From Wenyingzhuangia gilva (GTDB lineage: Bacteria > Bacteroidota > Bacteroidia > Flavobacteriales > Flavobacteriaceae), in NCBI RefSeq assembly GCF_030519655.1, contig NZ_JAUMIT010000006.1:62001-126000 (forward strand): a DNA stretch of 64,000 nt, written 5' to 3'. The notes beneath the pieces are model-generated. The model saw only the letters and a list, made by a program, of their open reading frames with translations, was not told the DNA's origin and did no database searches. Positions within the stretch are counted from its first letter, which is position 1; each line of letters starts with the position of its first letter. The translations under genes and the position numbers were made by a program. Shown piece after piece: positions 1 through 64,000 of this stretch.

Positions 1-526
1 GATAAGGAAACACTTAAATCAGCTCTATAAGATTTAAGTTTGGTTTCTACTTGTTTTAAATAACTAGGTTCTTCAAGTAACAAACATTTAACACAGTTTT
101 TGGTTATGTTAGCTCTTAAATCATTTACCACTACATAGGGCATTCCTGTAATTTTTTTTTCAACATCAATATATTCAGATTCTTGAGTCCCTATAATTTT
201 TCCATTGTGGTAGGTAATAAAAGCCGTTTTGTGTTCTTGACTAAAATCATATAATTGATGAATATCTTTTACCGCTAAAGTTTGTTCAAAAATGCAAGTT
301 TCATCAGTCATATTAATAATTTGTCCACCATTGAAAGAGATGATATAAGAATTGTACTTGTCTAATTCCAATTTTTTAGCATAGTTAACCATTGCAGGAG
401 TAGGTCTACCTGAGGCAAGAACTACATATTTTCCGGCTTCTTGAGCTGCTTTAATAGCTTTTTTATTTCTTTCAGAAATGGTGTGATCGTCTTTTAGCAA
501 AGTATCATCCATATCTAAAACAATCA
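1..526 (-). CDS. HAD-family (Cof-type) sugar-phosphatase-like hydrolase, 3' end cut by window edge
   Basis: About 175 codons are visible and the reading frame runs off the left edge. The start is the ATG at 526-524; an in-frame stop lies 12 bases further upstream, so no earlier start is possible. HAD motif I DMDDTLL is at residues 5-11 (nucleophile Asp5, acid Asp7) and an ASGRP motif II at about residues 38-42. An SFNGGQ segment follows, as in C2-cap Cof/YbiV-like phosphatases. Family members are cytosolic Mg-dependent phosphatases of sugar phosphates or cofactors such as pyridoxal phosphate; the substrate cannot be told from sequence. It is divergent from glyA. The C-terminal motif IV (GDxxND) lies outside the window, so intactness cannot be judged. 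Confidence 0.85.
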
Positions 527-750
527 TTTTATAATTTATCATTATGGTTTATAGTTTTTTCATCATTAGTAAGATGTCAACAAAGGTACTTAGATTTTTA
601 TTTTGACTTAATTTTAGTTGAAAGTTTAATGGTAAAATAAAGGCTTAAAAAAATAATAGAAGTATAATTTTCTGTTTTTACATCTTATTTAACTACGAAA
701 AGGATAACTTTCTTTTTAAAATAGAACTAAAGAAATATATTCTTACTTGT

Positions 751-785
751 TTTGGTTATGTGTGCGTAAATATTTATTATTTTTG
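751..785 (+). promoter_or_regulatory. Bacteroidota-type promoter of glyA
   Basis: A TTTG (-33 element) at 751-754 and TATTTTTG (-7 box, consensus TAnnTTTG) at 778-785 are separated by 23 bases. The box ends 33 bases before the glyA ATG. This is a consensus match only. Nothing else is seen in the 292-base gap 527-818 between the divergent HAD gene and glyA. Confidence 0.6.
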
Positions 786-818
786 CAACTCATTTTCAAC
801 CTCAAAAACACCTAGAAT

Positions 819-2093
819 ATGAAACGTGATCAAATCATATTTGATTTAATTCAAGACGAAAAAGAAAGACAATTAAAAGGAATTGAATTAATTGCTTCTG
901 AAAACTTTGTTAGCGAACAAGTAATGGAAGCGCAAGGTTCTGTTTTAACAAATAAATATGCTGAAGGGTATCCTGGAAAAAGATATTACGGAGGATGTGA
1001 AGTTGTTGATATTGTTGAACAATTAGCCATAGACAGAGCTAAAGAATTATATGGTGCAGAGTACGTAAACGTACAACCTCACTCAGGTTCTCAAGCCAAT
1101 GCTGCAGTATATTTTGCAGTATTAGAGCCAGGAGATAAAATTTTAGGTTTTGACTTATCTCACGGTGGTCATTTAACTCACGGTTCTCCGGTAAACTTTT
1201 CTGGTAAAATTTACCAAGCAGTTCATTATGGTGTAGATAAAGAAACTGAGGTTTTAAACTACGATAACATTTTAGAAATTGCAAAAGCAGAAAAGCCAAA
1301 AATGATTGTTGCTGGTGCATCTTCTTACTCAAGAGATATGGATTTTGCTAAATTCAGAGAAATTGCTGATGAAGTGGGAGCTTATTTATTGGCCGATATT
1401 TCTCACCCTTCTGGAATGATTGCAAAAGGAATCTTAAATGATCCAATGCCACACTGTCACTTTGTAACTACAACTACTCACAAAACTTTAAGAGGTCCAA
1501 GAGGAGGAATGATTATGATGGGTCAAGATTTTGACAATAAAGATGGTATTACTTTAAAGAACGGAGAGTTAAAGAAAATGTCTGCAATACTTAATAGTGC
1601 TGTATTCCCAGGAATGCAAGGTGGACCATTAGAGCATGTAATTGCTGCAAAAGCAATTGCTTTAGGAGAAGCTTTAACCGATGAGTACTTACATTACCAA
1701 GTTCAAGTTAAAAAGAATGCTGCAAGATTGGCTAAAGAATTAGTAGCTAAAGATTATAAAATTATTTCTGGAGGTACAGACAATCACTGTATGTTAATAG
1801 ATTTAAGAAATAAAAACTTATCTGGTAAAGATGCTGAGCAAGCGTTGGTAAAAGCTGATATTACAGTAAACAAGAATATGGTTCCTTATGATACCCGTTC
1901 TCCATTTGTAACTTCAGGAATCCGTTTAGGAGCTGCTGCAGTAACTACTCGTGGATTAAAAGAAGATGATATGGCAGTAATTGCTAACTTTATTGATGAA
2001 GTAATTAACAACTTTGAAGATGAAGCGTTATTAGAAGCAATTGCTGATAAAGTAAATGAGTTTATGAAAGATAGACCATTGTTTCAATGGTAA
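819..2093 (+). CDS. glyA: Serine hydroxymethyltransferase
   Basis: The enzyme is PLP-dependent and converts serine plus tetrahydrofolate to glycine plus 5,10-methylene-THF, the main cytosolic source of one-carbon units. At 424 aa it is full length. The PLP-lysine motif [14 protein letters not shown] is present with Lys222 as the Schiff-base lysine. The N-terminal LIASENF and [15 protein letters not shown] substrate/PLP signatures are at residues 24-59. The start is the ATG at 819, the first Met of the conserved MKRDQ N-terminus. It is a single-gene unit with a good promoter upstream and a strong hairpin terminator immediately downstream; the terminator lies against the last of four convergent small peptide genes. 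Identity is very secure. Confidence 0.98.
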
Positions 2094-2114
2094 TATTTTA
2101 AATAGATGAAATAT

Positions 2115-2145
2115 AAAAGAGCCGCTAATTATAGCGGCTCTTTTT
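2115..2145 (+). terminator. Rho-independent terminator of glyA
   Basis: The perfect stem GAGCCGCTA/TAGCGGCTC (2119-2127, 2132-2140) has a 4-base loop and a following T-run, with an A-run before it, so it could work in both directions. Its T-run overlaps the last codons of the convergent peptide gene at 2144-2308. Confidence 0.9.
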
Positions 2146-2308
2146 ATTTTGGAGGTAAGGTCTCTATCTTTTTTTGGTGATATAATTTTCCAGTATCCTT
2201 TGTATAATCACAATCTTGAAAAATACCACAAGAAGTATTTGCTCTTACCAAAGATTTACTGCTTTGAAGTTTAGATAAAGCCTCAATATTTTCATTTAAG
2301 TATTTCAT
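2144..2308 (-). CDS. Small peptide A of a four-member tandem family (54 aa)
   Basis: This is the gene of the array furthest from the presumed promoter. The peptide has the family N-terminus MKYLNENIEALSKL, then KSL at residues 18-20 and TSCGIF at 25-30, aligned without gaps to its three neighbours. It has two Cys (27 and 33, spacing CX5C). Its C-terminal tail (about residues 36-54: lysine-rich, ending PPK) is longer and unlike the others. There is no signal peptide and no double-glycine leader. Function unknown: conservation of the first 30 residues with a variable tail is what a precursor-peptide family would show, but no maturation enzyme is encoded next to it. The reality of the gene rests on the aligned paralogues. 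Confidence 0.75.
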   Translation of the reverse strand: MKYLNENIEALSKLQSSKSLVRANTSCGIFQDCDYTKDTGKLYHQKKIETLPPK

Positions 2309-2385
2309 AATTTCTTTTTTAATGGGTCATTTTTTTTCTGCAAACTTACATAGAAAAGAAATTTTATAAAATGTTTAAATTGTTA

Positions 2386-2544
2386 TTAAAATGCTAAACT
2401 ACGTGGTCCTTGCCCAGATTCTTTTACTAAAAAAATATTAAAATCAGATATTTTAAATATACCTTCTGAACTTGATCGGTTAGCCAATGACTTATTGGAT
2501 ATTGACTTAGTAGAAGGCTCGATGTTTTTGTTTAAGTAATTCAT
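2386..2544 (-). CDS. Small peptide B of the tandem family (52 aa, Cys-less divergent copy)
   Basis: It starts MNYLNKNIEPSTKS and keeps KSL at residues 18-20 and GIF at 28-30, so it aligns without gaps with peptides A, C and D. The TSC triplet is replaced by SSE and there is no cysteine anywhere. The tail (FNIFLVKESGQGPRSLAF) is unrelated to the other tails. The frame is open from ATG 2544 to TAA 2386-2388, with 77 bases to peptide A and 41 to peptide C. It may be a degenerating copy or a functionally diverged one. Function unknown. Confidence 0.65.
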   Translation of the reverse strand: MNYLNKNIEPSTKSISNKSLANRSSSEGIFKISDFNIFLVKESGQGPRSLAF

Positions 2545-2585
2545 AATTTAAATATTTTATAGGTTATTAATTTCTTACTAAATAA

Positions 2586-2735
2586 TTAAGGTTTATTGTT
2601 TTCAAGAAAACTCCTTACAGTTGGACTATTATATTCGTGTTTTTGAAATATACCACAGGACGTTGAACGATCTACTAGCGATTTTTCATTGGCTCTTTTA
2701 CCAATTTCTTCAATGTTTTTGTTTAAATATTTCAT
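2586..2735 (-). CDS. Small peptide C of the tandem family (49 aa)
   Basis: The N-terminus MKYLNKNIEEIGKRA is shared with peptide D; both genes are also nearly identical in DNA over the first 60 bases, which indicates a recent tandem duplication. STSCGIFQ is at residues 24-31 with a single Cys27 (the second Cys of A and D is replaced: QKH instead of QNC). The YNSP motif at about 35-38 is shared with D, and the tail is charged (RSFLENNKP). There is no signal peptide or transmembrane segment. It lies 49 bases downstream of peptide D, presumably in the same transcript. Function unknown. Confidence 0.75.
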   Translation of the reverse strand: MKYLNKNIEEIGKRANEKSLVDRSTSCGIFQKHEYNSPTVRSFLENNKP

Positions 2736-2784
2736 CTTTAAAATGTATAATAAATTGCAGTTTTTTATTTAATTCTTTTCTGTA

Positions 2785-2934
2785 TTACATTTTATTGTGC
2801 TGAAGATAATTTTTTACGATAGGACTATTATAGTCGCAATTTTGAAATATACCACATGATGTTGAATGATTCACTAGTGATTTTTCACTAGCTCTTTTAC
2901 CAATTTCTTCGATGTTTTTGTTTAAATACTTCAT
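2785..2934 (-). CDS. Small peptide D of the tandem family (49 aa, promoter-proximal)
   Basis: This is the first gene of the leftward array, divergent from the Crp/Fnr regulator with 190 bases between them. It has MKYLNKNIEEIGKRA, KSL at 18-20, STSCGIFQNCDYNSP from residue 24 and Cys27/Cys33. It differs from C mostly at third codon positions in the first 60 bases, a pattern of protein-level conservation that supports translation. No known peptide family was recognised: there is no GG leader as in Bacteroidota lanthipeptide-like precursors and no Sec signal. Function unknown. Confidence 0.75.
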   Translation of the reverse strand: MKYLNKNIEEIGKRASEKSLVNHSTSCGIFQNCDYNSPIVKNYLQHNKM

Positions 2935-3006
2935 AACTTCAGCTTTTTTAAATGTTTGTACTATTTCATACAGTAAAGCTAAAAAACATTGACAGTAACC
3001 AATCTG

Positions 3007-3108
3007 TGTTATAACAGTTTAACTACATCTTTTTATCAAGTAGGTTTGTTAAGGTAGGTATGTTTTTTCGCAGATTAGCTATAAATGTAGACTTATTTAA
3101 TACATTTG
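3007..3108 (+). promoter_or_regulatory. Divergent control region of the peptide array and Crp/Fnr gene
   Basis: TACATTTG at 3101-3108 is an exact -7 box 16 bases before the regulator ATG. The same gap holds a perfect 10-bp palindrome TGTTATAACA (3007-3016) and a near-perfect direct repeat TAGGTTTGTT/TAGGTATGTT (3041-3050 and 3055-3064, 14-bp period). The GTAAC dyad found at the sulfur promoters is not present at the equivalent position; only one half-like CAGTAAC occurs at 2993-2999. No TAnnTTTG box was seen on the minus strand for the peptide genes. Confidence 0.45.
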
Positions 3109-3124
3109 ATATATATACCACCAT

Positions 3125-3751
3125 ATGTTACAAGAATTACAATTGCATTACGGTCATCTTTTTGAAAAAGAGTTGATAGAAGAAATAGATAGAGTAGCTA
3201 CGCTAAAACAAGTTCTTGCAGGAACCAAAATAATGGATATAGGACAATATATAAAGTCTATGCCATTGTTAATAGAAGGGGCAATAAAAATACTAAGAGA
3301 GGATGAGGAAGGTGATGAATTATTGCTATATTTTCTAGAAAAAGGAGATACTTGTGCCATGACAATGACTTGTTGTGTAGGAAATCATAAAAGTGAAATT
3401 AGAGCTATTACAGAGTTAGATACCGTATTGATTATGATTCCTATTGAAAAAATGGAAGAGTGGACAGGTAAGTATAAAAGTTGGAGACGTTTTGTTTTTG
3501 ATAGTTATCACAATAGATTGATGGAACTTTTAGAAACCATAGACAATGTGGCTTTTAAAAAAATGGACGAAAGGTTGCTTAAATATTTAAAAGATAAAGT
3601 AGCTGTGACAGGAAGTAATATTGTAAAAAGCACACATCAAGAAATAGCCTATGAGTTACATACTTCTAGAGTGGTTATTTCAAGATTGCTTAAAAAATTA
3701 GAAAATCAGAAAATAATAAGTTTACACAGAAACTCATTAGAAGTATTATAA
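3125..3751 (+). CDS. Crp/Fnr-family transcriptional regulator, Cys-rich effector domain
   Basis: At 208 aa it has the typical length of Crp/Fnr proteins. It has an N-terminal cyclic-nucleotide-binding-like beta-barrel (about 10-120), a long dimer helix (about 125-155) and a C-terminal winged HTH (about 167-208; recognition region THQEIAYELHTSRVVISRLLKKLE). The effector domain has a cysteine cluster at 77, 83 and 84 (CAMTMTCC); the cAMP-binding signature is not evident and the N-terminal four-Cys pattern of Fnr is absent. Inference: it activates the nearby sulfur genes, which share a dyad spaced like a class II Crp site, and its cysteines may sense persulfide or redox state. It is transcribed alone, ends in a bidirectional terminator, and is divergent from the peptide array. 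Confidence 0.9.
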   Translation: MLQELQLHYGHLFEKELIEEIDRVATLKQVLAGTKIMDIGQYIKSMPLLIEGAIKILREDEEGDELLLYFLEKGDTCAMTMTCCVGNHKSEIRAITELDTVLIMIPIEKMEEWTGKYKSWRRFVFDSYHNRLMELLETIDNVAFKKMDERLLKYLKDKVAVTGSNIVKSTHQEIAYELHTSRVVISRLLKKLENQKIISLHRNSLEVL

Positions 3752-3785
3752 GAAAAAAGCTCGTGAATATTCACGAGCTTTTTTC
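3752..3785. terminator. Bidirectional terminator between the Crp/Fnr gene and serB
   Basis: A perfect dyad has GCTCGTGAA/TTCACGAGC arms flanked by A6 and T6, lying between the converging stop codons. It should terminate both genes. Confidence 0.9.
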
Positions 3786-3807
3786 TTATTTATTTTTTGA
3801 GTATTGA

Positions 3808-5049
3808 TTACTCGATGTCTTCCATCAAATCAATGTATTTATCGTGGTATCCTAGTAAATAAAGAACGCCATCTAGTCCTAAGCTAGAAATAGAACTTTC
3901 TGCACTTTCTTTTACCTTAGGTTTTGCATGGAAAGCAATTCCTAAACCAGCTAAATTTAACATCGGTAAATCGTTTGCTCCATCACCTACAGCAATGGTC
4001 TGGCTAATATTAATTCCTTCTTTGGCTGCAATTTCTTTTAAGAATTCGGCTTTTTTATTACCATCAACAATTTCTCCAATGTATTTACCTGTTAAGGCAC
4101 CATCTTTTATTTCTAATTGATTAGCATGTACATAATCAATTCCTAATTCTTTTTGTAAATAATGTCCAAAGTAAGTAAACCCTCCAGATAAAATAGCGGT
4201 TTTAAACCCGTAGTATTTTAAAGCTTTCATCAAACGTTTAGCTCCTTTGGTAATCGGTAAGTTTTTAGCAACTTCTTGTAAAACATCTTCACTCAACCCT
4301 TCTAACAAAGCCATTCTTTTCTTAAAGCTTTCACTAAAATCAATTTCACCTTGCATGGCAGATTCTGTAATGGCTTTAACTTGTTCACCAACACCTGCCA
4401 ATTCTGCTAACTCATCAATAACTTCAGTCTGAATCAAAGTAGAATCCATATCAAAACAAACCAAACGTCTATTTCTTCTATAAATATTGTCCTCTTGGAA
4501 AGATAAATCCACATCTAACTCTCTAGAGATACTCATAAACTTAGCTGTTAATTCAGATTTGTTTTTAACTTCTCCTCTTACAGAAAGTTGAATACAAGCT
4601 CTAGGATATTCATTCTTTTTAACCAATGAGGTACGACCTGTAAGACGTTTAATAGCATCAATGTTTAAGTTCAAGTCAGACAATACACTTGTTACTGCAG
4701 CAATTTGTTCAGCAGCCATTTCTTCTCCTAAAATGGTAATGATATATCTATGTTTTCCTTGAGAACTCACCCAATTTTCGTAATCTTCTAAAGTTACAGG
4801 CGTAAACTTTATATTGATTTCTAATTCGTAGGCTTTAAATAATAATTCTTTTAAAATAGGAGCAGAACTAGATCCAGATTTAACAGAAAATAGAATTCCT
4901 AAAGATAAAGTATCGTGAATATCAGCTTGACCAATATCTAAAACTTGTGCATCATATTGAGCCAATACATGGGTTAAACCAGCAGTAACTCCAGGTTTGT
5001 CTTGTCCCGATACTTTTAATAAAATAATCTCATTTTCTTCTTTTGCCAT
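3808..5049 (-). CDS. serB: Phosphoserine phosphatase with N-terminal ACT domains
   Basis: It hydrolyses O-phospho-L-serine to serine, the last step of serine synthesis, in the cytosol. From the ATG at 5049 it has 413 aa. Two ACT-like regulatory domains (about 7-85 and 100-185) precede the HAD domain. DMDSTLI starts at Asp200 (nucleophile; Asp202 general acid), SGGFTYF is motif II and VGDGANDLPML is motif IV. A longer frame to 5091 exists but would add 14 residues unlike the family, and the conserved start is MAKEENEI. It faces the SulP gene divergently. It may supply serine to GlyA nearby, but they are separate units. Confidence 0.96.
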   Translation of the reverse strand: MAKEENEIILLKVSGQDKPGVTAGLTHVLAQYDAQVLDIGQADIHDTLSLGILFSVKSGSSSAPILKELLFKAYELEINIKFTPVTLEDYENWVSSQGKHRYIITILGEEMAAEQIAAVTSVLSDLNLNIDAIKRLTGRTSLVKKNEYPRACIQLSVRGEVKNKSELTAKFMSISRELDVDLSFQEDNIYRRNRRLVCFDMDSTLIQTEVIDELAELAGVGEQVKAITESAMQGEIDFSESFKKRMALLEGLSEDVLQEVAKNLPITKGAKRLMKALKYYGFKTAILSGGFTYFGHYLQKELGIDYVHANQLEIKDGALTGKYIGEIVDGNKKAEFLKEIAAKEGINISQTIAVGDGANDLPMLNLAGLGIAFHAKPKVKESAESSISSLGLDGVLYLLGYHDKYIDLMEDIE

Positions 5050-5156
5050 TGTAAAAGTGAATTGTTTATAACAGGCGGTAAAAATCGGCATTCTATTCTT
5101 TATAAAAAAGGATATGGAATGTTTTTTTACATCTAATTAATAGCTTGTTTGGTTCT

Positions 5157-5200
5157 GTAACATATGTTACTGCATAGCCTTTTAATTGCGCTTACATTTG
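5157..5200 (+). promoter_or_regulatory. Dyad operator plus -7 box of the SulP gene
   Basis: The perfect 14-bp palindrome GTAACATATGTTAC (5157-5170) is followed by TG, then TACATTTG (5193-5200) exactly 22 bases downstream of the dyad. No TTTG -33 element is present where expected; the dyad occupies that place, as in activator-dependent promoters. The same layout recurs at 6939-6982 and 25872-25915. Confidence 0.75.
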
Positions 5201-5217
5201 CTTTAAAATAAAGCAAA

Positions 5218-6942
5218 ATGAAATTGATTATTCCCATTTTAGAATGGATTCCTAATTATAAAAAAAGCGACGCAAAGAGTGATATAATCGCAGGGATTAC
5301 TGTGGGTGTTTTATTAATCCCACAAGGAATGGCCTATGCTTTAATAGCGGGTTTACCACCTGTTTTTGGATTATATGCAGCTTTGGTGCCTCAAATTATT
5401 TATGCAATTATGGGAACATCCAAACAATTGTCTGTGGGGCCTGTGGCTATGGATTCTTTATTGGTGGCCTCAAGTTTAACAGCTTTGTCTTTAACGGGTT
5501 TAGATAGTTATATTACCATGGCTATTTTCTTGGCCTTATTTACTGGAGTCATTCAATTATTAATGGGATTTTTTAAAATGGGATTTTTGGTTAATTATTT
5601 ATCAAAACCTGTTATTAGTGGATTTACCTCTGCTGTAGCCATTGTTATAGGATTAAGTCAGCTAAAGCATTTAACAGGATTGAGTTTTCCAAGAACTTCT
5701 GGAATGATAAATCTTTTAAAAGAGTTTTTTAATCATATTTCTCAAATTCATGTACCAACGTTACTGATGGGAATATTAGCCATGACCACTATAGTATTTA
5801 TTAAAAAGTTTATTCCCAAGATTCCATCGGCTTTGATGGTAGTTTTTTTAGGAATTATAAGTGTTTATTTTTTAGGGTTGAATAGCTACGGAGTAGAAAT
5901 TGTAGGAAATATTCCAAAAGGATTACCAGTGTTTCAATTACCGAATTTTAGCGATATTCCAATATTAACATTAGCACCCATGGCTTTAACATTGGCTTTG
6001 GTAGGGTATATGGAAGCAAGTTCAATCTCTAAATCTTTAGAAGAAAAAAATGAAGATTATGAAGTAGATGCCAATCAAGAATTAGTGGCATTAGGTTTTT
6101 CTAATATGATCGGGTCTTTGTTTCAATCTTACCCAAGTACAGGAGGATTTGCAAGAACAGCGGTAAATCATCAAGCGGGAGCAAAAACAGGAATTGCATC
6201 ATTGGTGGCAGCAACGGTAGTAGGATTTACGTTGTTGTTTTTAACGCCTTTATTTTATTATTTGCCTTTAACGGTATTGGCAGCTATGATTTTAGTAGCG
6301 GTGTTTTATTTGATAGATATTGAATATCCTGTTCAATTGTACAAACATCAAAAAGATGAGTTTTATTTATTGGTAATCACGTTTATCATCACTTTGTTTT
6401 TAGGAATTACCCAAGGGATTTTAGTAGGAGTTATTTTGTCTTTAATATTGGTTATTTACAGAACTTCTCAGCCACATATTGCGGTTTTGGCTAGGGTAGA
6501 AAACAGTAATTATTTTAAAAATATTGCTCGATTTAACACAACTACACAAAGAGATGATTTGTTAATTGTTCGTTTTGATGCACAATTATACTTTGGAAAC
6601 AAAGATTATTTTAAGAAAAAAATGAACCAATTAATAGCAGCAAAAAAAGAAACCTTAAAAGCTGTAATTATTAATGCAGAAGCCATTACTTATATTGATA
6701 GTAGTGCCAGCGTAATGTTGATAAGATTTATTAAAGAATTAAATCATCAAAACATAAAAATAATGTTGACAGGTGTTATTGGTCCTACAAGAGATGTTTT
6801 GTTTAAAAATAGAATTGTAGAAGTATTGGGAAAAGAAAATCTATTTGTAAGAACTTATGAAGCTGTGGATTGTTTTGATGGAATTATATGCAAAGACGAT
6901 TTACAAAATCAAATATGTCAACAAACAAAAAATAACATGTAA
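5218..6942 (+). CDS. SulP-family anion transporter with STAS domain
   Basis: This inner-membrane SLC26/SulP transporter (574 aa) likely moves sulfate or a related anion. The N-terminal SulP signature is at about 20-60 (AGITVGVLLIPQGMAYALIAGLPP). Many hydrophobic segments run to about residue 425. A cytosolic STAS domain (about 440-560) contains the YIDSSA loop with its conserved Ser. Its stop codon overlaps the dyad operator of the next gene, so the two genes have separate promoters. Family members carry sulfate, bicarbonate or other anions; the sulfur-oxidation neighbours favour a sulfur oxyanion, but the direction (uptake or export) is not known from sequence. Confidence 0.88.
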   Translation: MKLIIPILEWIPNYKKSDAKSDIIAGITVGVLLIPQGMAYALIAGLPPVFGLYAALVPQIIYAIMGTSKQLSVGPVAMDSLLVASSLTALSLTGLDSYITMAIFLALFTGVIQLLMGFFKMGFLVNYLSKPVISGFTSAVAIVIGLSQLKHLTGLSFPRTSGMINLLKEFFNHISQIHVPTLLMGILAMTTIVFIKKFIPKIPSALMVVFLGIISVYFLGLNSYGVEIVGNIPKGLPVFQLPNFSDIPILTLAPMALTLALVGYMEASSISKSLEEKNEDYEVDANQELVALGFSNMIGSLFQSYPSTGGFARTAVNHQAGAKTGIASLVAATVVGFTLLFLTPLFYYLPLTVLAAMILVAVFYLIDIEYPVQLYKHQKDEFYLLVITFIITLFLGITQGILVGVILSLILVIYRTSQPHIAVLARVENSNYFKNIARFNTTTQRDDLLIVRFDAQLYFGNKDYFKKKMNQLIAAKKETLKAVIINAEAITYIDSSASVMLIRFIKELNHQNIKIMLTGVIGPTRDVLFKNRIVEVLGKENLFVRTYEAVDCFDGIICKDDLQNQICQQTKNNM

Positions 6943-6982
6943 CAAAAGTTACTGTAGCTTAAAGGGAAGACCTTTAATTTTG
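6939..6982 (+). promoter_or_regulatory. Dyad operator plus -7 box of the persulfide dioxygenase gene
   Basis: GTAACAAAAGTTAC (6939-6952; arms GTAAC/GTTAC) overlaps the SulP stop codon, is followed by TG, and lies exactly 22 bases before TAATTTTG (6975-6982). The box ends 23 bases before the ATG at 7006. Confidence 0.75.
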
Positions 6983-7005
6983 TAAATTATAAAATAAAAA
7001 GAAAG

Positions 7006-8418
7006 ATGAAAATAGAACAGATTTATACAGGATGTTTAGCACAAGGTGCTTACTATATTGAAAGTGAAGGAGAAGTAGCGATTATAGATCCTTTAAGAGA
7101 GGTGCAGCCATATATTGATATGACTGAGAAAAACAATGCCAAAATAAAGTACATTTTTGAAACACATTTCCATGCAGATTTTGTGAGTGGACACGTTACT
7201 TTGTCTCAAAAAACAGGAGCACCTATTGTTTATGGTGAAAATGCAAATCCTACTTTTGATGCGATTATCGCTAAAGACAATCAAGAATTTAAATTAGGAA
7301 AAATAACCATAGTGGCTTTGCATACGCCAGGGCATACCATGGAATCTACTACTTATTTGCTGAAAGATGAAAACGGTAAAAACCATGCTTTGTTTACAGG
7401 AGATACTTTGTTTTTAGGAGATGTTGGTAGACCAGATTTAGCTCAGAAAGCAGCAAGTATGACTCAAGAGCAATTGGCAGGAACGCTTTACAATAGTTTG
7501 CGTAACAAAATAATGCCATTAGAAGATGAATTAATTATTTATCCAGGACACGGTGCAGGTTCTGCTTGTGGTAAAAATCTAAGTAAAGAAACCAAAGGAA
7601 CTTTAGGAGATCAAAAAGAGAATAATTATGCTTTAAGAGCTGATATGACTCAAGAAGAATTTATAAAAGAAGTAACTAGTGGGTTAATGCCACCGCCAAA
7701 ATATTTTCCTTTAAATGTAAAAATGAATAAGGAAGGGTACGAAGATATTGCAGATGTTATTGAGCAAGGAACACATGAATTAACTCCTGATGAATTGGAG
7801 TTGTTAGCAAATGAAACTGGAGCTTTGGTGTTAGATGTTAGATCTCAATCAGAATTTGCAAAAGGACACATTCCTCAATCTATTTTTATTGGAATTGATG
7901 GTAGTTTTGCTCCTTGGGTAGGTGCTTTAATAGGAGATGTTAAACAGCCAATAGTGTTGGTAATTCCAGAGGGAAGAGAAGAAGAAACCATTACTCGTTT
8001 GTCTAGAGTTGGTTTTGACAATACTTTGGGATATTTAAAAGGAGGCTTTGAGGCTTGGTTAAATTCGGGAAAAGAATATGACACGGTGAATCAAGTAATA
8101 CCAGCTTATTTAAACGCTACAATTACAGATAAATCTCCAATTTATGATGTAAGAAAACCAACGGAATTTATTTCAGAAAGATTGCCTCAGGCAGTAAATA
8201 CGCCATTAGATGATATTAACAATCATTTAAAAGATTTTCCAACCAAAGGAAACTTTTTTATTCATTGTGCAGGAGGGTATAGAAGTATGATTGCTGCCTC
8301 AATTTTAAAAAGTAGAGGAATTCATAATTTTATAGATATTACAGGAGGGTTTGCAGCTATAAAAGAAAATGGAATCAAAACCACAGATTATGTTTGTCCA
8401 TCAACCATAAAAGAATAA
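7006..8418 (+). CDS. CstB-like persulfide dioxygenase-rhodanese fusion
   Basis: The protein is 470 aa. An N-terminal metallo-beta-lactamase fold of the persulfide dioxygenase type has ETHFHADFVSGH (His54, His56, Asp58), His110, Asp133 and His182 as likely iron ligands or neighbours. A first rhodanese-like domain (about 270-355) has lost its catalytic Cys (loop LVIPEGREE). A second rhodanese domain (about 375-455) has an intact active loop HCAGGYRS with Cys421. This three-part order is that of CstB of Staphylococcus, which oxidises persulfides and makes thiosulfate. Expected role: detoxify sulfane sulfur in the cytosol. It is followed after 2 bases by a membrane rhodanese and preceded by the shared dyad operator. 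No SQR gene is in the window. Confidence 0.9.
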   Translation: MKIEQIYTGCLAQGAYYIESEGEVAIIDPLREVQPYIDMTEKNNAKIKYIFETHFHADFVSGHVTLSQKTGAPIVYGENANPTFDAIIAKDNQEFKLGKITIVALHTPGHTMESTTYLLKDENGKNHALFTGDTLFLGDVGRPDLAQKAASMTQEQLAGTLYNSLRNKIMPLEDELIIYPGHGAGSACGKNLSKETKGTLGDQKENNYALRADMTQEEFIKEVTSGLMPPPKYFPLNVKMNKEGYEDIADVIEQGTHELTPDELELLANETGALVLDVRSQSEFAKGHIPQSIFIGIDGSFAPWVGALIGDVKQPIVLVIPEGREEETITRLSRVGFDNTLGYLKGGFEAWLNSGKEYDTVNQVIPAYLNATITDKSPIYDVRKPTEFISERLPQAVNTPLDDINNHLKDFPTKGNFFIHCAGGYRSMIAASILKSRGIHNFIDITGGFAAIKENGIKTTDYVCPSTIKE

Positions 8419-8420
8419 AT

Positions 8421-8804
8421 ATGCGTATGATACTTAATATATTAATTGTAGCTATTTTAGGATGGTTTGTTTTTAATTTCATTGGAAATCAAAAACTGAA
8501 AGGGAATAGACTGGAAGTAGCAGATTTTAATGAAGCTATTCAAGTCAAAAATGTTCAATTGATTGATGTTAGAACTCCGTCAGAATTTAAGAGCGGACAT
8601 ATAAAAGGAGCTAAAAATATTGATGTTTTTTCTAGTGAGTTTAAACAAAAGATTAATGAATTAGATAAGTCCAAGGCTACATATATTTATTGCAGATCTG
8701 GTCAAAGAAGTCAAAAAGCATTGAAAATAATGTTAAAGGAGGACTTTGAAAATATACACGATTTAAAAGGTGGTTATATGACTTGGAAGTCAAATCAAAA
8801 TTAA
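8421..8804 (+). CDS. Membrane-anchored single-domain rhodanese
   Basis: 127 aa from the ATG at 8421, two bases after the previous stop; a longer frame from 8394 would overlap the upstream gene. One transmembrane helix (about 3-20) is followed by a rhodanese domain with LIDVRTPSEF and the active loop YCRSGQRS (catalytic Cys91). Rhodaneses carry sulfane sulfur as a Cys persulfide and pass it to an acceptor. By the positive-inside rule the short MRM N-terminus would be inside and the domain in the periplasm; this is inferred, not certain. It is co-transcribed with the persulfide dioxygenase and followed by a terminator. Confidence 0.9.
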   Translation: MRMILNILIVAILGWFVFNFIGNQKLKGNRLEVADFNEAIQVKNVQLIDVRTPSEFKSGHIKGAKNIDVFSSEFKQKINELDKSKATYIYCRSGQRSQKALKIMLKEDFENIHDLKGGYMTWKSNQN

Positions 8805-8826
8805 AATATGTTTTATATGTAATAGT

Positions 8827-8859
8827 AAAAAAGAGATGTTATAAAAATATCTCTTTTTT
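8827..8859 (+). terminator. Terminator of the sulfur operon
   Basis: AAAAAAGAGAT/ATCTCTTTTTT arms (8827-8837, 8849-8859) around an 11-base loop, with a T-run. Confidence 0.75.
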
Positions 8860-8941
8860 TATTTATAAAAATTCAGAATAAACTTTAAACGTGTTGTTAT
8901 AGTTAAGTTCTCTTCATTTATTTTTATCTTAACTAAGCTTT

Positions 8942-11746
8942 ATGAAAAACAAAAAAATGAAACTTATCAATTACTTAGTTGTAATTCTTTTTGCTATAAA
9001 TTCTATATATGGACAGGAAATCCCACCTATTAGTGTTTATACCTCTAAAGATTATAATGCAGAAAATCAAAATTGGGGAATTAGTCAAGCAACAGATAAG
9101 CATATTTATATAGCCAACAATAAAGGGCTTTTAGAATTTGATGGAGCTTCATGGAGACTGTATTCATCTCCTAATGAAACAATTGTAAGGTCTGTAAAGG
9201 CTATTAATGATAAAGTTTATATAGGTTTTTATAATGGATTTGGGTATTGGCAAAAAAACAGTAAAGGAGTTTTAGAGTATACTTCTTTATCTTCGGATAT
9301 TGATTTGTTAGAAGACGAACAATTTTGGCATATTGAAACTTTAGAAGGTTGGGTATTGTTTCAATCTCTACAGAGAATTTATCTGTACAATTTAAATACA
9401 AAAGAATTTAAAGTAGTTCAATCAGAGTCTCAAATAACTTCAATGTATAAAGTTAGAGGTTCTATTTACTATCAAGATCATCAAAAAGGGATTTTTAAAC
9501 TAGAAAAAGGAATATCAAAACTAGTAACAAAAAGTGATTTAGTTATTAAACATGATGTTATTGCTATTTATGATATTGATAATAAATTGGTTTTTGTAAC
9601 AACTAATAAAGGTATCTATTACTTGGATGATGATTTATTAAAACCATGGAACGAATTATTAAATAAAAAGATCAAAGATTATACTTTTTATAGTAGTATT
9701 AAGCTATTGGATGATGGTTTGGTGCTTGGAACCATATCTGATGGACTAATTATTGTAAATAAAGCAGGAAGTATTCTCTATATTATAAATCACAAAAAAG
9801 GACTTACTAATAATACTGTTCTGTCTCTTTTTCAGGATGTAGATCTAAATATTTGGTTAGGGTTAGATGATGGAATTAATACCATTGATATTAATTCTCC
9901 ATATAGGGTTTATAAAAATGCTAGTGGTGTTTTGGGAACAGTATATGCTTCTATTGTACATAATGATATTCTTTATTTAGGAACCAATCAGGGATTGTTT
10001 TACAAGAAAAATAAGTCAGAAGACGATTTTAAATTTATAGAAAATACAGAAGGTCAGGTTTGGACATTGAAAACTATAGGAGAAGATTTATTCTGTGGTC
10101 ACAACTTGGGAACATTTTTAGTTAAAAACAACAAAGCCAGTTTGATAGGGAATGTGATGGGAGCATGGAAAATAGAGGAGTTGTCTCCTAATACTTTCAT
10201 TCAAGGAAATTACACGGGACTTTATGTTTTTGAAAAACAACTTGGAAAATGGAACTTAAAGAATAAAATTGAAGGATTTAATATTTCTAGTAGGTATTTT
10301 GAATTTTTAGATAAGCATACCATCTTTGTAAATCATGAGTACAAGGGAGTTTATAAATTATTAGTTAATGAAGATTATACCAAAGTATCTAATGTTGCAA
10401 TAATTGGCTCTATAGAAAAGGGAATTCATTCCGCTTTGTTAAAATATAGAGGAGATATACTTTACTCTTATAAAAAAGGCGTTTTTAAATATAGTTTGAA
10501 AGAAGAAGCTTTTGTAAAAGATGATATACTTTCAACTTATACAAGTCCGGAGAATTATAATTCGGGTGTTTTAATTAATATGCAGTCGGAGAATAAACTA
10601 TGGGGATTTTCTAAAAAAAATGTGGTTTATGTAGAGCAAGGTGAGTTAAGTGCTAAGCCTATTATAAACAGATTGTCTATTCCTTTTAAACTTAGAAAAG
10701 GAATTTCTGGCTTTGAAAATATATGTAAAGTTTCTCAAGATAAATATTTAATAGGTACTTCTAATGGCTATATCACTTTAAAATTAAACAATGCAAGCCA
10801 AAACAAATCATTTCAAGTAGTAATTAATCAAATAAAAAACGCAACACTAATAGGTGATTCTAAAAATGTGAGTTTATTAGGAGAAGGTGTTTTTGGTAAT
10901 GGAGAAAATAATTTCGAATTTATTTGTAGCGTACCTGTTTTTGATGAATTTTCTCAGGTAGAGTATCAATATCAACTAGAAGGCTTAAGCAATGTATGGA
11001 GTCAATGGAAGTCTAGTGGAAATGTACTGTTTGAAAATTTACCTTTTGGAACGTATCAATTTAAAATCAGAGCGAAAGTAAATGGTGTTTTAACATCTAA
11101 TACAGCTATATATGCCTTTAAAATAGCAAAACCTTGGTACATATCAACTGTCATGCTTTTTGTGTATCTGTTGGTTGTTATTGTGTTTTCAATTTTTATG
11201 CACACCATGTATACTATGTATTATACTAAACAGAGAGAAAGATTACTTGCAAAAAAGCAAAGAGAGTTTGAGTTAGAAAAATTAGAAAATAAGCAAAAAT
11301 TAACCTTGTTAGAAAATGAAAAACTAGAAGCGGATGTTGAAGTTAAAAATAAAGAACTGGCAGGTTCTACTATGAATCTTATTAAGAAAAATGAATTGTT
11401 AAATAATATTAAGGATGAACTTTTAAAAGGAGAGCAAAAAAATATCAATACTGTTATTAAGATTATAGATAAAAATTTGAATCATACAGATGATTGGAAA
11501 GTTTTTGAAGAGGCTTTTAACAACGCTGATAAAGATTTTACAAAAAAAATAAAAGAACTTCATCCATCACTAACTTCTAACGATTTAAGATTGTGTGCTT
11601 ATTTAAGACTAAACTTGTCTTCAAAAGAAATTGCACCTTTACTTAACATCTCTTCTAAAAGTGTTGAGGTAAAAAGATATCGACTAAGAAAGAAAATGAA
11701 TCTTGAGAACGATGAAAATTTAACCGACTATATATTGAAAATTTAA
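8942..11746 (+). CDS. Membrane sensor-regulator of the PUL (Reg_prop, Y_Y_Y, LuxR-type HTH; no kinase)
   Basis: 934 aa. The signal peptide ends near YGQ (about 25). A periplasmic beta-propeller sensor made of Reg_prop-like repeats follows (about 40-620), then a Y_Y_Y domain (about 660-730) and one transmembrane helix (about 735-760). A cytosolic coiled coil (about 765-850) leads to a C-terminal LuxR-like HTH (SSKEIAPLLNISSKSVEVKRYRLRKKM). It resembles the hybrid two-component systems of Bacteroidota but has no HisKA, HATPase or receiver domain, so the signal must pass through the membrane straight to the DNA-binding end. The position directly before susC makes it the likely PUL regulator. An alternative start is Met7. 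It ends in a hairpin terminator. Confidence 0.88.
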   Translation: MKNKKMKLINYLVVILFAINSIYGQEIPPISVYTSKDYNAENQNWGISQATDKHIYIANNKGLLEFDGASWRLYSSPNETIVRSVKAINDKVYIGFYNGFGYWQKNSKGVLEYTSLSSDIDLLEDEQFWHIETLEGWVLFQSLQRIYLYNLNTKEFKVVQSESQITSMYKVRGSIYYQDHQKGIFKLEKGISKLVTKSDLVIKHDVIAIYDIDNKLVFVTTNKGIYYLDDDLLKPWNELLNKKIKDYTFYSSIKLLDDGLVLGTISDGLIIVNKAGSILYIINHKKGLTNNTVLSLFQDVDLNIWLGLDDGINTIDINSPYRVYKNASGVLGTVYASIVHNDILYLGTNQGLFYKKNKSEDDFKFIENTEGQVWTLKTIGEDLFCGHNLGTFLVKNNKASLIGNVMGAWKIEELSPNTFIQGNYTGLYVFEKQLGKWNLKNKIEGFNISSRYFEFLDKHTIFVNHEYKGVYKLLVNEDYTKVSNVAIIGSIEKGIHSALLKYRGDILYSYKKGVFKYSLKEEAFVKDDILSTYTSPENYNSGVLINMQSENKLWGFSKKNVVYVEQGELSAKPIINRLSIPFKLRKGISGFENICKVSQDKYLIGTSNGYITLKLNNASQNKSFQVVINQIKNATLIGDSKNVSLLGEGVFGNGENNFEFICSVPVFDEFSQVEYQYQLEGLSNVWSQWKSSGNVLFENLPFGTYQFKIRAKVNGVLTSNTAIYAFKIAKPWYISTVMLFVYLLVVIVFSIFMHTMYTMYYTKQRERLLAKKQREFELEKLENKQKLTLLENEKLEADVEVKNKELAGSTMNLIKKNELLNNIKDELLKGEQKNINTVIKIIDKNLNHTDDWKVFEEAFNNADKDFTKKIKELHPSLTSNDLRLCAYLRLNLSSKEIAPLLNISSKSVEVKRYRLRKKMNLENDENLTDYILKI

Positions 11747-11778
11747 ACATCGTAAATTAATAACATAGTATTGTGATT

Positions 11779-11816
11779 AAAACCCTGAATATTTTATGGA
11801 ATATCCAGGGTTTTCT
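11779..11816 (+). terminator. Terminator of the PUL regulator
   Basis: AAACCCTG and ATATT pair with AATAT and CAGGGTTTT around a TTATGG loop, with one internal mismatch; a T-run follows. Confidence 0.8.
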
Positions 11817-11914
11817 TTTTGTAGTAAATGTAGTTCTTCTCTACATATTATTTCAAATTAGAGTTTTTTAGGTCAATAACTTAGTAAATACTCTTGGGTG
11901 TTTGTGAGTTTTAG

Positions 11915-12084
11915 CACTACAATACTCGATATCACCTATACAATACCACTACAAACTGTTTTTTCAAGAGGTTCTAAAGTGCTCTAAACAAAGTAAAACC
12001 TACTAGTATGCTTTTTTTAGTCTCTTGTATGTTTTTTGTAGTGGGTATTTTTGGTGAATTATCATTAATGTGACCTTAAATTTG
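11915..12084 (+). promoter_or_regulatory. PUL promoter with repeated CACTACAA octamer
   Basis: The 367-base gap before susC holds TTTG at 12050-12053 and TAAATTTG at 12077-12084 (23 bases apart), giving a start near 12091. CACTACAA occurs at 11915-11922 and 11947-11954 (32 bp apart) and inverted (TTGTAGTG) at 12036-12043, just before the -33 element. The last two lie in longer inverted arms (AATACCACTACAAA and TTTGTAGTGGGTATT). They are candidate sites for the upstream regulator. A small hairpin ATGTAG/CTACAT lies near 11827-11846. Confidence 0.5.
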
Positions 12085-12113
12085 TGATAAACATAATCTA
12101 AACTATTATACAG

Positions 12114-15100
12114 ATGAAAAAGTTTATAATTCTAATCTTTTTATTATTAATGTCACTTGTGGGTTTTTCACAAACGAGAACAATCAGTGGTATTGTAACT
12201 AATATAGATACTGGAGAAGTTTTACCTGGAGTTAGCATCTTAGTAAAAGGTACAACTAATGGTACTTATTCTAATTTCGATGGAGAGTACAGTATTTCAA
12301 ATGTAAGTAATGAACAAATAATTGAGTTTAGTTACATAGGGTTTGAAACTAAAGAAATTTTAGCAAATAAAGCAACTATAAATGTTCAATTAAAAGAAAA
12401 CGTACAGCAACTAGATGGAGTTGTATTAATAGGATATGGATCTCAATCAGTAAAAGAAGTTACAGGTGCTGTAACGATTGTTGACAGTGAAGCTATAGAA
12501 AAATTAAAACCAACAAGAATTGAAGAAGCATTACAGGGTCAAGCTGGAATTAGCGTAACTCCTTCATCTGGTTCCCCAGGATCTGCACCAAAAATTAACA
12601 TTCGTGGTATATCAACAAACGGAGATAGTAGACCTTTAATATTAGTTGACGGAGCAGTGGTAGAAGATTTAAGTGTTATTAATCCTTCTGATATCGCATC
12701 TATGAGTGTTATTAAAGATGCAACTGCTGGTATTTATGGAGTAAGGGGAGCTAACGGTGTTATTTTAATCACTACTAAGTCGGGACGTAAAAATTCAGAT
12801 TTAAAATTCAGATTTGATGCCTATACAGGAATACAACAAACCACAAAAAAAATGGATTTGTTGCAACCTAGAGATTATGCCATTTTGGTAAATGAAGCAG
12901 CAGCAAATGGAGGAGATTCTCCGGTGTTTACTCTATATCCTACAACAGGTACGGATTGGCAAGATCAAGTATTTGAAAACGCACCCATGTCAAGTGTCAA
13001 CTTTGGTGTAAATGGAGGAACTATAAAATCTACATATGATTTTAGTTTATCACATTTAACGCAAGATGGTATTGTTGGGGGAGATAAATCAAATTTTAAC
13101 AGATCAACAGTTAGGTTAAACTATAGTATTGATTTGGTAAAGAATTTAAAATTATCAACCACTACAACTTATATGAATACCAACAGAAAAACATTATCAG
13201 AAAACGCGTTGGGTTCTGTATTGTTTAATGCATTAAGTGCTCCACCACAATTATCAGTAAGAAATACAAATGGTGACTATACAAAATTACCAAACACAGG
13301 TTTAGGGATTGAAGTAATTAATCCATTGGCTCAAATAGAAAATACGTTTAACCAATCTCAAGTAAATAAAATTTCAGGAAGTTATGGGGTGAACTACAAG
13401 TTCTTAGAATATTTTCAAGCAGAGTCTAACATACAGATGAACTATGCAGATGTTAGAAGTAAGAGTTATTTCCCAGAATTATATTTCGGTTCAGGAAAAG
13501 TTTTTAATACAGTATCAAGTGAAGCAGATTTAACTGATGATGTAAATAGTGCTACTGTAAATGAATCTGGTACAGTTTATAAAGATTACACCTTTGATGC
13601 TTTTATCAAATACGAAAGAAAATTTGATAAGCACGATGTGAAAGCATTGTTAGGTACTTCAGTATTTAGAACTGTAGGGGTGAATCTTTTTAACGAAAAG
13701 GGATATGGGCCTACAGGGACAACTTTAAAGAGTGCAAGTATAGAGAACTCAGCAACTGTAGATAATAATTTAGAACTAAATAATACGCCTAAAAGATTTT
13801 TTGACGATAGATTGTTGTCTTATTTTACCCGTATTCAATATGCTTATGATGGTAAATATTTAGCATCTGCAGTATTAAGAAGAGACGGTTCTACCAAATT
13901 TGGACCTAAAAATAAATTCGGTTTTTTTCCAACTGCATCTGTAGGTTGGGTGATTTCTGAAGCAGATTTTATGAAGGATATTGAATTTGTTAATCTTTTA
14001 AAATTAAGAAGTAGTTATGGTATTCTTGGAAATGATAGAATTAATTCTTTCGGATTTGTTTCTCTTCTAAGCGGTGAAGGAGTATATGTGTTAGATGATG
14101 CCTTGACTTATGGAAAAGCAATTGGGGCACTATCAAATCCTGAAATTCGTTGGGAGCAACAAAAACCATTTGATATCGCGATTGACTTAAGTCTGTTTGA
14201 TAAAATAGATATTACAGTTGATTATTTTAACAAAAGGACAGAAGATTTATTAGTAACACCTCAGGTATCGGGAATTTTAGGAGTCTATGCGCCAGGATCT
14301 GGAGCACCAACCATTAATGCCGGTACAGTAGAAAACAAAGGGCTTGAATTTTCTATAGGATATAATGAGAAAATTTCAGAGGATTTTAATTTCAATATAA
14401 AATACAACATCACTTCATTAAAAAACAAAGTGTTATATGTAGGTAGTGATACAGGAATTATAGAGTCAGGTTCTTTTGGCGTTGGTCAAGATCCAATTGC
14501 GAGAATGGAAGCTGGTAAGCCAATTGGTTATTTCAATGGATACAAAACCAACGGAGTTTTTCAAACCCAAGCAGAAATAGATGCTGCTCCAACTCAATTA
14601 GATGCAGAACCTGGAGATTTACGTTTTGTAGATGTAAGTGGTGATGGTAAAATAGATGCCGATGACAAAACAGATTTAGGAAATCCTATTCCAGATTTTA
14701 CAATGGGATTCAATATGTCTGTAGATTATAAAAACTTTGATTTTAGTTTATATGCTTTTGCATCCATAGGAAATGATATCGTTAGAGATTATGAAAGAAA
14801 CCTACCCTTGGTTAATAGACCTACATATTTCTTAGACAGGTGGACGGGAGAAGGAACTAGTAATTCTTTCCCTCGTGTTACCACAGAGGCGACTCAAAAC
14901 TCATTGTTTTCAGATTTTTATGTAGAAGATGGTTCGTATTTAAGATTACAAAATATTCAACTTGGATATACAGTTCCAGAAAGTTTAATTACTAAAATAA
15001 AACTAGATAAAGTTAGGGTATATGCATCAGCAACCAATTTATTAACACTAACAAATTACAGAGGATATGATCCTACGGCATCTACAGGAGAGCCTATAGG

Positions 15101-15170
15101 TGGAGGGATTGATAGAGGTTTTTATCCAACTCCTAAAACATTTTTTGTAGGTGTAAATGTTAATTTTTAA
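12114..15170 (+). CDS. SusC-family TonB-dependent outer-membrane transporter
   Basis: 1018 aa. The signal peptide ends at GFSQ (about 20). A carboxypeptidase-D-like regulatory domain (about 23-105; GIVTNIDTGEVLPGVSILVKG) is followed by the plug domain (about 110-225; ISTNGDSRPLILVDG and ATAGIYGVRGANGVILITTK) and a 22-strand barrel ending with aromatic Phe. It imports oligosaccharides through the outer membrane using TonB energy. It is paired with SusD 11 bases downstream. The GH16 and GH3 genes behind it indicate laminarin-type beta-glucan oligosaccharides. Promoter elements lie immediately upstream. Confidence 0.95.
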   Translation: MKKFIILIFLLLMSLVGFSQTRTISGIVTNIDTGEVLPGVSILVKGTTNGTYSNFDGEYSISNVSNEQIIEFSYIGFETKEILANKATINVQLKENVQQLDGVVLIGYGSQSVKEVTGAVTIVDSEAIEKLKPTRIEEALQGQAGISVTPSSGSPGSAPKINIRGISTNGDSRPLILVDGAVVEDLSVINPSDIASMSVIKDATAGIYGVRGANGVILITTKSGRKNSDLKFRFDAYTGIQQTTKKMDLLQPRDYAILVNEAAANGGDSPVFTLYPTTGTDWQDQVFENAPMSSVNFGVNGGTIKSTYDFSLSHLTQDGIVGGDKSNFNRSTVRLNYSIDLVKNLKLSTTTTYMNTNRKTLSENALGSVLFNALSAPPQLSVRNTNGDYTKLPNTGLGIEVINPLAQIENTFNQSQVNKISGSYGVNYKFLEYFQAESNIQMNYADVRSKSYFPELYFGSGKVFNTVSSEADLTDDVNSATVNESGTVYKDYTFDAFIKYERKFDKHDVKALLGTSVFRTVGVNLFNEKGYGPTGTTLKSASIENSATVDNNLELNNTPKRFFDDRLLSYFTRIQYAYDGKYLASAVLRRDGSTKFGPKNKFGFFPTASVGWVISEADFMKDIEFVNLLKLRSSYGILGNDRINSFGFVSLLSGEGVYVLDDALTYGKAIGALSNPEIRWEQQKPFDIAIDLSLFDKIDITVDYFNKRTEDLLVTPQVSGILGVYAPGSGAPTINAGTVENKGLEFSIGYNEKISEDFNFNIKYNITSLKNKVLYVGSDTGIIESGSFGVGQDPIARMEAGKPIGYFNGYKTNGVFQTQAEIDAAPTQLDAEPGDLRFVDVSGDGKIDADDKTDLGNPIPDFTMGFNMSVDYKNFDFSLYAFASIGNDIVRDYERNLPLVNRPTYFLDRWTGEGTSNSFPRVTTEATQNSLFSDFYVEDGSYLRLQNIQLGYTVPESLITKIKLDKVRVYASATNLLTLTNYRGYDPTASTGEPIGGGIDRGFYPTPKTFFVGVNVNF

Positions 15171-15181
15171 AAAATAAACTC

Positions 15182-16660
15182 ATGAAAAATTTAACTATAA
15201 AAATAGTAACAATCATAGCAACATCTTTATTTGTTGCTTGTACTGATGATTTTGTAGATGTAGAATCTCCAATTACAAATTCAGAAAATTACTTTAACAC
15301 AGAGCAAGATTATCAGGATGCATTGGTAGGGGCTTATGATGTATTACAATCCACCTATTTAAATGTTATGATGGGAGAAATTGCTTCAGACAATACATTG
15401 GCTGGAGGAGAAAGTCCTAATGATGCTGTAGGAATTCAAGAAGTTGATGATATGACTCATACTTCATCAAATCAACAATTGAGAGATATTTTTGGATGGA
15501 TGTATGGAGGTGTAAATAGAGCCAATTATATTTTAGAATTTAAAGACAAAATTGATTTTGCAAACAAACCAGTAGTATTAGCAGAAGCAAGATTTTTAAG
15601 AGCATATTATTATTTTGAATTGGTTAAATGGTTTGGAGATGTGCCTTTGGCGGTAGATAAAAGAATTCTTTTTGGAGAAGAAATTTCCATAGATAGAACT
15701 CCTAAAATACAAGTTTACGCACAAATTGAAGCAGATTTACTTTTTGCTATCAATAATTTGCCCGCTATTCAATCTCAAGTAGGGAGAGCAACTAAAGGTG
15801 CGGCACAAGCTTTATTAGGTAAAGCATATTTGTATCAAAATAAATTTACAGAAGCTGCTTCGGTTTTAGAAGATGTAATTACAACAGGACCTTATGATTT
15901 GGTTACAAATTACAATACAATTTTTGAAAATGCTGGGGAAAACAATATAGAATCTGTATTTGAAGTTCAGTACACTGAATTAGAAGGTGCCTCATTTGAT
16001 TGTTTACAATGTAGTGAAGGAAATGTTGCTGTTGGTTTTAGTGGAGTGAGAGATTATGTAGGACCATTGTTTACCTCTGGGTTTAGTTTTAATGTACCAA
16101 CACAAGAAGTTGTAGATGCTTTTGAGGCTGGTGATCAACGTAAAGATGTAGCCATTTTAGACATTGTTCAATGGGCATCAGATAATGCAAGTGTTTCTTA
16201 TGGAACAGGATATGAACATACAGGGTATTTTAATAGAAAATACATTCCAAGATTAAGAGGTCCAAACGCAACGGGAGATAGAAACTTAACCAATCCCAAT
16301 AATTATAGAGCTATTCGTTTTGCAGATGTATTGTTAATGGCTGCCGAAGCAAATAATAGAGCAATACCAAGTGATGATATTAAAGCTCAGACTTATTTAA
16401 ACAGGGTAAGAAGACGTGCTTTCGGAGATTCATTACATGATATTTTATTAACAGGATCAGCTTTAACAGATGCTATATATGCAGAAAGAAGAGTAGAATT
16501 GGTCGGAGAAGGGCATAGGTTTTTTGATTTGGTAAGAACAGGAAAGGCAGCAACAGAAATTACTGGATTTATAACAGGAAAGAATGAAGTTTTTCCAATA
16601 CCTCTAATTGAAATAAAGTTGGCAGGAAATAGATGGTCACAAAACCCTAATTATAATTAA
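15182..16660 (+). CDS. SusD-family surface glycan-binding lipoprotein
   Basis: 492 aa. The lipoprotein signal is lipobox FVAC with Cys20, followed by TDDF. The helical TPR-like SusD core contains the usual SusD_RagB segments, including RFLRAYYYFELVKWFGDVPL (about 138-157) and the C-terminal ADVLLMAAEA and RRVELVGEGHRFFDLVRTG motifs. It forms the lid of the SusC transporter and binds glycan at the cell surface. It lies 11 bases after susC in the same operon. Confidence 0.95.
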   Translation: MKNLTIKIVTIIATSLFVACTDDFVDVESPITNSENYFNTEQDYQDALVGAYDVLQSTYLNVMMGEIASDNTLAGGESPNDAVGIQEVDDMTHTSSNQQLRDIFGWMYGGVNRANYILEFKDKIDFANKPVVLAEARFLRAYYYFELVKWFGDVPLAVDKRILFGEEISIDRTPKIQVYAQIEADLLFAINNLPAIQSQVGRATKGAAQALLGKAYLYQNKFTEAASVLEDVITTGPYDLVTNYNTIFENAGENNIESVFEVQYTELEGASFDCLQCSEGNVAVGFSGVRDYVGPLFTSGFSFNVPTQEVVDAFEAGDQRKDVAILDIVQWASDNASVSYGTGYEHTGYFNRKYIPRLRGPNATGDRNLTNPNNYRAIRFADVLLMAAEANNRAIPSDDIKAQTYLNRVRRRAFGDSLHDILLTGSALTDAIYAERRVELVGEGHRFFDLVRTGKAATEITGFITGKNEVFPIPLIEIKLAGNRWSQNPNYN

Positions 16661-16730
16661 ACAAATGCAAATAGCTCTATGAATTAGCAACCAGAAAGCT
16701 TAAATAATTTAAACTAAAACAATAGAAATT

Positions 16731-17351
16731 ATGAAGATTTTAATATCAAGCTTACTGGTAGTTTTCCTTTCAATGTCAATGATTTCATGTAGTGAATCAA
16801 ATGATTCAATTGATGCTGAAAATAAAAATACAGAAGATGTGTTGTCAGAAATGCCACCGTATTATCCAATCAATTTTGAAGCTGATGGCTATGGAGCAAC
16901 TTGGACTTGGTCAGTATTTGAAAACGGAAATAATCCAGCGGTTGAAATTGTTGATAACCCAAGTAAAACAGGTGTCAATACATCAAACAAAGTTGCAAAA
17001 ATAACAGCTTTACAAGTAGGATCTCCATATGTAGGATGTGAAACAAAACACGGAAGTGATATTGGAAGTTTTACGTTTGATGAAACCAATACTACTGTTA
17101 AAATAATGGTTTACAAATCTGTGATTAGCGATGTCGGAATTAAGTTTTCAGAATCTAATGGAGAGGCACAACCAGAAATAAAAGTATCGAATACAAAAAT
17201 AAATGAATGGGAAGAATTGACTTTTGATTTTTCAGGAAGTATAGGAAAAGGTATTTCAGGGATCATAGATCAAATCATCATTTTTCCAGATTATCAATCA
17301 AGAAACGCAGATCATGTGGTTTATTTTGATCACATCACCTTCGGAAATTAA
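16731..17351 (+). CDS. Surface glycan-binding lipoprotein with one beta-sandwich (CBM-like) domain
   Basis: 206 aa. Lipobox MISC with Cys20. After a short linker a single jelly-roll-like domain (about 45-206) starts FEADGYGATWTWSVFENG and ends VVYFDHITFGN. This domain type is common behind SusD in beta-glucan loci. The SusE/SGBP position and exposed aromatic residues (WTW) suggest glycan capture at the surface. Its domain resembles those in the next gene, though I cannot quantify this. No catalytic motif is seen. Confidence 0.75.
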   Translation: MKILISSLLVVFLSMSMISCSESNDSIDAENKNTEDVLSEMPPYYPINFEADGYGATWTWSVFENGNNPAVEIVDNPSKTGVNTSNKVAKITALQVGSPYVGCETKHGSDIGSFTFDETNTTVKIMVYKSVISDVGIKFSESNGEAQPEIKVSNTKINEWEELTFDFSGSIGKGISGIIDQIIIFPDYQSRNADHVVYFDHITFGN

Positions 17352-17382
17352 AATAAAATATTAACCTAAATAAAATGAAATC

Positions 17383-18858
17383 ATGAAACTATTAAAACAA
17401 GGAAAGTATGTTCTTTTAGCATTAAGTATTATTGCATGTTCAAAAGACGAAGACGTAGCTGGATCAGGTTCGGCTACCATTACAAATTTAACTTTTACTT
17501 CTGTGGGTGTAGATGATACAGGTAAAGTGGTGGGAGTAACACCAACATCATCAGGAGGATCCAATACTGTTTATACGGTAGACTTTGGAGATCCTTCAGC
17601 AGTAGGTGATAGCGATGTTAAACAAACAAGTGGACCACAAGTTACTTATGAATATCCAGCTGCAACAGCTACTTATGATATTACGGTAACTGCAGATGCT
17701 GATAAAGCAGCCCCAGTATCGGTAACCAAACAACATACGGTAACTTTTGAAGCAGCAACGTCAATAGCAGACTTTGAAGATGAAGCTAGCTTAAATTTAA
17801 GAAATGATACTAGTGGTTCTGCAGCAACAATTGTAGTAGAATCTAAAACAGGTAAAAATGGAAGTGCTTCTAACGTTGGAGTAATTACTAATGTTGGTTC
17901 AGCTTATGAAGCGGTAAGTATTAACCTAACTAAGCATATTGATGTAAAAAGTAAGTCTATTCTTACTTTAGATTTTTACCAAGCTACAGCCACTGAAACT
18001 CCAGTCTTGTTAAAGTTTGAAGGAGCAAAAACAGCAAATGGATTTGATATTGAAGTTTTAACGAATTCAACAGCAACAGCTGGGTGGCAAACATTAACTT
18101 TTGATTTTGGAAAAGATGCTGTAAACAGTTACCCAAATCAAGAAAATACAACAGTTACTTTAGATGAGTTTCAAAAATTAGTTGTATTTGTAGGTTTTGC
18201 AGTAGAGCAATCAGGTGTTTTTTATGTTGACAATATAGCAGGTAGTACTGTAGGTACAGATGTGCCAGATACAGATAGCGATGGTGTTATTGATTCTATT
18301 GATAAATGTAAAACAGTAGCGGGAAACAGTGAGAACGATGGTTGTCCTGATGTTAGTGAGCCAACTGATGCACCAACAACACCAACTGTTTTAGAAACTA
18401 ACGTTATTTCTTTATTTAGTGATGCTTATACTGATGTAAATGTAACTACATGGAGAACCGATTGGTCAATGGGTAACTATGAAGAAAAAACAATTGCTAC
18501 AAACCCTGTGAAAATATATACATCATTGGATTATGCAGGAATTGAAACTGTAGGAGATAATTTAATTGATGCTTCTGAAATGACACATGTACATGTTGAT
18601 ATCTGGTCAGGTAGTGCTACAGGATTTCAATTAAAAATAGTAGACTTTGGTGCAGATAAAGCTTATGCAGGAGGTGATGATAGTGAAGGGCTTAAATTAA
18701 TGGAAGGTTTTGCACAAGGACAGTGGGTTTCTTTTGATTTCCCTTTAAGTGATTTTACTGGCTTAGCGAACAAAACTAACATTGCTCAGTTCGTTATAAA
18801 CGGATTTCCAAGTGGACAAGTTGATGTTGTTATTGACAATTTCTATTTATATAAATAA
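17383..18858 (+). CDS. Multi-domain surface glycan-binding lipoprotein (PKD, two CBM-like domains, TSP3-like calcium loop)
   Basis: 491 aa. Lipobox IIAC with Cys19. Domains in order: a PKD-like domain (about 30-125, YTVDFGDPSA), a beta-sandwich domain (about 128-285, ending FYVDNIAGS), a thrombospondin-type-3-like Ca-binding repeat (DTDSDGVIDSIDKC, about 298-311; two Cys), and a second beta-sandwich domain (about 340-491, ending VVIDNFYLYK). Proteins of this type sit in flavobacterial laminarin PULs and bind the glycan. It follows the previous SGBP by 31 bases and precedes a strong hairpin, so it closes the susCD-SGBP transcript. Confidence 0.82.
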   Translation: MKLLKQGKYVLLALSIIACSKDEDVAGSGSATITNLTFTSVGVDDTGKVVGVTPTSSGGSNTVYTVDFGDPSAVGDSDVKQTSGPQVTYEYPAATATYDITVTADADKAAPVSVTKQHTVTFEAATSIADFEDEASLNLRNDTSGSAATIVVESKTGKNGSASNVGVITNVGSAYEAVSINLTKHIDVKSKSILTLDFYQATATETPVLLKFEGAKTANGFDIEVLTNSTATAGWQTLTFDFGKDAVNSYPNQENTTVTLDEFQKLVVFVGFAVEQSGVFYVDNIAGSTVGTDVPDTDSDGVIDSIDKCKTVAGNSENDGCPDVSEPTDAPTTPTVLETNVISLFSDAYTDVNVTTWRTDWSMGNYEEKTIATNPVKIYTSLDYAGIETVGDNLIDASEMTHVHVDIWSGSATGFQLKIVDFGADKAYAGGDDSEGLKLMEGFAQGQWVSFDFPLSDFTGLANKTNIAQFVINGFPSGQVDVVIDNFYLYK

Positions 18859-18873
18859 GATCTAATTGAATTT

Positions 18874-18907
18874 AAACCTCACTCATACTGTGTGATGAGT
18901 GAGGTTT
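18874..18907 (+). terminator. Hairpin between SGBP and GH16 genes
   Basis: A perfect 13-bp stem AAACCTCACTCAT/ATGAGTGAGGTTT with an 8-base loop. The T-tract is weak (TTTATTTATC), so partial read-through or mRNA stabilisation of the upstream binding-protein mRNA is possible. Confidence 0.75.
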
Positions 18908-18964
18908 ATTTATCAAATAATAACTGTTAGTTACTGTATAAACAATCAGCAAAATAGAAACACA

Positions 18965-20059
18965 ATGAATAAAATTTTAAAAAACATAGGGATATTAGGA
19001 TGCATGTTTTATTTGCTTGTTGCTTGTTCTAGTAATGCTAATGATAATATTGACAATGGAGGAGGAAGTGAAAACGGAGCTCCAACAGATTTAACAATTA
19101 CAGCCTTAATTTCAGGAGTTACAACAGAAAGTCCCGAAGGGGATGGTTCTGGATTGGTAAATTTTACATTATCGGCAACCAATGCCGTTTCTTATAAAAT
19201 CACTTTTGGAGACAATACTGAAGCAACTTCAACAACAGGAGCTGTATCTCATACCTATAATGAAAATGGCACTAATAATTATTTAGTGACTGTTTTAGCG
19301 TATGGAGAGAATGGAAGTTTTATAAGTGAATTTGTACGAATTAATGTTTTGGTAGATGAAAACGTACTCTCTTTAGTTTGGTCTGAAGATTTTGACGTTG
19401 ATGGAAAACCAAATGAAGATAATTGGGATTATGAAATTGGACGAGGTAATGGTGGTTGGGGAAATAATGAAGCTCAATATTATACAGCAAGAAGTAGTAA
19501 TGTTTCTATAAGTAATGGGATTTTAAAAATTACGGTAAAAAAAGAGAATTATTATGGTGCTGAATACACATCAACCAGAATAAGAACAAAAGGAAAATTT
19601 GAATTCAAATATGGAGTCATAGAAGTAAGAGCAAAACTACCTAGTGGTGGTGGAACTTGGCCTGCTATCTGGATGTTAGGAGCAAATTTTGAAGCTGTTG
19701 GTTGGCCTAGTTGTGGGGAAATAGATATTATGGAGCATGTAGGAAATGACCAAGATAGAATACATGGAACTTTGCATTATCCAGGTAATTATGGAGGAAG
19801 TGCAAATACAAATAGTACCATTATACCAAATGTTTCTTCAGAGTTTAAAACATATAAAACCATTTGGAATGAAAATGAGATTAAGTTTTATACAGACGAT
19901 CTTCTTATTCATTCATTTTCAAATAGTTCATCAGTGCCTTTTAATCATCCTTTTTATATGATTTTAAATGTAGCGATAGGTGGTTCTTTCGGAGGACAAA
20001 TAGATTCAGATTTTACTGAATCATCAATGGAGATAGATTACATAAAAGTATATCAATAG
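18965..20059 (+). CDS. GH16 laminarinase (endo-beta-1,3-glucanase) lipoprotein with PKD domain
   Basis: 364 aa from ATG 18965; a longer frame from 18899 would begin inside the upstream hairpin and hide the lipoprotein signal. Lipobox LVAC with Cys21. A PKD-like domain (about 42-132) is followed by a GH16 catalytic domain (about 138-364). The active site is CGEIDIMEH with nucleophile Glu252, Asp254 and acid/base Glu257. The Met insert (EIDIME) is typical of laminarinases. It is likely surface-exposed, producing oligosaccharides for SusCD. Confidence 0.93.
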   Translation: MNKILKNIGILGCMFYLLVACSSNANDNIDNGGGSENGAPTDLTITALISGVTTESPEGDGSGLVNFTLSATNAVSYKITFGDNTEATSTTGAVSHTYNENGTNNYLVTVLAYGENGSFISEFVRINVLVDENVLSLVWSEDFDVDGKPNEDNWDYEIGRGNGGWGNNEAQYYTARSSNVSISNGILKITVKKENYYGAEYTSTRIRTKGKFEFKYGVIEVRAKLPSGGGTWPAIWMLGANFEAVGWPSCGEIDIMEHVGNDQDRIHGTLHYPGNYGGSANTNSTIIPNVSSEFKTYKTIWNENEIKFYTDDLLIHSFSNSSSVPFNHPFYMILNVAIGGSFGGQIDSDFTESSMEIDYIKVYQ

Positions 20060-20219
20060 ATAATGTTTGTTAAGTACAGTTTTTATATGTGGTAGAGGTA
20101 TTTATAAAACCTCTGCTACACATAAAAAAGATTCAATAAGAATAAAAAAAACATATCAGGATCATAACGATATATCATGTATCATTTCTAAAATGAATAA
20201 TACTTGTAAAATTAGAAAT

Positions 20220-22502
20220 ATGAAAAATTTTATAAAATTAATAAGCACATTCTTAGTTCTGTTAAGTGTGTTTTCCTGCCAAGAAAAAGATCAATTGATT
20301 TATAAAAATCAAGAGCTGTCTATTGATGAAAGAGTAGACGATTTGATGTCCAGAATGACTCTAGAAGAAAAAATTGGTCAAATGAATCAATATAATGGTT
20401 TTTGGAACGTAACTGGTCCATCTCCAATACAAGGAGATGCGGCAAAAAAATACAAAGACTTGCGTAAAGGTTATGTAGGATCTATGCTAAATGTTAGAGG
20501 AGTTGATGAGGTAAAAGCTGTTCAGAAAATAGCAGTAGAAGAAACCAGGTTAGGAATTCCTTTAATTATTGGTTTTGATGTTATTCATGGATATGAAACA
20601 CTAAGTCCTATTCCTTTAGCAGAAGCTGCTAGTTGGGATTTAAAAGCGATTAAAAAATCAGCAGAAATGGCAGCTTTAGAGGCTTCGGCAGTAGGAATCA
20701 ACTGGACGTTTGCACCAATGGTAGATGTATCAAGAGATGCTCGTTGGGGACGTGTCATGGAAGGAGCAGGAGAAGATACTTATTTGGGAAGTAAAATTGC
20801 CTATGCAAGAGTCAAAGGTTTTCAAGGCGATGATTTGTCTAAAGAAAATACCATTGTGGCTTGCGCTAAACATTTTGCAGGATATGGTTTTGCTGAATCA
20901 GGTAGAGATTATAACACTGTAGATGTAGGTACCTCAACTTTATATAATATTATTTTTCCTCCATTCCAAGCAAGTATTGATGCAGGGGTAAAAACATTTA
21001 TGAATTCTTTTAACGAATTAAATGGAGTACCTGCTACAGGTAATAAATTTTTACAACGAGATGTTTTAAAAAGAGATTGGAATTTTGATGGATTTGTAGT
21101 TTCCGATTGGGGTTCAATTGCAGAAATGATTGCTCACGGTCATGCTAAGAATTTAAATCACGCAGCAGAAATTGCGATAAATGCAGGTTCTGATATGGAT
21201 ATGGAATCTTATGCGTATGTAGATGAGTTGACAAAATTGGTAAAAGAGGGAAAAGTAAAAGAAGCTTTAATTGATGATGCTACCAAAAGAATTTTAAAAG
21301 TAAAATTTGAATTAGGACTGTTTGATGATCCTTATAAATATTGTAATAAAGAACGTGAAGAAAAAGTTTTAGGAAGTAAAGAAGTGATGGATGCTTCTTT
21401 AGACATGGCTAAAAAATCAATTGTACTACTAAAGAACAATCGTAACATTTTACCATTAAAAAAAGAAGGTCAAAATATAGCTGTAATAGGTGCTTTGGCA
21501 AGTGATAAAACCAGTCCTTTAGGAAGTTGGAGGATTGCTGCAAAAGACAGTACGGCGGTATCTGTTTTAGAAGGTTTATCAGCTTATAAACAAAATAAAA
21601 TCACCTATGCAAAAGGAACTGAACTAGTTTTAGGAACACCTGATTTTACCACTGAGGTAAAAATAAATACTACAGATAGGAGTGGTTTTGCTGAAGCAAA
21701 ATCAGTTGCTAAAAATGCAGATGTTGTGATTATGGTTTTAGGAGAACACGGTTTTCAAAGTGGAGAAGGACGTAGCAGAACTGAACTTGGTTTGCCTGGA
21801 TTACAACAAGAGTTGTTAGAAGAAGTTTACAAAGTAAATTCTAACATCGTTTTGGTTTTAAATAACGGAAGACCTTTAACTTTAGGTTGGGCAGATGCGC
21901 ATATTCCATCAATTCTAGAATGTTGGCAATTGGGAACACAAAGTGGAAATGCCATTGCGCAAGTATTGTATGGCGATTATAATCCTAGTGGAAAGTTACC
22001 CATGAGTTTTCCTAGAAATGTTGGACAATTACCATTGTATTACAATTACAAAAATACAGGAAGACCTACTTTACCAGGAAAAGACATCGTTTTTTGGTCT
22101 CATTATCAAGATGAAAAAAATAGTGCTTTATATCCTTTTGGTCACGGATTAAGTTATACACAATTTGCCTACGAAAATTTAAAAGTAAAACAAGAAGGCG
22201 ATAAGTTTTTTGTAAAGATTGATGTAAAAAACATAGGGAAAGTAAAAGGAAAAGAAGTGGTGCAAATCTATATTCAAGATGTCTTTGCTAGTGTAACAAG
22301 ACCTGTAAAAGAATTAAAAGGATTTGAAATGGTATCCTTATTACCAAATGAAGAAAAAACAATAAAGTTTACTTTATCAGATAAAGAGTTAGGTTTTTAT
22401 AATAATCAAGGAAATTTTGTGGTTGAACCGGGAAAGTTCAAGGTTTTCATTGGAGGTAGCTCTAAAACAGTTATTGAAACAAGTTTTGAAATTTATGAAT
22501 GA
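20220..22502 (+). CDS. GH3 beta-glucosidase lipoprotein
   Basis: 760 aa from ATG 20220; a longer in-frame extension to 20067 is not signal-like. Lipobox VFSC with Cys20. The GH3 N-terminal barrel has the nucleophile motif GFVVSDWGS (Asp296), followed by the C-terminal alpha/beta domain and a fibronectin-III-like domain (about 660-755). It releases glucose from laminari-oligosaccharides, probably in the periplasm. The 160-base gap before it holds an imperfect hairpin (AGAGGT/ACCTCT near 20094-20114). Its last 8 bases overlap the next GH16 gene. Confidence 0.93.
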   Translation: MKNFIKLISTFLVLLSVFSCQEKDQLIYKNQELSIDERVDDLMSRMTLEEKIGQMNQYNGFWNVTGPSPIQGDAAKKYKDLRKGYVGSMLNVRGVDEVKAVQKIAVEETRLGIPLIIGFDVIHGYETLSPIPLAEAASWDLKAIKKSAEMAALEASAVGINWTFAPMVDVSRDARWGRVMEGAGEDTYLGSKIAYARVKGFQGDDLSKENTIVACAKHFAGYGFAESGRDYNTVDVGTSTLYNIIFPPFQASIDAGVKTFMNSFNELNGVPATGNKFLQRDVLKRDWNFDGFVVSDWGSIAEMIAHGHAKNLNHAAEIAINAGSDMDMESYAYVDELTKLVKEGKVKEALIDDATKRILKVKFELGLFDDPYKYCNKEREEKVLGSKEVMDASLDMAKKSIVLLKNNRNILPLKKEGQNIAVIGALASDKTSPLGSWRIAAKDSTAVSVLEGLSAYKQNKITYAKGTELVLGTPDFTTEVKINTTDRSGFAEAKSVAKNADVVIMVLGEHGFQSGEGRSRTELGLPGLQQELLEEVYKVNSNIVLVLNNGRPLTLGWADAHIPSILECWQLGTQSGNAIAQVLYGDYNPSGKLPMSFPRNVGQLPLYYNYKNTGRPTLPGKDIVFWSHYQDEKNSALYPFGHGLSYTQFAYENLKVKQEGDKFFVKIDVKNIGKVKGKEVVQIYIQDVFASVTRPVKELKGFEMVSLLPNEEKTIKFTLSDKELGFYNNQGNFVVEPGKFKVFIGGSSKTVIETSFEIYE

Positions 22503-23253
22503 GTCACTATTATATAGCTGTTTGTTGTTCTTAACAATATCAGCATACAGTCAAGAAAAAATCATTTTTGATGATGATTTTAATAAATCTGAATTAGATA
22601 CTACTTATTGGAGTTATGATTTAGGTGATGGTTGTCCCAATTTATGTGGTTGGGGAAATGAGGAGTCACAGTGGTATCAAAAAGAAAATATTAAGGTAAA
22701 AGATGGCTTTTTACATATCAAAGCTTCTAAAAAAGAGCAACAATATTTTTCAGGAAAAATAACCACAAAAGATAAAATATCATTCCAATACGGAACGATT
22801 GAAGTCAGAGCCAAAGTTCCAAATGGAAAAGGTTTGTGGCCGGCAGCATGGTTGTTGGGATCTGACATTAGTGAAGTTGGTTGGCCAGCTTGTGGTGAAA
22901 TAGATATGTTAGAGTACTTGGGTAGAGATCCTAATTATTTATATACATCTTTACATACGCCTGCAAGTCACGGAGAAACCATTAATACCAAAAGAACTTT
23001 TGTAGAAGCCATTGATAAAGGTTTTCATACTTATAAAACGATTTGGACCAAAGAGGCTATTTCTTTTTATGTAGATGATTTGTTATTGTATACTTTTTCA
23101 CCTGAAATAAAGAATGATCAAACGTGGCCTTATGACAAACCTTTCTATTTGATTTTAAATTTAGCGATTGGTGGTAATTTTGGAGGAAAAGAAATTGATG
23201 ATACTGCTTTGCCACAGGAATTTGTGGTAGATTATATTAAAGTAACTCAATAA
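22495..23253 (+). CDS. Secreted GH16 laminarinase without accessory domains
   Basis: 252 aa from ATG 22495, overlapping the GH3 stop by 8 bases; this start gives a clean signal peptide ending AYSQ (about 20). The GH16 domain fills the rest, with active site CGEIDMLEY (Glu135, Asp137, Glu140). There is no lipobox, so it is periplasmic or secreted, unlike the first GH16 lipoprotein. The pair suggests attack on the polymer in two compartments or on two beta-glucan types. It ends only 4 bases from the convergent RluA-family gene, with no room for a terminator between. Confidence 0.93.
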   Translation: MNESLLYSCLLFLTISAYSQEKIIFDDDFNKSELDTTYWSYDLGDGCPNLCGWGNEESQWYQKENIKVKDGFLHIKASKKEQQYFSGKITTKDKISFQYGTIEVRAKVPNGKGLWPAAWLLGSDISEVGWPACGEIDMLEYLGRDPNYLYTSLHTPASHGETINTKRTFVEAIDKGFHTYKTIWTKEAISFYVDDLLLYTFSPEIKNDQTWPYDKPFYLILNLAIGGNFGGKEIDDTALPQEFVVDYIKVTQ

Positions 23254-23257
23254 AATA

Positions 23258-24916
23258 TCAAAAATTAGCTTTGGCTTTAAATTCTATTTTCTCTTTGGTA
23301 ACCGGATGAGTTAAAGAAATATGTTCGGCGTGCAAATACAATCGATTAGATTTAGAGCCATATAAATCATCCCCAACAATAGGAGTGTTTAAACCATTTA
23401 GATGTGAAGCATGTACCCTTAATTGATGCGTTCTACCAGTAACAGGGTAAAAATAGATTCTAGTTTTGTTGTTAGTTCTATTTATAACCTTCCAAAGTGT
23501 TTTGGCAGGTTTTCCATGTTCATAACAAACCAATTGTCTAGGTCTGTCGTCAATATCTAAACGTAAAGGCAATTCAATGGTTCCTTTATCGTCTTTTACA
23601 ATGCCGTCTAACAAAGCCAAATAACGTTTTTTTACTTGTCTTTTGATAAACTGACTTTGTAATTTTTCGTGCGTATTTTTATCTAAGGCAATCAACATAA
23701 TTCCAGAGGTAGACATGTCTAATCTATGAACAATTAAAGGTCCAGTCGCGTTTGGATATTTTTGCTTGATGCGCAAATATACTGAGTCGTTAATGGTTTT
23801 CCCTGGGACTGATAAAAATTCAGCAGGTTTATTGACCACAACCATAAACTCATCTTCATACAAATATTCTAATTCTTTACCAATGGCAGGATTTTCTAAT
23901 AATGGATTTTCATCTAATGCTATTCCTTGTAACATATGACCTAAAATAGGTTTGCATTTTCCTTGGCAAGCTGGATAAAATTGACCGTGTTTTCTGATTT
24001 CTGAATTTGGAGCATTTCCCCACCAAAATTCAGCCATACAAATAGGTATTAAGTTGTTGGTAAAAGCATACTGTAATAATTTTGGAGCAGCACATTCACC
24101 CGCGGCAGCTGGAGGAGTTTTTAATGGTGTATCTTTAAAAATATCAATGACTCCTTTGGCAATTCCTTCTTTGTTTAAAAATTGATATTGATTAAAAAGG
24201 AATTGTTGTAAAGTATTAGATTGTTCTTTTCTTACTTTTTTTAGTTGATGAATTTGATTTTCGAAAACAGCTAATTCTTTTTTCTTTTGATTGATTTCAT
24301 CTTCCCAGAAAGTCGCTAAATCTCTTTTCTTAAGTTTGTAAATAATGCTTTGTTGGTCTAATTCAGTAAGTTTTTCTTTTAAAATGTCATCACTAAAAAT
24401 AGTGGTTAATTCAGCTCTTTTAACTTTTCTGCTTTTTTTAGCTTCAATCATTTCCAAGCGTAAATCTTCTTTTTCTTGCAAAGCTTTTTTTTGAACAAGT
24501 TTTAGATTTTCTATTGCTTGTAAATAAGCTACATCGTTTTGTAACGTTTCAATTTTTTTGGTTAACAAATTTAGTTTCTCTTCTTCTATTTTGTAATATC
24601 CATCAGCAGGAAGCATATCAAAAATAGGAGGAACAAAATAAGTATGTGTATTGCTATTTGCTAATTTACCTGAGACAGCTGCTAAGAAGCCAATTTCGTT
24701 TTGTTGATTTTTCACCACTAAAACACCAAACATTTTTCCAGTTTCAGAAAAATCATGAGTAAAATCTGTTTGATGATTTAAATATTCTTGCAGTTGTGCT
24801 GTTGCCAATTTACTCAACGGATGAGGTTCGTAGTAAAAAGGATACGTAAACTTTTTAGGAATAGAAATATCAGAAATTTTCTGCTGAAAAGAGTGAAAAT
24901 AATGAAGAGCAGACAT
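23258..24916 (-). CDS. RluA-family pseudouridine synthase with long N-terminal domain
   Basis: 552 aa, much longer than E. coli RluA (about 220). The C-terminal synthase domain (about 345-552) has the catalytic motif HRLDMSTSG (Asp of HRLD) and GRTHQLRVH. The N-terminal half has a helical coiled-coil segment (about 110-240) and a Cys-rich part (about 270-325: GECAAPKLLQYAF then YPACQGKC) that could bind metal. It isomerises uridine in rRNA or tRNA; the target is not clear. This long form is a known Bacteroidota architecture. It is convergent with the PUL. Confidence 0.9.
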   Translation of the reverse strand: MSALHYFHSFQQKISDISIPKKFTYPFYYEPHPLSKLATAQLQEYLNHQTDFTHDFSETGKMFGVLVVKNQQNEIGFLAAVSGKLANSNTHTYFVPPIFDMLPADGYYKIEEEKLNLLTKKIETLQNDVAYLQAIENLKLVQKKALQEKEDLRLEMIEAKKSRKVKRAELTTIFSDDILKEKLTELDQQSIIYKLKKRDLATFWEDEINQKKKELAVFENQIHQLKKVRKEQSNTLQQFLFNQYQFLNKEGIAKGVIDIFKDTPLKTPPAAAGECAAPKLLQYAFTNNLIPICMAEFWWGNAPNSEIRKHGQFYPACQGKCKPILGHMLQGIALDENPLLENPAIGKELEYLYEDEFMVVVNKPAEFLSVPGKTINDSVYLRIKQKYPNATGPLIVHRLDMSTSGIMLIALDKNTHEKLQSQFIKRQVKKRYLALLDGIVKDDKGTIELPLRLDIDDRPRQLVCYEHGKPAKTLWKVINRTNNKTRIYFYPVTGRTHQLRVHASHLNGLNTPIVGDDLYGSKSNRLYLHAEHISLTHPVTKEKIEFKAKANF

Positions 24917-24963
24917 TGATAAAATAATTTAAAGGCAAAGATACAATATAAAGCAATTTTCTG

Positions 24964-25842
24964 TTATTCAATCTTAGGTCTTTTGTAGGGTTTAAATCCA
25001 ACCCAAGCCTGTTTTTCAAAAGTTTTAGGAATTTTATCATCTCCCTCAAAACCCAATTTGACATATTTGTCAACTTCTGGAATATAATTAGTCCTAAAAA
25101 TATAATCCCAAACACTTAAACTAATTCCATAATTGACTCCATGTTTTTTATGGGTTGGAAGATGATATGCGTGATGGTATAAATGCATTACAGGATTGTT
25201 AAAAATATATTTAAAAGGACCCCAAGTGATTTTTAAGTTAGCATGATTAATGTGTCCAATAGTAATAGCAACAAAATGAACAATATAAGCTTGTTCAGGT
25301 TCAAACCCACCTAAAAGCATAATTGCTAGTATTTTTAAGGGTTTGTATAAAATATTTTCCATCCAATGATATCTAAAGTGAACAGGAAAACTCATCAATT
25401 TTGCACTGTGATGTATTTGATGAAATTTCCATAAAAAAGGAACTCTATGTAATGTTATGTGCGTAATCCATTGAAAAAAATCACTCACTAGAAAAAAAAT
25501 AATTAATTGTAATATAGGATTGAATTCTTTAAGATTGATAACTGTAAAACTATCCATAGACAAGCCATATTCATGAACTTTTTTACCGATCAAAGCATAT
25601 ACACCGTTAATGATGAGTGCAAATAAAAAGAAATTAAAAAACATGTAAAAAAGATCTAATCCCAATTCTTTTCTAAAGATTTTTTGTTGTTTTCTCCATG
25701 GGATAAAAATTTCAAACATCCATATAGTAAAGGAAATAACAATTAGTCCCCAAAAATAATTTTTAGACCAGTTTACCTGAAAACTAATCATGTTTAAAAT
25801 CCAATAAAGGGTGTTTTCAAAACTATTTAGAAAGGTATCCAT
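24964..25842 (-). CDS. Sterol desaturase / fatty acid hydroxylase superfamily membrane protein
   Basis: 292 aa with several transmembrane helices. Di-iron His boxes are visible: HITLHR, HQIHHSA and HLYHHAYH. Family enzymes hydroxylate or desaturate lipids (sterols, fatty acids, carotenoids) at the inner membrane. The substrate is unknown. It is divergent from the YeeE genes, and the shared intergenic region carries the sulfur dyad, so it could be co-controlled. Confidence 0.85.
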   Translation of the reverse strand: MDTFLNSFENTLYWILNMISFQVNWSKNYFWGLIVISFTIWMFEIFIPWRKQQKIFRKELGLDLFYMFFNFFLFALIINGVYALIGKKVHEYGLSMDSFTVINLKEFNPILQLIIFFLVSDFFQWITHITLHRVPFLWKFHQIHHSAKLMSFPVHFRYHWMENILYKPLKILAIMLLGGFEPEQAYIVHFVAITIGHINHANLKITWGPFKYIFNNPVMHLYHHAYHLPTHKKHGVNYGISLSVWDYIFRTNYIPEVDKYVKLGFEGDDKIPKTFEKQAWVGFKPYKRPKIE

Positions 25843-25871
25843 TGTTTTATAGACATAGGTTTAGGTAGCTT

Positions 25872-25915
25872 GTAACAAATGTTACTGATGATCGTTCGGA
25901 TGTGAATTATCTTTG
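25872..25915 (+). promoter_or_regulatory. Dyad operator plus -7 box of the YeeE/YedE genes
   Basis: GTAACAAATGTTAC (25872-25885), then TG, then TATCTTTG (25908-25915) after 22 bases: the same geometry as at the SulP and persulfide dioxygenase promoters. Because the box lies at 25908-25915, translation must start downstream, at 25953. Confidence 0.75.
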
Positions 25916-25952
25916 CATCCAAATTAAGTATAATATTAGAAATAAGATAAAT

Positions 25953-26504
25953 ATGATAGATTTTATTTTGGAACCTTGGGCATGGTATGTTTCCGGTTTT
26001 TTAATAGCCTTGGTAATGTTTTTATTAATGATGATGGGAGATAGATTTGGGTTGTCATCAAACCTAAGAACTTTGTGTACTATTTGTGGTGCAGGTAAAA
26101 AAACAGACTTTTTTAGCTTTGATTGGAAATCTCAAAAGTGGAATTTATTGGTAATGATAGGAGCTGTAATAGGAGGTTTTATTGGAGCTCATTTTTTATC
26201 AAACAACACTGGTGTAAATATTAGTTCAGATACCATAGAGCAATTACAGGAAATTGGAATTAATAGTTCAAACACCTCTTATTTACCAACGGAAATTTTT
26301 GGATTATTCACTTTTAAAAACATTTTGTTGTTAGCTGTTGGAGGATTCATGGTTGGTTTTGGGGCTCGCTATGCAGGAGGTTGTACATCGGGTCACGCTA
26401 TTTCGGGGTTAAGTAATTTACAAATCCCTTCTTTAATAGCAGTTATTGGATTTTTTATTGGTGGATTATTTATGATTCACGTATTGTTCCCTTTTATTTT
26501 TTAA
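25953..26504 (+). CDS. YeeE/YedE-family sulfur-compound transporter, first half
   Basis: 183 aa from ATG 25953 (MIDFILEPWAWYVSG); an in-frame ATG at 25902 lies upstream of the -7 box and is rejected. About 4-5 membrane helices. The family signature RYAGGCTSGHAISG has the conserved Cys, and a second Cys pair is in the LRTLCTICGAGKK loop. YeeE (TsuA) of E. coli takes up thiosulfate by passing it along cysteines. Here the protein is split into two genes. Expected: inner-membrane uptake or export of thiosulfate or sulfane sulfur, co-regulated with the persulfide dioxygenase. Confidence 0.88.
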   Translation: MIDFILEPWAWYVSGFLIALVMFLLMMMGDRFGLSSNLRTLCTICGAGKKTDFFSFDWKSQKWNLLVMIGAVIGGFIGAHFLSNNTGVNISSDTIEQLQEIGINSSNTSYLPTEIFGLFTFKNILLLAVGGFMVGFGARYAGGCTSGHAISGLSNLQIPSLIAVIGFFIGGLFMIHVLFPFIF

Positions 26505-26516
26505 TGATTTATTGAT

Positions 26517-26930
26517 ATGAAGAATTTAGCATATATAAGTATTGGTGTTTTGTTTGGTATTACCATGTACAAATCAGAAGCAGCCTCTTGGTTTAGAATT
26601 TATGAAATGTTTAATTTTCAAGCATTTCATATGTACGGAATTATTGGGGTAGCTGTGGTTTTAGGTGTTTTAACCATTCAAATAATTAAGAAATATAATA
26701 TTAAAACATTTTTTGGAGTTCCTATTGTGTTGGAAGATAAAGACAAAAGTTTTAAAAGATATTTCTGGGGAGGTATTATTTTTGGTTTGGGTTGGGCTTT
26801 GGCTGGAGCTTGTCCAGGTCCAATGTTTACTTTGGTAGGTGCAGGTTTTTATAGTTTGTTAATTGTCATAGCTTTTGCCATGCTTGGAACTTATTTGTAT
26901 GGCGTTTTAAAAGATAAATTACCACATTAA
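26517..26930 (+). CDS. YeeE/YedE-family (DUF6691-type) transporter, second half
   Basis: 137 aa, starting 12 bases after the first half. About four membrane helices. The signature GLGWALAGACPGPMFTLVGAG contains the conserved Cys of the second YeeE half. With the preceding gene it makes a two-subunit version of the single-chain YeeE transporter. It is followed by a strong hairpin. Confidence 0.88.
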   Translation: MKNLAYISIGVLFGITMYKSEAASWFRIYEMFNFQAFHMYGIIGVAVVLGVLTIQIIKKYNIKTFFGVPIVLEDKDKSFKRYFWGGIIFGLGWALAGACPGPMFTLVGAGFYSLLIVIAFAMLGTYLYGVLKDKLPH

Positions 26931-26933
26931 CAC

Positions 26934-26969
26934 ATAAAAAAAAGCGACTTAACAGGTCGCTTTTTTTAT
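26934..26969. terminator. Bidirectional terminator
   Basis: GCGAC/GTCGC (26944-26948, 26956-26960) with an A-run before and T7 after, between the converging YeeE and esterase genes. Confidence 0.85.
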
Positions 26970-26972
26970 GTA

Positions 26973-27854
26973 TTATATTTTAGGAGTAATTAGTTTTTCG
27001 CTAACGCCCCATTCGTAAAATCTTTCTATCCAATTGTCAGAGGGTAATCCATGTTTGTTCATACCAAAACCATGTCCACCTTTTGCATACATATGCAATT
27101 CAGCGTTTAAGTTTAATTCTTTCCAAGAACGATATAAATTGATACTTCCCATAGACAATCCTAAAGGATCATCTGAAGCACAAACCACAAATAATGGAGG
27201 TTCATTGTTTTTGGGTTTTTGAACAGGATATTGACTTGTCCATGGATATATTGGTACAATAAAATCAGGTCTGTTTTCAGAAGTGTAGCGGTAAGCAACT
27301 CCCATAGTTACTGCACCACCAGCAGAAAATCCCATCATTCCAATTTTATCAGGCGCTATGTTTAATGAATCGGCATTATCTCTCACATATTTAATGGCAT
27401 TTAAAGCATCTTTAATAGCATAGGGCAGTACCAATTGCACTTTTTGGGATAAGAGCTCCTTATTATTTTTTGCAGTATGTTCATATTCTGCAACCCCATC
27501 ATGTTCGGTGGGAACTAGTCTGTATTTTAATATAATAGCTGTGATCCCTTTATTCACTAACCAATCGGCCACCATAGTTCCTTCGCTTTTAATACTTAAC
27601 GCATACAATCCTCCTCCAGGAGCAATGATTACGGCTGTTCCTGTATTTATGTCTAGAGTAGGTTTGTGTATTTCTATGGTTGGAATTGATACGTTGGTAA
27701 TTACTGGAGTATTCCAGTTTTTTGACATTTCGCTTTTTTCACTTCCTTTCCAAGTAACGTCCGTAACAACATCTGTTGGTAGCTTAATAATTTTTTGAGC
27801 AACTAAGGGAAATGAGAGAATTATAAGGAGGAATGATAGATTTTTTAGTAACAT
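26973..27854 (-). CDS. Secreted alpha/beta-hydrolase esterase (possible acetylxylan esterase)
   Basis: 293 aa. The signal peptide ends PLVAQ (about 20). Alpha/beta-hydrolase of the Abhydrolase_3/BD-FAE type: oxyanion motif IIAPGGGLY (about 74-82), nucleophile GFSAGG (about 177-182), acid near CASDDPLG and catalytic His in GGHGFGM. Placed 8 bases after the Nudix-type xylose regulator and close to xylAB, it probably removes acetyl groups from xylan or xylo-oligosaccharides; this substrate is inferred from context. Confidence 0.8.
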   Translation of the reverse strand: MLLKNLSFLLIILSFPLVAQKIIKLPTDVVTDVTWKGSEKSEMSKNWNTPVITNVSIPTIEIHKPTLDINTGTAVIIAPGGGLYALSIKSEGTMVADWLVNKGITAIILKYRLVPTEHDGVAEYEHTAKNNKELLSQKVQLVLPYAIKDALNAIKYVRDNADSLNIAPDKIGMMGFSAGGAVTMGVAYRYTSENRPDFIVPIYPWTSQYPVQKPKNNEPPLFVVCASDDPLGLSMGSINLYRSWKELNLNAELHMYAKGGHGFGMNKHGLPSDNWIERFYEWGVSEKLITPKI

Positions 27855-27861
27855 TTTTTAC

Positions 27862-28527
27862 CTACAAGTTAAAATAAAATCCTTCTTCTTTTAGCTTTTC
27901 GTAAATATTTTCATCAAATCTATATAGTTTGGCAGGTTTATGAGCTACGTTTTCTTGCTTTTTACCTGTGTCAATTAATAGTTTCATTTGATTTATTTTA
28001 GTTCTAAAATTACGCTTATTAAGTTCCATTTGTAAAATAGCTTCATATAATTGTTGCAAATTTGTCAAACTAAATTTTTCTGGTAATAAATTAAAACCAA
28101 TAGGCTCAGTACGCACCCTTCTTTTTAATCTTTTATGAGCAATAGCGATAATTTCTTTATGATCAAAAGCAAGTTTTGGCAAAGAATCTATATCGCACCA
28201 TTCTAATTTTTCTGCAGTGTAACCAGCTTGTGGTGTGTAATGTTCTATGTTGATTAAAGCGTAATAACTAATCGTAATGACTCTTTTTCCGGGATACCTA
28301 TCTATTTCCCCAAACGCTCTAATTTGTTCTAAATAAATATTTTCTAAAGAGGTTAACTCTTTTAAAGTGTTTTGAGCGCTAGCATAAATACTAACTTCTG
28401 AATCTAAAAAATCACCAGGCAGAGCCATCAATCCTTTTTGAGGTTCATTGTTACGTTTTATTAATAACACTTTTAATTTTTCATCTTTAAAACCAAAGAT
28501 CACACAGTCAACAGAGTTATAAATCAT
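27862..28527 (-). CDS. Nudix-type transcriptional regulator (NrtR-like; probable xylose repressor)
   Basis: 221 aa. The N-terminal Nudix fold (about 5-135) has a degenerate Nudix box: PGDFLDSEVS then LKELTSLE, lacking the REXXEE catalytic residues, so it should bind a ligand rather than hydrolyse. The C-terminal winged helix is about 140-221. NrtR-like regulators with lost catalysis control pentose use in Bacteroidota. It is divergent from xylB, with two dyads CTTAGTTTA-N5-TAAACTAAG between them, and is probably auto-regulated. The ligand is likely a xylose metabolite (inferred). Confidence 0.85.
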   Translation of the reverse strand: MIYNSVDCVIFGFKDEKLKVLLIKRNNEPQKGLMALPGDFLDSEVSIYASAQNTLKELTSLENIYLEQIRAFGEIDRYPGKRVITISYYALINIEHYTPQAGYTAEKLEWCDIDSLPKLAFDHKEIIAIAHKRLKRRVRTEPIGFNLLPEKFSLTNLQQLYEAILQMELNKRNFRTKINQMKLLIDTGKKQENVAHKPAKLYRFDENIYEKLKEEGFYFNL

Positions 28528-28581
28528 TCTAAGATTATTAAAGGTTTTTGTATAGAATAGCTGTAAAGATAAAAAAATACA

Positions 28582-28664
28582 GATAGTTTTAAAAATAAAC
28601 TAAGTCTTTGTTTGTGATGTAAAAATTACTCTATATATTTGCTTAGTTTAATTAGTAAACTAAG
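28582..28664 (+). promoter_or_regulatory. xylB promoter with two operator dyads
   Basis: A perfect dyad CTTAGTTTA-N5-TAAACTAAG lies at 28642-28664; an imperfect second copy lies at 28582-28604 (right arm exact, left arm 6 of 9), 60 bp upstream. The promoter is between them: TTTG 28611-28614, then TATATTTG 28634-28641 (19-base spacer). The perfect dyad covers the start site, so it suits a repressor; two sites six helical turns apart could allow looping. Confidence 0.75.
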
Positions 28665-28698
28665 TTTCGTTTTAATAAGTAATTATAAAATATAAATT

Positions 28699-30183
28699 AT
28701 GCTGTTAATAGGTTATGATTTAGGAAGTTCATCAGTTAAAGCTTCTTTGGTTGATAGCAAAACAAAAAAAGTTATAGCCATGGCTCAATATCCTGAGCGT
28801 GAAATGCTTATTGATGCTCCTAAAGAAAATTGGGCAGAACAACATCCAAATGATTGGTGGGCAAATATTAAGAAAGTAACCCAATTACTTTTTGAAAAGG
28901 TAGCAGACAGCAAGAGTGATGTAGTGGCTATTGGAATTGCATATCAAATGCATGGCTTGGTTACTTTAACACAAGAAAACGAACCTGCTAGACCAGCAAT
29001 TATTTGGTGTGATAGTAGAGCTGTAGAAGTTGGAAATAAAGCTTTTAAAGAAATAGGAGAAAAAAAATGTTTAGAAAGTTTATTAAATTCTCCAGGAAAT
29101 TTCACAGCATCTAAATTAAAATGGATTCAAGAAAATGAACCAGAGATTTACAAAACGATCAAAAAAATAATGTTACCTGGTGATTTTATTGCTTATAAAT
29201 TCACAGGAAAACATACCACTACGAATACTGGATTGTCTGAGGGGATTTTTTGGGATTTTAAGAAAGAGCAATTAAGTGAAACTATTATGAATCATTATGG
29301 TTTTGAGGCTAATTTAATTCCAGAAATAGTTCCTGTATTTGCTAATCAAGGACAAATAACCGCTGAAATGGCTGCTGAGTTTGGATTCAACCCTAATGCT
29401 GTGGTTTCTTATAGAGCAGGAGATCAGCCAAATAATGCCTTTTCTTTAAATGTTTTAAAACCAGGTGAAATAGCTGCTACTGGAGGTACCTCTGGAGTAG
29501 TTTATGGAGTGGTAGACCAGCTAAAATATGATCCAGAAAATAGAGTAAATACATTTGCGCATATCAATCATACCCAAGAAGAAAGAAGATTAGGAGTCCT
29601 TTTATGTATCAACGGAACGGGAAGTGCTTATGCTTGGTTAAGAAATAACTTAGCAGCAGATAAAGACTATTTTGAGTTAGAAGCTTTAGCATCATCTGTA
29701 GAAGTTGGAGCTAACGGATTGTCATTTTTACCTTTTGGTAATGGAGCAGAACGTATGTTGCAAAACAAAATTATCGGAGCTCAGTTTGATGGTTTACAGT
29801 TTACCAAACATAAATTGGCTCATATGGTAAGAGCTTGTTTAGAAGGAATTGCTTTTTCTTTTGTTTACGGAATTAGATGTATGAAAGACTTAGGATTGTC
29901 TCCAAGTGTAATAAAAGTAGGAAGTGATAACATGTTTCAGTCTAAAATTTTTGCCACAACGATTGCTACCTTAACAAATGCGGAGATTCAGGTTAAAGAA
30001 ACCAATGGAGCTGTTGGAGCAGCTATTGGAGCAGGTTACGGAGCAGGAGAAATAGCAAGTTTAGAAGAAGCTTTTGTAGAGGAAAATATCATCAAAACAT
30101 ATCAAGCAGACTCATCAAAATTAGAAGCTTATAATAAAGCTTACGATAAGTGGCTAACCTCATTAGAAATAAAAATAAAATAA
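28699..30183 (+). CDS. xylB: Xylulokinase (FGGY family)
   Basis: 494 aa. FGGY carbohydrate kinase: N-terminal phosphate loop [18 protein letters not shown] substrate motif (YQMHGLV, about 95) and the [11 protein letters not shown] segment, where the Asp is the likely catalytic base. It phosphorylates D-xylulose to xylulose 5-phosphate in the cytosol. It comes first in the operon, 11 bases before xylA, under the Nudix-regulator dyads. Confidence 0.92.
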
Positions 30184-30194
30184 TATATCATATC

Positions 30195-31526
30195 ATGTCA
30201 AAATTAACCATAGGAAACAAAGAATATTTCCCAGGAATTGGAGAAATTAAGTTTGAAGGTAAGGAATCTAAAAATCCTTTAGCGTATAAGTATTATAATC
30301 CAGATCAGGTAGTGGCAGGAAAAACAATGAGAGAACACTTTAAGTTTTCTATTGCTTACTGGCATACTTTCTGTGGACAAGGTTCTGATCCTTTTGGACC
30401 AGGAACTCAAAATTTTGAATGGGATCAAAACCCAGATCCAATTCAGGCTGCAAAAGACAAAGCAGATGCGGCTTTTGAATTTATTACTAAAATGGGATTT
30501 GATTATTACTGTTTCCATGATATCGATTTAATTCAAGAAGGAGATTCTTTTGAAGAGTTAGAGGCAAGGTTAAAAATAATTGTTCCTTATTTAAAAAAGA
30601 AACAAGAAGAAAGCGGTGTAAAATTATTATGGGGAACAGCCAACTGTTTTTCTAATCCACGTTACATGAACGGAGCAGCAACTAACCCAAATTTTGATGT
30701 AGTAGCAAGAGCTGGAGCACAAATTAAATTGGCTTTAGATGCTACCATGGAATTAGGTGGAGAAAATTATGTGTTCTGGGGAGGTCGTGAAGGTTACATG
30801 TCTTTATTAAATACTGATATGGGACGTGAATTAAATCACATGGGACAATTTTTAGGATTGGCTAAAGATTATGCAAGAGGAAAAGGATTTAAAGGAAATT
30901 TCTTTATTGAGCCTAAGCCTATGGAACCAACAAAACATCAGTATGATTTTGATGCTGCAACTGTAATTGGTTTCTTAAACAAGCATGGTTTACAAGATGA
31001 TTTTAAAATCAACTTAGAAGTAAATCACGCAACTTTGGCAAGTCACACCATGCAACATGAAATGGATGTGGCTGCACAAGCCGGAATGTTAGGTAGTATT
31101 GATGCTAACCGTGGAGACTACCAAAACGGATGGGATACAGATCAATTCCCGAACAATATTCAAGAAACTGCAGAAGCCATGTTGGTTTTCTTAAAAGCTG
31201 GTGGATTACAAGGAGGTGGAGTTAACTTTGATGCTAAAATTAGGAGAAACTCTACAGATTTAGAGGATGCTTTCTTAGCTCACATTGGTGGTGCTGATAC
31301 GTTTGCAAGAGGGTTGTTGGTTGCTGATAAAATCATTAGAGAATCTCAATACGAAGCTTTAAGAGCAAAACGTTATGCCTCTTTTGATAGTGGAAATGGA
31401 AAAGCTTTTGAAGAAGGTAAATTAACTTTTGAAGATTTTTATAGGATAGCAAAAGAAAATGGAGAATTACCAAGCATTAGTGGTAAACAAGAATTGTTTG
31501 AAAACATCATTAATGAAAATATATAA
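30195..31526 (+). CDS. xylA: Xylose isomerase
   Basis: 443 aa from ATG 30195 ([13 protein letters not shown]); a longer frame starts inside xylB and is rejected. Class II xylose isomerase with the [14 protein letters not shown] motif, VFWGGREGY and [18 protein letters not shown] metal-binding segment. It converts D-xylose to D-xylulose in the cytosol, feeding XylB. A palindromic terminator lies about 100 bases downstream. No xylose transporter is in the window. Confidence 0.97.
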
Positions 31527-31627
31527 GTCTTTCGGATAAAAAATATTTTATCATTATTTACAAAATAGGTGTTGGTTAATAGTTTTTCCTGTTTAAATAA
31601 TTTAGAAAGATAGTTTAGTTAGTTTTT

Positions 31628-31658
31628 CCCTTCTCTTTTAAAAGAGAAGGGATTTTTT
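31628..31658. terminator. Terminator between xylA and rlmF
   Basis: A perfect 24-bp palindrome (arm CCCTTCTCTTTT, 31628-31651) followed by T7, between convergent genes. Confidence 0.88.
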
Positions 31659-32506
31659 TATTGATATCTCCAAGCGATAAATCTGCTTTTTTTGTTTCCT
31701 TGTTCCATGTCTACAATTTTAACCTCAAGAGGCATGGTTTTGTTAATGGCTCTTTTAATATTCTTTAAATTTTCTTTTTGAGAAACCAAGCTGGTAAACC
31801 ATCCTACTTGATTTTTAAACTGTACACTTTCTATAGCCATTTTTTTTATAAAAGCTTCTTCACCGCCTTTATACCATAGCTCATTAGCTTCTCCACCAAA
31901 ATTCAACTTTTCAGTATTTTCTAGTTTTAAATTTTTATTTTTCTTTTCATTTTTTTGTGCTGCCTCAAAAGCATTTTTATAAAAAGGCGGATTACAGACG
32001 ATTACATCAAAATAATCACTAGCTTGTATAATATTCTCCAAAATGGAGTTTTTAAATTGTTGAGATCTTAATTCAATGGTCTCTAAAATTTTATTCTTGT
32101 CAATAATAAGTTGGGCATTTTCTAAAGAGGTTTTATCTACCTCACTTGCGGTACATTTCCAGTTAAAATGACAAGTTCCTAAAATGGGGTAAATAAGATT
32201 TGCACCTGTTCCTATATCTAATAAATGAACATCACTCTTTTGTTCAAGTAAATCTTTTATATATAAAAGATAATCCAATCTTCCTGGAATGGGAGGGCAA
32301 AGATTTTTCTCTGGAATGTCCCAGTATTTTAACTGATAATGTTGCTTTAGCAAAGCTTTGTTTAATTCCTTAACAGCTTTATTGTTTCCGAATTTAATAG
32401 TTTCTGTTCCGTATTCGTTGGTAAATACGTAGGGTTTTAAATCTGGATGAATTTTTATGAGTTCATCAAAATGATAAGCTCTTTGAAAAGGGTTTTGTGG
32501 ATGCAT
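31658..32506 (-). CDS. rlmF: 23S rRNA (adenine-1618-N6)-methyltransferase
   Basis: 282 aa, the usual length. SAM-dependent methyltransferase fold with LLDIGTGANLIYPILG (motif I, about 95-110) and the N6-adenine motif NPPF (VIVCNPPFYK). The N-terminal NPFQRAYHFDELI is characteristic of RlmF. It methylates A1618 of 23S rRNA. It is a stand-alone gene convergent with xylA. Confidence 0.92.
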   Translation of the reverse strand: MHPQNPFQRAYHFDELIKIHPDLKPYVFTNEYGTETIKFGNNKAVKELNKALLKQHYQLKYWDIPEKNLCPPIPGRLDYLLYIKDLLEQKSDVHLLDIGTGANLIYPILGTCHFNWKCTASEVDKTSLENAQLIIDKNKILETIELRSQQFKNSILENIIQASDYFDVIVCNPPFYKNAFEAAQKNEKKNKNLKLENTEKLNFGGEANELWYKGGEEAFIKKMAIESVQFKNQVGWFTSLVSQKENLKNIKRAINKTMPLEVKIVDMEQGNKKSRFIAWRYQ

Positions 32507-32651
32507 AATGATTTTTAATCTATACCAAATGTAGTCATTATATATACTACTTGTTAACCCTTAAATAGCGTTAATATTGTAGTATGAAACATAAAAGATA
32601 AAAAAATCTTTTATTATGATTTTTGTCATAGTCTTAGCTGTAAATGCACCC

Positions 32652-32659
32652 TAAATTTG
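32652..32659 (+). promoter_or_regulatory. -7 box of the YceI/porin genes
   Basis: TAAATTTG matches TAnnTTTG 21 bases before the ATG at 32681. A TTTG at 32622-32625 is rather far (26 bases) for a -33 element. Confidence 0.5.
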
Positions 32660-32680
32660 TTCATATAAAAACAATTAAAC

Positions 32681-33253
32681 ATGTATAAAAAAAGTAAAAT
32701 ATTAGTAATGTCTTTATTGTTCGGATTGTGCATTGGTGTATATGGGCAAGAATATAAAGTACAAAAAGAGGGTAGTAATATTAAAGTGTTGGGAACTTCT
32801 ACCGTGCATGATTGGCACGAGGATGTAGAAAAATTTTCGAGTACACTAACTATTAAGAATACAGAACTTTTTGAAATTTCAGCTTTAGAGTTAAAGGTAA
32901 TAGCAGAAAGTTTAGAAAGCGGAAAGTCTTTAATGAACAAGCTTACTTATGAAGCTTTAAAAACCGACAAGCATCCTAATATTTTATTCTCTTTACTTCA
33001 TCAAGAAAAAGTATCAAAAGTAAAAGATGGAGTTTACAATGTTGAGCTAAAAGGGAATTTAAGCATTGCAGGAGTAAAAAAAGAAATCAAAATCAAAGTA
33101 GAAATCATACAAATGGCATCAGAAATAATTTTAAAAGGTAGTAAAACTATTAAAATGACTGATTTTGGAATGGAACCTCCAAAAGCCATGTTTGGTACTA
33201 TTAAAACAGGAGATGAAGTAACAATAGAATTTAAAACAATTTATAAAAATTAA
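32681..33253 (+). CDS. YceI-family periplasmic lipid-binding-like protein
   Basis: 190 aa. The signal peptide ends VYGQ (about 23). YceI-like beta-barrel: GTSTVHDWHEDVEKF near the N-terminus and an ALKTDKHPNILF core motif. Family proteins bind polyisoprenoid-like lipids in the periplasm; cargo and role here are unknown. It lies 4 bases before a barrel porin gene and is one of two YceI-like genes flanking it. Confidence 0.88.
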   Translation: MYKKSKILVMSLLFGLCIGVYGQEYKVQKEGSNIKVLGTSTVHDWHEDVEKFSSTLTIKNTELFEISALELKVIAESLESGKSLMNKLTYEALKTDKHPNILFSLLHQEKVSKVKDGVYNVELKGNLSIAGVKKEIKIKVEIIQMASEIILKGSKTIKMTDFGMEPPKAMFGTIKTGDEVTIEFKTIYKN

Positions 33254-33257
33254 TATT

Positions 33258-34538
33258 ATGAGAACAATTTTAAAACAAGCAATGTTAGTCGCTGTGATGT
33301 TATTAGGGGTTACAGTATTGGGACAAAATAATAGCAGAGATATAGATAATTTTAAAGATGTAGGAGAAAAAGGTGTGAATGTTTTTGAAGCTCCGAAAAC
33401 GCAAGATTATATTTTTGATGGTTTAAAAGTTAGGATTGGAGGATCATCTACCTTACAATTTCAGGGAGTAAATCACGAAAATTCTGGAGCAGTTCCTATT
33501 GTAGAAATTGGAGATAACTTTAACCTTGCCACAGCCAATTTAGATATTGATGTAGCATTGGCTAAAGGTTTAAGAATGCACTTAAGAACTTATTTGTCTT
33601 CCCGTCACCACAACGAACCTTATGTAAAAGGGGGATATTTACAGGTAGATCGACTTGATTTTATTCAAGAAGGTTTGTTTGAAGATATGATGCAATATGT
33701 TACGGTTAAAGTTGGACACATGGAAAATAACTATGGAGATGCTCACTTTAGAAGAACAGACAATGCCATGGCAACTCACAACCCATTTGTAGGAAATTTA
33801 ATTATGGATGCATTTACAACAGAAGTTGGAGCTGAGGTTTATTATAGAAACAATGGTTGGTTAGCAATGGTAGGACTTACCAATGCCAAATTAAATCAAT
33901 CTGTAGAAAATCCAGGAAAAACAAGAGCATCTGTATTGGCAAAAGTTGGTTTTGACAAACAATTGAGCGAAGATTTAAGAGTAAGATTAACAGGATCTGT
34001 TTATCATAACAACAAAGTAGCAAGTTCATATTTATACACAGGAGATAGAGCAGGAGCTAGATACTACTCTGTATTAGATAAAGATGAAGTTGCTTTATCA
34101 CAAGCTGCCAAAGCAGATTTTAGAACAGGTAGATACAATCCAAACTTAAAAAATCAAATTACAGCGTTAATGTTTAACCCTTTTGTAAAATATAAAGGAT
34201 TAGAATTTTTTGGAACAGTAGAACGTTCTTCTGGAAAAATGACAGCTGAAACAAAAGATAGGGTTGCAACTCAACTTGCAGGAGAAATCATTTACAGATT
34301 TGGATCAAATGAAAAATTTTATTTAGGATCTAGATATAACAAAGTATCTGCAGAGGATGCTACTTATGGAGACGTAGATATCGATAGAATTCAAGTTACA
34401 GGAGGAGTATTTTTAACTAATAATATTTTAGCAAAATTAGAATATGTAAACCAAAACTACGAGGGATTTGGAGCTACTAGTGAATATCAAGACGGAAAAT
34501 TTAATGGAATTATGTTAGAGGCTGCTATTAGTTTTTAA
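33258..34538 (+). CDS. Outer-membrane beta-barrel (porin-like) protein
   Basis: 426 aa. The signal peptide ends VLGQ (about 22). The rest alternates hydrophobic and polar residues as in a barrel and ends in Phe (EAAISF), the usual outer-membrane insertion signal. It has a conserved-looking VGHMENNYGDAHFRRTDN segment, reminiscent of OprO/phosphate-selective-type porins. The substrate is not known. It is translationally close to the YceI gene (4 bases) and is followed by a hairpin. Confidence 0.78.
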   Translation: MRTILKQAMLVAVMLLGVTVLGQNNSRDIDNFKDVGEKGVNVFEAPKTQDYIFDGLKVRIGGSSTLQFQGVNHENSGAVPIVEIGDNFNLATANLDIDVALAKGLRMHLRTYLSSRHHNEPYVKGGYLQVDRLDFIQEGLFEDMMQYVTVKVGHMENNYGDAHFRRTDNAMATHNPFVGNLIMDAFTTEVGAEVYYRNNGWLAMVGLTNAKLNQSVENPGKTRASVLAKVGFDKQLSEDLRVRLTGSVYHNNKVASSYLYTGDRAGARYYSVLDKDEVALSQAAKADFRTGRYNPNLKNQITALMFNPFVKYKGLEFFGTVERSSGKMTAETKDRVATQLAGEIIYRFGSNEKFYLGSRYNKVSAEDATYGDVDIDRIQVTGGVFLTNNILAKLEYVNQNYEGFGATSEYQDGKFNGIMLEAAISF

Positions 34539-34568
34539 TCAAACAGTAACATTCGTATAGTTGATGAT

Positions 34569-34623
34569 AAATCATGTCTTGATACTTCTAAAAACATATT
34601 AGTAGATTAAGACATGATTTTTT
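34569..34623 (+). terminator. Terminator-like hairpin after the porin gene
   Basis: Perfect arms AAATCATGTCTT (34569-34580) and AAGACATGATTT (34609-34620), then Ts. The 28-base loop can form an inner stem (TACT/AGTA). It separates the porin from the second YceI gene. Confidence 0.7.
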
Positions 34624-34641
34624 AATTTAAAAAACAAAAAC

Positions 34642-35241
34642 ATGAAAAAAATAGTCATCATTTTTACAGTATTTATTTTTTTAAGTTTTAATAATAAAAG
34701 TATCTATAGAACAACATTAGGAGTGCTTCCAGAAAGCGAGATTATTGTTTCTGGAAAATCTAATGTCAATAGTTTTGATTGTGAGTATAAAATACAAGAT
34801 CTATCAAAACCAATTACGGTCTCTTTTAAACAAACAAAGGATGATGAAAATAAAGACCAATTAGAATTTACCAATGCCAAGTTCTATTTAAAAAATAAGT
34901 GTTTTGACTGTGGAAATAATTTAATTAATAAGGATTTTCATAAAATGTTAAAAACGGATGAGTATCCACAAATTTTAATAGCATTATTGTCTGTTTGTGT
35001 TGCCGAGGATGGTTGTAGTGCTTTGGCTACCATGGGAGTTAAAATAGCAGGTATTCATCACGAATATTTAGTGCCTATTCGTTTTTATTACGAGAATCAT
35101 ATTTATGAAGTAGGAGGGGTTATTAATGTAAATCTTGATGATTTTAAAATTAAATCACCCAAAAAAGTATTAGGATTGATTAAAGTTGACAATCATGTAA
35201 AAGTAAATTTAGATTTAAAATTAAAAGAATTAAAACCTTAA
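34642..35241 (+). CDS. YceI-like periplasmic protein, Cys-containing
   Basis: 199 aa with an N-terminal signal peptide or anchor (about 1-20). The YceI-like core has VSGKSNVNSFDCEY near the start and a MLKTDEYPQILIAL motif equivalent to that of the first YceI gene. It has five cysteines (FDCEY, NKCFDCGN, SVCVAEDGC), unlike the Cys-free homologue upstream, so it may be disulfide-bonded or metal-binding. Role unknown; placement suggests it works with the porin. It is convergent with the DUF1853 gene. Confidence 0.75.
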   Translation: MKKIVIIFTVFIFLSFNNKSIYRTTLGVLPESEIIVSGKSNVNSFDCEYKIQDLSKPITVSFKQTKDDENKDQLEFTNAKFYLKNKCFDCGNNLINKDFHKMLKTDEYPQILIALLSVCVAEDGCSALATMGVKIAGIHHEYLVPIRFYYENHIYEVGGVINVNLDDFKIKSPKKVLGLIKVDNHVKVNLDLKLKELKP

Positions 35242-35244
35242 AAT

Positions 35245-36057
35245 TTACCAAAATGTAATAAAAAAACGTTCGTAAATAGTACCTCTTTTAATCCAAACTA
35301 GTGGACTGTGATTTACTGATATTTGCTCTAAAATAATAGGTTTTACATCTACAAAAGGCAACCAATTAGTATTGTGTTTAGGATCTATTAGCCAATCTTG
35401 TTTTATAGGTACATGGTACAATGCCAACGGAAATAAATAATCTATTTCTTTATAACTGATGTAATATCCTTGAATACAATTGTTGTTAATGTGTGGAAAA
35501 GTATGATTCATCAAACTCAACGGAATATACAACTGAGCTTTAAATTGTACAGATTGCTGAATTTTTTTAACGTCTAACCCTTTACTTTTTAACAATTCTT
35601 TACAAATAGGATGATGTAACATTGGAAATTGTTTTTCCTTTAATTTTTTAAGTTTCTGAACCAAAGAATCTTTTAAATTAGGACCCACCCAACGATCCAT
35701 TTCATAAGGAATATCTGTTTTGTACAAGTAAAATTTATAAGTCAATTCTATATGATAAATGCCGGTTGGAGTATCACAAATAAAATCTAACTCACCTAAA
35801 GTTTGATGTTTGTCTACCTGAATTTGAATGTTATTCTCTATAGAAGTATAACCTGGTATAGCTTCGATGTTTTTTTGATAAAAGACTTCTACCAATTTTC
35901 CTAATCGATAATGTTTACTAATATCTATCGTTGAAAAATCAATATTTTCTAGAAAAGGGATGTCTATTTGTGGATATTCAAAAAAAGTACTTTGACTCCA
36001 TAAATTAGGTTGATTTTTAAATCCTTCGTATTGATGTTGTAATTTTTTTAAATCCAT
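35245..36057 (-). CDS. DUF1853-family protein (nuclease-like fold)
   Basis: 270 aa from ATG 36057 (MDLKKLQHQYEG); a longer frame to 36111 is less likely. The family core is visible: LGELDFICDT then YHIELTYKFYLY, i.e. an (E/D)xD...ExxxKF pattern like a PD-(D/E)XK nuclease site. The C-terminal half is less typical. Function unknown in general. It is a single gene, convergent with the YceI gene (4-base gap) and divergent from the two-component system. Confidence 0.8.
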   Translation of the reverse strand: MDLKKLQHQYEGFKNQPNLWSQSTFFEYPQIDIPFLENIDFSTIDISKHYRLGKLVEVFYQKNIEAIPGYTSIENNIQIQVDKHQTLGELDFICDTPTGIYHIELTYKFYLYKTDIPYEMDRWVGPNLKDSLVQKLKKLKEKQFPMLHHPICKELLKSKGLDVKKIQQSVQFKAQLYIPLSLMNHTFPHINNNCIQGYYISYKEIDYLFPLALYHVPIKQDWLIDPKHNTNWLPFVDVKPIILEQISVNHSPLVWIKRGTIYERFFITFW

Positions 36058-36130
36058 AACTGATGAAGTAAAAGTAAAGAAAGAAAAAGGATCTAGACAG
36101 AAATTAAACATAGAAAAAACAACAAAATTA

Positions 36131-36153
36131 TAAAACTAAGGAGATTAGTTTTA
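36131..36153 (+). promoter_or_regulatory. Inverted repeat before the two-component system
   Basis: A perfect dyad TAAAACTAA-N5-TTAGTTTTA ends 11 bases before the response-regulator ATG. It may be an operator or a leader hairpin. Confidence 0.45.
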
Positions 36154-36164
36154 TTTTTACAGGG

Positions 36165-36845
36165 ATGAATATATTAATTATAGAAGACGATTTAACGTTA
36201 AGTCAAAATATTAGCCAGGCTTTACATGCGGAAACCTATCACACAGAGGTAGTGTATGATGGTTTTTTAGCTAAAAGATTGTTGAAAAAAACAGCTTTTG
36301 ATTGTATAATTATGGATATTAATTTACCTGGTAAAAATGGATTTGAATTGTGTAAATATTTTAGACAATTTAACACCACAACACCTGTAATAATGCTAAC
36401 CGCTTTTGGTGAATTAGAAGATAAAATAGAAGGTTTTAATTGTGGAGCAGATGATTACTTAACCAAACCCTTTTATATGAGAGAGTTGATTATTAGAATT
36501 AACGCTTTGTTAAAAAGAAACAAAACTTCATCAAATCAAAATAATACTGTTTTAACAACGGAAGATATTACACTAAATCAATCAACTAAAAAAGTCACAA
36601 GACAAGGAACAGAAATTGTATTGACTCCAAGGGAATATCAAATATTACTTAAGTTGTTAGAAAACAAAGGAGAAATTATTTCTAAATCAGATTTAATTAA
36701 GGAAATATGGGGAACATCTTTTGATACCAATACCAATACGATAGAGGTGTATATTAATTTTTTAAGAAATAAATTAGACAAGCCTTTTGGTAAAAAAACA
36801 ATTAAAACAAAAGTTGGATACGGATATTATTTGGATTTAGAATGA
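36165..36845 (+). CDS. OmpR-family response regulator
   Basis: 226 aa. Receiver domain (1-120; acidic pocket Glu7-Asp8-Asp9, phosphoryl Asp51 in IIMDINLPG, Lys of DDYLTKPF). C-terminal winged helix (about 130-226; TPREYQILLKLLENKGEIISKSDL). Its stop overlaps the start of the sensor kinase by 4 bases, so they are co-translated. The efflux operon begins 70 bases after the kinase and has a direct repeat that suits an OmpR-type regulator. It resembles CusR/CzcR-type metal regulators by position and fold; the signal is unproven. Confidence 0.93.
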   Translation: MNILIIEDDLTLSQNISQALHAETYHTEVVYDGFLAKRLLKKTAFDCIIMDINLPGKNGFELCKYFRQFNTTTPVIMLTAFGELEDKIEGFNCGADDYLTKPFYMRELIIRINALLKRNKTSSNQNNTVLTTEDITLNQSTKKVTRQGTEIVLTPREYQILLKLLENKGEIISKSDLIKEIWGTSFDTNTNTIEVYINFLRNKLDKPFGKKTIKTKVGYGYYLDLE

Positions 36846-38212
36846 AAATAAGAAATAAAATAGTTCTTTATTTTACCACAACGGTTATAGCATTATCGGC
36901 TACATCGCTTACCATTGTTTATTTTTTATTTGCAGAGTATAGAGAAGAAGAGTTTCAACAACAACAAAAGAAAAAAATAGAGTTTACGGTAAAACAAATA
37001 GCCAAGTATAAAATCATGAGTGAAAATTTAGCTCATATTATGGATGAACTCACTATACATGATTTTTATGATGAGAAAATGCTCATTTACGATGGACAAA
37101 AAAAACTTATTTTTTCTAGTATTGATGATTTGCCCATAAACAAACACAAAACGATATTAAAAAAACTATCAGTTTCTAAAGATTGGATAGAAACTAAAGA
37201 AGAAAACTACGACTTAATAGGATTGTACACAGAGTATAATCATAAAGGATTTTATGCCATAAGTAAGGCTTACGATGCTTTTGGTTATTCAAAAATGTAC
37301 TTTTTAAAAACAGTATTAATAGGGATTTTTGCTTTTATTACGCTGGTTATTGTATTGATATCTCTTTATATTTCCAATAAAATATCAAAACCATTAACTG
37401 TTTTGTCAGAAAAACTTTCAAAGTTTGATTTGGGTAATGAATCAATAATGCAGCTAGAGGTAGAAACTTCTTCTTATGAATTAACCCATTTAACCAATAG
37501 ATTTAATGAGTTAATTAAAAGAACAAATGAAACTTTTGCTTTTCAAAAACACACAACTCATCATATATCCCATCAGCTAAAAACACCTATAGCTATATTG
37601 GTTTCTGAGTTAGAGAGAATTAATCTTTACAATAATATTGATGAAATAAAGCCTGAGATTGAAGCTCAAATTAACAGAGCAAAGTTTCTGGGAAATATTA
37701 TTAATGTTTTGTTAGAAATTTCAAAAGTTGAGTCGGGACAAAAAATAAAAGAACAATCTTTTAGAGCTGATGAACTTATATTTGACATCATGGATGAGCT
37801 AATAATTGTTTATCCAAACTTTAATTTTGAAATAAATTATGAGCCCAATAACATTGAAGAAAAGAGTTTGATAATTAAAGGAAATAAAATGCTAGTAAGG
37901 CAAGCATTTATGAATTTAATGGTAAATGCTGTAAACTATGCTCATTATTCAAAATCAGAAATAAAACTAGATTGCACCTCTAATGAACATTTAAAAGTAT
38001 CATTTTTAAATCATGGAACTCCAATATTAAAAGAAGAACAAAAGTATCTATTCAAACACTTTTTTAGAGGAGAAAATAGTAGGAACAAAGCAGGTTTTGG
38101 TTTGGGGCTTGTTTTAACTAAAAAAATTATAGACTTAAGTAATGGAAATATTACCTATGATTCTCCTTTTGACAATTTAAATGTTTTTGAAGTAAATTTT
38201 CCCTTAAGATAA
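36842..38212 (+). CDS. Sensor histidine kinase partner of the response regulator
   Basis: 456 aa. First transmembrane helix about 10-30, periplasmic sensor about 31-155, second helix about 156-177, HAMP-like segment, HisKA domain and HATPase (N-box FMNLMVNAVNYA, G-box GFGLGLVLTKKI). The phospho-acceptor is His244 in HISHQLKTPI: the residue after His is Gln rather than the common Glu/Asp, which may affect catalysis or phosphatase activity. It overlaps the regulator gene (ATGA). The short periplasmic domain has few Cys, Met or His clusters, so metal sensing is not obvious. Confidence 0.9.
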   Translation: MKIRNKIVLYFTTTVIALSATSLTIVYFLFAEYREEEFQQQQKKKIEFTVKQIAKYKIMSENLAHIMDELTIHDFYDEKMLIYDGQKKLIFSSIDDLPINKHKTILKKLSVSKDWIETKEENYDLIGLYTEYNHKGFYAISKAYDAFGYSKMYFLKTVLIGIFAFITLVIVLISLYISNKISKPLTVLSEKLSKFDLGNESIMQLEVETSSYELTHLTNRFNELIKRTNETFAFQKHTTHHISHQLKTPIAILVSELERINLYNNIDEIKPEIEAQINRAKFLGNIINVLLEISKVESGQKIKEQSFRADELIFDIMDELIIVYPNFNFEINYEPNNIEEKSLIIKGNKMLVRQAFMNLMVNAVNYAHYSKSEIKLDCTSNEHLKVSFLNHGTPILKEEQKYLFKHFFRGENSRNKAGFGLGLVLTKKIIDLSNGNITYDSPFDNLNVFEVNFPLR

Positions 38213-38222
38213 TCTTTATCCA

Positions 38223-38240
38223 TTTTAAGTTCTTTTTAAG
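38223..38240 (+). promoter_or_regulatory. Direct repeat before the efflux operon (candidate response-regulator site)
   Basis: TTTTAAG occurs at 38223-38229 and 38234-38240, an 11-bp period matching the tandem sites of OmpR-type regulators, 42-59 bases before the TolC-like ATG. No TAnnTTTG box is seen in the 69-base gap. Confidence 0.45.
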
Positions 38241-38281
38241 GTTGTTGTACGGATTTTCGTAATTCAAAACAACTATTAGAA

Positions 38282-39580
38282 ATGAATATTATTAAATCGG
38301 GTAAACTTTTGTGGTTTTTTCTACTGTCAAGTCCTTTTATTCACGGGCAAGAGGTTTTAGAAATTAAAAGAGAACAAGGAGAGGCAATTTTTTTAAAAGA
38401 GAACTTATTGCTAATTGCCCAGAAATTAGAAATTTCACAAGCAGAGGCACAAGTAATACAGGCTAAATTGTGGCCAAATCCTACTTTAACTGTAGATCAG
38501 GTAAATTTATGGGCAACAGAAAAACAAACTTCAGATGGACAAGGAATTCCAGCTTTAGGAAATATTCTTGGAGAAAATAGACAGTTTTCCTTTGAGTTTG
38601 AACAACTAATTCAAACCGCAAATAAGAGAAAAAAACTAATAGCTTTAGAAAAAGTATCTGTAGAAAAATCTAAACAATATTTTGAAGATATTTTAAGAAA
38701 TTTAAAAATTGAATTTAGAAACAGCTTTACCGATCTTGAATACTTACAACTTAGTAAACAAGTATATCAAGAACAAATATCTTCTCTAGAAACACTAACA
38801 AGTGCTTATGAAAATCAGGTTGTACAAGGGAATTATTCAAAAGCAGAATATATTAGAATTAAAGCTTTAGAACTAGAACTTAAAAAAGAATTAAATTCTT
38901 TAATAGAACAAGAGAATGAAGTACAACAAGAACTTAAAAACTTAATGCATGTACCTTCTAATATTGTTTTAAAAATAAAAGAAGAAGGATTTTTAAAACC
39001 AATAAATAAGGTAGAAGATTTACTATTAAACTCACTTTTTTTAGAAGCTCAAAAAAATCGTCCAGATTATAAGCTAAGCAAACTTCAAATTGAGTATGCA
39101 GATAAATTATATGCATATGAAAAATCTCAAAAAGTTCCAGATGTTACTTTTATTGCCGGTTATGATAGAGGTGGTAACGCTTTATGGGATTTTGTAGGCT
39201 TTGGACTTTCTATAGACTTACCCTTTTTTAATAGAAATCAAGGTAATATTAAAAAGGCCAAGGCAGAACAAAGTCAGGCAAATATACTTTTTCATCAGAA
39301 AGAATTAGCCTTAGAAAATGAAATATTTAAAGGTGTTAAAAACTTACAAAATGCAATAGATTTTTATAGTGAAATCGACCTGGATTATGACGAAAGTTTA
39401 AATATGTTGATAAAATCTTACACCAAAAATTTTAGAGATAGACAAATTAGTTTGTTAGAATATAAGGATTTTTTAGACGCCTATTTAGAAAATAAGATCA
39501 TCATACTAGAAGCTCAAAAGGAAATAAACGAAAAGGTTGAGGAGCTTAATTATATCATTGGCTTAGATGTGATTAAATAA
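38282..39580 (+). CDS. TolC/CusC-family outer-membrane efflux channel
   Basis: 432 aa. The signal peptide ends IHGQ (about 23). Two outer-membrane efflux (OEP) repeats with long helices (about 30-230 and 240-432). It forms the outer-membrane duct of the tripartite pump encoded with the next two genes, 28 bases upstream of the adaptor gene. The helical tunnel pattern and the order match CzcCBA/CusCBA operons. Confidence 0.88.
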   Translation: MNIIKSGKLLWFFLLSSPFIHGQEVLEIKREQGEAIFLKENLLLIAQKLEISQAEAQVIQAKLWPNPTLTVDQVNLWATEKQTSDGQGIPALGNILGENRQFSFEFEQLIQTANKRKKLIALEKVSVEKSKQYFEDILRNLKIEFRNSFTDLEYLQLSKQVYQEQISSLETLTSAYENQVVQGNYSKAEYIRIKALELELKKELNSLIEQENEVQQELKNLMHVPSNIVLKIKEEGFLKPINKVEDLLLNSLFLEAQKNRPDYKLSKLQIEYADKLYAYEKSQKVPDVTFIAGYDRGGNALWDFVGFGLSIDLPFFNRNQGNIKKAKAEQSQANILFHQKELALENEIFKGVKNLQNAIDFYSEIDLDYDESLNMLIKSYTKNFRDRQISLLEYKDFLDAYLENKIIILEAQKEINEKVEELNYIIGLDVIK

Positions 39581-39607
39581 TTAAAAACATATTTAGAATA
39601 AAAAATT

Positions 39608-40714
39608 ATGAATGTATATAAACACATTGTTCTTGCAGCAATATCATCTTTAGTAATTTATGGATGTAAAAATGAAAAAACAACTGCGGTTAAATCTGAA
39701 AAAAAAGCTTATTGCTTAAATAAAGATACCAAAAGTAAATTAACATTTTACAATGTTGCAACTAGCCCAGTAACGCAAAGCATTCCTTTAACGGGTGTTG
39801 TAGAGGCAAATCCAGATAAAGTAATTCCATTTATTAGTTTGGTGGGTGGAATTGTTTCTAAAACCAATTTTTCTTTAGGAGATAAAGTAATTAAAGGTCA
39901 AATATTAGCAGAATTAAGAAGTACGGAGTTAAGTGCTCTAAAAGCTGAGTTAAATAATATAGAATCTCAAATTACAGTAGCTAAAAAAAACTTAGCATCT
40001 GTAGCATCTATGTATAATGATGGTATTTCTTCTGAAAAAGAATTGTTAGAGGTTAAAAGTGAATTAAATATTCTTAATGCGGATAAAGACAAGGTAGCTG
40101 CTAATTTAAATTTATTTAGTGCTAGTTCAGAAAAAGGTGTTTTTCAGATAAAATCTCCTACTACAGGATTTGTTACTCAAAAATCAATTACAGCAGGTTC
40201 GCAAATATCCGCAGAAGGAGATCCTTTATTTACAATTTCTGATTTAAGTGATGTTTGGGTAATGGTAAATGTATACGCAAGTAACATTCAAAATATTGAA
40301 GTAGGAATGGATACAGAAATAAAAACATTGTCTTATCCAGATGAAATTTTTAAAGCTAAAATAGCCGCCATTTCTCAGGTATTTGATGTAGATGCTAAAG
40401 TTTTAAAAGCTAGAGTTGTAATAGAGAATGACAATTTAAAATTAAAACCAGGAATGTTGGTAGATGTTACAGCATTAAAAGAAGTAAAGTTAAATACATT
40501 ATGTATTCCAGAATCAGCTTTGGTATTCGATAATAGTCAGCATTATGTGGTTGTCTATAAAGAGGATTGTTTTATAGAAAATAGAGTTGTACAAGTTTTA
40601 ACTACAGGACATGGAAAAGCATTTATATCTAGTGGTTTGACATTAAATGAAAAGATTATATCTAAAAATCAAATTTTGGTATATGATCAAATAAAAAACA
40701 CTCAAAAAAAATAA
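39608..40714 (+). CDS. Efflux adaptor (membrane fusion protein, CusB/CzcB-like) lipoprotein
   Basis: 368 aa. Lipobox IYGC with Cys20. Barrel-sandwich and hairpin regions: lipoyl-like half (VEANPDKVIPFISLVGG), coiled-coil hairpin (about 110-150), and second half (IKSPTTGFVTQKSITAGSQI). It joins the RND pump to the outer-membrane channel. No N-terminal Met-rich or His-rich metal-binding extension is present. It starts 28 bases after the TolC gene and ends 3 bases before the RND gene. Confidence 0.88.
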   Translation: MNVYKHIVLAAISSLVIYGCKNEKTTAVKSEKKAYCLNKDTKSKLTFYNVATSPVTQSIPLTGVVEANPDKVIPFISLVGGIVSKTNFSLGDKVIKGQILAELRSTELSALKAELNNIESQITVAKKNLASVASMYNDGISSEKELLEVKSELNILNADKDKVAANLNLFSASSEKGVFQIKSPTTGFVTQKSITAGSQISAEGDPLFTISDLSDVWVMVNVYASNIQNIEVGMDTEIKTLSYPDEIFKAKIAAISQVFDVDAKVLKARVVIENDNLKLKPGMLVDVTALKEVKLNTLCIPESALVFDNSQHYVVVYKEDCFIENRVVQVLTTGHGKAFISSGLTLNEKIISKNQILVYDQIKNTQKK

Positions 40715-40717
40715 AAT

Positions 40718-43700
40718 ATGCAAAAGTTCGTTCAAAGCATCGTAGCTTTTTCTTTAAAAAATACTGTTTTCACTTTTTTTTTAACAGCATTACTTTTTGT
40801 TGGAGGGATTTATAGTTACATGCACACTCCCATAGAAGCTTTTCCAGATGTTACCAATACCAGAGCTAGAATTATTACACAGTGGCCTGGAAGAAGTGCA
40901 GAAGAAGTTGAAAAATTTGTAACATTACCTATGATGAAGGTAATGAATACCATACCTAAAAAAGCAGAAGTAAGATCCATTTCTCTTTTTGGTTTATCAG
41001 TAGTAACTGTAATTTTTGAAGAAGAAATAGATGATTTTTATGCACAACAGTACGCTTCTAATAGGTTACAAGGAGTAGATTTACCCGAAGGAGCTGATCC
41101 TGAAATAGATCCTCCCTACGGAGCTACGGGAGAAATTTTTAGGTATGTTATTAAAAGTGAAAGACCAATAAAAGAACTCACTGCAATTCACGATTGGGTA
41201 ATAGAACGAGAATTAGTATCAGTTCCCGGTGTAGCCGATGTGGTTAGTTTCGGTGGAGAAGAAAAAATATATGAAATAAAAATAAATCCAACAGAATTGG
41301 CTAATTATGATCTATCTCCTTTAGAGGTTTATGATGCCGTATCTAACAGTAATGTAAACGTAGGAGGAGATATTATAGAAAGAGGAAGTCAGGCATATGT
41401 AGTAAGAGGTGTAGGTTTATTAGAAAGTGTAGAGGATATAGAAAATATTTTAATTGAAGTGAGAGGAACTACTCCCATTTTGGTTAAACATGTTGCGGAA
41501 GTAAAAATAGGAGCTAAACCAAGACTAGGAGTAGTAGGTTTACAAGATGATGATGATCTTGTAGAAGGAATTGTAGTCATGCTAAGAGGAGAAACTCCTA
41601 GCGAGGTTATAAGTAGGTTAAAAGAAAAAATAGCAGATTTAAATGATCGTATTTTACCTAGTGACATTCAGATAGAACCTTTTATAGATCGTACAGAATT
41701 AGTAGATACCACCGTAAATACCGTAACAAAAAACCTAGTAGAAGGTATTCTGTTTGTGTCTATTATTGTTTTTGTCTTTTTGTACAATTGGCGACTTACT
41801 TTAATTGTAGCCTCTGTAATTCCATTAGCATTTTTGTTTTCTATTATCATGTTAAGAATTATGGGAATGCCTGCCAATCTTATCTCTATGGGATCTTTAG
41901 ATTTTGGTTTGTTGCTCGAGGGATCTTTGGTCATTTGTGAAGTTGTTTTTGTCGGGCTCGAGAAAAGAGCTCATCAATTAGGAATGGAAAGATTTAATAA
42001 AAGTTCTAAAGTTGGAATTATTAAAAAGAGCGCAGGAAGTGTAGCGTCCTATATTTTCTTTGCATTATTTATTCTAATGATTGCTTTGTTACCTATTTTC
42101 TCATTTCAAAAAGTAGAAGGTAAAATGTTTACACCTTTGGCTTACACACTAGGATTTGCCTTACTAGGATCTTTAATTTTAAGCTTAACATATGTGCCTG
42201 TTATGTGTAAGGTGTTACTAACCAAAAACATTGTAGAAAAAGACAATATAATTACACGAAATTTTAGAAATGGTTTATTTAAAATGTTTCTTTTTTCATC
42301 AAAACATAAAAAGACAACCATATATGCTTTTATAGCGCTTTTTATAGTTTCAATTATTGGATTTCTTAACCATGGTTCAGAATTTTTACCAAAATTAAAT
42401 GAAGGAGCTATCTACATTAGAGCTACACTTCCCAATAGTATAAACATAGAAGAATCAAAGCGTTTAGCTAAGGAAATGAAAACAGATTTAAGAAATTTTA
42501 AAGAAGTAAAATTTGCCTTAAATCAAGTAGGAAGACCTAATGATGGTACAGATCCAACAGGTTTCTTTAACATAGAATTTCATATTCAGTTATTTCCAAA
42601 TTCCGAATGGGAAAGGAAAATAACTAAAGAAGATTTGATTGAAGAAATGAGATTGGTACTTAATAAATATCCAGGAGTTGTTTTTGGATTCAGTCAACCA
42701 ATTCAAGATAATGTAGAAGAATACGTAGCAGGAGTCAAAAGTTCTTTAGTCATTAAAATTTTTGGTGATGATTTGTTTGAATTAGAAAAATATGCAGATC
42801 AAGTAGCAAATAGTATTGAAAATGTTGAAGGAATTGAAGATTTAAATGTTTATAGAAACATAGGTTTACCAGAACTACGCATTAAGTTAGATGAAAAGAA
42901 AATGGGTAAATACGGTGTGTCTATGGCAGATGCACAAGCAGTTGTAGAAATGGCAATTGGTGGTCAGGCAGCAACAACTTTTTATGAAAATGAAAGAATG
43001 TTTGATGTGAGGATTCGTTTTCAAAAATCATATAGAGATGATAAAGATAAAATCGCCGAAATTTTAATTCCGTCTATGAATGGAAAAAAAATACCATTAC
43101 GCGAGATAGCTGAAATTAACTTTATCACAGGACCTACGTTTATTTACAGAGAGGGAAGTAGCAGATACATTGCGGTAGGTTTTAGTATTGAAGGAAGAGA
43201 TTTAGGAAGTACTATTGCCGAAGCAAAAGAAAAAGTAGCAGCTCAGGTTCAATTACCAAAAGCAAATAAAATGGTTTGGGCAGGAGAATTTGAGTCAAAA
43301 GAAAGAGCAACCAAACAATTAGCTATGATTGTTCCAGTGTCTTTATTGTTAATAATGTTTTTATTGTGGTTAAATTTTAAAGGAAATTTACACGATACTG
43401 TTGTTTCATTCTTGGTAATTCCATTTGCATTTATAGGAGGATTTATATCATTGTGGGTTACGGGAACTACTTTTGGAATTTCAGCAGGAATAGGATTTAT
43501 TATTCTTTTTGGTGTAGCAACCATTGATGGAATTGTATTAATAGGAAACATAAGAGAAAATTTAAATAATAAAGCACCCTTAAAAGAAGCTATTTCAAAT
43601 GCTGTTTTTAGTAGAATTAGACCTGTTTTAATGATTGCTTTAATGGGAGCTGTAGGTTTGTTGCCAGCTGCTTTATCAACTGGAATGGGATCAGAAGTAC

Positions 43701-43816
43701 AAAAGCCTTTGGCTATTATGATTGTTGGTGGATTGATTGTTTGTATGCTTTTATCATTAACGGTTCTTCCTCAAGTATACTATTTGGTGTTAAAAAAATC
43801 TAAAGAAAAACGATAA
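40718..43816 (+). CDS. RND efflux pump, HME (CusA/CzcA-like) family
   Basis: 1032 aa with twelve transmembrane helices and two large periplasmic loops. Family signatures include AFPDVTNTRARIITQWPGRSAEEVE near the N-terminus. The TM4 proton-relay segment reads SLDFGLLLEGSLVICE: Asp395, Glu401 and Glu408 align in spacing with CzcA Asp402, Asp408 and Glu415, so the second relay residue is Glu instead of Asp. The inner-membrane pump exports its substrate through the adaptor and TolC. The metal-type fold suggests divalent cations or copper, but the substrate is not proven. Three bases upstream of an SBF-like transporter gene. Confidence 0.92.
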   Translation: MQKFVQSIVAFSLKNTVFTFFLTALLFVGGIYSYMHTPIEAFPDVTNTRARIITQWPGRSAEEVEKFVTLPMMKVMNTIPKKAEVRSISLFGLSVVTVIFEEEIDDFYAQQYASNRLQGVDLPEGADPEIDPPYGATGEIFRYVIKSERPIKELTAIHDWVIERELVSVPGVADVVSFGGEEKIYEIKINPTELANYDLSPLEVYDAVSNSNVNVGGDIIERGSQAYVVRGVGLLESVEDIENILIEVRGTTPILVKHVAEVKIGAKPRLGVVGLQDDDDLVEGIVVMLRGETPSEVISRLKEKIADLNDRILPSDIQIEPFIDRTELVDTTVNTVTKNLVEGILFVSIIVFVFLYNWRLTLIVASVIPLAFLFSIIMLRIMGMPANLISMGSLDFGLLLEGSLVICEVVFVGLEKRAHQLGMERFNKSSKVGIIKKSAGSVASYIFFALFILMIALLPIFSFQKVEGKMFTPLAYTLGFALLGSLILSLTYVPVMCKVLLTKNIVEKDNIITRNFRNGLFKMFLFSSKHKKTTIYAFIALFIVSIIGFLNHGSEFLPKLNEGAIYIRATLPNSINIEESKRLAKEMKTDLRNFKEVKFALNQVGRPNDGTDPTGFFNIEFHIQLFPNSEWERKITKEDLIEEMRLVLNKYPGVVFGFSQPIQDNVEEYVAGVKSSLVIKIFGDDLFELEKYADQVANSIENVEGIEDLNVYRNIGLPELRIKLDEKKMGKYGVSMADAQAVVEMAIGGQAATTFYENERMFDVRIRFQKSYRDDKDKIAEILIPSMNGKKIPLREIAEINFITGPTFIYREGSSRYIAVGFSIEGRDLGSTIAEAKEKVAAQVQLPKANKMVWAGEFESKERATKQLAMIVPVSLLLIMFLLWLNFKGNLHDTVVSFLVIPFAFIGGFISLWVTGTTFGISAGIGFIILFGVATIDGIVLIGNIRENLNNKAPLKEAISNAVFSRIRPVLMIALMGAVGLLPAALSTGMGSEVQKPLAIMIVGGLIVCMLLSLTVLPQVYYLVLKKSKEKR

Positions 43817-43818
43817 GT

Positions 43819-44820
43819 ATGAAAATAGATAAGTTTGTTATTTGTATTGTTTGTGTAGTTATTATGGCTTATTTATTTCCACAATACGGAAGTAGTTCAA
43901 GTAGTATACCATTAGATGCTATTGGTAGTATTGGAATTTCTTTGATTTTCTTTTTTTATGGAGTAAAATTAAGTCCTGATAAAATTAAATCAGGTTTAAA
44001 AAATTGGAAGTTGCACATTTTAGTGCAGCTTACCACTTTTTTAATTTTTCCTATTTTTATTTTTATTTTTTATCCATTTATAAGTTCTAATGGTTTTATG
44101 GATATATGGATTGCTTTTCTATTTTTAGCAGCACTGCCATCAACAGTATCATCATCAGTGGTCATGGTTTCTATTGCAAAAGGAAATATTCCTGCAGCAA
44201 TTTTTAACGCAAGTATTTCTGGTTTAATCGGAATTTTGGTAACACCACTTTGGATGGGGATGTTTTTAAATCAAATGTCAACGGATTATAGCTTAACAGA
44301 GGTTTATTTAAAACTATTAATAGAAGTTGTTTTACCAGTTGTATTAGGGGGGATATTACAAAAGTATTTAGGGACAAAGGTTAGCAAATACAATAAAGCA
44401 TTAACATTGTTTGATAAATCTGTGATTTTATTAATTATATATAAAAGTTTCTCAGAATCTTTTGAAAAAAATGTTTTTAGTGGAATTGATAAAGCAGATT
44501 TTTTTTATATCATTTTAGGAGTTTCTATGTTGTTTTATGGAGTCTATTTTTTTACTGGATTTATCAGTGACAAATTAAAATTTAATAGAGAAGATAAAAT
44601 TACAGCACAATTTTGTGGAACCAAAAAATCATTGGTACATGGAACAATTTTTTCAAAAATTTTATTTCAAAACGCAATGTCTGTAGGATTTGTATTGCTT
44701 CCTTTAATGATGTTTCATGCCTTACAAATACTAGTCATCAGTATTATAGCTACAAAGCTAACCAATAGAAAGAGTCTTGAGCCTAAAATAAATAGAACTA
44801 AAATTAAATTAGTTTCATAA
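43819..44820 (+). CDS. SBF-like (bile acid:Na+ symporter family) membrane transporter
   Basis: 333 aa with about nine or ten membrane helices. SBF-like signatures: GISLIFFFYGVKLSPDKIKSGLKNWK and ALPSTVSSSVVMVSIAKGN. It belongs to the YfeH/SLC10A7-type group. It starts 3 bases after the RND stop, so it is the last gene of the efflux operon; such a partner is not part of the standard tripartite pump. A role in moving the same substrate or an organic anion is inferred only from linkage. It ends before two tandem hairpins. Confidence 0.82.
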   Translation: MKIDKFVICIVCVVIMAYLFPQYGSSSSSIPLDAIGSIGISLIFFFYGVKLSPDKIKSGLKNWKLHILVQLTTFLIFPIFIFIFYPFISSNGFMDIWIAFLFLAALPSTVSSSVVMVSIAKGNIPAAIFNASISGLIGILVTPLWMGMFLNQMSTDYSLTEVYLKLLIEVVLPVVLGGILQKYLGTKVSKYNKALTLFDKSVILLIIYKSFSESFEKNVFSGIDKADFFYIILGVSMLFYGVYFFTGFISDKLKFNREDKITAQFCGTKKSLVHGTIFSKILFQNAMSVGFVLLPLMMFHALQILVISIIATKLTNRKSLEPKINRTKIKLVS

Positions 44821-44901
44821 ATCAAAATATCACAAAGAAAAGGTGATAAATAATCAAACACTGTTTTGTAACCGTAAAACTTTTATATTAAAGTTTGTTT
44901 T

Positions 44902-44946
44902 GTTTTTTGATAGGCGAGGAGACTTGTTTTTAATAGTCTCCTTTGT
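44902..44946. terminator. First of two tandem hairpin units after the efflux operon
   Basis: GTTTTTTGATAG (44902-44913) is followed by a perfect stem AGGAGACT/AGTCTCCT (44917-44924, 44935-44942) and TTTG. It is a terminator of the forward operon. Confidence 0.65.
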
Positions 44947-44974
44947 CTTAAAACATTTTTGTATTATTAGTTTA

Positions 44975-45025
44975 GTTTTTTGATAGACGGGAGGTTATCG
45001 CTATAATGATAACTTCCCTTTCTTT
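44975..45025. terminator. Second tandem hairpin unit, at the sirtuin gene end
   Basis: The same 12-mer GTTTTTTGATAG (44975-44986) is followed by stem GGGAGGTTATC/GATAACTTCCC (44989-44999, 45008-45018) with one G-T pair, then T-rich DNA. It is a likely second terminator between the convergent genes. Confidence 0.65.
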
Positions 45026-45706
45026 TTAATTTAAATACTGTTCTAAAATTTTAACTCCCGCTACGGCTGTTGCTTTGATACAAGTAAAATGACTGGGCAC
45101 ATGGATTTCATCAACTTTAGGATCTATAATAAAAACAGGACAATTGTTGGGGATATTATGGATTAATCCTGCAGCAGGATATACTTGTAAACTGGTTCCA
45201 ATAATCACAAAAATATCGGCAGATTCACAAATTTTGGCAGCTTTTTCTAGCATAGGAACTTCTTCTCCAAACCAAACTATGTTAGGTCTTAATTGATGTC
45301 CTTTTGGGCAAACATCTCCCAGATTAATTTCCTTTCCTGAAATATCAATCACATAATTATTGTCTACTTCACTTTTGGCTTCAGATAATTTTCCGTGTAA
45401 ATGAGTCACGTTTTCAGCACCTGCTCGTTCGTGCAAATCATCTACATTTTGAGTAATAATCTGCACGTTGAATTTTTCTTGTAAATCAGCTAAAAATAAA
45501 TGGGCTGCGTTAGGCTGTACACTTTCTGCTTGCGCTCTTCTTTTGTTATAAAAATCTAAAACCAAAGCAGGATTTTGGTGCCAGCCTCTAATAGAAGCTA
45601 CTTCCATTACATCGTGGTTTTCCCACAAACCATTGCTGTCTCTAAACGTTTTAATACCACTTTCGGCACTAATTCCTGCACCCGTTAAAATGACTAATTT
45701 TTTCAT
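45026..45706 (-). CDS. cobB: Sir2-family NAD-dependent deacylase (class III, SIRT5-like)
   Basis: 226 aa from ATG 45706; a longer frame to 45754 runs into a terminator hairpin and is rejected. NAD site GAGISAESGIKTFRDSNGLW, catalytic THLHG with QNVDDLHERAG. Tyr53 and Arg56 (FYNKRR) match the class III Y-x-x-R pair that binds succinyl or malonyl groups. The usual four-Cys zinc site is reduced to one Cys (CPKGHQLRPNIVWFGE). Removes acyl groups from protein lysines in the cytosol. Confidence 0.92.
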   Translation of the reverse strand: MKKLVILTGAGISAESGIKTFRDSNGLWENHDVMEVASIRGWHQNPALVLDFYNKRRAQAESVQPNAAHLFLADLQEKFNVQIITQNVDDLHERAGAENVTHLHGKLSEAKSEVDNNYVIDISGKEINLGDVCPKGHQLRPNIVWFGEEVPMLEKAAKICESADIFVIIGTSLQVYPAAGLIHNIPNNCPVFIIDPKVDEIHVPSHFTCIKATAVAGVKILEQYLN

Positions 45707-45718
45707 AAGCTTAAAGAT

Positions 45719-45770
45719 AAAAAAAAGCCTCTTTACTTTCGTAAAGAGACTCAAGAACTGGGAGGTTCTT
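45719..45770 (-). terminator. Terminator of rlmD with a second small hairpin
   Basis: On the minus strand CTCTTTAC/GTAAAGAG (45741-45748, 45729-45736) with a 4-base loop is followed by GGC and T8. A second stem AAGAAC/GTTCTT spans 45753-45770. It ends the rlmD transcript before the sirtuin gene. Confidence 0.8.
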
Positions 45771-45780
45771 AATCATACTT

Positions 45781-47232
45781 TTATTTTTCAAAAAGTATAA
45801 TACTTTCAATATGTGCAGTATGAGGAAACTGATCAACCAAACTCATTTTTGATATTTTGTAACCAGCTTGTCTTAAAATTTCGGTATCTCTGGCTTGTGT
45901 AGCAGGATTACAAGAAACGTAAACCATTCTGCTCGCACCAATTTTAATGACTTTATCTAATGTTTTAGGAGCAATTCCTGCTCTTGGTGGATCTAAAACA
46001 ATGGTTTCTATTTTTCCTTTGTATTGTGGATATTCTACTAAGAATTTACCAACATCGGCTGCGTAAAAATCTACACCTTTGATTCCGTTTCGTTCAGCAT
46101 TCTTTTTAGCATCTTTAATGGCATCAGCTACAATATCAACTCCAATAATTTGCGTTCCTGTGGTTTTAGAAGCTAATATTTGTCCAATAGTTCCTGTTCC
46201 ACAGAATAAGTCCATTACTATTTTTCCGTTTACAGTTTCTGCTTTTTCTAAAGCGTAATCTATGACTTTACTATAAAGTTTTTCGGCAGATTTTGGATTG
46301 GTTTGGAAGAAACTCTTCATAGAAATTTCAAAGTTTAATCCTAGTAAATTTTCTACAATTCTGTCTTCTCCAAAAATTAAACGTTCGTTACCAGTAACAG
46401 CCAAAGTTCTGTCACCAATTTCATCGTTGGTAGTGTGAATCAATCCTGCAATTCTATCTCCAAACAATTCTTTTAATAAGGCAACAAATCCATCCATATC
46501 AAAATGAGAGATTTGTGGAGATGTTGTTACCAAATTACATAAAATTTGATTGGTTTTGTAACTTTTACGAATTACAAAATAACGGAAAAATCCTTTTTTT
46601 TGTGGAGCATGCCAAGGTTCTAGACCAGAATCAATACAAAATTGACGTATGTGTTTTAAGTTGTTTTCTACTTGCGCATCAAACAAACCAGAATCTTTGT
46701 CTAAATTTTCTGCACACCACCAAGTACCACGTTTTTTGAATCCTAAAGCAAATTCATCAACATCTGTTTTTTGTTCAAAATCGTAACGGATGGCAGAAAA
46801 TCCATATTCCATTTTGTTACGGTAATGGAAAACTTCTGGCGAAGCAATAAATTCATCAAACAAGTCTTCTATATTTTCAACTTTACCAATACGTTTAAAC
46901 AATTCTAAGGTGCTTGTTTTTTTGTATTTGTGTTGAATCTCAATAGGTAATTTAATATACGGAGCTCCTGGAATGGCTTGAAAAGGCACATCTTTTTCTT
47001 GATCAGAAGTCTCTAAAACATCAAACAATTTAGCCTCTGCATAACGTTTGCTTGTTTTGTTTATTTGACATCTAACTGTTTGACCAGGTAAGGTATTGGG
47101 CACAAAAACCACAAATTCACCTTCCTCGTTTCTAATTCTACCGATTCCTTTTCCTCCAAAGGCGTAGTCTTCTATTGTAATAGAAATGATTTCACCTCTT
47201 TTTACAAATTTGTTTCGTTCTCTTTTTGGCAT
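45781..47232 (-). CDS. rlmD: 23S rRNA (uracil-1939-C5)-methyltransferase RlmD-like
   Basis: 483 aa. The N-terminal TRAM domain (about 10-70; ISITIEDYAFGGKGIGRI) is followed by a TrmA-type methyltransferase: SAM motif VMDLFCGTGTIGQILA, LDPPRAGIAPKTL and the catalytic Cys in VYVSCNPATQARD. It transfers methyl to C5 of uridine in 23S rRNA. The site (1939 or 747) cannot be fixed from sequence. A TAAATTTG box on the minus strand (47244-47237) lies only 5 bases before this ATG. It ends in a strong terminator. Confidence 0.9.
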   Translation of the reverse strand: MPKRERNKFVKRGEIISITIEDYAFGGKGIGRIRNEEGEFVVFVPNTLPGQTVRCQINKTSKRYAEAKLFDVLETSDQEKDVPFQAIPGAPYIKLPIEIQHKYKKTSTLELFKRIGKVENIEDLFDEFIASPEVFHYRNKMEYGFSAIRYDFEQKTDVDEFALGFKKRGTWWCAENLDKDSGLFDAQVENNLKHIRQFCIDSGLEPWHAPQKKGFFRYFVIRKSYKTNQILCNLVTTSPQISHFDMDGFVALLKELFGDRIAGLIHTTNDEIGDRTLAVTGNERLIFGEDRIVENLLGLNFEISMKSFFQTNPKSAEKLYSKVIDYALEKAETVNGKIVMDLFCGTGTIGQILASKTTGTQIIGVDIVADAIKDAKKNAERNGIKGVDFYAADVGKFLVEYPQYKGKIETIVLDPPRAGIAPKTLDKVIKIGASRMVYVSCNPATQARDTEILRQAGYKISKMSLVDQFPHTAHIESIILFEK

Positions 47233-47284
47233 TCGGCAAATTTACCTTTTTATTGGCACAAAAAAACGAGAGAACCTCAAAATT

Positions 47285-47743
47285 TTAATTCATAAAAACA
47301 ATGTAAGCATTTAAAGAAGTGGCTATAAGTAACCACAGAAAATAAGGAGCAATCCAAAGAGATTTTAACTTTAGCAAATCATAGTTCTTAAATAAGAAAA
47401 TTCCCACCACAATGGTTAAAGCGATAATAGTAATCAATCCTAGAATGGTTTGATGGAAATAGAAAAAAATAGGATTCCAGCTAACATTCAAAATCCATTG
47501 AATAGCAAATAAGGTAATCAACATTTTTTTGTTTTCATGTTTTGGGTAAATGGAAGACATGTAAATGGCAAAACAAACCATAATGGTAGACCATGCAATT
47601 CCAAACATATAACCAGGAGGTGTCCAAGGGGCTTTGTTGGCATTGGCATACCAATCTGAATTTACGCCTGCATTGGTAAACAAACCACCAATAGCTAAAG
47701 CGGTAAAATTGATGACTAAAAACAATAAAATTTTTTTAAACAT
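47285..47743 (-). CDS. tspO: TspO/MBR-family tryptophan-rich membrane protein
   Basis: 152 aa with five membrane helices. Family motifs: NKAPWTPPGYMFGIAWSTIMV (about 36-56) and WILNVSWNPIFF (about 83-94). TspO binds porphyrins and sterol-like ligands and takes part in stress and tetrapyrrole control. It is upstream of rlmD in the same orientation and downstream of a YdeI-like gene. Confidence 0.93.
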   Translation of the reverse strand: MFKKILLFLVINFTALAIGGLFTNAGVNSDWYANANKAPWTPPGYMFGIAWSTIMVCFAIYMSSIYPKHENKKMLITLFAIQWILNVSWNPIFFYFHQTILGLITIIALTIVVGIFLFKNYDLLKLKSLWIAPYFLWLLIATSLNAYIVFMN

Positions 47744-47770
47744 AGTTTATAATTTTAGTAATGAAAACGA

Positions 47771-48343
47771 TTATGGTTTTTGATGATTTTCCATTTGTAA
47801 GGCAATTTCATCAATACGTTTTTGTCTTGTTTCAGGTTTTTTAGCTGATATGATTTTGTATAAGAGTATTTTACGTAATGATTTACTCAAGCTCATAAAA
47901 AAGTCTTTGGCATTTTTGTGTTTACTTAAGGCTATTTCTAAATCTTGTGGAATTATAAGCGCTTCTACCGTATCTAAAATAGTCCAAGAACCATTTTGTT
48001 TAGCCGTTTTAACACTTTCCATACCAGCTTCTTTCATCAATCCTTGTTTGGTTAAAGTTTCAATTTTATCCTTGTTAACTTTGGACCAATTGCTTTTGGG
48101 TTTTCTTTTGCAAAAGTACTGTATGTATTTTTCGGAGTCTATAGGTTTTTTGGTACTATCAATCCATCCAAAACATAAAGCTTGGTCTACAGCATCACTC
48201 CAACTAATAGTTGGTTTGTTAGTGTGTTTTTTATAGAATAACACCCAAACAGAGTCTTTACTTATATGATTATTTTCAAGCCAAAGCCTCCATTCTAGTT
48301 GATTAGATGGATAAAAACTATTGATTTTCTCTTTTTTAGTCAT
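47771..48343 (-). CDS. YdeI/OmpD-associated family protein
   Basis: 190 aa from ATG 48343 (MTKKEKINSFYPS); an upstream ATG at 48376 overlaps the TolC gene and is less likely. Conserved WRLWLENNH, SVWVLFYKKHT and DQALCFGWIDSTKK segments match the family. The C-terminal part (about 145-190) is the Omdp helical repeat. Cytosolic; its role is not well defined, with some members linked to stress or peptide resistance. Confidence 0.85.
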   Translation of the reverse strand: MTKKEKINSFYPSNQLEWRLWLENNHISKDSVWVLFYKKHTNKPTISWSDAVDQALCFGWIDSTKKPIDSEKYIQYFCKRKPKSNWSKVNKDKIETLTKQGLMKEAGMESVKTAKQNGSWTILDTVEALIIPQDLEIALSKHKNAKDFFMSLSKSLRKILLYKIISAKKPETRQKRIDEIALQMENHQKP

Positions 48344-48356
48344 GCAGTAGCTATCA

Positions 48357-49751
48357 TCATAAATCGTTTGGCACAATGTTGTTGGTTAGCAATAAATAAT
48401 CTAAATAATTAAGAATTAATTTGTTCTGACTGCTCAATAATTTTAGTTCTGATTCAATTAACTTTTCTTGTCTTTTGTTGATTAAAAACAGAGAACTTTC
48501 ACCATACTCAAACTTTTTAGATTCTGCAGCCAATAAGGTTTGGTATCCAATAATGTTTTTTTCTAACAAACTTATTTGTGTAATTAAAGCTTGTTGATTT
48601 CTTTTATTGGCGACTATTTTATTGTTGATCTCAGTTTTCTTAAAAGCTATTTCGTAATTAATTTCTTCAACGGCATATTTACTTTCTTGTAACTTTCCTC
48701 TTTCATTTCTAAAAAAGATAGGAAAAGTTAAACTAGCTCCCCATTTGTAATTGTCTGCTGATAAAGCTGCAACACCAACATTGTCATCATTGGTTTTTAA
48801 AAGCTGATTATATTTTAGTTTTAATTTAGGTTTTAATTTTTCTCGATTTAGTTTTTGTTTTAAAATCAAGGATTCTTTTTTAGCACTTTTTTCTGCAATA
48901 ATTGGAATGCTGTCTAAATTGTTGTTTAAAGGAATTTCATCAAACTTATGAGGGATAATGTTGCTTTCTGGCTCTACATTTGGTTGTAATGAAACAGGTA
49001 CATTTTCTAACCATAAATGATTTTCTACCTTTAATCTTTTTTCATTTAAAAGCTGTTGATATTTAACCAAATCTATTTGATTATTTTGTAAATATACAGT
49101 AGCTTCTAAAGTATCAATAGTAGTTTTTTCACCACTTGCCAAGGCACTTTTTACGTTTTTTAAATATAGCTCACTCAGTTTTAAATTGTCTTTTAAAATT
49201 TCACAAATAGAACTGTATTGCTGCCATTCAGCATAAGCTTTAGACGCTTCATACACCAAGTTGTTTAATAATTCTAACTGTTGATTTTTAGCAATTTCTT
49301 GATAAACTTTGGCTTGTTTTAAAGCAGTTTTTCTTGGGTTGGTTAATAGTCCTTGTAATACGTCAATTTCTACTCCTGCACTCCACAATCCGCTATTGCT
49401 TGTTTTGTTTTCAGGATTTAAATTATATCCAGAATTGTTGTCAAAACCTCCAGTAATAGCAATTCCTAAGGATGTTGGAATGGTGATTTTATTTTTAAAA
49501 AGATTGTAATATTGTTTTCCTTCAAAATCTTTTTGATCGATGCTAGAAGTTAAATATGGATCTAATCCTCCTTTGGCACTTAATAATTTTGCTTTGGCAA
49601 CTTTTTCTTTTAATTGTGCACTTTTGGCAATAGGATGTTCACTAATTACATTGTATATAAACTCGTTATAGGTTAATGTATTTAAGGAATCTGTTTGCGC
49701 ATAGCTATTAAATCCCAAAATAAGTAAAAGTATATAAATAGCTTTTTTCAT
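48357..49751 (-). CDS. TolC-family outer-membrane protein of an ABC export system
   Basis: 464 aa. The signal peptide ends SYAQ (about 19). Two long helical OEP repeats. It starts one base into the HlyD stop (TAATG), so it is translationally coupled. It likely forms the outer-membrane duct for the HlyD/ABC pair. It is distinct from the CusC-like TolC of the RND operon. Confidence 0.87.
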   Translation of the reverse strand: MKKAIYILLLILGFNSYAQTDSLNTLTYNEFIYNVISEHPIAKSAQLKEKVAKAKLLSAKGGLDPYLTSSIDQKDFEGKQYYNLFKNKITIPTSLGIAITGGFDNNSGYNLNPENKTSNSGLWSAGVEIDVLQGLLTNPRKTALKQAKVYQEIAKNQQLELLNNLVYEASKAYAEWQQYSSICEILKDNLKLSELYLKNVKSALASGEKTTIDTLEATVYLQNNQIDLVKYQQLLNEKRLKVENHLWLENVPVSLQPNVEPESNIIPHKFDEIPLNNNLDSIPIIAEKSAKKESLILKQKLNREKLKPKLKLKYNQLLKTNDDNVGVAALSADNYKWGASLTFPIFFRNERGKLQESKYAVEEINYEIAFKKTEINNKIVANKRNQQALITQISLLEKNIIGYQTLLAAESKKFEYGESSLFLINKRQEKLIESELKLLSSQNKLILNYLDYLLLTNNIVPNDL

Positions 49752-51136
49752 TATTTTACAGATTTTATAGGAGCTTTAGTTTTTACTTCAGATTCACCAC
49801 TATTATGATCCTCATTTGCTCTATAAAAGTCTGGAGGGAATCCGTTTAAGTTTCTCCATAATTCATACCAAATAGGTACATCTTTTAGTAATACAAAAGT
49901 ATAAGTACCTGTTCCAACTCTTAAGTTTTCAGGCCATTTTTTTTCTTTTTCATCTGGAGCTATTAACACACGATATTTTCCATTATTACTAATGTGTTGG
50001 TCTAAAGCAAAAATTTTTCCAGAAAAAATACCTGTAGACTTTTCAGGCCATCCACTAATGACCATGGCAGGCCAACCATCAAATTGCAAACGACAGTGAT
50101 CATTGATTCTCAGCAATGGTAAATCTTGCGGTTTTACATAAATTTCAACTGCCAAATCGTAACTGGCAGGCATAATGGTTAAAATATCTGTTCCTTCTTT
50201 AATTAATTGTCCCGTTCCCTTTTTAATGGTTTTGGTAATATACCCATCGGTAGGAGAGGTAATGTAGTACAGACTTTGTCTTTGTTGATAATTACTTAAT
50301 TGGTTTTGTAATTTTGAGGTGTTAGAGCGTGCATCTAGCTTTGCTGATAAAGCACTCTGAATATCAGAATTTGTTTTAGAAATTTTTTGATTGTAATCTT
50401 GTTCTGTTGATGATAATTCTAATTTAAAATTAATCAACATGTTTTTTTGGTTTTCTAACTTGTTTTGTTGAGACAAATAAGCTGCATAAACCTCTTGTTT
50501 TTTTAACTCCTTTTCTTGTAATTCAGATAATGATTTTAATCCTTGATCATGAAGTTCTTTGGTACGCTTATATTGGTTAGCAGCAATTTCGTACTTAATT
50601 TTATATGCGTTTAAATCAATGCTATCAATGTTAATTTTGTTTTTGGTTTGAATAATTTTATTACGAACCTGTTCTAATTTTAACATTCTACTTTCTCTAA
50701 TAGAAGCCAGTTGTGCTTTTAATGCAATAACTTTATCATCATAAGAAGTAATGCTTTCACTTTTAGCATCTACTTGTTCTTGCGTTCTAGAAATTAAATT
50801 AGGATCAAAATAATCATTTTTAACTTCGGTAATATAAATAAGAGTATCTCCTTTGCTTACATAATTTCCTTCTCTAACATACCATTTTTCTAACCTCCCC
50901 GAAATAATAGACTGAATAGGTTGTGGTCTTTGTTCAGGTAAAAGTGTGGTTACATATCCTTTTCCTTTAATATTTTGTGTCCATGGCACAAAAATAATAA
51001 TGAGGAATAAAACAATAATCACAATACCATTATAAACCCTTTTCTTTTTAGGGTCTTTATCGTTTAAATATTTATGTGATTTATAGTTGTTTAGCTTCAC
51101 AAATTTGCTAATGCTATTTTCTGATATATTTAACAT
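49751..51136 (-). CDS. HlyD-family membrane fusion protein
   Basis: 461 aa. One membrane helix (about 35-52, IVIIVLFLIIIFVPW), a lipoyl half (LEKWYVREGNYVSKGDTL), a long coiled-coil hairpin (about 115-310), then the second lipoyl half (ITSPTDGYITKTIKKG). It is an adaptor between the ABC transporter (4 bases upstream) and TolC. It is longer than the RND adaptor because of the long hairpin, as in type I secretion. Confidence 0.9.
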   Translation of the reverse strand: MLNISENSISKFVKLNNYKSHKYLNDKDPKKKRVYNGIVIIVLFLIIIFVPWTQNIKGKGYVTTLLPEQRPQPIQSIISGRLEKWYVREGNYVSKGDTLIYITEVKNDYFDPNLISRTQEQVDAKSESITSYDDKVIALKAQLASIRESRMLKLEQVRNKIIQTKNKINIDSIDLNAYKIKYEIAANQYKRTKELHDQGLKSLSELQEKELKKQEVYAAYLSQQNKLENQKNMLINFKLELSSTEQDYNQKISKTNSDIQSALSAKLDARSNTSKLQNQLSNYQQRQSLYYITSPTDGYITKTIKKGTGQLIKEGTDILTIMPASYDLAVEIYVKPQDLPLLRINDHCRLQFDGWPAMVISGWPEKSTGIFSGKIFALDQHISNNGKYRVLIAPDEKEKKWPENLRVGTGTYTFVLLKDVPIWYELWRNLNGFPPDFYRANEDHNSGESEVKTKAPIKSVK

Positions 51137-51140
51137 GAGC

Positions 51141-52772
51141 TTATAATTTTATGATTTGATTAGCCTTGTCTGCCCAATATAAATAATCGGCAATAACAAT
51201 AACGGTCCATGATTTTTCTTCATCCATAATAAAATCTATGATGGCTTTTTTCTCTGTTTCATCAATAAACTGTAAAGGATCTTCTAACAATAAAATTGAA
51301 GGATTGTTGACTAAATATCTGGCCAATATAATTTTTTGAATCGTACTTTTTGGCATACGTCTACCTCTAGAATCTACTTTGGTTTTAATTCCGTCTTTTT
51401 GTTTAGAAATAAAATCAGTTAAAAATAATTTGCTTAAAACAGTGTTTAATTCCTTATCCTCTACCTCTCTATTCATTAAAATATTTTCTTCAATGGTTCC
51501 TTCAAACAAACCAGTATTTGGACTGATAAATCCAATTTGATTGTGTAAAGATTCAAGAGAATAATATTCTGATGGTCTATTGTTAAACAAAACAGTACCT
51601 GTGTCTAAAGTTTGTATTCTAGCAATAATATTTAATAAAGTAGATTTTCCTTTACCAGTATTTCCTTTTAGCCAAACTTTAGATTTTGGTTTTATCTTTA
51701 CTGATAAATTTTCAAAAACATAATTTTCTTGATTTGGATATTTAAAAGAAACATCAGCAAGTTCTATAGAAACACCATTAGTATTCTGTTCAAATTCTCC
51801 ATTACCATTATCTTGGTCTAATTCTAAATCGGTAACATGACCAATTTTATCTAGAGCGGTTAAAACATCATAAATGGTTTCTACAATTCTAGTGATTTTT
51901 TCTACAGAGTTAATAATCATAATAATAATGATTTCAGAAGCCACAAACTGACCAATGTTCATTTCTTGATTAAAAACCAGAACTCCTCCTAGAACCAATA
52001 AACCAGCTGCCACCCAAACTTTAAATCCTACAAAAAGAACAAATTGTTTAATTAATATTTTAAAGTGTTTTTCTCTATTTTCTAAATAATGTAAATTAAC
52101 ATCATCTGTTTTTTCTAAGTGAAGATTTCCTTTGTTTAATACTTTAAATGTTTTGGTGTTACTAGCTATTTCTTCTAACCAGTGAGCCAACATATATTTG
52201 TATTTACTTTCTTTAATACTTGTTTCTAGCCCCTTAGGTCCGGTAATTTTAAAGATTAAATATATAATTAGGATAAGAGAAATTCCTAACATAATAAAGT
52301 AAGAACTGTAGAAAGTAAGGAGTATCAAACCAAAAGTGATTTGAAAAGCTGCCATAGAAAAATCTATCAAAATTTTAGGCAATCCTTTCTGAATCGTCAA
52401 TACGTCAAAAAATCGATTGACTAGTTCGGGTGCGTGAACTTTATCTAAATTAATTTGTTTTATTTTAGGAATTCTATAAGCAAATTCAAATGCTGATTTT
52501 GCAAAAATATCTTGTTGAATATCTTCAACAATCCTAAGTTGATTGATTTGTATTTTTCCTGTAATTGCAATACCAATTAAAACAAAAGCGACTAAAACAA
52601 TCCAAGAAGTTGTTAACTCCCCTGTTTGTAAATAATTAATAATAGCTTGTATTCCTAAAGGTAGAGATAGGTTTACTACCCCACTAATTATGGCATAATA
52701 ATATATAAGTCTTATTGGTTTTTTATAGGGTTTAATTAAATTCCAAAACCTGACTAATGGCGATAATGTCAT
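51141..52772 (-). CDS. ABC transporter (membrane domain plus ATPase) with aberrant catalytic motifs
   Basis: 543 aa from ATG 52772; the frame can be extended only to a TTG at 52790 that lies on the -7 box TATTTTTG (52795-52788). Type I exporter: six helices (about 20-310), ATPase about 330-543. Walker A GNTGKGKST (370-378) is intact, but the signature is MPKST (473-477) instead of LSGGQ. Walker B is LLLEDP (494-499) rather than LLLDEP, and the H-switch is ADY (528-530). No C39 peptidase domain. It probably exports a peptide or small molecule with HlyD and TolC. The ATPase may be impaired or use unusual chemistry. Confidence 0.87.
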   Translation of the reverse strand: MTLSPLVRFWNLIKPYKKPIRLIYYYAIISGVVNLSLPLGIQAIINYLQTGELTTSWIVLVAFVLIGIAITGKIQINQLRIVEDIQQDIFAKSAFEFAYRIPKIKQINLDKVHAPELVNRFFDVLTIQKGLPKILIDFSMAAFQITFGLILLTFYSSYFIMLGISLILIIYLIFKITGPKGLETSIKESKYKYMLAHWLEEIASNTKTFKVLNKGNLHLEKTDDVNLHYLENREKHFKILIKQFVLFVGFKVWVAAGLLVLGGVLVFNQEMNIGQFVASEIIIIMIINSVEKITRIVETIYDVLTALDKIGHVTDLELDQDNGNGEFEQNTNGVSIELADVSFKYPNQENYVFENLSVKIKPKSKVWLKGNTGKGKSTLLNIIARIQTLDTGTVLFNNRPSEYYSLESLHNQIGFISPNTGLFEGTIEENILMNREVEDKELNTVLSKLFLTDFISKQKDGIKTKVDSRGRRMPKSTIQKIILARYLVNNPSILLLEDPLQFIDETEKKAIIDFIMDEEKSWTVIVIADYLYWADKANQIIKL

Positions 52773-53084
52773 ATGATTTTTTTTATTCAAAAATAGTGAA
52801 TAGATTGCTTTTTGATAAGAATATGCTTAGCAATATTTATGCCTATTTTGTTGTTGATTAATAGCTTGTCTAAATATTAAGATGTTCTATAAGTTAGCTT
52901 TCTTTATAAAAACTAGTTGGTTGGTTGTTCGTTTAATAATCAATAAACTAAATTTAAAAGATTAAAAAAGGTCTTTTTTTAGAGTAATGATTAATGGCAA
53001 GGATATTTATAACAAGTAATATATTTAATAAATAGCAATTAAATCCTATAGTTATAAAAACAAGGATTTTGTCTAATATATTAT
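52773..53084. other. Gap upstream of the ABC export operon
   Basis: 312 bases without a gene. It holds the minus-strand -7 box TATTTTTG (52795-52788) for the ABC operon, arms ATTGCT/AGCAAT near 52807-52837, and a weak hairpin AAATCCT/AGGATTT (about 53040-53072) at the end of the upstream gene. Otherwise it is plain AT-rich DNA. Confidence 0.5.
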
Positions 53085-53477
53085 TTATAAATTATACTTT
53101 GGTGGAGGAGTATCCAATTGAATATGACCATCAGTAACTTGCACAATAAGTTCATGGAATTTATGCTTTGTTTCTTTTAGTCGTGTCAGTTTTGTTTTAA
53201 AAAAAGTTCCCCTAGCTGAAATTAACTCAATATTTAAATTGTTTTTTTGTTTGCAGTCACCAGTTTCATTAGTTTCTTGCTCTTCAATAGCATTTTCAAA
53301 ATCTAAAACTTTTTCTAGTAAAAACGCAACAATACTATCTTGATTGTTAAAAGATAATTCTTGTGAGTGATTTACAGGGGCAAGCACAGGAATGTCAATA
53401 CTAATATTAAATAGATGAATTCCTAAAATTCCAAAGAGAATTTTTATAAAAACGTTATTTCTAAATTTTTTTAACAC
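53085..53477 (-). CDS. Hypothetical protein with hydrophobic N-terminus and PPPK tail
   Basis: 130 aa. The only usable start is GTG at 53477: an in-frame stop lies 6 bases upstream and no Met follows in the N-terminal region. N-terminal hydrophobic segment (about 10-35), then a charged helical region (about 45-75; FLLEKVLDFENAIEEQET) with one Cys (GDCKQ), and a C-terminal tail LDTPPPKYNL. It is probably membrane-anchored. Not assigned to a family. It lies between the ABC operon and the SRPBCC gene, in the same orientation as both. Confidence 0.6.
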   Translation of the reverse strand: MLKKFRNNVFIKILFGILGIHLFNISIDIPVLAPVNHSQELSFNNQDSIVAFLLEKVLDFENAIEEQETNETGDCKQKNNLNIELISARGTFFKTKLTRLKETKHKFHELIVQVTDGHIQLDTPPPKYNL

Positions 53478-53507
53478 AGGTCAAATATACATTTTTTTAA
53501 ACTTATA

Positions 53508-53984
53508 CTATACTTGATTAGCTGAGGTTCTAAACATATTGTTAACTATGTTAAATCGGTAATTAAAAATAGTATTTAATTGTTTTTTTATGAATAAATA
53601 ATTGGCAAAGGCTCCTAAAAATCCAAAAGGAGGTTCATAGGTAACAATATCTTTCATATATATGCCACCATTTTTTTCTTCTAATATATGTTGGTGGTGC
53701 CAAAGTTTGTATGGACCTATGCGTTGTTCATCAACAAAATATTTTTTAGGCACTACATGAGTGATTTCTGTAACCCATTTGGTAGGAATCCCTAATATGG
53801 GTTTTATTATATAGCTAATAATCATTCCTTGATACATTTTATCATCCTTATTGTCCGAAGTAATGTCAAATCCCATATGTGGAGGAGTAATATGTTTTAG
53901 GTTTTTGGGAGATGATATAAAATCCCAAACCTCTTCTAAACTAGCATTGATAAATTGCTCTTTTTTTAATTGATAAAATGCCAT
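53508..53984 (-). CDS. SRPBCC-family protein
   Basis: 158 aa. START/polyketide-cyclase-like fold with conserved EEVWDFISSPKNLKHITPPHMGFDI and the late WHHQHILEEKNGG strand pair. A ligand-binding cavity fold whose ligand is unknown. It is the last gene of the leftward light-stress-like cluster, next to the SDR and small proteins, a combination seen in photolyase clusters. Confidence 0.87.
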   Translation of the reverse strand: MAFYQLKKEQFINASLEEVWDFISSPKNLKHITPPHMGFDITSDNKDDKMYQGMIISYIIKPILGIPTKWVTEITHVVPKKYFVDEQRIGPYKLWHHQHILEEKNGGIYMKDIVTYEPPFGFLGAFANYLFIKKQLNTIFNYRFNIVNNMFRTSANQV

Positions 53985-53989
53985 GATGA

Positions 53990-54157
53990 TTATTTTTTTA
54001 ATTCTTTAATTTTGATTGCTATTTGCTCTGCTTCATATGTTTTTTCATCACTTTTGGTACGATTGGTTTTAGATAAAATATAAGCTTCATTTAAAAGTTT
54101 TTTATATTCTTTTTCTAATTTTTCAGTTTCAGATGTATTTTTAAAAAATGAAAACAT
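53990..54157 (-). CDS. Small Lacal_2735-like / DUF6435-like protein (55 aa)
   Basis: A short charged helical protein starting MFSFFKNTSETEKLEKEYKKL and ending AEQIAIKIKELKK. The pattern (short hydrophobic start, LEKEYKKLLNEAY core, and an E-A-E-x-I-x-x-K-I helix) matches the flavobacterial Lacal_2735-type family. No Cys, no signal. Five bases before the SRPBCC start. The neighbour upstream is a paralogue (AEKIAIKIQRLKK). Function unknown. Confidence 0.75.
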   Translation of the reverse strand: MFSFFKNTSETEKLEKEYKKLLNEAYILSKTNRTKSDEKTYEAEQIAIKIKELKK

Positions 54158-54168
54158 ATGTGTAAGTT

Positions 54169-54351
54169 TTAATGATTAACGATGTGTTTTTTTAAACGCT
54201 GAATTTTAATGGCAATTTTTTCTGCTTCTTCAATTTTAGCGTAGGCAATGTTTTTGTTTTTGTTAAAAAAAGACAAAGCTTCATTTAGTAGTTTTTGATG
54301 TTGTCTTTGTAACTTTTTAATTGGAATTTTAATTAAAAATGGTAGGATCAT
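54169..54351 (-). CDS. Small Lacal_2735-like / DUF6435-like protein, second paralogue (60 aa)
   Basis: 60 aa: MILPFLIKIPIKKLQRQHQKL then EEAEKIAIKIQRLKKHIVNH. Like its neighbour, a short hydrophobic N-terminus, a helix LLNEALSFFNKNKN and an EAEKIAIKI helix; the two align over most of their length. Start ATG 54351, 4 bases after the SDR stop. Function unknown. Confidence 0.72.
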   Translation of the reverse strand: MILPFLIKIPIKKLQRQHQKLLNEALSFFNKNKNIAYAKIEEAEKIAIKIQRLKKHIVNH

Positions 54352-54355
54352 GATT

Positions 54356-55051
54356 TTATACTTTTAGGCTTGACATACCACCGTCTACAGCTAAAACTTG
54401 GCCAGTTATCCATGAACTTTCATTTGATAACAAAAATTTAACCATGTGAGCAATATCTTTTGGTTGTCCTATTTTTTTTAAAGGATGTCTTTGTGCGTTG
54501 GCATCAATCTTAGCTTCAGATCCTAATAACTTTCCAGCTAATGGTGTTTGTGTAATAGAAGGTGCAATACAGTTTACACGAATAGTTGGACTTAATTCTG
54601 CCGCCAAACTTCTTGTTAATCCTTCAATAGCTCCTTTAGAACTGGCTACCTGGGTATGAAAGTTAAATCCTTGTTGAACGGCCACCGTAGAAAACAATAC
54701 GATACTAGGAGTTGTTCCTTTTTTTAAGTTTTTTAAAGAAGCCTGAATGGTTTTTACAGCTCCTACAACTTGTAGATTATAATCACTTAAAAAGTCTTGT
54801 GGTTTTATTCTAGCAAAAGGAAGTAAATTAATGCTTCCAGGACAGTATACAATTCCGTCGATTACTTCTGGAATAAAATCAAAAGAAATATTTTCTTGCG
54901 TAATATCTACTTGATGAAAATCTACATTAGTAATATTTTCTGGTGTAGAGGTGTTATACGTTCCAATAATTTTGTGCCCTTGTTCACTAAGCAATTTTGC
55001 AGTTGCCAATCCAATTCCACTTGATGCTCCAATAATAAGGTAGGTTGCCAT
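54356..55051 (-). CDS. SDR-family NAD(P)-dependent oxidoreductase
   Basis: 231 aa, classical short-chain dehydrogenase. Cofactor motif GASSGIG (8-14). Catalytic set not in standard YxxxK form: the stretch QQGFNFHTQVASSKGAIEG has a Ser-Lys (SSKGAIE) where Tyr-xxx-Lys is expected, with FHTQVA in place of the Tyr, so it is possibly atypical. The GQVLAVDGG C-terminus is normal. Substrate unknown. It lies between the TIGR03643 gene and the small proteins. Confidence 0.9.
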   Translation of the reverse strand: MATYLIIGASSGIGLATAKLLSEQGHKIIGTYNTSTPENITNVDFHQVDITQENISFDFIPEVIDGIVYCPGSINLLPFARIKPQDFLSDYNLQVVGAVKTIQASLKNLKKGTTPSIVLFSTVAVQQGFNFHTQVASSKGAIEGLTRSLAAELSPTIRVNCIAPSITQTPLAGKLLGSEAKIDANAQRHPLKKIGQPKDIAHMVKFLLSNESSWITGQVLAVDGGMSSLKV

Positions 55052-55055
55052 AATG

Positions 55056-55334
55056 TTATCTTTTTGATATTTTGTTATGAGTAATGTTTTTTTGACGAGT
55101 ACATTTAAAAGATCCTTTTACAAAACTTCTCTTTTTTAAATGTTTGGTATTTCTTCCAGACACTCGTTTTCGCCACATTTTAAAACTGCTGAGTTTCATT
55201 TCAGTTCTCATGATTTCAATTATTTCTTGTTCTGAAATTCCAAACTGAAAAGTAATGGCTTCAAAAGGGGTTCTGTCTTCCCAAGCCATTTCTATAATTC
55301 TATCTATCTGTTCTATACTAAAATTTGTCTTCAT
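55056..55334 (-). CDS. TIGR03643 (DUF2805) family small protein
   Basis: 92 aa from ATG 55334, which overlaps the photolyase stop by one base (TGATG), so translation is coupled. Conserved region IDRIIEMAWEDRTPFEAI then FGISEQEIIEIMRTEMKLSSFKMWRKRVSGR; HTH-like pattern with basic tail. Function unknown; the family is typically next to photolyase or cryptochrome genes. Confidence 0.87.
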   Translation of the reverse strand: MKTNFSIEQIDRIIEMAWEDRTPFEAITFQFGISEQEIIEIMRTEMKLSSFKMWRKRVSGRNTKHLKKRSFVKGSFKCTRQKNITHNKISKR

Positions 55335-56818
55335 CACCCCGCAATGTTTAATGTACTTTTGTTTAAAGTGTGTTTTGCTAAAATTCTATCGTTTTCTTGC
55401 ATTACCAAAGGATCATTTTTCATTTCCCATAGAATTTTACTCGCTCTTTTTCTATTTTCTTTTAAGTCAATAATAGGTTCAGGATAATCAACACCCAATT
55501 TTATATTGAATAAATTTTGTTCCAAGGGAGTCATAGCGTAAGGTTCATGAATGTGTTTGGTTTGTAAATGTGCCAATTCAGGAACCCATTTTCTAATAAA
55601 ATTAGCATTGGTGTCGAATTCATATCCGTTTTTTACAGGATTGTAAATTCTTAAGGTATTTATCCCTGTCTCACCTGCTTGCATTTGTACTTGCGCAAAA
55701 TGTATCCCAGGTTCAAAATCAATAAACATTTTAGACAAATACACAGCACAATCTTGCCAAGGTTGCCATAATAAATGAGTAAAAAAGGAAACAATCATGG
55801 CTCTCATTCTAAAGTTTAAATATCCTGTTTCGTTTAAACATCTCATACAAGCATCTATCATAGGAACACCAGTTTGACCAGTTTGCCAAGCTTTTTGATA
55901 TTTAACAGAAATACTTTTCTTTAACATATGATAGCCTTTGTTTATGCTAGAATCTTCCATGGTATGCTCCATTTCAAATTTTTGTATAAAGTGTGCTTGC
56001 CATTTTAATCTAGAGGTAAAAGCATCTAAATCTTTTTTGTTTTTACTTAATGGTCTAATGTTTTTTGCAGCATGCCAAACTTGTCTGGTTGATAAGTTTC
56101 CCCATGCCAAATAAGGTGATAATCTACTACAAGATTCTTGAGCCAATTCGGGCTTAGAAATTCCTTTGGTATAATTGATATATCTTTCTTTAAAAAAAGT
56201 ATTTTGATATTTAAGTGCCTCTGTAACTCCTCCTTTTTGAATAGGAGTGATGATAGGTGTTGATAAATCTGTAACCGTAAATAAAGTTTCTAAATGTTCA
56301 ATTTCTTTGATGGTAAGTAATTGATTTTTGGGATTAAAATCAATAAGTGGACTTTCCATATAAGCAGTCCATTGTCCTACCCAGCCCCTTCTGTTTTGAA
56401 CACCTCTTAAAACTCCATTCCATATATTTTCTGTCCAGTTAATTAAATTATTGTGACAGTATCTTGTTATTTTTTGATCTCTGTGATAAGTACACAACAA
56501 ACCTGTTTCTTGATGAGAAAACAAATCTTGAATATGATAATGTTGCATTAATTGGTTAATGGTAGCAGCAACTTCAGAATTAACGGCTAATATTTTAGAA
56601 TTGTACTGAATTAGTTCTTTGTTTAAATCAATAATAGATTCTTTAATAAAATTCCAATGTCTTATATCGTAATGAGGGTCTTTGATTAAAAATTCTTCAA
56701 ACACATATAATAACAATACTTTTTTACCAGTATTGAGAGCGTTAAAAATGGCTTCGTTATCTTGTAATCTAAGATCACGTTTTAGCCAAACAATTGCTAA
56801 AGGTTCTTTTGTTTGCAT
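55334..56818 (-). CDS. Cryptochrome/deoxyribodipyrimidine photolyase family protein
   Basis: 494 aa. N-terminal alpha/beta antenna domain (about 5-140; AIVWLKRDLRLQDNEA) and C-terminal helical FAD domain (FTSRLKWQAHFIQKFE, then QAGETGINTLRIYNPVKNGYEFDTN). It either repairs UV-made pyrimidine dimers by blue light or acts as a photoreceptor; the subgroup cannot be set by eye. It is transcribed with SDR and small genes. An operator-like array of 11-bp repeats lies upstream of the preceding gene. Confidence 0.93.
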   Translation of the reverse strand: MQTKEPLAIVWLKRDLRLQDNEAIFNALNTGKKVLLLYVFEEFLIKDPHYDIRHWNFIKESIIDLNKELIQYNSKILAVNSEVAATINQLMQHYHIQDLFSHQETGLLCTYHRDQKITRYCHNNLINWTENIWNGVLRGVQNRRGWVGQWTAYMESPLIDFNPKNQLLTIKEIEHLETLFTVTDLSTPIITPIQKGGVTEALKYQNTFFKERYINYTKGISKPELAQESCSRLSPYLAWGNLSTRQVWHAAKNIRPLSKNKKDLDAFTSRLKWQAHFIQKFEMEHTMEDSSINKGYHMLKKSISVKYQKAWQTGQTGVPMIDACMRCLNETGYLNFRMRAMIVSFFTHLLWQPWQDCAVYLSKMFIDFEPGIHFAQVQMQAGETGINTLRIYNPVKNGYEFDTNANFIRKWVPELAHLQTKHIHEPYAMTPLEQNLFNIKLGVDYPEPIIDLKENRKRASKILWEMKNDPLVMQENDRILAKHTLNKSTLNIAG

Positions 56819-56822
56819 GTTC

Positions 56823-58244
56823 TTAGGGTTTTATAATATTTTGAATCATTCCTTTAAAAATAAATCCGTGAAAAGGAAGTACCGCATACCAGTATATTCT
56901 GCCTAACAAACCTTTGGGTCTAAAAACAGCTCTTTGGTACAATTCATTTTTAACAATTTTAAATTCTAACCAAGCTTCTCCAGGCGTTTTCATTTCAGCA
57001 TATAATAGCAGTCTTTTTTCATTTCTATTGGCATAAATCACTCTCCAAAAATCTAAAGCATCTCCTGTTTGAATTTCAGTTGCGTGGGTTCTTCCTCTTC
57101 TTAGGCCAACTCCCCCAAAAAGTAGGTCTAAGTAACCACGTAGTTTCCATAAAAAATTTCCATAATACCAACCGTTATCACCTCCAATAGCCCAAATTTT
57201 ATCTAAGGTTTTTTGTTCATCAATAACAGTCATATGTCTAACATCCTTAAAACACCCAAAATGAGGCAAGTTGATGTGCTTTCCTAAAGAATCATTTAGT
57301 TGTGGAGTATTTACAGCATCTTTCCAACTAGAAATGGTTCCGTTTTGTTCTATAATTTTAAAAGCGTTTTTTACTGCTTTTTTATAAGGAATGGGATGAA
57401 TGTTTAGTATTTGATTGATGTCAGATTTTTTTCCAATGATTTCAACTTTCATACTATTTACCAAACTAGCCGCTAAAGGATAACTTGTAGATGTGACAAA
57501 ATACAACCAATATGAAGATAGCTTGGGAGTCATTACAGGAACGGTATAAATCCATCTTTTAAAACCTCTTACATGTGCAAATTGTAATAACATTTCTTTA
57601 TAAGTAAGGGTTTCAGGCCCCATAATATCATAAGAGTTATTATAAAGTTCAGACTTTAATAATCCCTTAGATAAAAAAGAAATAACATCTGCAATTCCAA
57701 TAGGTTGAGTTAAGGTATTTAACCATTTTGGAGTAATCATTATAGGGAGTTTTTCTACCAAATCTCTTATGATTTCAAAAGAAGCACTTCCGCTACCCAC
57801 AATAATTCCTGCTCTAAACGTAGTTAAGGCATAAGTACCGCTAGCCAAAATAGTTTCCACTTTTTTTCTTGAACTTAAATGAGTGGATAACGTTTTAGCA
57901 TTTACAATACCACTTAAGTAAATAACTTGTCTGCAATTTGTTTGGTTGATGTAATCTTTAAAATTTTTGGCACAACTAGCTTCAAGATTAGAAAAATCGG
58001 TGCTAGAATTAGACATGGAATGTATTAAGTAATAAGCAGCATCAATGTTTTTGGGAATGTTGTTTAAGGTCTCTTTTTTTAGAAAATCAACCTCTATAAA
58101 AGTAATTTTTGGATGGTTTAGATAAGCAACAGGCGTTCTATTTAAATCTCTTACACAGCATACCAATTCCACAGTGTTTTCTAACAACACGGGAATTAAT
58201 CTTAGGCCAATATAGCCTGTGGTACCTGTAATTAAGATTTTCAT
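56823..58244 (-). CDS. NAD(P)-binding SDR with DUF2867 domain
   Basis: 473 aa. Extended SDR/NmrA-like Rossmann domain (about 1-290; GTTGYIGLRLIPVL, with YLSGIVN and IVGSGSASFE). C-terminal DUF2867 domain (about 315-473; WRVIYANRNEKRLLLYAEMKTPGEAWLEF). The reaction is unknown. It is the first gene of the photolyase operon, 4 bases from the photolyase. Promoter region has four 11-bp repeats. Confidence 0.9.
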   Translation of the reverse strand: MKILITGTTGYIGLRLIPVLLENTVELVCCVRDLNRTPVAYLNHPKITFIEVDFLKKETLNNIPKNIDAAYYLIHSMSNSSTDFSNLEASCAKNFKDYINQTNCRQVIYLSGIVNAKTLSTHLSSRKKVETILASGTYALTTFRAGIIVGSGSASFEIIRDLVEKLPIMITPKWLNTLTQPIGIADVISFLSKGLLKSELYNNSYDIMGPETLTYKEMLLQFAHVRGFKRWIYTVPVMTPKLSSYWLYFVTSTSYPLAASLVNSMKVEIIGKKSDINQILNIHPIPYKKAVKNAFKIIEQNGTISSWKDAVNTPQLNDSLGKHINLPHFGCFKDVRHMTVIDEQKTLDKIWAIGGDNGWYYGNFLWKLRGYLDLLFGGVGLRRGRTHATEIQTGDALDFWRVIYANRNEKRLLLYAEMKTPGEAWLEFKIVKNELYQRAVFRPKGLLGRIYWYAVLPFHGFIFKGMIQNIIKP

Positions 58245-58251
58245 TACGTAG

Positions 58252-58295
58252 TTTTTATACTTTATCTATACACTATCTATGCTTTAATCATACTT
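58252..58295 (-). repeat. Four 11-bp tandem repeats before the photolyase operon
   Basis: On the plus strand TTTTTATACTT, TATCTATACAC, TATCTATGCTT and TAATCATACTT follow each other without a gap (58252-58295); a fifth, TACTAATGCTT (58298-58308), is 2 bases out of phase. They end 8 bases before the SDR-DUF2867 start at 58244. The 11-bp period equals one helical turn and recalls operators of B12-dependent CarH/LitR regulators. No TAnnTTTG box is seen here. Confidence 0.6.
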
Positions 58296-58329
58296 TATAC
58301 TAATGCTTGTGTTTTAAATTTTACAAACA

Positions 58330-58956
58330 TTATTTGTTTATTTTTTTGGGTCTTTGATAGGGCAATCGTTCTAATAATGTGGTTTTTATATATCCATCTA
58401 AACCATTAATTCCAACCACTTCTCCTTGACTTAAGTTTACAAAACCATCTTCTTGTAGCAACTCTTCTTTAAGATACAACTTTTGAATTTCACCTAAGAC
58501 CATTATGGTTCCGTTTTCTTTAATGTGATATTCGTTTACGTATTTCATCAACATTTGAACTGGAGCTTTGTACACAAACGGAACATCAATATTTAATTTG
58601 TATTCTGCAGTTAAATCTGTCTGATTAAATTCACTAATGTCAGCAGGGTATTTAGCACTGGTATGATGTGCCTCTTTTATGATAGCTTGATGAATGGCAT
58701 TGATACTATAAAATCCTGTTTCTTTAATATTGTCATAAGTATTTCTGGCTACCGTAGTAGGTCTAAAAACCATTCCTAACAAAGGCGGTTCTGATCCAAA
58801 ATGAACAACAGAGCTAAATACTGATACATTCTCAATACCATTTTTAGAGATGGAGCCTATTAAGTTGGCAGATTTAATTCCTGTGACACTATTGACTAAA
58901 TTTATTTTATACAAGTGTTCTAGGGAGGCTATTTCTTTATTTGTAAATGAAATCAT
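58330..58956 (-). CDS. Flavin reductase-like (FMN-binding split-barrel) protein
   Basis: 208 aa. Flavin reductase fold: GIKSANLIGSISKNGIENVSVFSSVVHFGSEPPLLG (about 26-61) is the FMN-binding part; further on, MVFRPTTVARNTYDNI. Likely binds FMN and uses NAD(P)H. Its ATG overlaps the ABC1 gene stop by 4 bases. It is the last gene of the TetR-ABC1-flavin reductase group. Confidence 0.88.
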   Translation of the reverse strand: MISFTNKEIASLEHLYKINLVNSVTGIKSANLIGSISKNGIENVSVFSSVVHFGSEPPLLGMVFRPTTVARNTYDNIKETGFYSINAIHQAIIKEAHHTSAKYPADISEFNQTDLTAEYKLNIDVPFVYKAPVQMLMKYVNEYHIKENGTIMVLGEIQKLYLKEELLQEDGFVNLSQGEVVGINGLDGYIKTTLLERLPYQRPKKINK

Positions 58957-60266
58957 GCGAATTTTTGGTAATGGTTAATTTTAATATTTTTTGATTTTAA
59001 ATCGAACATTAAATTATAAAGCCCAAAAAAGGTTCTGTTGATATAAATAAAATGTTTAGAACCTCGGTTTCCATTCATTTCCTTAATTCTTGGGTCTTTG
59101 TTAAATCGTTCACCCAATTCGGCTATTTGTCCAAAAAACACAGGATCTGAAAAATCAAAAATTTCTTGATGGAAAGGTTGGGTAAACAAGCTTAAAAGTT
59201 GTTTAAACAACTCTGTAAAAAAAGCAATTTCTTTAGGACCATCTTCGGAAATTAAAATTTCTAGTTCATATAATTTTTCTTTAAACAAAATATCATCATT
59301 GATAATTTCTGGATTGGCCAATTCAAAATAAGGGACATAAAAATCATTTGGAATGCTTTTCATACATCCAAAGTCTAAGGCAATTAACTCTTTGTTTTCT
59401 GAAATTAAAAAGTTTCCAGGATGTGGATCGGCATGGACTTTTTTTAAGATGTGGATTTGATACATGTAAAAATCCCACAAAGCTTGACCTAATTGCGTTC
59501 TGATATTTTCATCAGCATTGTTGATATCAAACTCTGATAAATGAACTCCAGTCATCCAATCCATGGTGATAATTCTATCCGTAGAAAGTTCAGGATAGTA
59601 TTTAGGAAATTTTAAGTGAGGGATATGTTTACAAGCATTTGCAATTTCAACACTTTGCGCTACTTCTAGAATATAATTGGTTTCCTCAATTAATTTGTCT
59701 TCTACCTCTTTAAAGTATTTGTCTGATCCTTCTCCTTTAATATTAAACATTCTTATGGCAATCGGTTTTACCAAAGCCAAATCGGAACTGATGCTTTGTG
59801 CCACTCCAGGATATTGTATTTTAACCGCTAATGTTTTGTTATTCAAAGTAGCTTTGTGTACTTGACCAATACTTGCAGCGTTTACAGAGTTTAAATCAAA
59901 ATGATCATATAATTCATTGGGGCTTTTACCAAAATATTTTCTAAAGGTTTTAAGCACCAAAGCAGAAGATAGGGGAGGTACTGAAAATTGTGATAATGAA
60001 AATTTTTCCACGTAGGCTTTTGGTAACATGCTTTTTTCCATGCTAAGCATTTGTGCTACCTTTAAAGCACTCCCTTTTAAGTCTTTTAGGCTATCATAAA
60101 TGTCGGTAGCGTTAGACTCATCTAATTTGGTCTTTGCTGTAGCAGCATCACCAACAGTTTTTTCTACATTGTATTTAATGTAATTTATTCCAACTTTAGC
60201 TCCGGTACTAATTAGTTTAGAAGCTCTTTGTATTTTTCCTGTGGGTATACTGTTGATGGTTTTCAT
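58953..60266 (-). CDS. ABC1/AarF/UbiB family atypical kinase-like protein
   Basis: 437 aa. Atypical kinase motifs: the A/K-rich LKGSALKVAQMLSMEKSMLP (KxGQ-like) at about 63-82, nucleotide-binding VKIQYPGV, HADPHPGNFLI (catalytic loop) and LDFGCMK (DFG). UbiB proteins support quinone or isoprenoid handling. It follows TetR after one base in the operon. Substrate unknown; a role in membrane lipid or quinone response to stress is inferred. Confidence 0.92.
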   Translation of the reverse strand: MKTINSIPTGKIQRASKLISTGAKVGINYIKYNVEKTVGDAATAKTKLDESNATDIYDSLKDLKGSALKVAQMLSMEKSMLPKAYVEKFSLSQFSVPPLSSALVLKTFRKYFGKSPNELYDHFDLNSVNAASIGQVHKATLNNKTLAVKIQYPGVAQSISSDLALVKPIAIRMFNIKGEGSDKYFKEVEDKLIEETNYILEVAQSVEIANACKHIPHLKFPKYYPELSTDRIITMDWMTGVHLSEFDINNADENIRTQLGQALWDFYMYQIHILKKVHADPHPGNFLISENKELIALDFGCMKSIPNDFYVPYFELANPEIINDDILFKEKLYELEILISEDGPKEIAFFTELFKQLLSLFTQPFHQEIFDFSDPVFFGQIAELGERFNKDPRIKEMNGNRGSKHFIYINRTFFGLYNLMFDLKSKNIKINHYQKFA

Positions 60267-60926
60267 TTAATATTGAGATTTAATTTTTTCTTTGAAAAAG
60301 AATTTTCCAAAGTCTATAATACTTTCAAGTGGGGTATAGTCTAGCAAATCAAAACAAGCATTTACGGATTTTTCAATAAAGACATCTGTTTTCTCAAATC
60401 CTGGAGAAGTATCTTCCATCCAGAATTTAATGGTAAACAACAATTGTGTCCAAGCTATTTCTTCTATGCTCTTTTCCTTTAAAGTATTTATCTTTTCTTG
60501 TTTTAAATCAAGTGTTTCAATATTTAAAGATTTGATGAATTCTTTAAATCGATTTCTCAATGGGATAAATACTTTTATTCTTTTTAAATCAACTGTGGGT
60601 TTGTTTAAAGTACTTAACACATAACTTCTGTTGTTGGTTAAAAGCTCGAAAAAAGTAAAGTAAAAAGCCAATAATTCGTTTCTACTGTCTAACTCATTAT
60701 AAGAAATTTCAGACATCATTAATTTGATACTTTCTTCATAAAAAGTAACATAAACGTCAGCAGCTATTTGATCAAAAGAAGTGTAGTGATTGTAAAAATA
60801 TTTTTCATCGATGCCAAGTTTTTTTGCAAATGCATGGATAGAGTTAGGTTGATTGTCAAAATCTAACACATGGTTCATGTACGCTGTTAAGATCTCTTGT
60901 TTGGAAATGTTTTGTGTGTTTTTCAT
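60267..60926 (-). CDS. TetR-family transcriptional regulator
   Basis: 219 aa from ATG 60926 (MKNTQNISKQEILTAYM); an in-frame ATG 18 bases earlier is less likely. N-terminal HTH (about 8-55; SIHAFAKKLGIDEKYFYNHYTSF), C-terminal ligand-binding helical domain. It is first in the leftward cluster and abuts the ABC1 gene, so it probably controls this operon. Ligand unknown. Confidence 0.87.
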   Translation of the reverse strand: MKNTQNISKQEILTAYMNHVLDFDNQPNSIHAFAKKLGIDEKYFYNHYTSFDQIAADVYVTFYEESIKLMMSEISYNELDSRNELLAFYFTFFELLTNNRSYVLSTLNKPTVDLKRIKVFIPLRNRFKEFIKSLNIETLDLKQEKINTLKEKSIEEIAWTQLLFTIKFWMEDTSPGFEKTDVFIEKSVNACFDLLDYTPLESIIDFGKFFFKEKIKSQY

Positions 60927-61302
60927 ATGAATTCTTGTTAACATTATTAAAGATATTTATTAGTTGTATGTTATTTGTCTGTAAACCGTTGAAAATAAAA
61001 TCTAAAAAAAGGGCTAGAAAGTCAAAATGATAGATGAAGAGAGTAGTAAAAATAAGGCCTTAAGAGTTGTTGTAGTGGTAAAAAGGAAGCTTTATAAAGT
61101 CTTTTCTTTTTGACCCATTTTTGCTCTAGGGCTTATTTGGAGCATAATGTTTCAGATGGGAACAATGATTTGGATGTTTTGTAACGTAATTCCAATTATA
61201 TAGGTAGGAATCGGAATGTGTTTGTTAACGATTAGATAACATTAGGGTGATGTTTAGGAAACAGTGTTGAGCCTATATTTGCAGTGCTAATTAAATAATA
61301 AG
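60927..61302 (+). promoter_or_regulatory. Gap between TetR and a small secreted protein gene
   Basis: 376 bases. TATATTTG at 61274-61281 is an exact -7 box 21 bases before the ATG at 61303; no clear TTTG -33 element is at the usual distance. No dyad for the TetR protein was found by eye. The rest holds nothing I can name. Confidence 0.45.
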
Positions 61303-61542
61303 ATGCACGTAATTATTAAAAATTTACTTTTTGTTTTTGTATTGACACTTTCATTGTCAACACAGGCCAATGGTTTGGAAAAAGGAGATCCTAAGGATTC
61401 TGAAACCAAAACAGAAACTTCTACAGAAGAAAATACGGTAGATGCTAAAGAAGTAGAAGATGTTTTTATGCGTGTTAAAAGAATAGAAAATATTCTTACT
61501 CCCAAAAAGAAATTATACAAAAAGAAATATACAATCGCTTAA
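61303..61542 (+). CDS. Small secreted hypothetical protein (79 aa)
   Basis: 79 aa. Signal peptide (about 1-22, ending TQANG), then an acidic Asp/Glu/Thr stretch (KDSETKTETSTEENT), and a basic C-terminus (PKKKLYKKKYTIA). Promoter box upstream and a hairpin terminator overlapping the stop support a real gene. Family not recognised; role unknown. Confidence 0.65.
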   Translation: MHVIIKNLLFVFVLTLSLSTQANGLEKGDPKDSETKTETSTEENTVDAKEVEDVFMRVKRIENILTPKKKLYKKKYTIA

Positions 61543-61566
61543 TTTAATTAAGCGATTTTTTTTTGA
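61533..61566 (+). terminator. Terminator of the small secreted protein gene
   Basis: Perfect 11-bp stem AATCGCTTAAT/ATTAAGCGATT (61533-61543, 61547-61557) with a 3-base loop and T-run; the stop codon is inside the stem. Confidence 0.88.
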
Positions 61567-61626
61567 TATATTTTTTAGTTTATAAGTAGGAGGGGAGTAA
61601 TGTTTAACGTATGTTGAGTAATTACT

Positions 61627-61676
61627 ATATTTAAATAAAAAAGACAGCTCATGAGCTGTCTTTTTTATTTAAATAT
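61627..61676. terminator. 50-bp perfect palindrome, bidirectional terminator
   Basis: A perfect palindrome is centred on AGCTCATGAGCT with AAAAAAGACAG/CTGTCTTTTTT arms and outer ATATTTAAAT. It lies 41 bases beyond the GH43-like stop and ends its transcript; it is unusually long. Confidence 0.8.
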
Positions 61677-61717
61677 TTGTTCTATGTTAGTTTTAGTAAA
61701 GGCTAAAAAAACAAAAC

Positions 61718-63319
61718 TTAATTCATTTTAACTAATGATACATCATCTACCAAACAATATGCATTGGCTTTTCCATCTGCTATAAAACCAATCTCTATTT
61801 TGTTATCTGTCACCTTAATATCCTTAATACTTATGGTACTCCAATCAGTTTGTTTTTTTATTGAAAATTTATAATTCTTTTTACCTGATTTAGCATACAT
61901 TTCTAGGTTTTGAAAACCATCACTATGTTTGACTTTTGCCGTTAACATATACGTTCCATTTTCTAATTCAACATATGGAGATGAACTTATTTTTTGATAA
62001 ACTTTACGAATAAAATCTACATGGTCACTCATATTTAGACTTCTTTCACCAATTACGATTTTACGTTCTTGTTGTGAATTGGCATGATTTAAAACTGGAG
62101 ATGTTGAATCTAAAGAAATTTTAGTTCCTTTAACAACCATAGTTTCCCATCCTAGAATTCTAGTTTGCACAGGTTTTCTAGAACTAGGAATGCTTTTTCT
62201 ATCAGCTTCAAAACTTGCATTCTTTACATAATTATTATCATCAGCTACTGACCACTCGCCTGTCTTTTCATTCAAATTCCATGAATTAAGAGAATTAAAA
62301 TAAGGAACTTCGCCATCAAAAGACAATGGACACCATTGGTTATACCCTAATCCATTCCCTGCAAAATTAGACCAACGGTCTCCACAAAAAATAACAGTTT
62401 CTTTTTTACTACCTCTCACTGTATAGAAAAAACCTGTTTGAGAAATATGAGCATAATCGTCTGCTGCTCCTGGAAATATTTGCATATCATTTTCTGGAAG
62501 ATATGGTCCCCAGATATTATCAGATACAAGATAATAGGCGTTAGATCCATCCCATCCATATAATTGAGAAGCTGCAATATAATATTTACCTTTATATTTA
62601 AACATACAATTTCCTTCTCTACCAGCTCCTTTAAAAACCTGTTTGTAGTCTAATAAAGTAATCGTATCATTTTTAACGCCTATTTCAGACAAGTATATTT
62701 TATTTCGTCCTTTTCCATAGCTATATACTAGGTATGATTTCCCTGTATCTTCATCTGTAAATACAGTTTGATCTCCTGTATTTGTTGTACCAATCCAATC
62801 TTTCATGCTTTTGACATGACTCTTTTTAAAAGTTCCTATGGGAGAGTCTGAATTAGCAAAAAGGACTCTACCACCGTACTGAATAATTAATACATATTCG
62901 TTTTTTTCTTTCACATAAGCAACTCCCATTCTACCAAGCCATGCCCAACCTCTACCACCGAGTTCTTCGTTGGTCAAAACATTTGCTTCAAATTCCCAGT
63001 TAACTAAGTCTGTAGAGGAATAACAAGTAACTGCTTGAAAATTATTTCTAGGATAATTAACCGATGGATCCTTTCTATATAATTCTGCTTGCTTATAATG
63101 AACTCCATACCAATAATATTTTAGTTTTCCAGTCTTAGGATCTTTAAACTTAAAAATACCTCCCCCTTGACTATATATAGGTTTGCCATTTTTAGTGTCC
63201 CAAAAACTATCATTTTTGATATTATAAGACTGTGCAAAAGTAGCTTTAATACCTGTTAGAAATATTGTAAGTAAAAATAAAATAACTTTAAAATTGCGAT
63301 GATATATTTTGTTTTTCAT
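61718..63319 (-). CDS. Secreted GH43-like glycoside hydrolase with C-terminal CBM-like domain
   Basis: 533 aa. The signal peptide ends TFAQ (about 30). Five-bladed propeller-like catalytic domain (about 40-345): PIYSQGGGIFKFKDPKTGKLKYY, GDQTVFTDEDTGKSYLVYS and EGNCMFKYKGKYYIAAS, as in GH43-like enzymes acting on exposed sugar ends. C-terminal beta-sandwich (about 360-533) is CBM-like. Substrate (arabinose, galactose or xylose linkage) is undetermined. Downstream of a GH2 gene in the same direction, so likely part of a second glycan locus beyond the right edge. Confidence 0.78.
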   Translation of the reverse strand: MKNKIYHRNFKVILFLLTIFLTGIKATFAQSYNIKNDSFWDTKNGKPIYSQGGGIFKFKDPKTGKLKYYWYGVHYKQAELYRKDPSVNYPRNNFQAVTCYSSTDLVNWEFEANVLTNEELGGRGWAWLGRMGVAYVKEKNEYVLIIQYGGRVLFANSDSPIGTFKKSHVKSMKDWIGTTNTGDQTVFTDEDTGKSYLVYSYGKGRNKIYLSEIGVKNDTITLLDYKQVFKGAGREGNCMFKYKGKYYIAASQLYGWDGSNAYYLVSDNIWGPYLPENDMQIFPGAADDYAHISQTGFFYTVRGSKKETVIFCGDRWSNFAGNGLGYNQWCPLSFDGEVPYFNSLNSWNLNEKTGEWSVADDNNYVKNASFEADRKSIPSSRKPVQTRILGWETMVVKGTKISLDSTSPVLNHANSQQERKIVIGERSLNMSDHVDFIRKVYQKISSSPYVELENGTYMLTAKVKHSDGFQNLEMYAKSGKKNYKFSIKKQTDWSTISIKDIKVTDNKIEIGFIADGKANAYCLVDDVSLVKMN

Positions 63320-63386
63320 AAAAAAAAATAATTGATGTTCCGTTTAATAATTGTAAATGTCCGTAGCCATAGCTAATGGATACTGC

Positions 63387-64000
63387 TTATTTTGTAGTAA
63401 TAGATATTTTAGCGGTTTTTAATCCATTAGAAGTTGCCGTAACTTTGATTTTACCTGGTTTTTGTTCTTTTGACTTGATAATTAGCATGGCTTTTCCGTA
63501 AAAAAGTTTTCTGTAATTTGCTATATATGGTTCTAATGATTGAGGGTTCCCATTTCCAACGGCTGCAATTTGTCCAGAACCTTTAATTTCAAAATTAACC
63601 ATGTTATCGGCTAAAGGACAAAGGTTACCTTCTTTATCATAAGCCTCAACCATTATATAACTCAAATCATCTCCGTTTGCATTTATAACACTTCTATCTG
63701 GGCTTAGTTTGATTTTATAAGGATTTCCTGCAGTTTTAATTATTTTCTCTCCAATTACTTTTCCTTGTTTATAGGCAACAGCCTTAAGTTCACCAGGTTC
63801 GTATTTAACATCTAACCACATTAAACGATATCTTTCTTTTGAAATATTTGACTGTGGTTTTTTTGCTTTTTTCCCCAATGATTTACCATTTAAAAACAAC
63901 TCCGCTTCATCTCCATTTGTATAAACAAATACAGGAACATTTTTCCCTTGATTTCCTTTCCAATTCCAATGAGGTAATACATGCACCATGTTATAATCAG
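63387..64000 (-). CDS. GH2-family glycosidase, C-terminal part, cut by window edge
   Basis: About 204 residues are visible; the frame is open to 64000, so the catalytic barrel lies outside. MVHVLPHWNWKGNQGKNVPVFVYTN (DUF4982-type) and AELFLNGKSLG are typical of GH2 beta-galactosidase-like C-termini. A following Ig-like domain runs from about 90 to the end (INANGDDLSYIMVEAYDKEGN). Secretion signal and active site are not visible. It pairs with the GH43-like gene 67 bases downstream. Confidence 0.82.
   Translation of the reverse strand, partial: DYNMVHVLPHWNWKGNQGKNVPVFVYTNGDEAELFLNGKSLGKKAKKPQSNISKERYRLMWLDVKYEPGELKAVAYKQGKVIGEKIIKTAGNPYKIKLSPDRSVINANGDDLSYIMVEAYDKEGNLCPLADNMVNFEIKGSGQIAAVGNGNPQSLEPYIANYRKLFYGKAMLIIKSKEQKPGKIKVTATSNGLKTAKISITTK

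Follow-up and report, generated by a model that had tools for sequence, protein, structure and literature searches.

Four small open reading frames (ORFs) lie in tandem between glyA and a Crp/Fnr-type regulator gene of Wenyingzhuangia gilva. The question is whether they are protein genes, to what family they belong and what their products might do. The window referred to below is the whole 64,000 nt stretch of DNA that was analysed. The analysis shows that each of the four ORFs at positions 2144–2934 of this window codes for a protein, and that they belong to a small-protein family not described before.

Four small genes in tandem

The four leftward frames are present exactly at the span given in the initial annotation, with the lengths listed in Table 1 and with the claimed cysteine counts of 2, 1, 0 and 2. 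Residues 1–30 of the four translations align without gaps; K18-S19-L20 and G28-I29-F30 are found in all four copies and TSC at 25–27 in three of the four, which is the pattern that had been described. The earlier observation is thus confirmed in every detail. Its reading of the array as a duplication with conservation of the protein also holds, but the "one diverged copy" is better described as a separate class: copy 3 is not a decaying odd member, and its class (class II), with a tail of its own, is present in six Wenyingzhuangia genomes. No fifth copy was found in the genome of the window, where the next match has an E value of only 1.58.

Table 1. Features of the array and its flanks in the window (1-based positions)
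Feature	Positions	Strand	Evidence or remark
glyA, convergent neighbour	819–2093	+	Pfam SHMT, 3.6e-170
Bidirectional intrinsic terminator, array/glyA	2115–2144	.	13-pair stem, T run on both strands
Copy 4, class III, 54 aa, two Cys	2144–2308	-	ORF; nearest single-copy relatives full-length; pN/pS
Predicted second -7 box TAAGTTTG before copy 4	2341–2348	-	class III genes of L027 and L029 are preceded by it too
Copy 3, class II, 52 aa, no Cys	2386–2544	-	ORF; own tail common to six genus genomes; pN/pS
Copy 2, class I, 49 aa, one Cys	2586–2735	-	ORF; profile match; pN/pS
Copy 1, class I, 49 aa, two Cys	2785–2934	-	ORF; profile match 1.0e-32; pN/pS
Predicted -7 box TAGCTTTA, array promoter	2974–2981	-	consensus TAnnTTTG; predicted +1 at about 2969
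Candidate activator site, CTG-N8-CAG dyad	3002–3019	-	centred at -41.5 from predicted +1; 7 of 8 aligned loci
Crp/Fnr-family regulator gene, divergent, candidate activator	3125–3751	+	Pfam HTH_Crp_2, cNMP_binding

Substitution patterns indicate that amino acid change is held back within the copy classes and that the four ORFs are genuine protein genes. The pooled pN/pS is 0.33 in class I, 0.30 in class II and 0.16 in class III; these values take in all pairs of related sequences and for that reason are descriptive only. For the pair of copies 1 and 2 in the window, dN/dS is 0.22. A less clear case is a class I pair involving the MAG locus L031, with a dN/dS of 0.61. The initial annotation had proposed dN/dS between copies as a check: constraint is evident within classes (0.16–0.33), and between classes the synonymous sites are almost saturated (dN 0.73 and dS 0.93 for copies 3 and 4).

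Pfam, NCBIfam, the PDB and Foldseek provide no credible match to the family. The initial annotation had recognised no such family, and the family is indeed undescribed. When members of a wide alignment were scanned singly against Pfam and NCBIfam, each match at E ≤ 1 was confined to a single member, the best having E values of 0.021 and 0.036; the best PDB sequence match has an E value of 0.81. The theta subunit of DNA polymerase III (PF06440 and NF008207) was considered and rejected as a chance match. It is similar to copy 2 only (E 0.0065 and 0.0062), and this weak likeness differs from a true relationship in scores far under the curated cut-offs (16.6 bits with a cut-off of 34.6, and 16.4 bits with a cut-off of 97). 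No other copy of the window matches theta, and neither does any member of the wide alignment at E ≤ 1, a set that does not include copy 2. Among the papers listed in literature searches on RiPPs, heme-cluster genes and small proteins, none appears to describe the family, and no paper in the collection searched has the SCGIFQD motif. The family is like other conserved bacterial small proteins, e.g., those of the GMSC smORF catalogue (PMC11364881), in being under 60 aa, lineage-restricted, conserved as protein and unannotated; it is defined here by a motif, by chromosomal addresses and by promoters.

Distribution and chromosomal addresses

The family profile was built from 25 sequences. It matches 95 of 397 sampled Flavobacteriaceae genomes at E ≤ 0.01, of which 92 remain at the stricter limit of E ≤ 1e-5. 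These 92 genomes are taken as positives, with three weak ones left out (G295, G027 and G061). This profile search of flavobacterial genomes, which the initial annotation had suggested, yields homologues in 92 of 397 Flavobacteriaceae. Nothing better than E 0.001 is found outside this family in an order sample (395 genomes) and a phylum sample (395 genomes), and among sampled genomes strong matches are present only in Flavobacteriaceae. Ten weak profile matches (E 0.001–0.01) were considered as possible members by comparing their neighbourhoods, and none is convincing; seven other weak matches are in G697, G579, G871, G885, G913, G950 and G1047. About one quarter of the sampled Flavobacteriaceae keep this unnamed protein, most often in the heme-synthesis cluster beside a regulator, and its small size is probably why such a family-wide component has escaped notice.

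Members are some 45–65 residues in length. In 43 diverse members M1, L4, I8, L20, S26, G28 and I29 are invariant and K18, S19, C27, F30, Q31 and D32 nearly so, which gives the core motif M-x-[YF]-L-x-x-x-I ... K-S-L ... S-C-G-I-F-Q-D. The gene is single-copy in 88 of the 92 positive genomes. The loci of the other 89 positive genomes were compared by means of reference genes, and show that outside the lineage of the window the family is nearly always single-copy and occupies two main chromosomal addresses. Neighbour names such as hemA, hemH, MATE and glyS are presumed from reading the sequences; AraC, Crp/Fnr, GlyA and XdhC are confirmed by Pfam, and the GntR neighbour has NCBIfam GntR-type matches that are under their cut-offs.

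The heme-cluster address accounts for 48 of the 89 loci, where the small gene is between hemH and an AraC gene that is divergent from hemA. The order is hemE, hemC-D and hemA leftward, and AraC, the small gene, hemH, MATE (often) and hemJ rightward. The AraC gene is upstream on the same strand in 48/48 of these loci, with a gap of 99 nt or less in 37. The second address (36/89 loci) is marked by at least one of a GntR, XdhC, MocA, amidohydrolase-like or M4-peptidase-like gene. In 31 of these 36 loci a GntR gene precedes the small gene in the same orientation, within 270 nt in 22 and at more than 1.2 kb in nine. One locus, that of Ochrovirga, is at the Crp-glyA address, and four are at neither main address: L077 is beside a glyS-like gene, and L095, L159 and L184 are between phosphoesterase-like and NUDIX-like genes. 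The distance and identity of the next gene vary among loci.

In Wenyingzhuangia and Ochrovirga the genes are located between the divergent Crp/Fnr gene and the convergent glyA, as groups of two to four, and the profile search finds 2–4 copies in all seven Wenyingzhuangia genomes. There are two copies at this address in Ochrovirga and in the MAG, three in four genomes of the genus, and four in the genome of the window and in W. marina. The divergent Crp/Fnr gene is present at seven of eight glyA-type loci, that of the window included. Class III is similar to the single-copy relatives along its full length, tail included, and class II is without cysteine in all six genomes that have it. The genome of the window also has the heme cluster; its AraC-hemH gap contains no small gene, and holds a 173-aa ORF (L196:7772–8296) that may encode an RNA methyltransferase.

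The tandem array is therefore a local amplification of Wenyingzhuangia and Ochrovirga and not a family-wide property, and the array of the window is a derived case. We infer that the gene was moved to, or kept at, the Crp-glyA address, was doubled there and then gained more copies within the genus. The direction of the move is taken from the frequency of the heme address and not from a tree. What is shown is that these genes form a real small-protein family without a name, present for the most part as one copy and for the most part close to regulators, which has been amplified in this lineage. The single-copy gene of the heme cluster is the better object for finding a function, and the amplification in the genus represents a natural experiment in re-siting, new control and a split into cysteine-bearing and cysteine-free forms. 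The convergent glyA is probably outside the small-gene system.

The Crp/Fnr protein encoded in the window has the segment TCAMTMTCC in its sensor half, and the Ochrovirga copy has TCAMTLTCC. This cysteine-rich stretch may sense a thiol or metal signal.

Predicted promoters and control signals

The candidate activator site of the array is a dyad upstream of a predicted promoter (Table 1). Class II sites of Crp/Fnr activators are centred at -41.5, and relative to the predicted +1 the dyad has this position in seven of eight loci. The glyA-type loci with the dyad have predicted 5' UTRs of 32–35 nt. The best genomic match to the dyad is that of the array in four of the seven genomes of the genus (G000, which is that of the window, G002, G003 and G004). 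The site of the array is the only dyad match in the window at three or fewer mismatches, yet 24 of 100 shuffles also have one, and the dyad symmetry by itself is not unusual in the interval. At the MAG locus L031 the dyad is kept and the Crp gene is absent; in Ochrovirga (L030) the Crp gene is present and the dyad absent. The -7 consensus TAnnTTTG, at -12 to -5, is that given in PMC9723704.

A different signal is found at the GntR-type loci. The motif AAC-N16-CGTT is before the gene in 20 of 36 of these, with 0.25 expected from mononucleotide shuffles, and is 44–63 nt before the start codon in 19 loci and 31 nt before it in one. An ECF-like motif of this kind is before none of 16 genes in the lineage of the window and before the small gene in one of 48 heme-type loci; it precedes AraC in three of the 48. 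In a study of Flavobacterium psychrophilum, ECF promoters were recognised by a CGT box in the -10 region (PMC9723704). The 20 GntR-type loci with the motif have the AAC box, the fixed spacer and the CGT -10 box of a predicted ECF-type promoter. Searches of Rfam with 11 GntR-type loci gave no match. In the heme-type loci the small gene appears to be co-transcribed with AraC. The predicted promoters make the wiring of these small genes directly testable.

A longer, exact form of the ECF motif was searched in 14 GntR-type genomes. It is before the small-protein gene in ten of the 14. There are 71 matches in these genomes compared with 123 for the reversed control, so that most genomic matches are attributed to chance and this account is confined to genes with the motif in more than one genome. 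Such genes, with the motif outside coding sequence, are DUF1361 (4/14), a small ORF before crcB (2/14) and two unnamed genes (2/14 each). The rsfS-ftsH pair was considered as a co-regulated operon and rejected, because the motif matches fall within the birA reading frame.

The DUF1361 membrane-protein genes (L200, L218, L225 and L253) have the ECF-like ACAACA-N15-CGTT box that also precedes the small-protein gene, at 32–33 nt in three and at 98 nt in one, and may possibly share a regulon with the small-protein gene. The small ORF (L213:1557–2117 and L259:1091–1270) is 58–60 aa with a hydrophobic start and is beside crcB, with the box 22–31 nt upstream; the identity of crcB is confirmed by Pfam in L213 only.

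Possible function of the small proteins

AlphaFold2 modeling with 21 sequences gave a mean pLDDT of 62, with low-confidence helices at residues 6–14 and 43–50, and Foldseek found nothing with this model. No fold can be argued from so weak a model, which would suit a peptide that becomes structured on binding a partner. By eye, the four copies show no hydrophobic signal segment, and they contain no hydrophobic stretch.

The initial annotation had listed secreted or modified, chaperone-like and regulatory peptides as possible roles, and the regulatory option is the one favoured here. The proteins may be soluble cytosolic regulators or adaptors that act through a partner, with the output set by a nearby or stress-linked regulator; this is a tentative reading, somewhat short of being probable. 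Docking on the partner protein would involve the short helix near the N terminus and the KSL...SCGIFQD stretch, and in most copies the cysteine would serve for sensing or tuning. The nearby or stress-linked regulator would determine how much protein is made: through transcription that runs on from AraC in heme-type loci, from an ECF-type promoter in many GntR-type loci, and, in the lineage of the window, with a Crp/Fnr-type protein as class II activator. Class II copies, which have no cysteine, might be constitutive or competing forms. Protein-level conservation, the repeated placement behind or beside regulators and the promoter signals are all consistent with a regulatory role. So are the lack of a match to any catalytic family in the searches and the low-confidence model, which beyond helices 6–14 and 43–50 has little structure, as a docking peptide might.

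Several findings are against it. The adjoining regulator differs between clades and 4/89 loci are at neither address, so the neighbourhood may merely mark a landing site. The GntR gap is more than 1.2 kb in 9/31 loci. L031 and Ochrovirga split the dyad from the Crp gene, and the symmetry of the dyad is not unusual. The structure model is weak (pLDDT 62), and no partner protein was found. A bolder form of the regulatory reading is that the protein is a portable output module with a single cysteine, used in much of Flavobacteriaceae and placed in evolution under three unrelated types of control (heme-cluster AraC, ECF sigma or Crp/Fnr), of which one marine lineage has made a battery with a cysteine-free antagonist or constitutive form. 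It is rather unlikely as a whole. If it were true, the partner would be a conserved flavobacterial machine without a yet-known small-protein regulator.

Alternatively, the product could be a small protein with a direct chemical action, in redox reactions or in the binding of heme or metal, with the cysteine and the acidic, Tyr or His residues of the tail as a ligand or thiol switch, e.g., in buffering heme or metal near the heme cluster. The near invariance of Cys27 in the 43 members and the location of 48/89 loci inside the heme cluster are in its favour. Nevertheless 36/89 loci are outside this cluster, class II has no cysteine in any of the six genomes having it, only one cysteine is kept family-wide, and no binding-protein HMM family matches. 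On balance such a chemical role is unlikely.

RiPP precursors (bufferin, graspetide and SPASM-matured) are short, with a cysteine-containing centre and a helix-forming N terminus. The family is like them in these properties, is likely disordered and has tandem copies, all of which would suit the precursor of a ribosomal peptide, modified or secreted, with a signalling or antimicrobial role and a maturation enzyme encoded at another locus. It is unlike them in having no maturase alongside. The initial annotation had noted no adjacent maturation enzyme, and none is recognisable among the ORFs around the array, nor among those neighbours in the 89 relatives that could be identified by reference genes. 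Two maturase classes are absent from nearly all positives: SPASM radical-SAM proteins are found in 34 of 397 Flavobacteriaceae genomes, five of these among the 92 positives, and are absent from the genome of the window. MNIO enzymes are rare among sampled Flavobacteriaceae (9 of 369 genomes), including the genome of the window (G000) and W. marina (G004). MNIO was considered as the maturase of the small proteins and rejected, as in the genome of the window the enzyme is encoded next to a Cys-repeat precursor of its own. In addition, class III is conserved along its whole length and not as leader versus core. The SPASM and MNIO evidence goes against the modified peptide suggested earlier, and the missing signal segment against a small secreted one; a precursor role is improbable.

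A small toxin or a phage- or plasmid-borne accessory gene could also appear as small tandem ORFs in an intergenic region. It is very improbable here, since no phage or plasmid relative (two BLAST searches, copy 1 only) and no viral-contig relative was found, the family is single-copy at fixed chromosomal addresses, and no hydrophobic stretch is present. Leader peptides of an attenuation system, or a repeated RNA element in which the frames are incidental, would explain short repeated units that match no family database, but can practically be dismissed in view of the pooled pN/pS of 0.16–0.33 within classes, a protein motif kept across genera at unrelated addresses, a next gene variable in distance and identity, and Rfam without a match (11 relatives only).

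The MNIO locus of the window's genome is on contig C1 (L298:4511–6504). It consists of the MNIO gene (PF05114), preceded by a 131-aa ORF with KCGE repeats and followed by an overlapping ORF, and is presumably a bufferin-type peptide locus.
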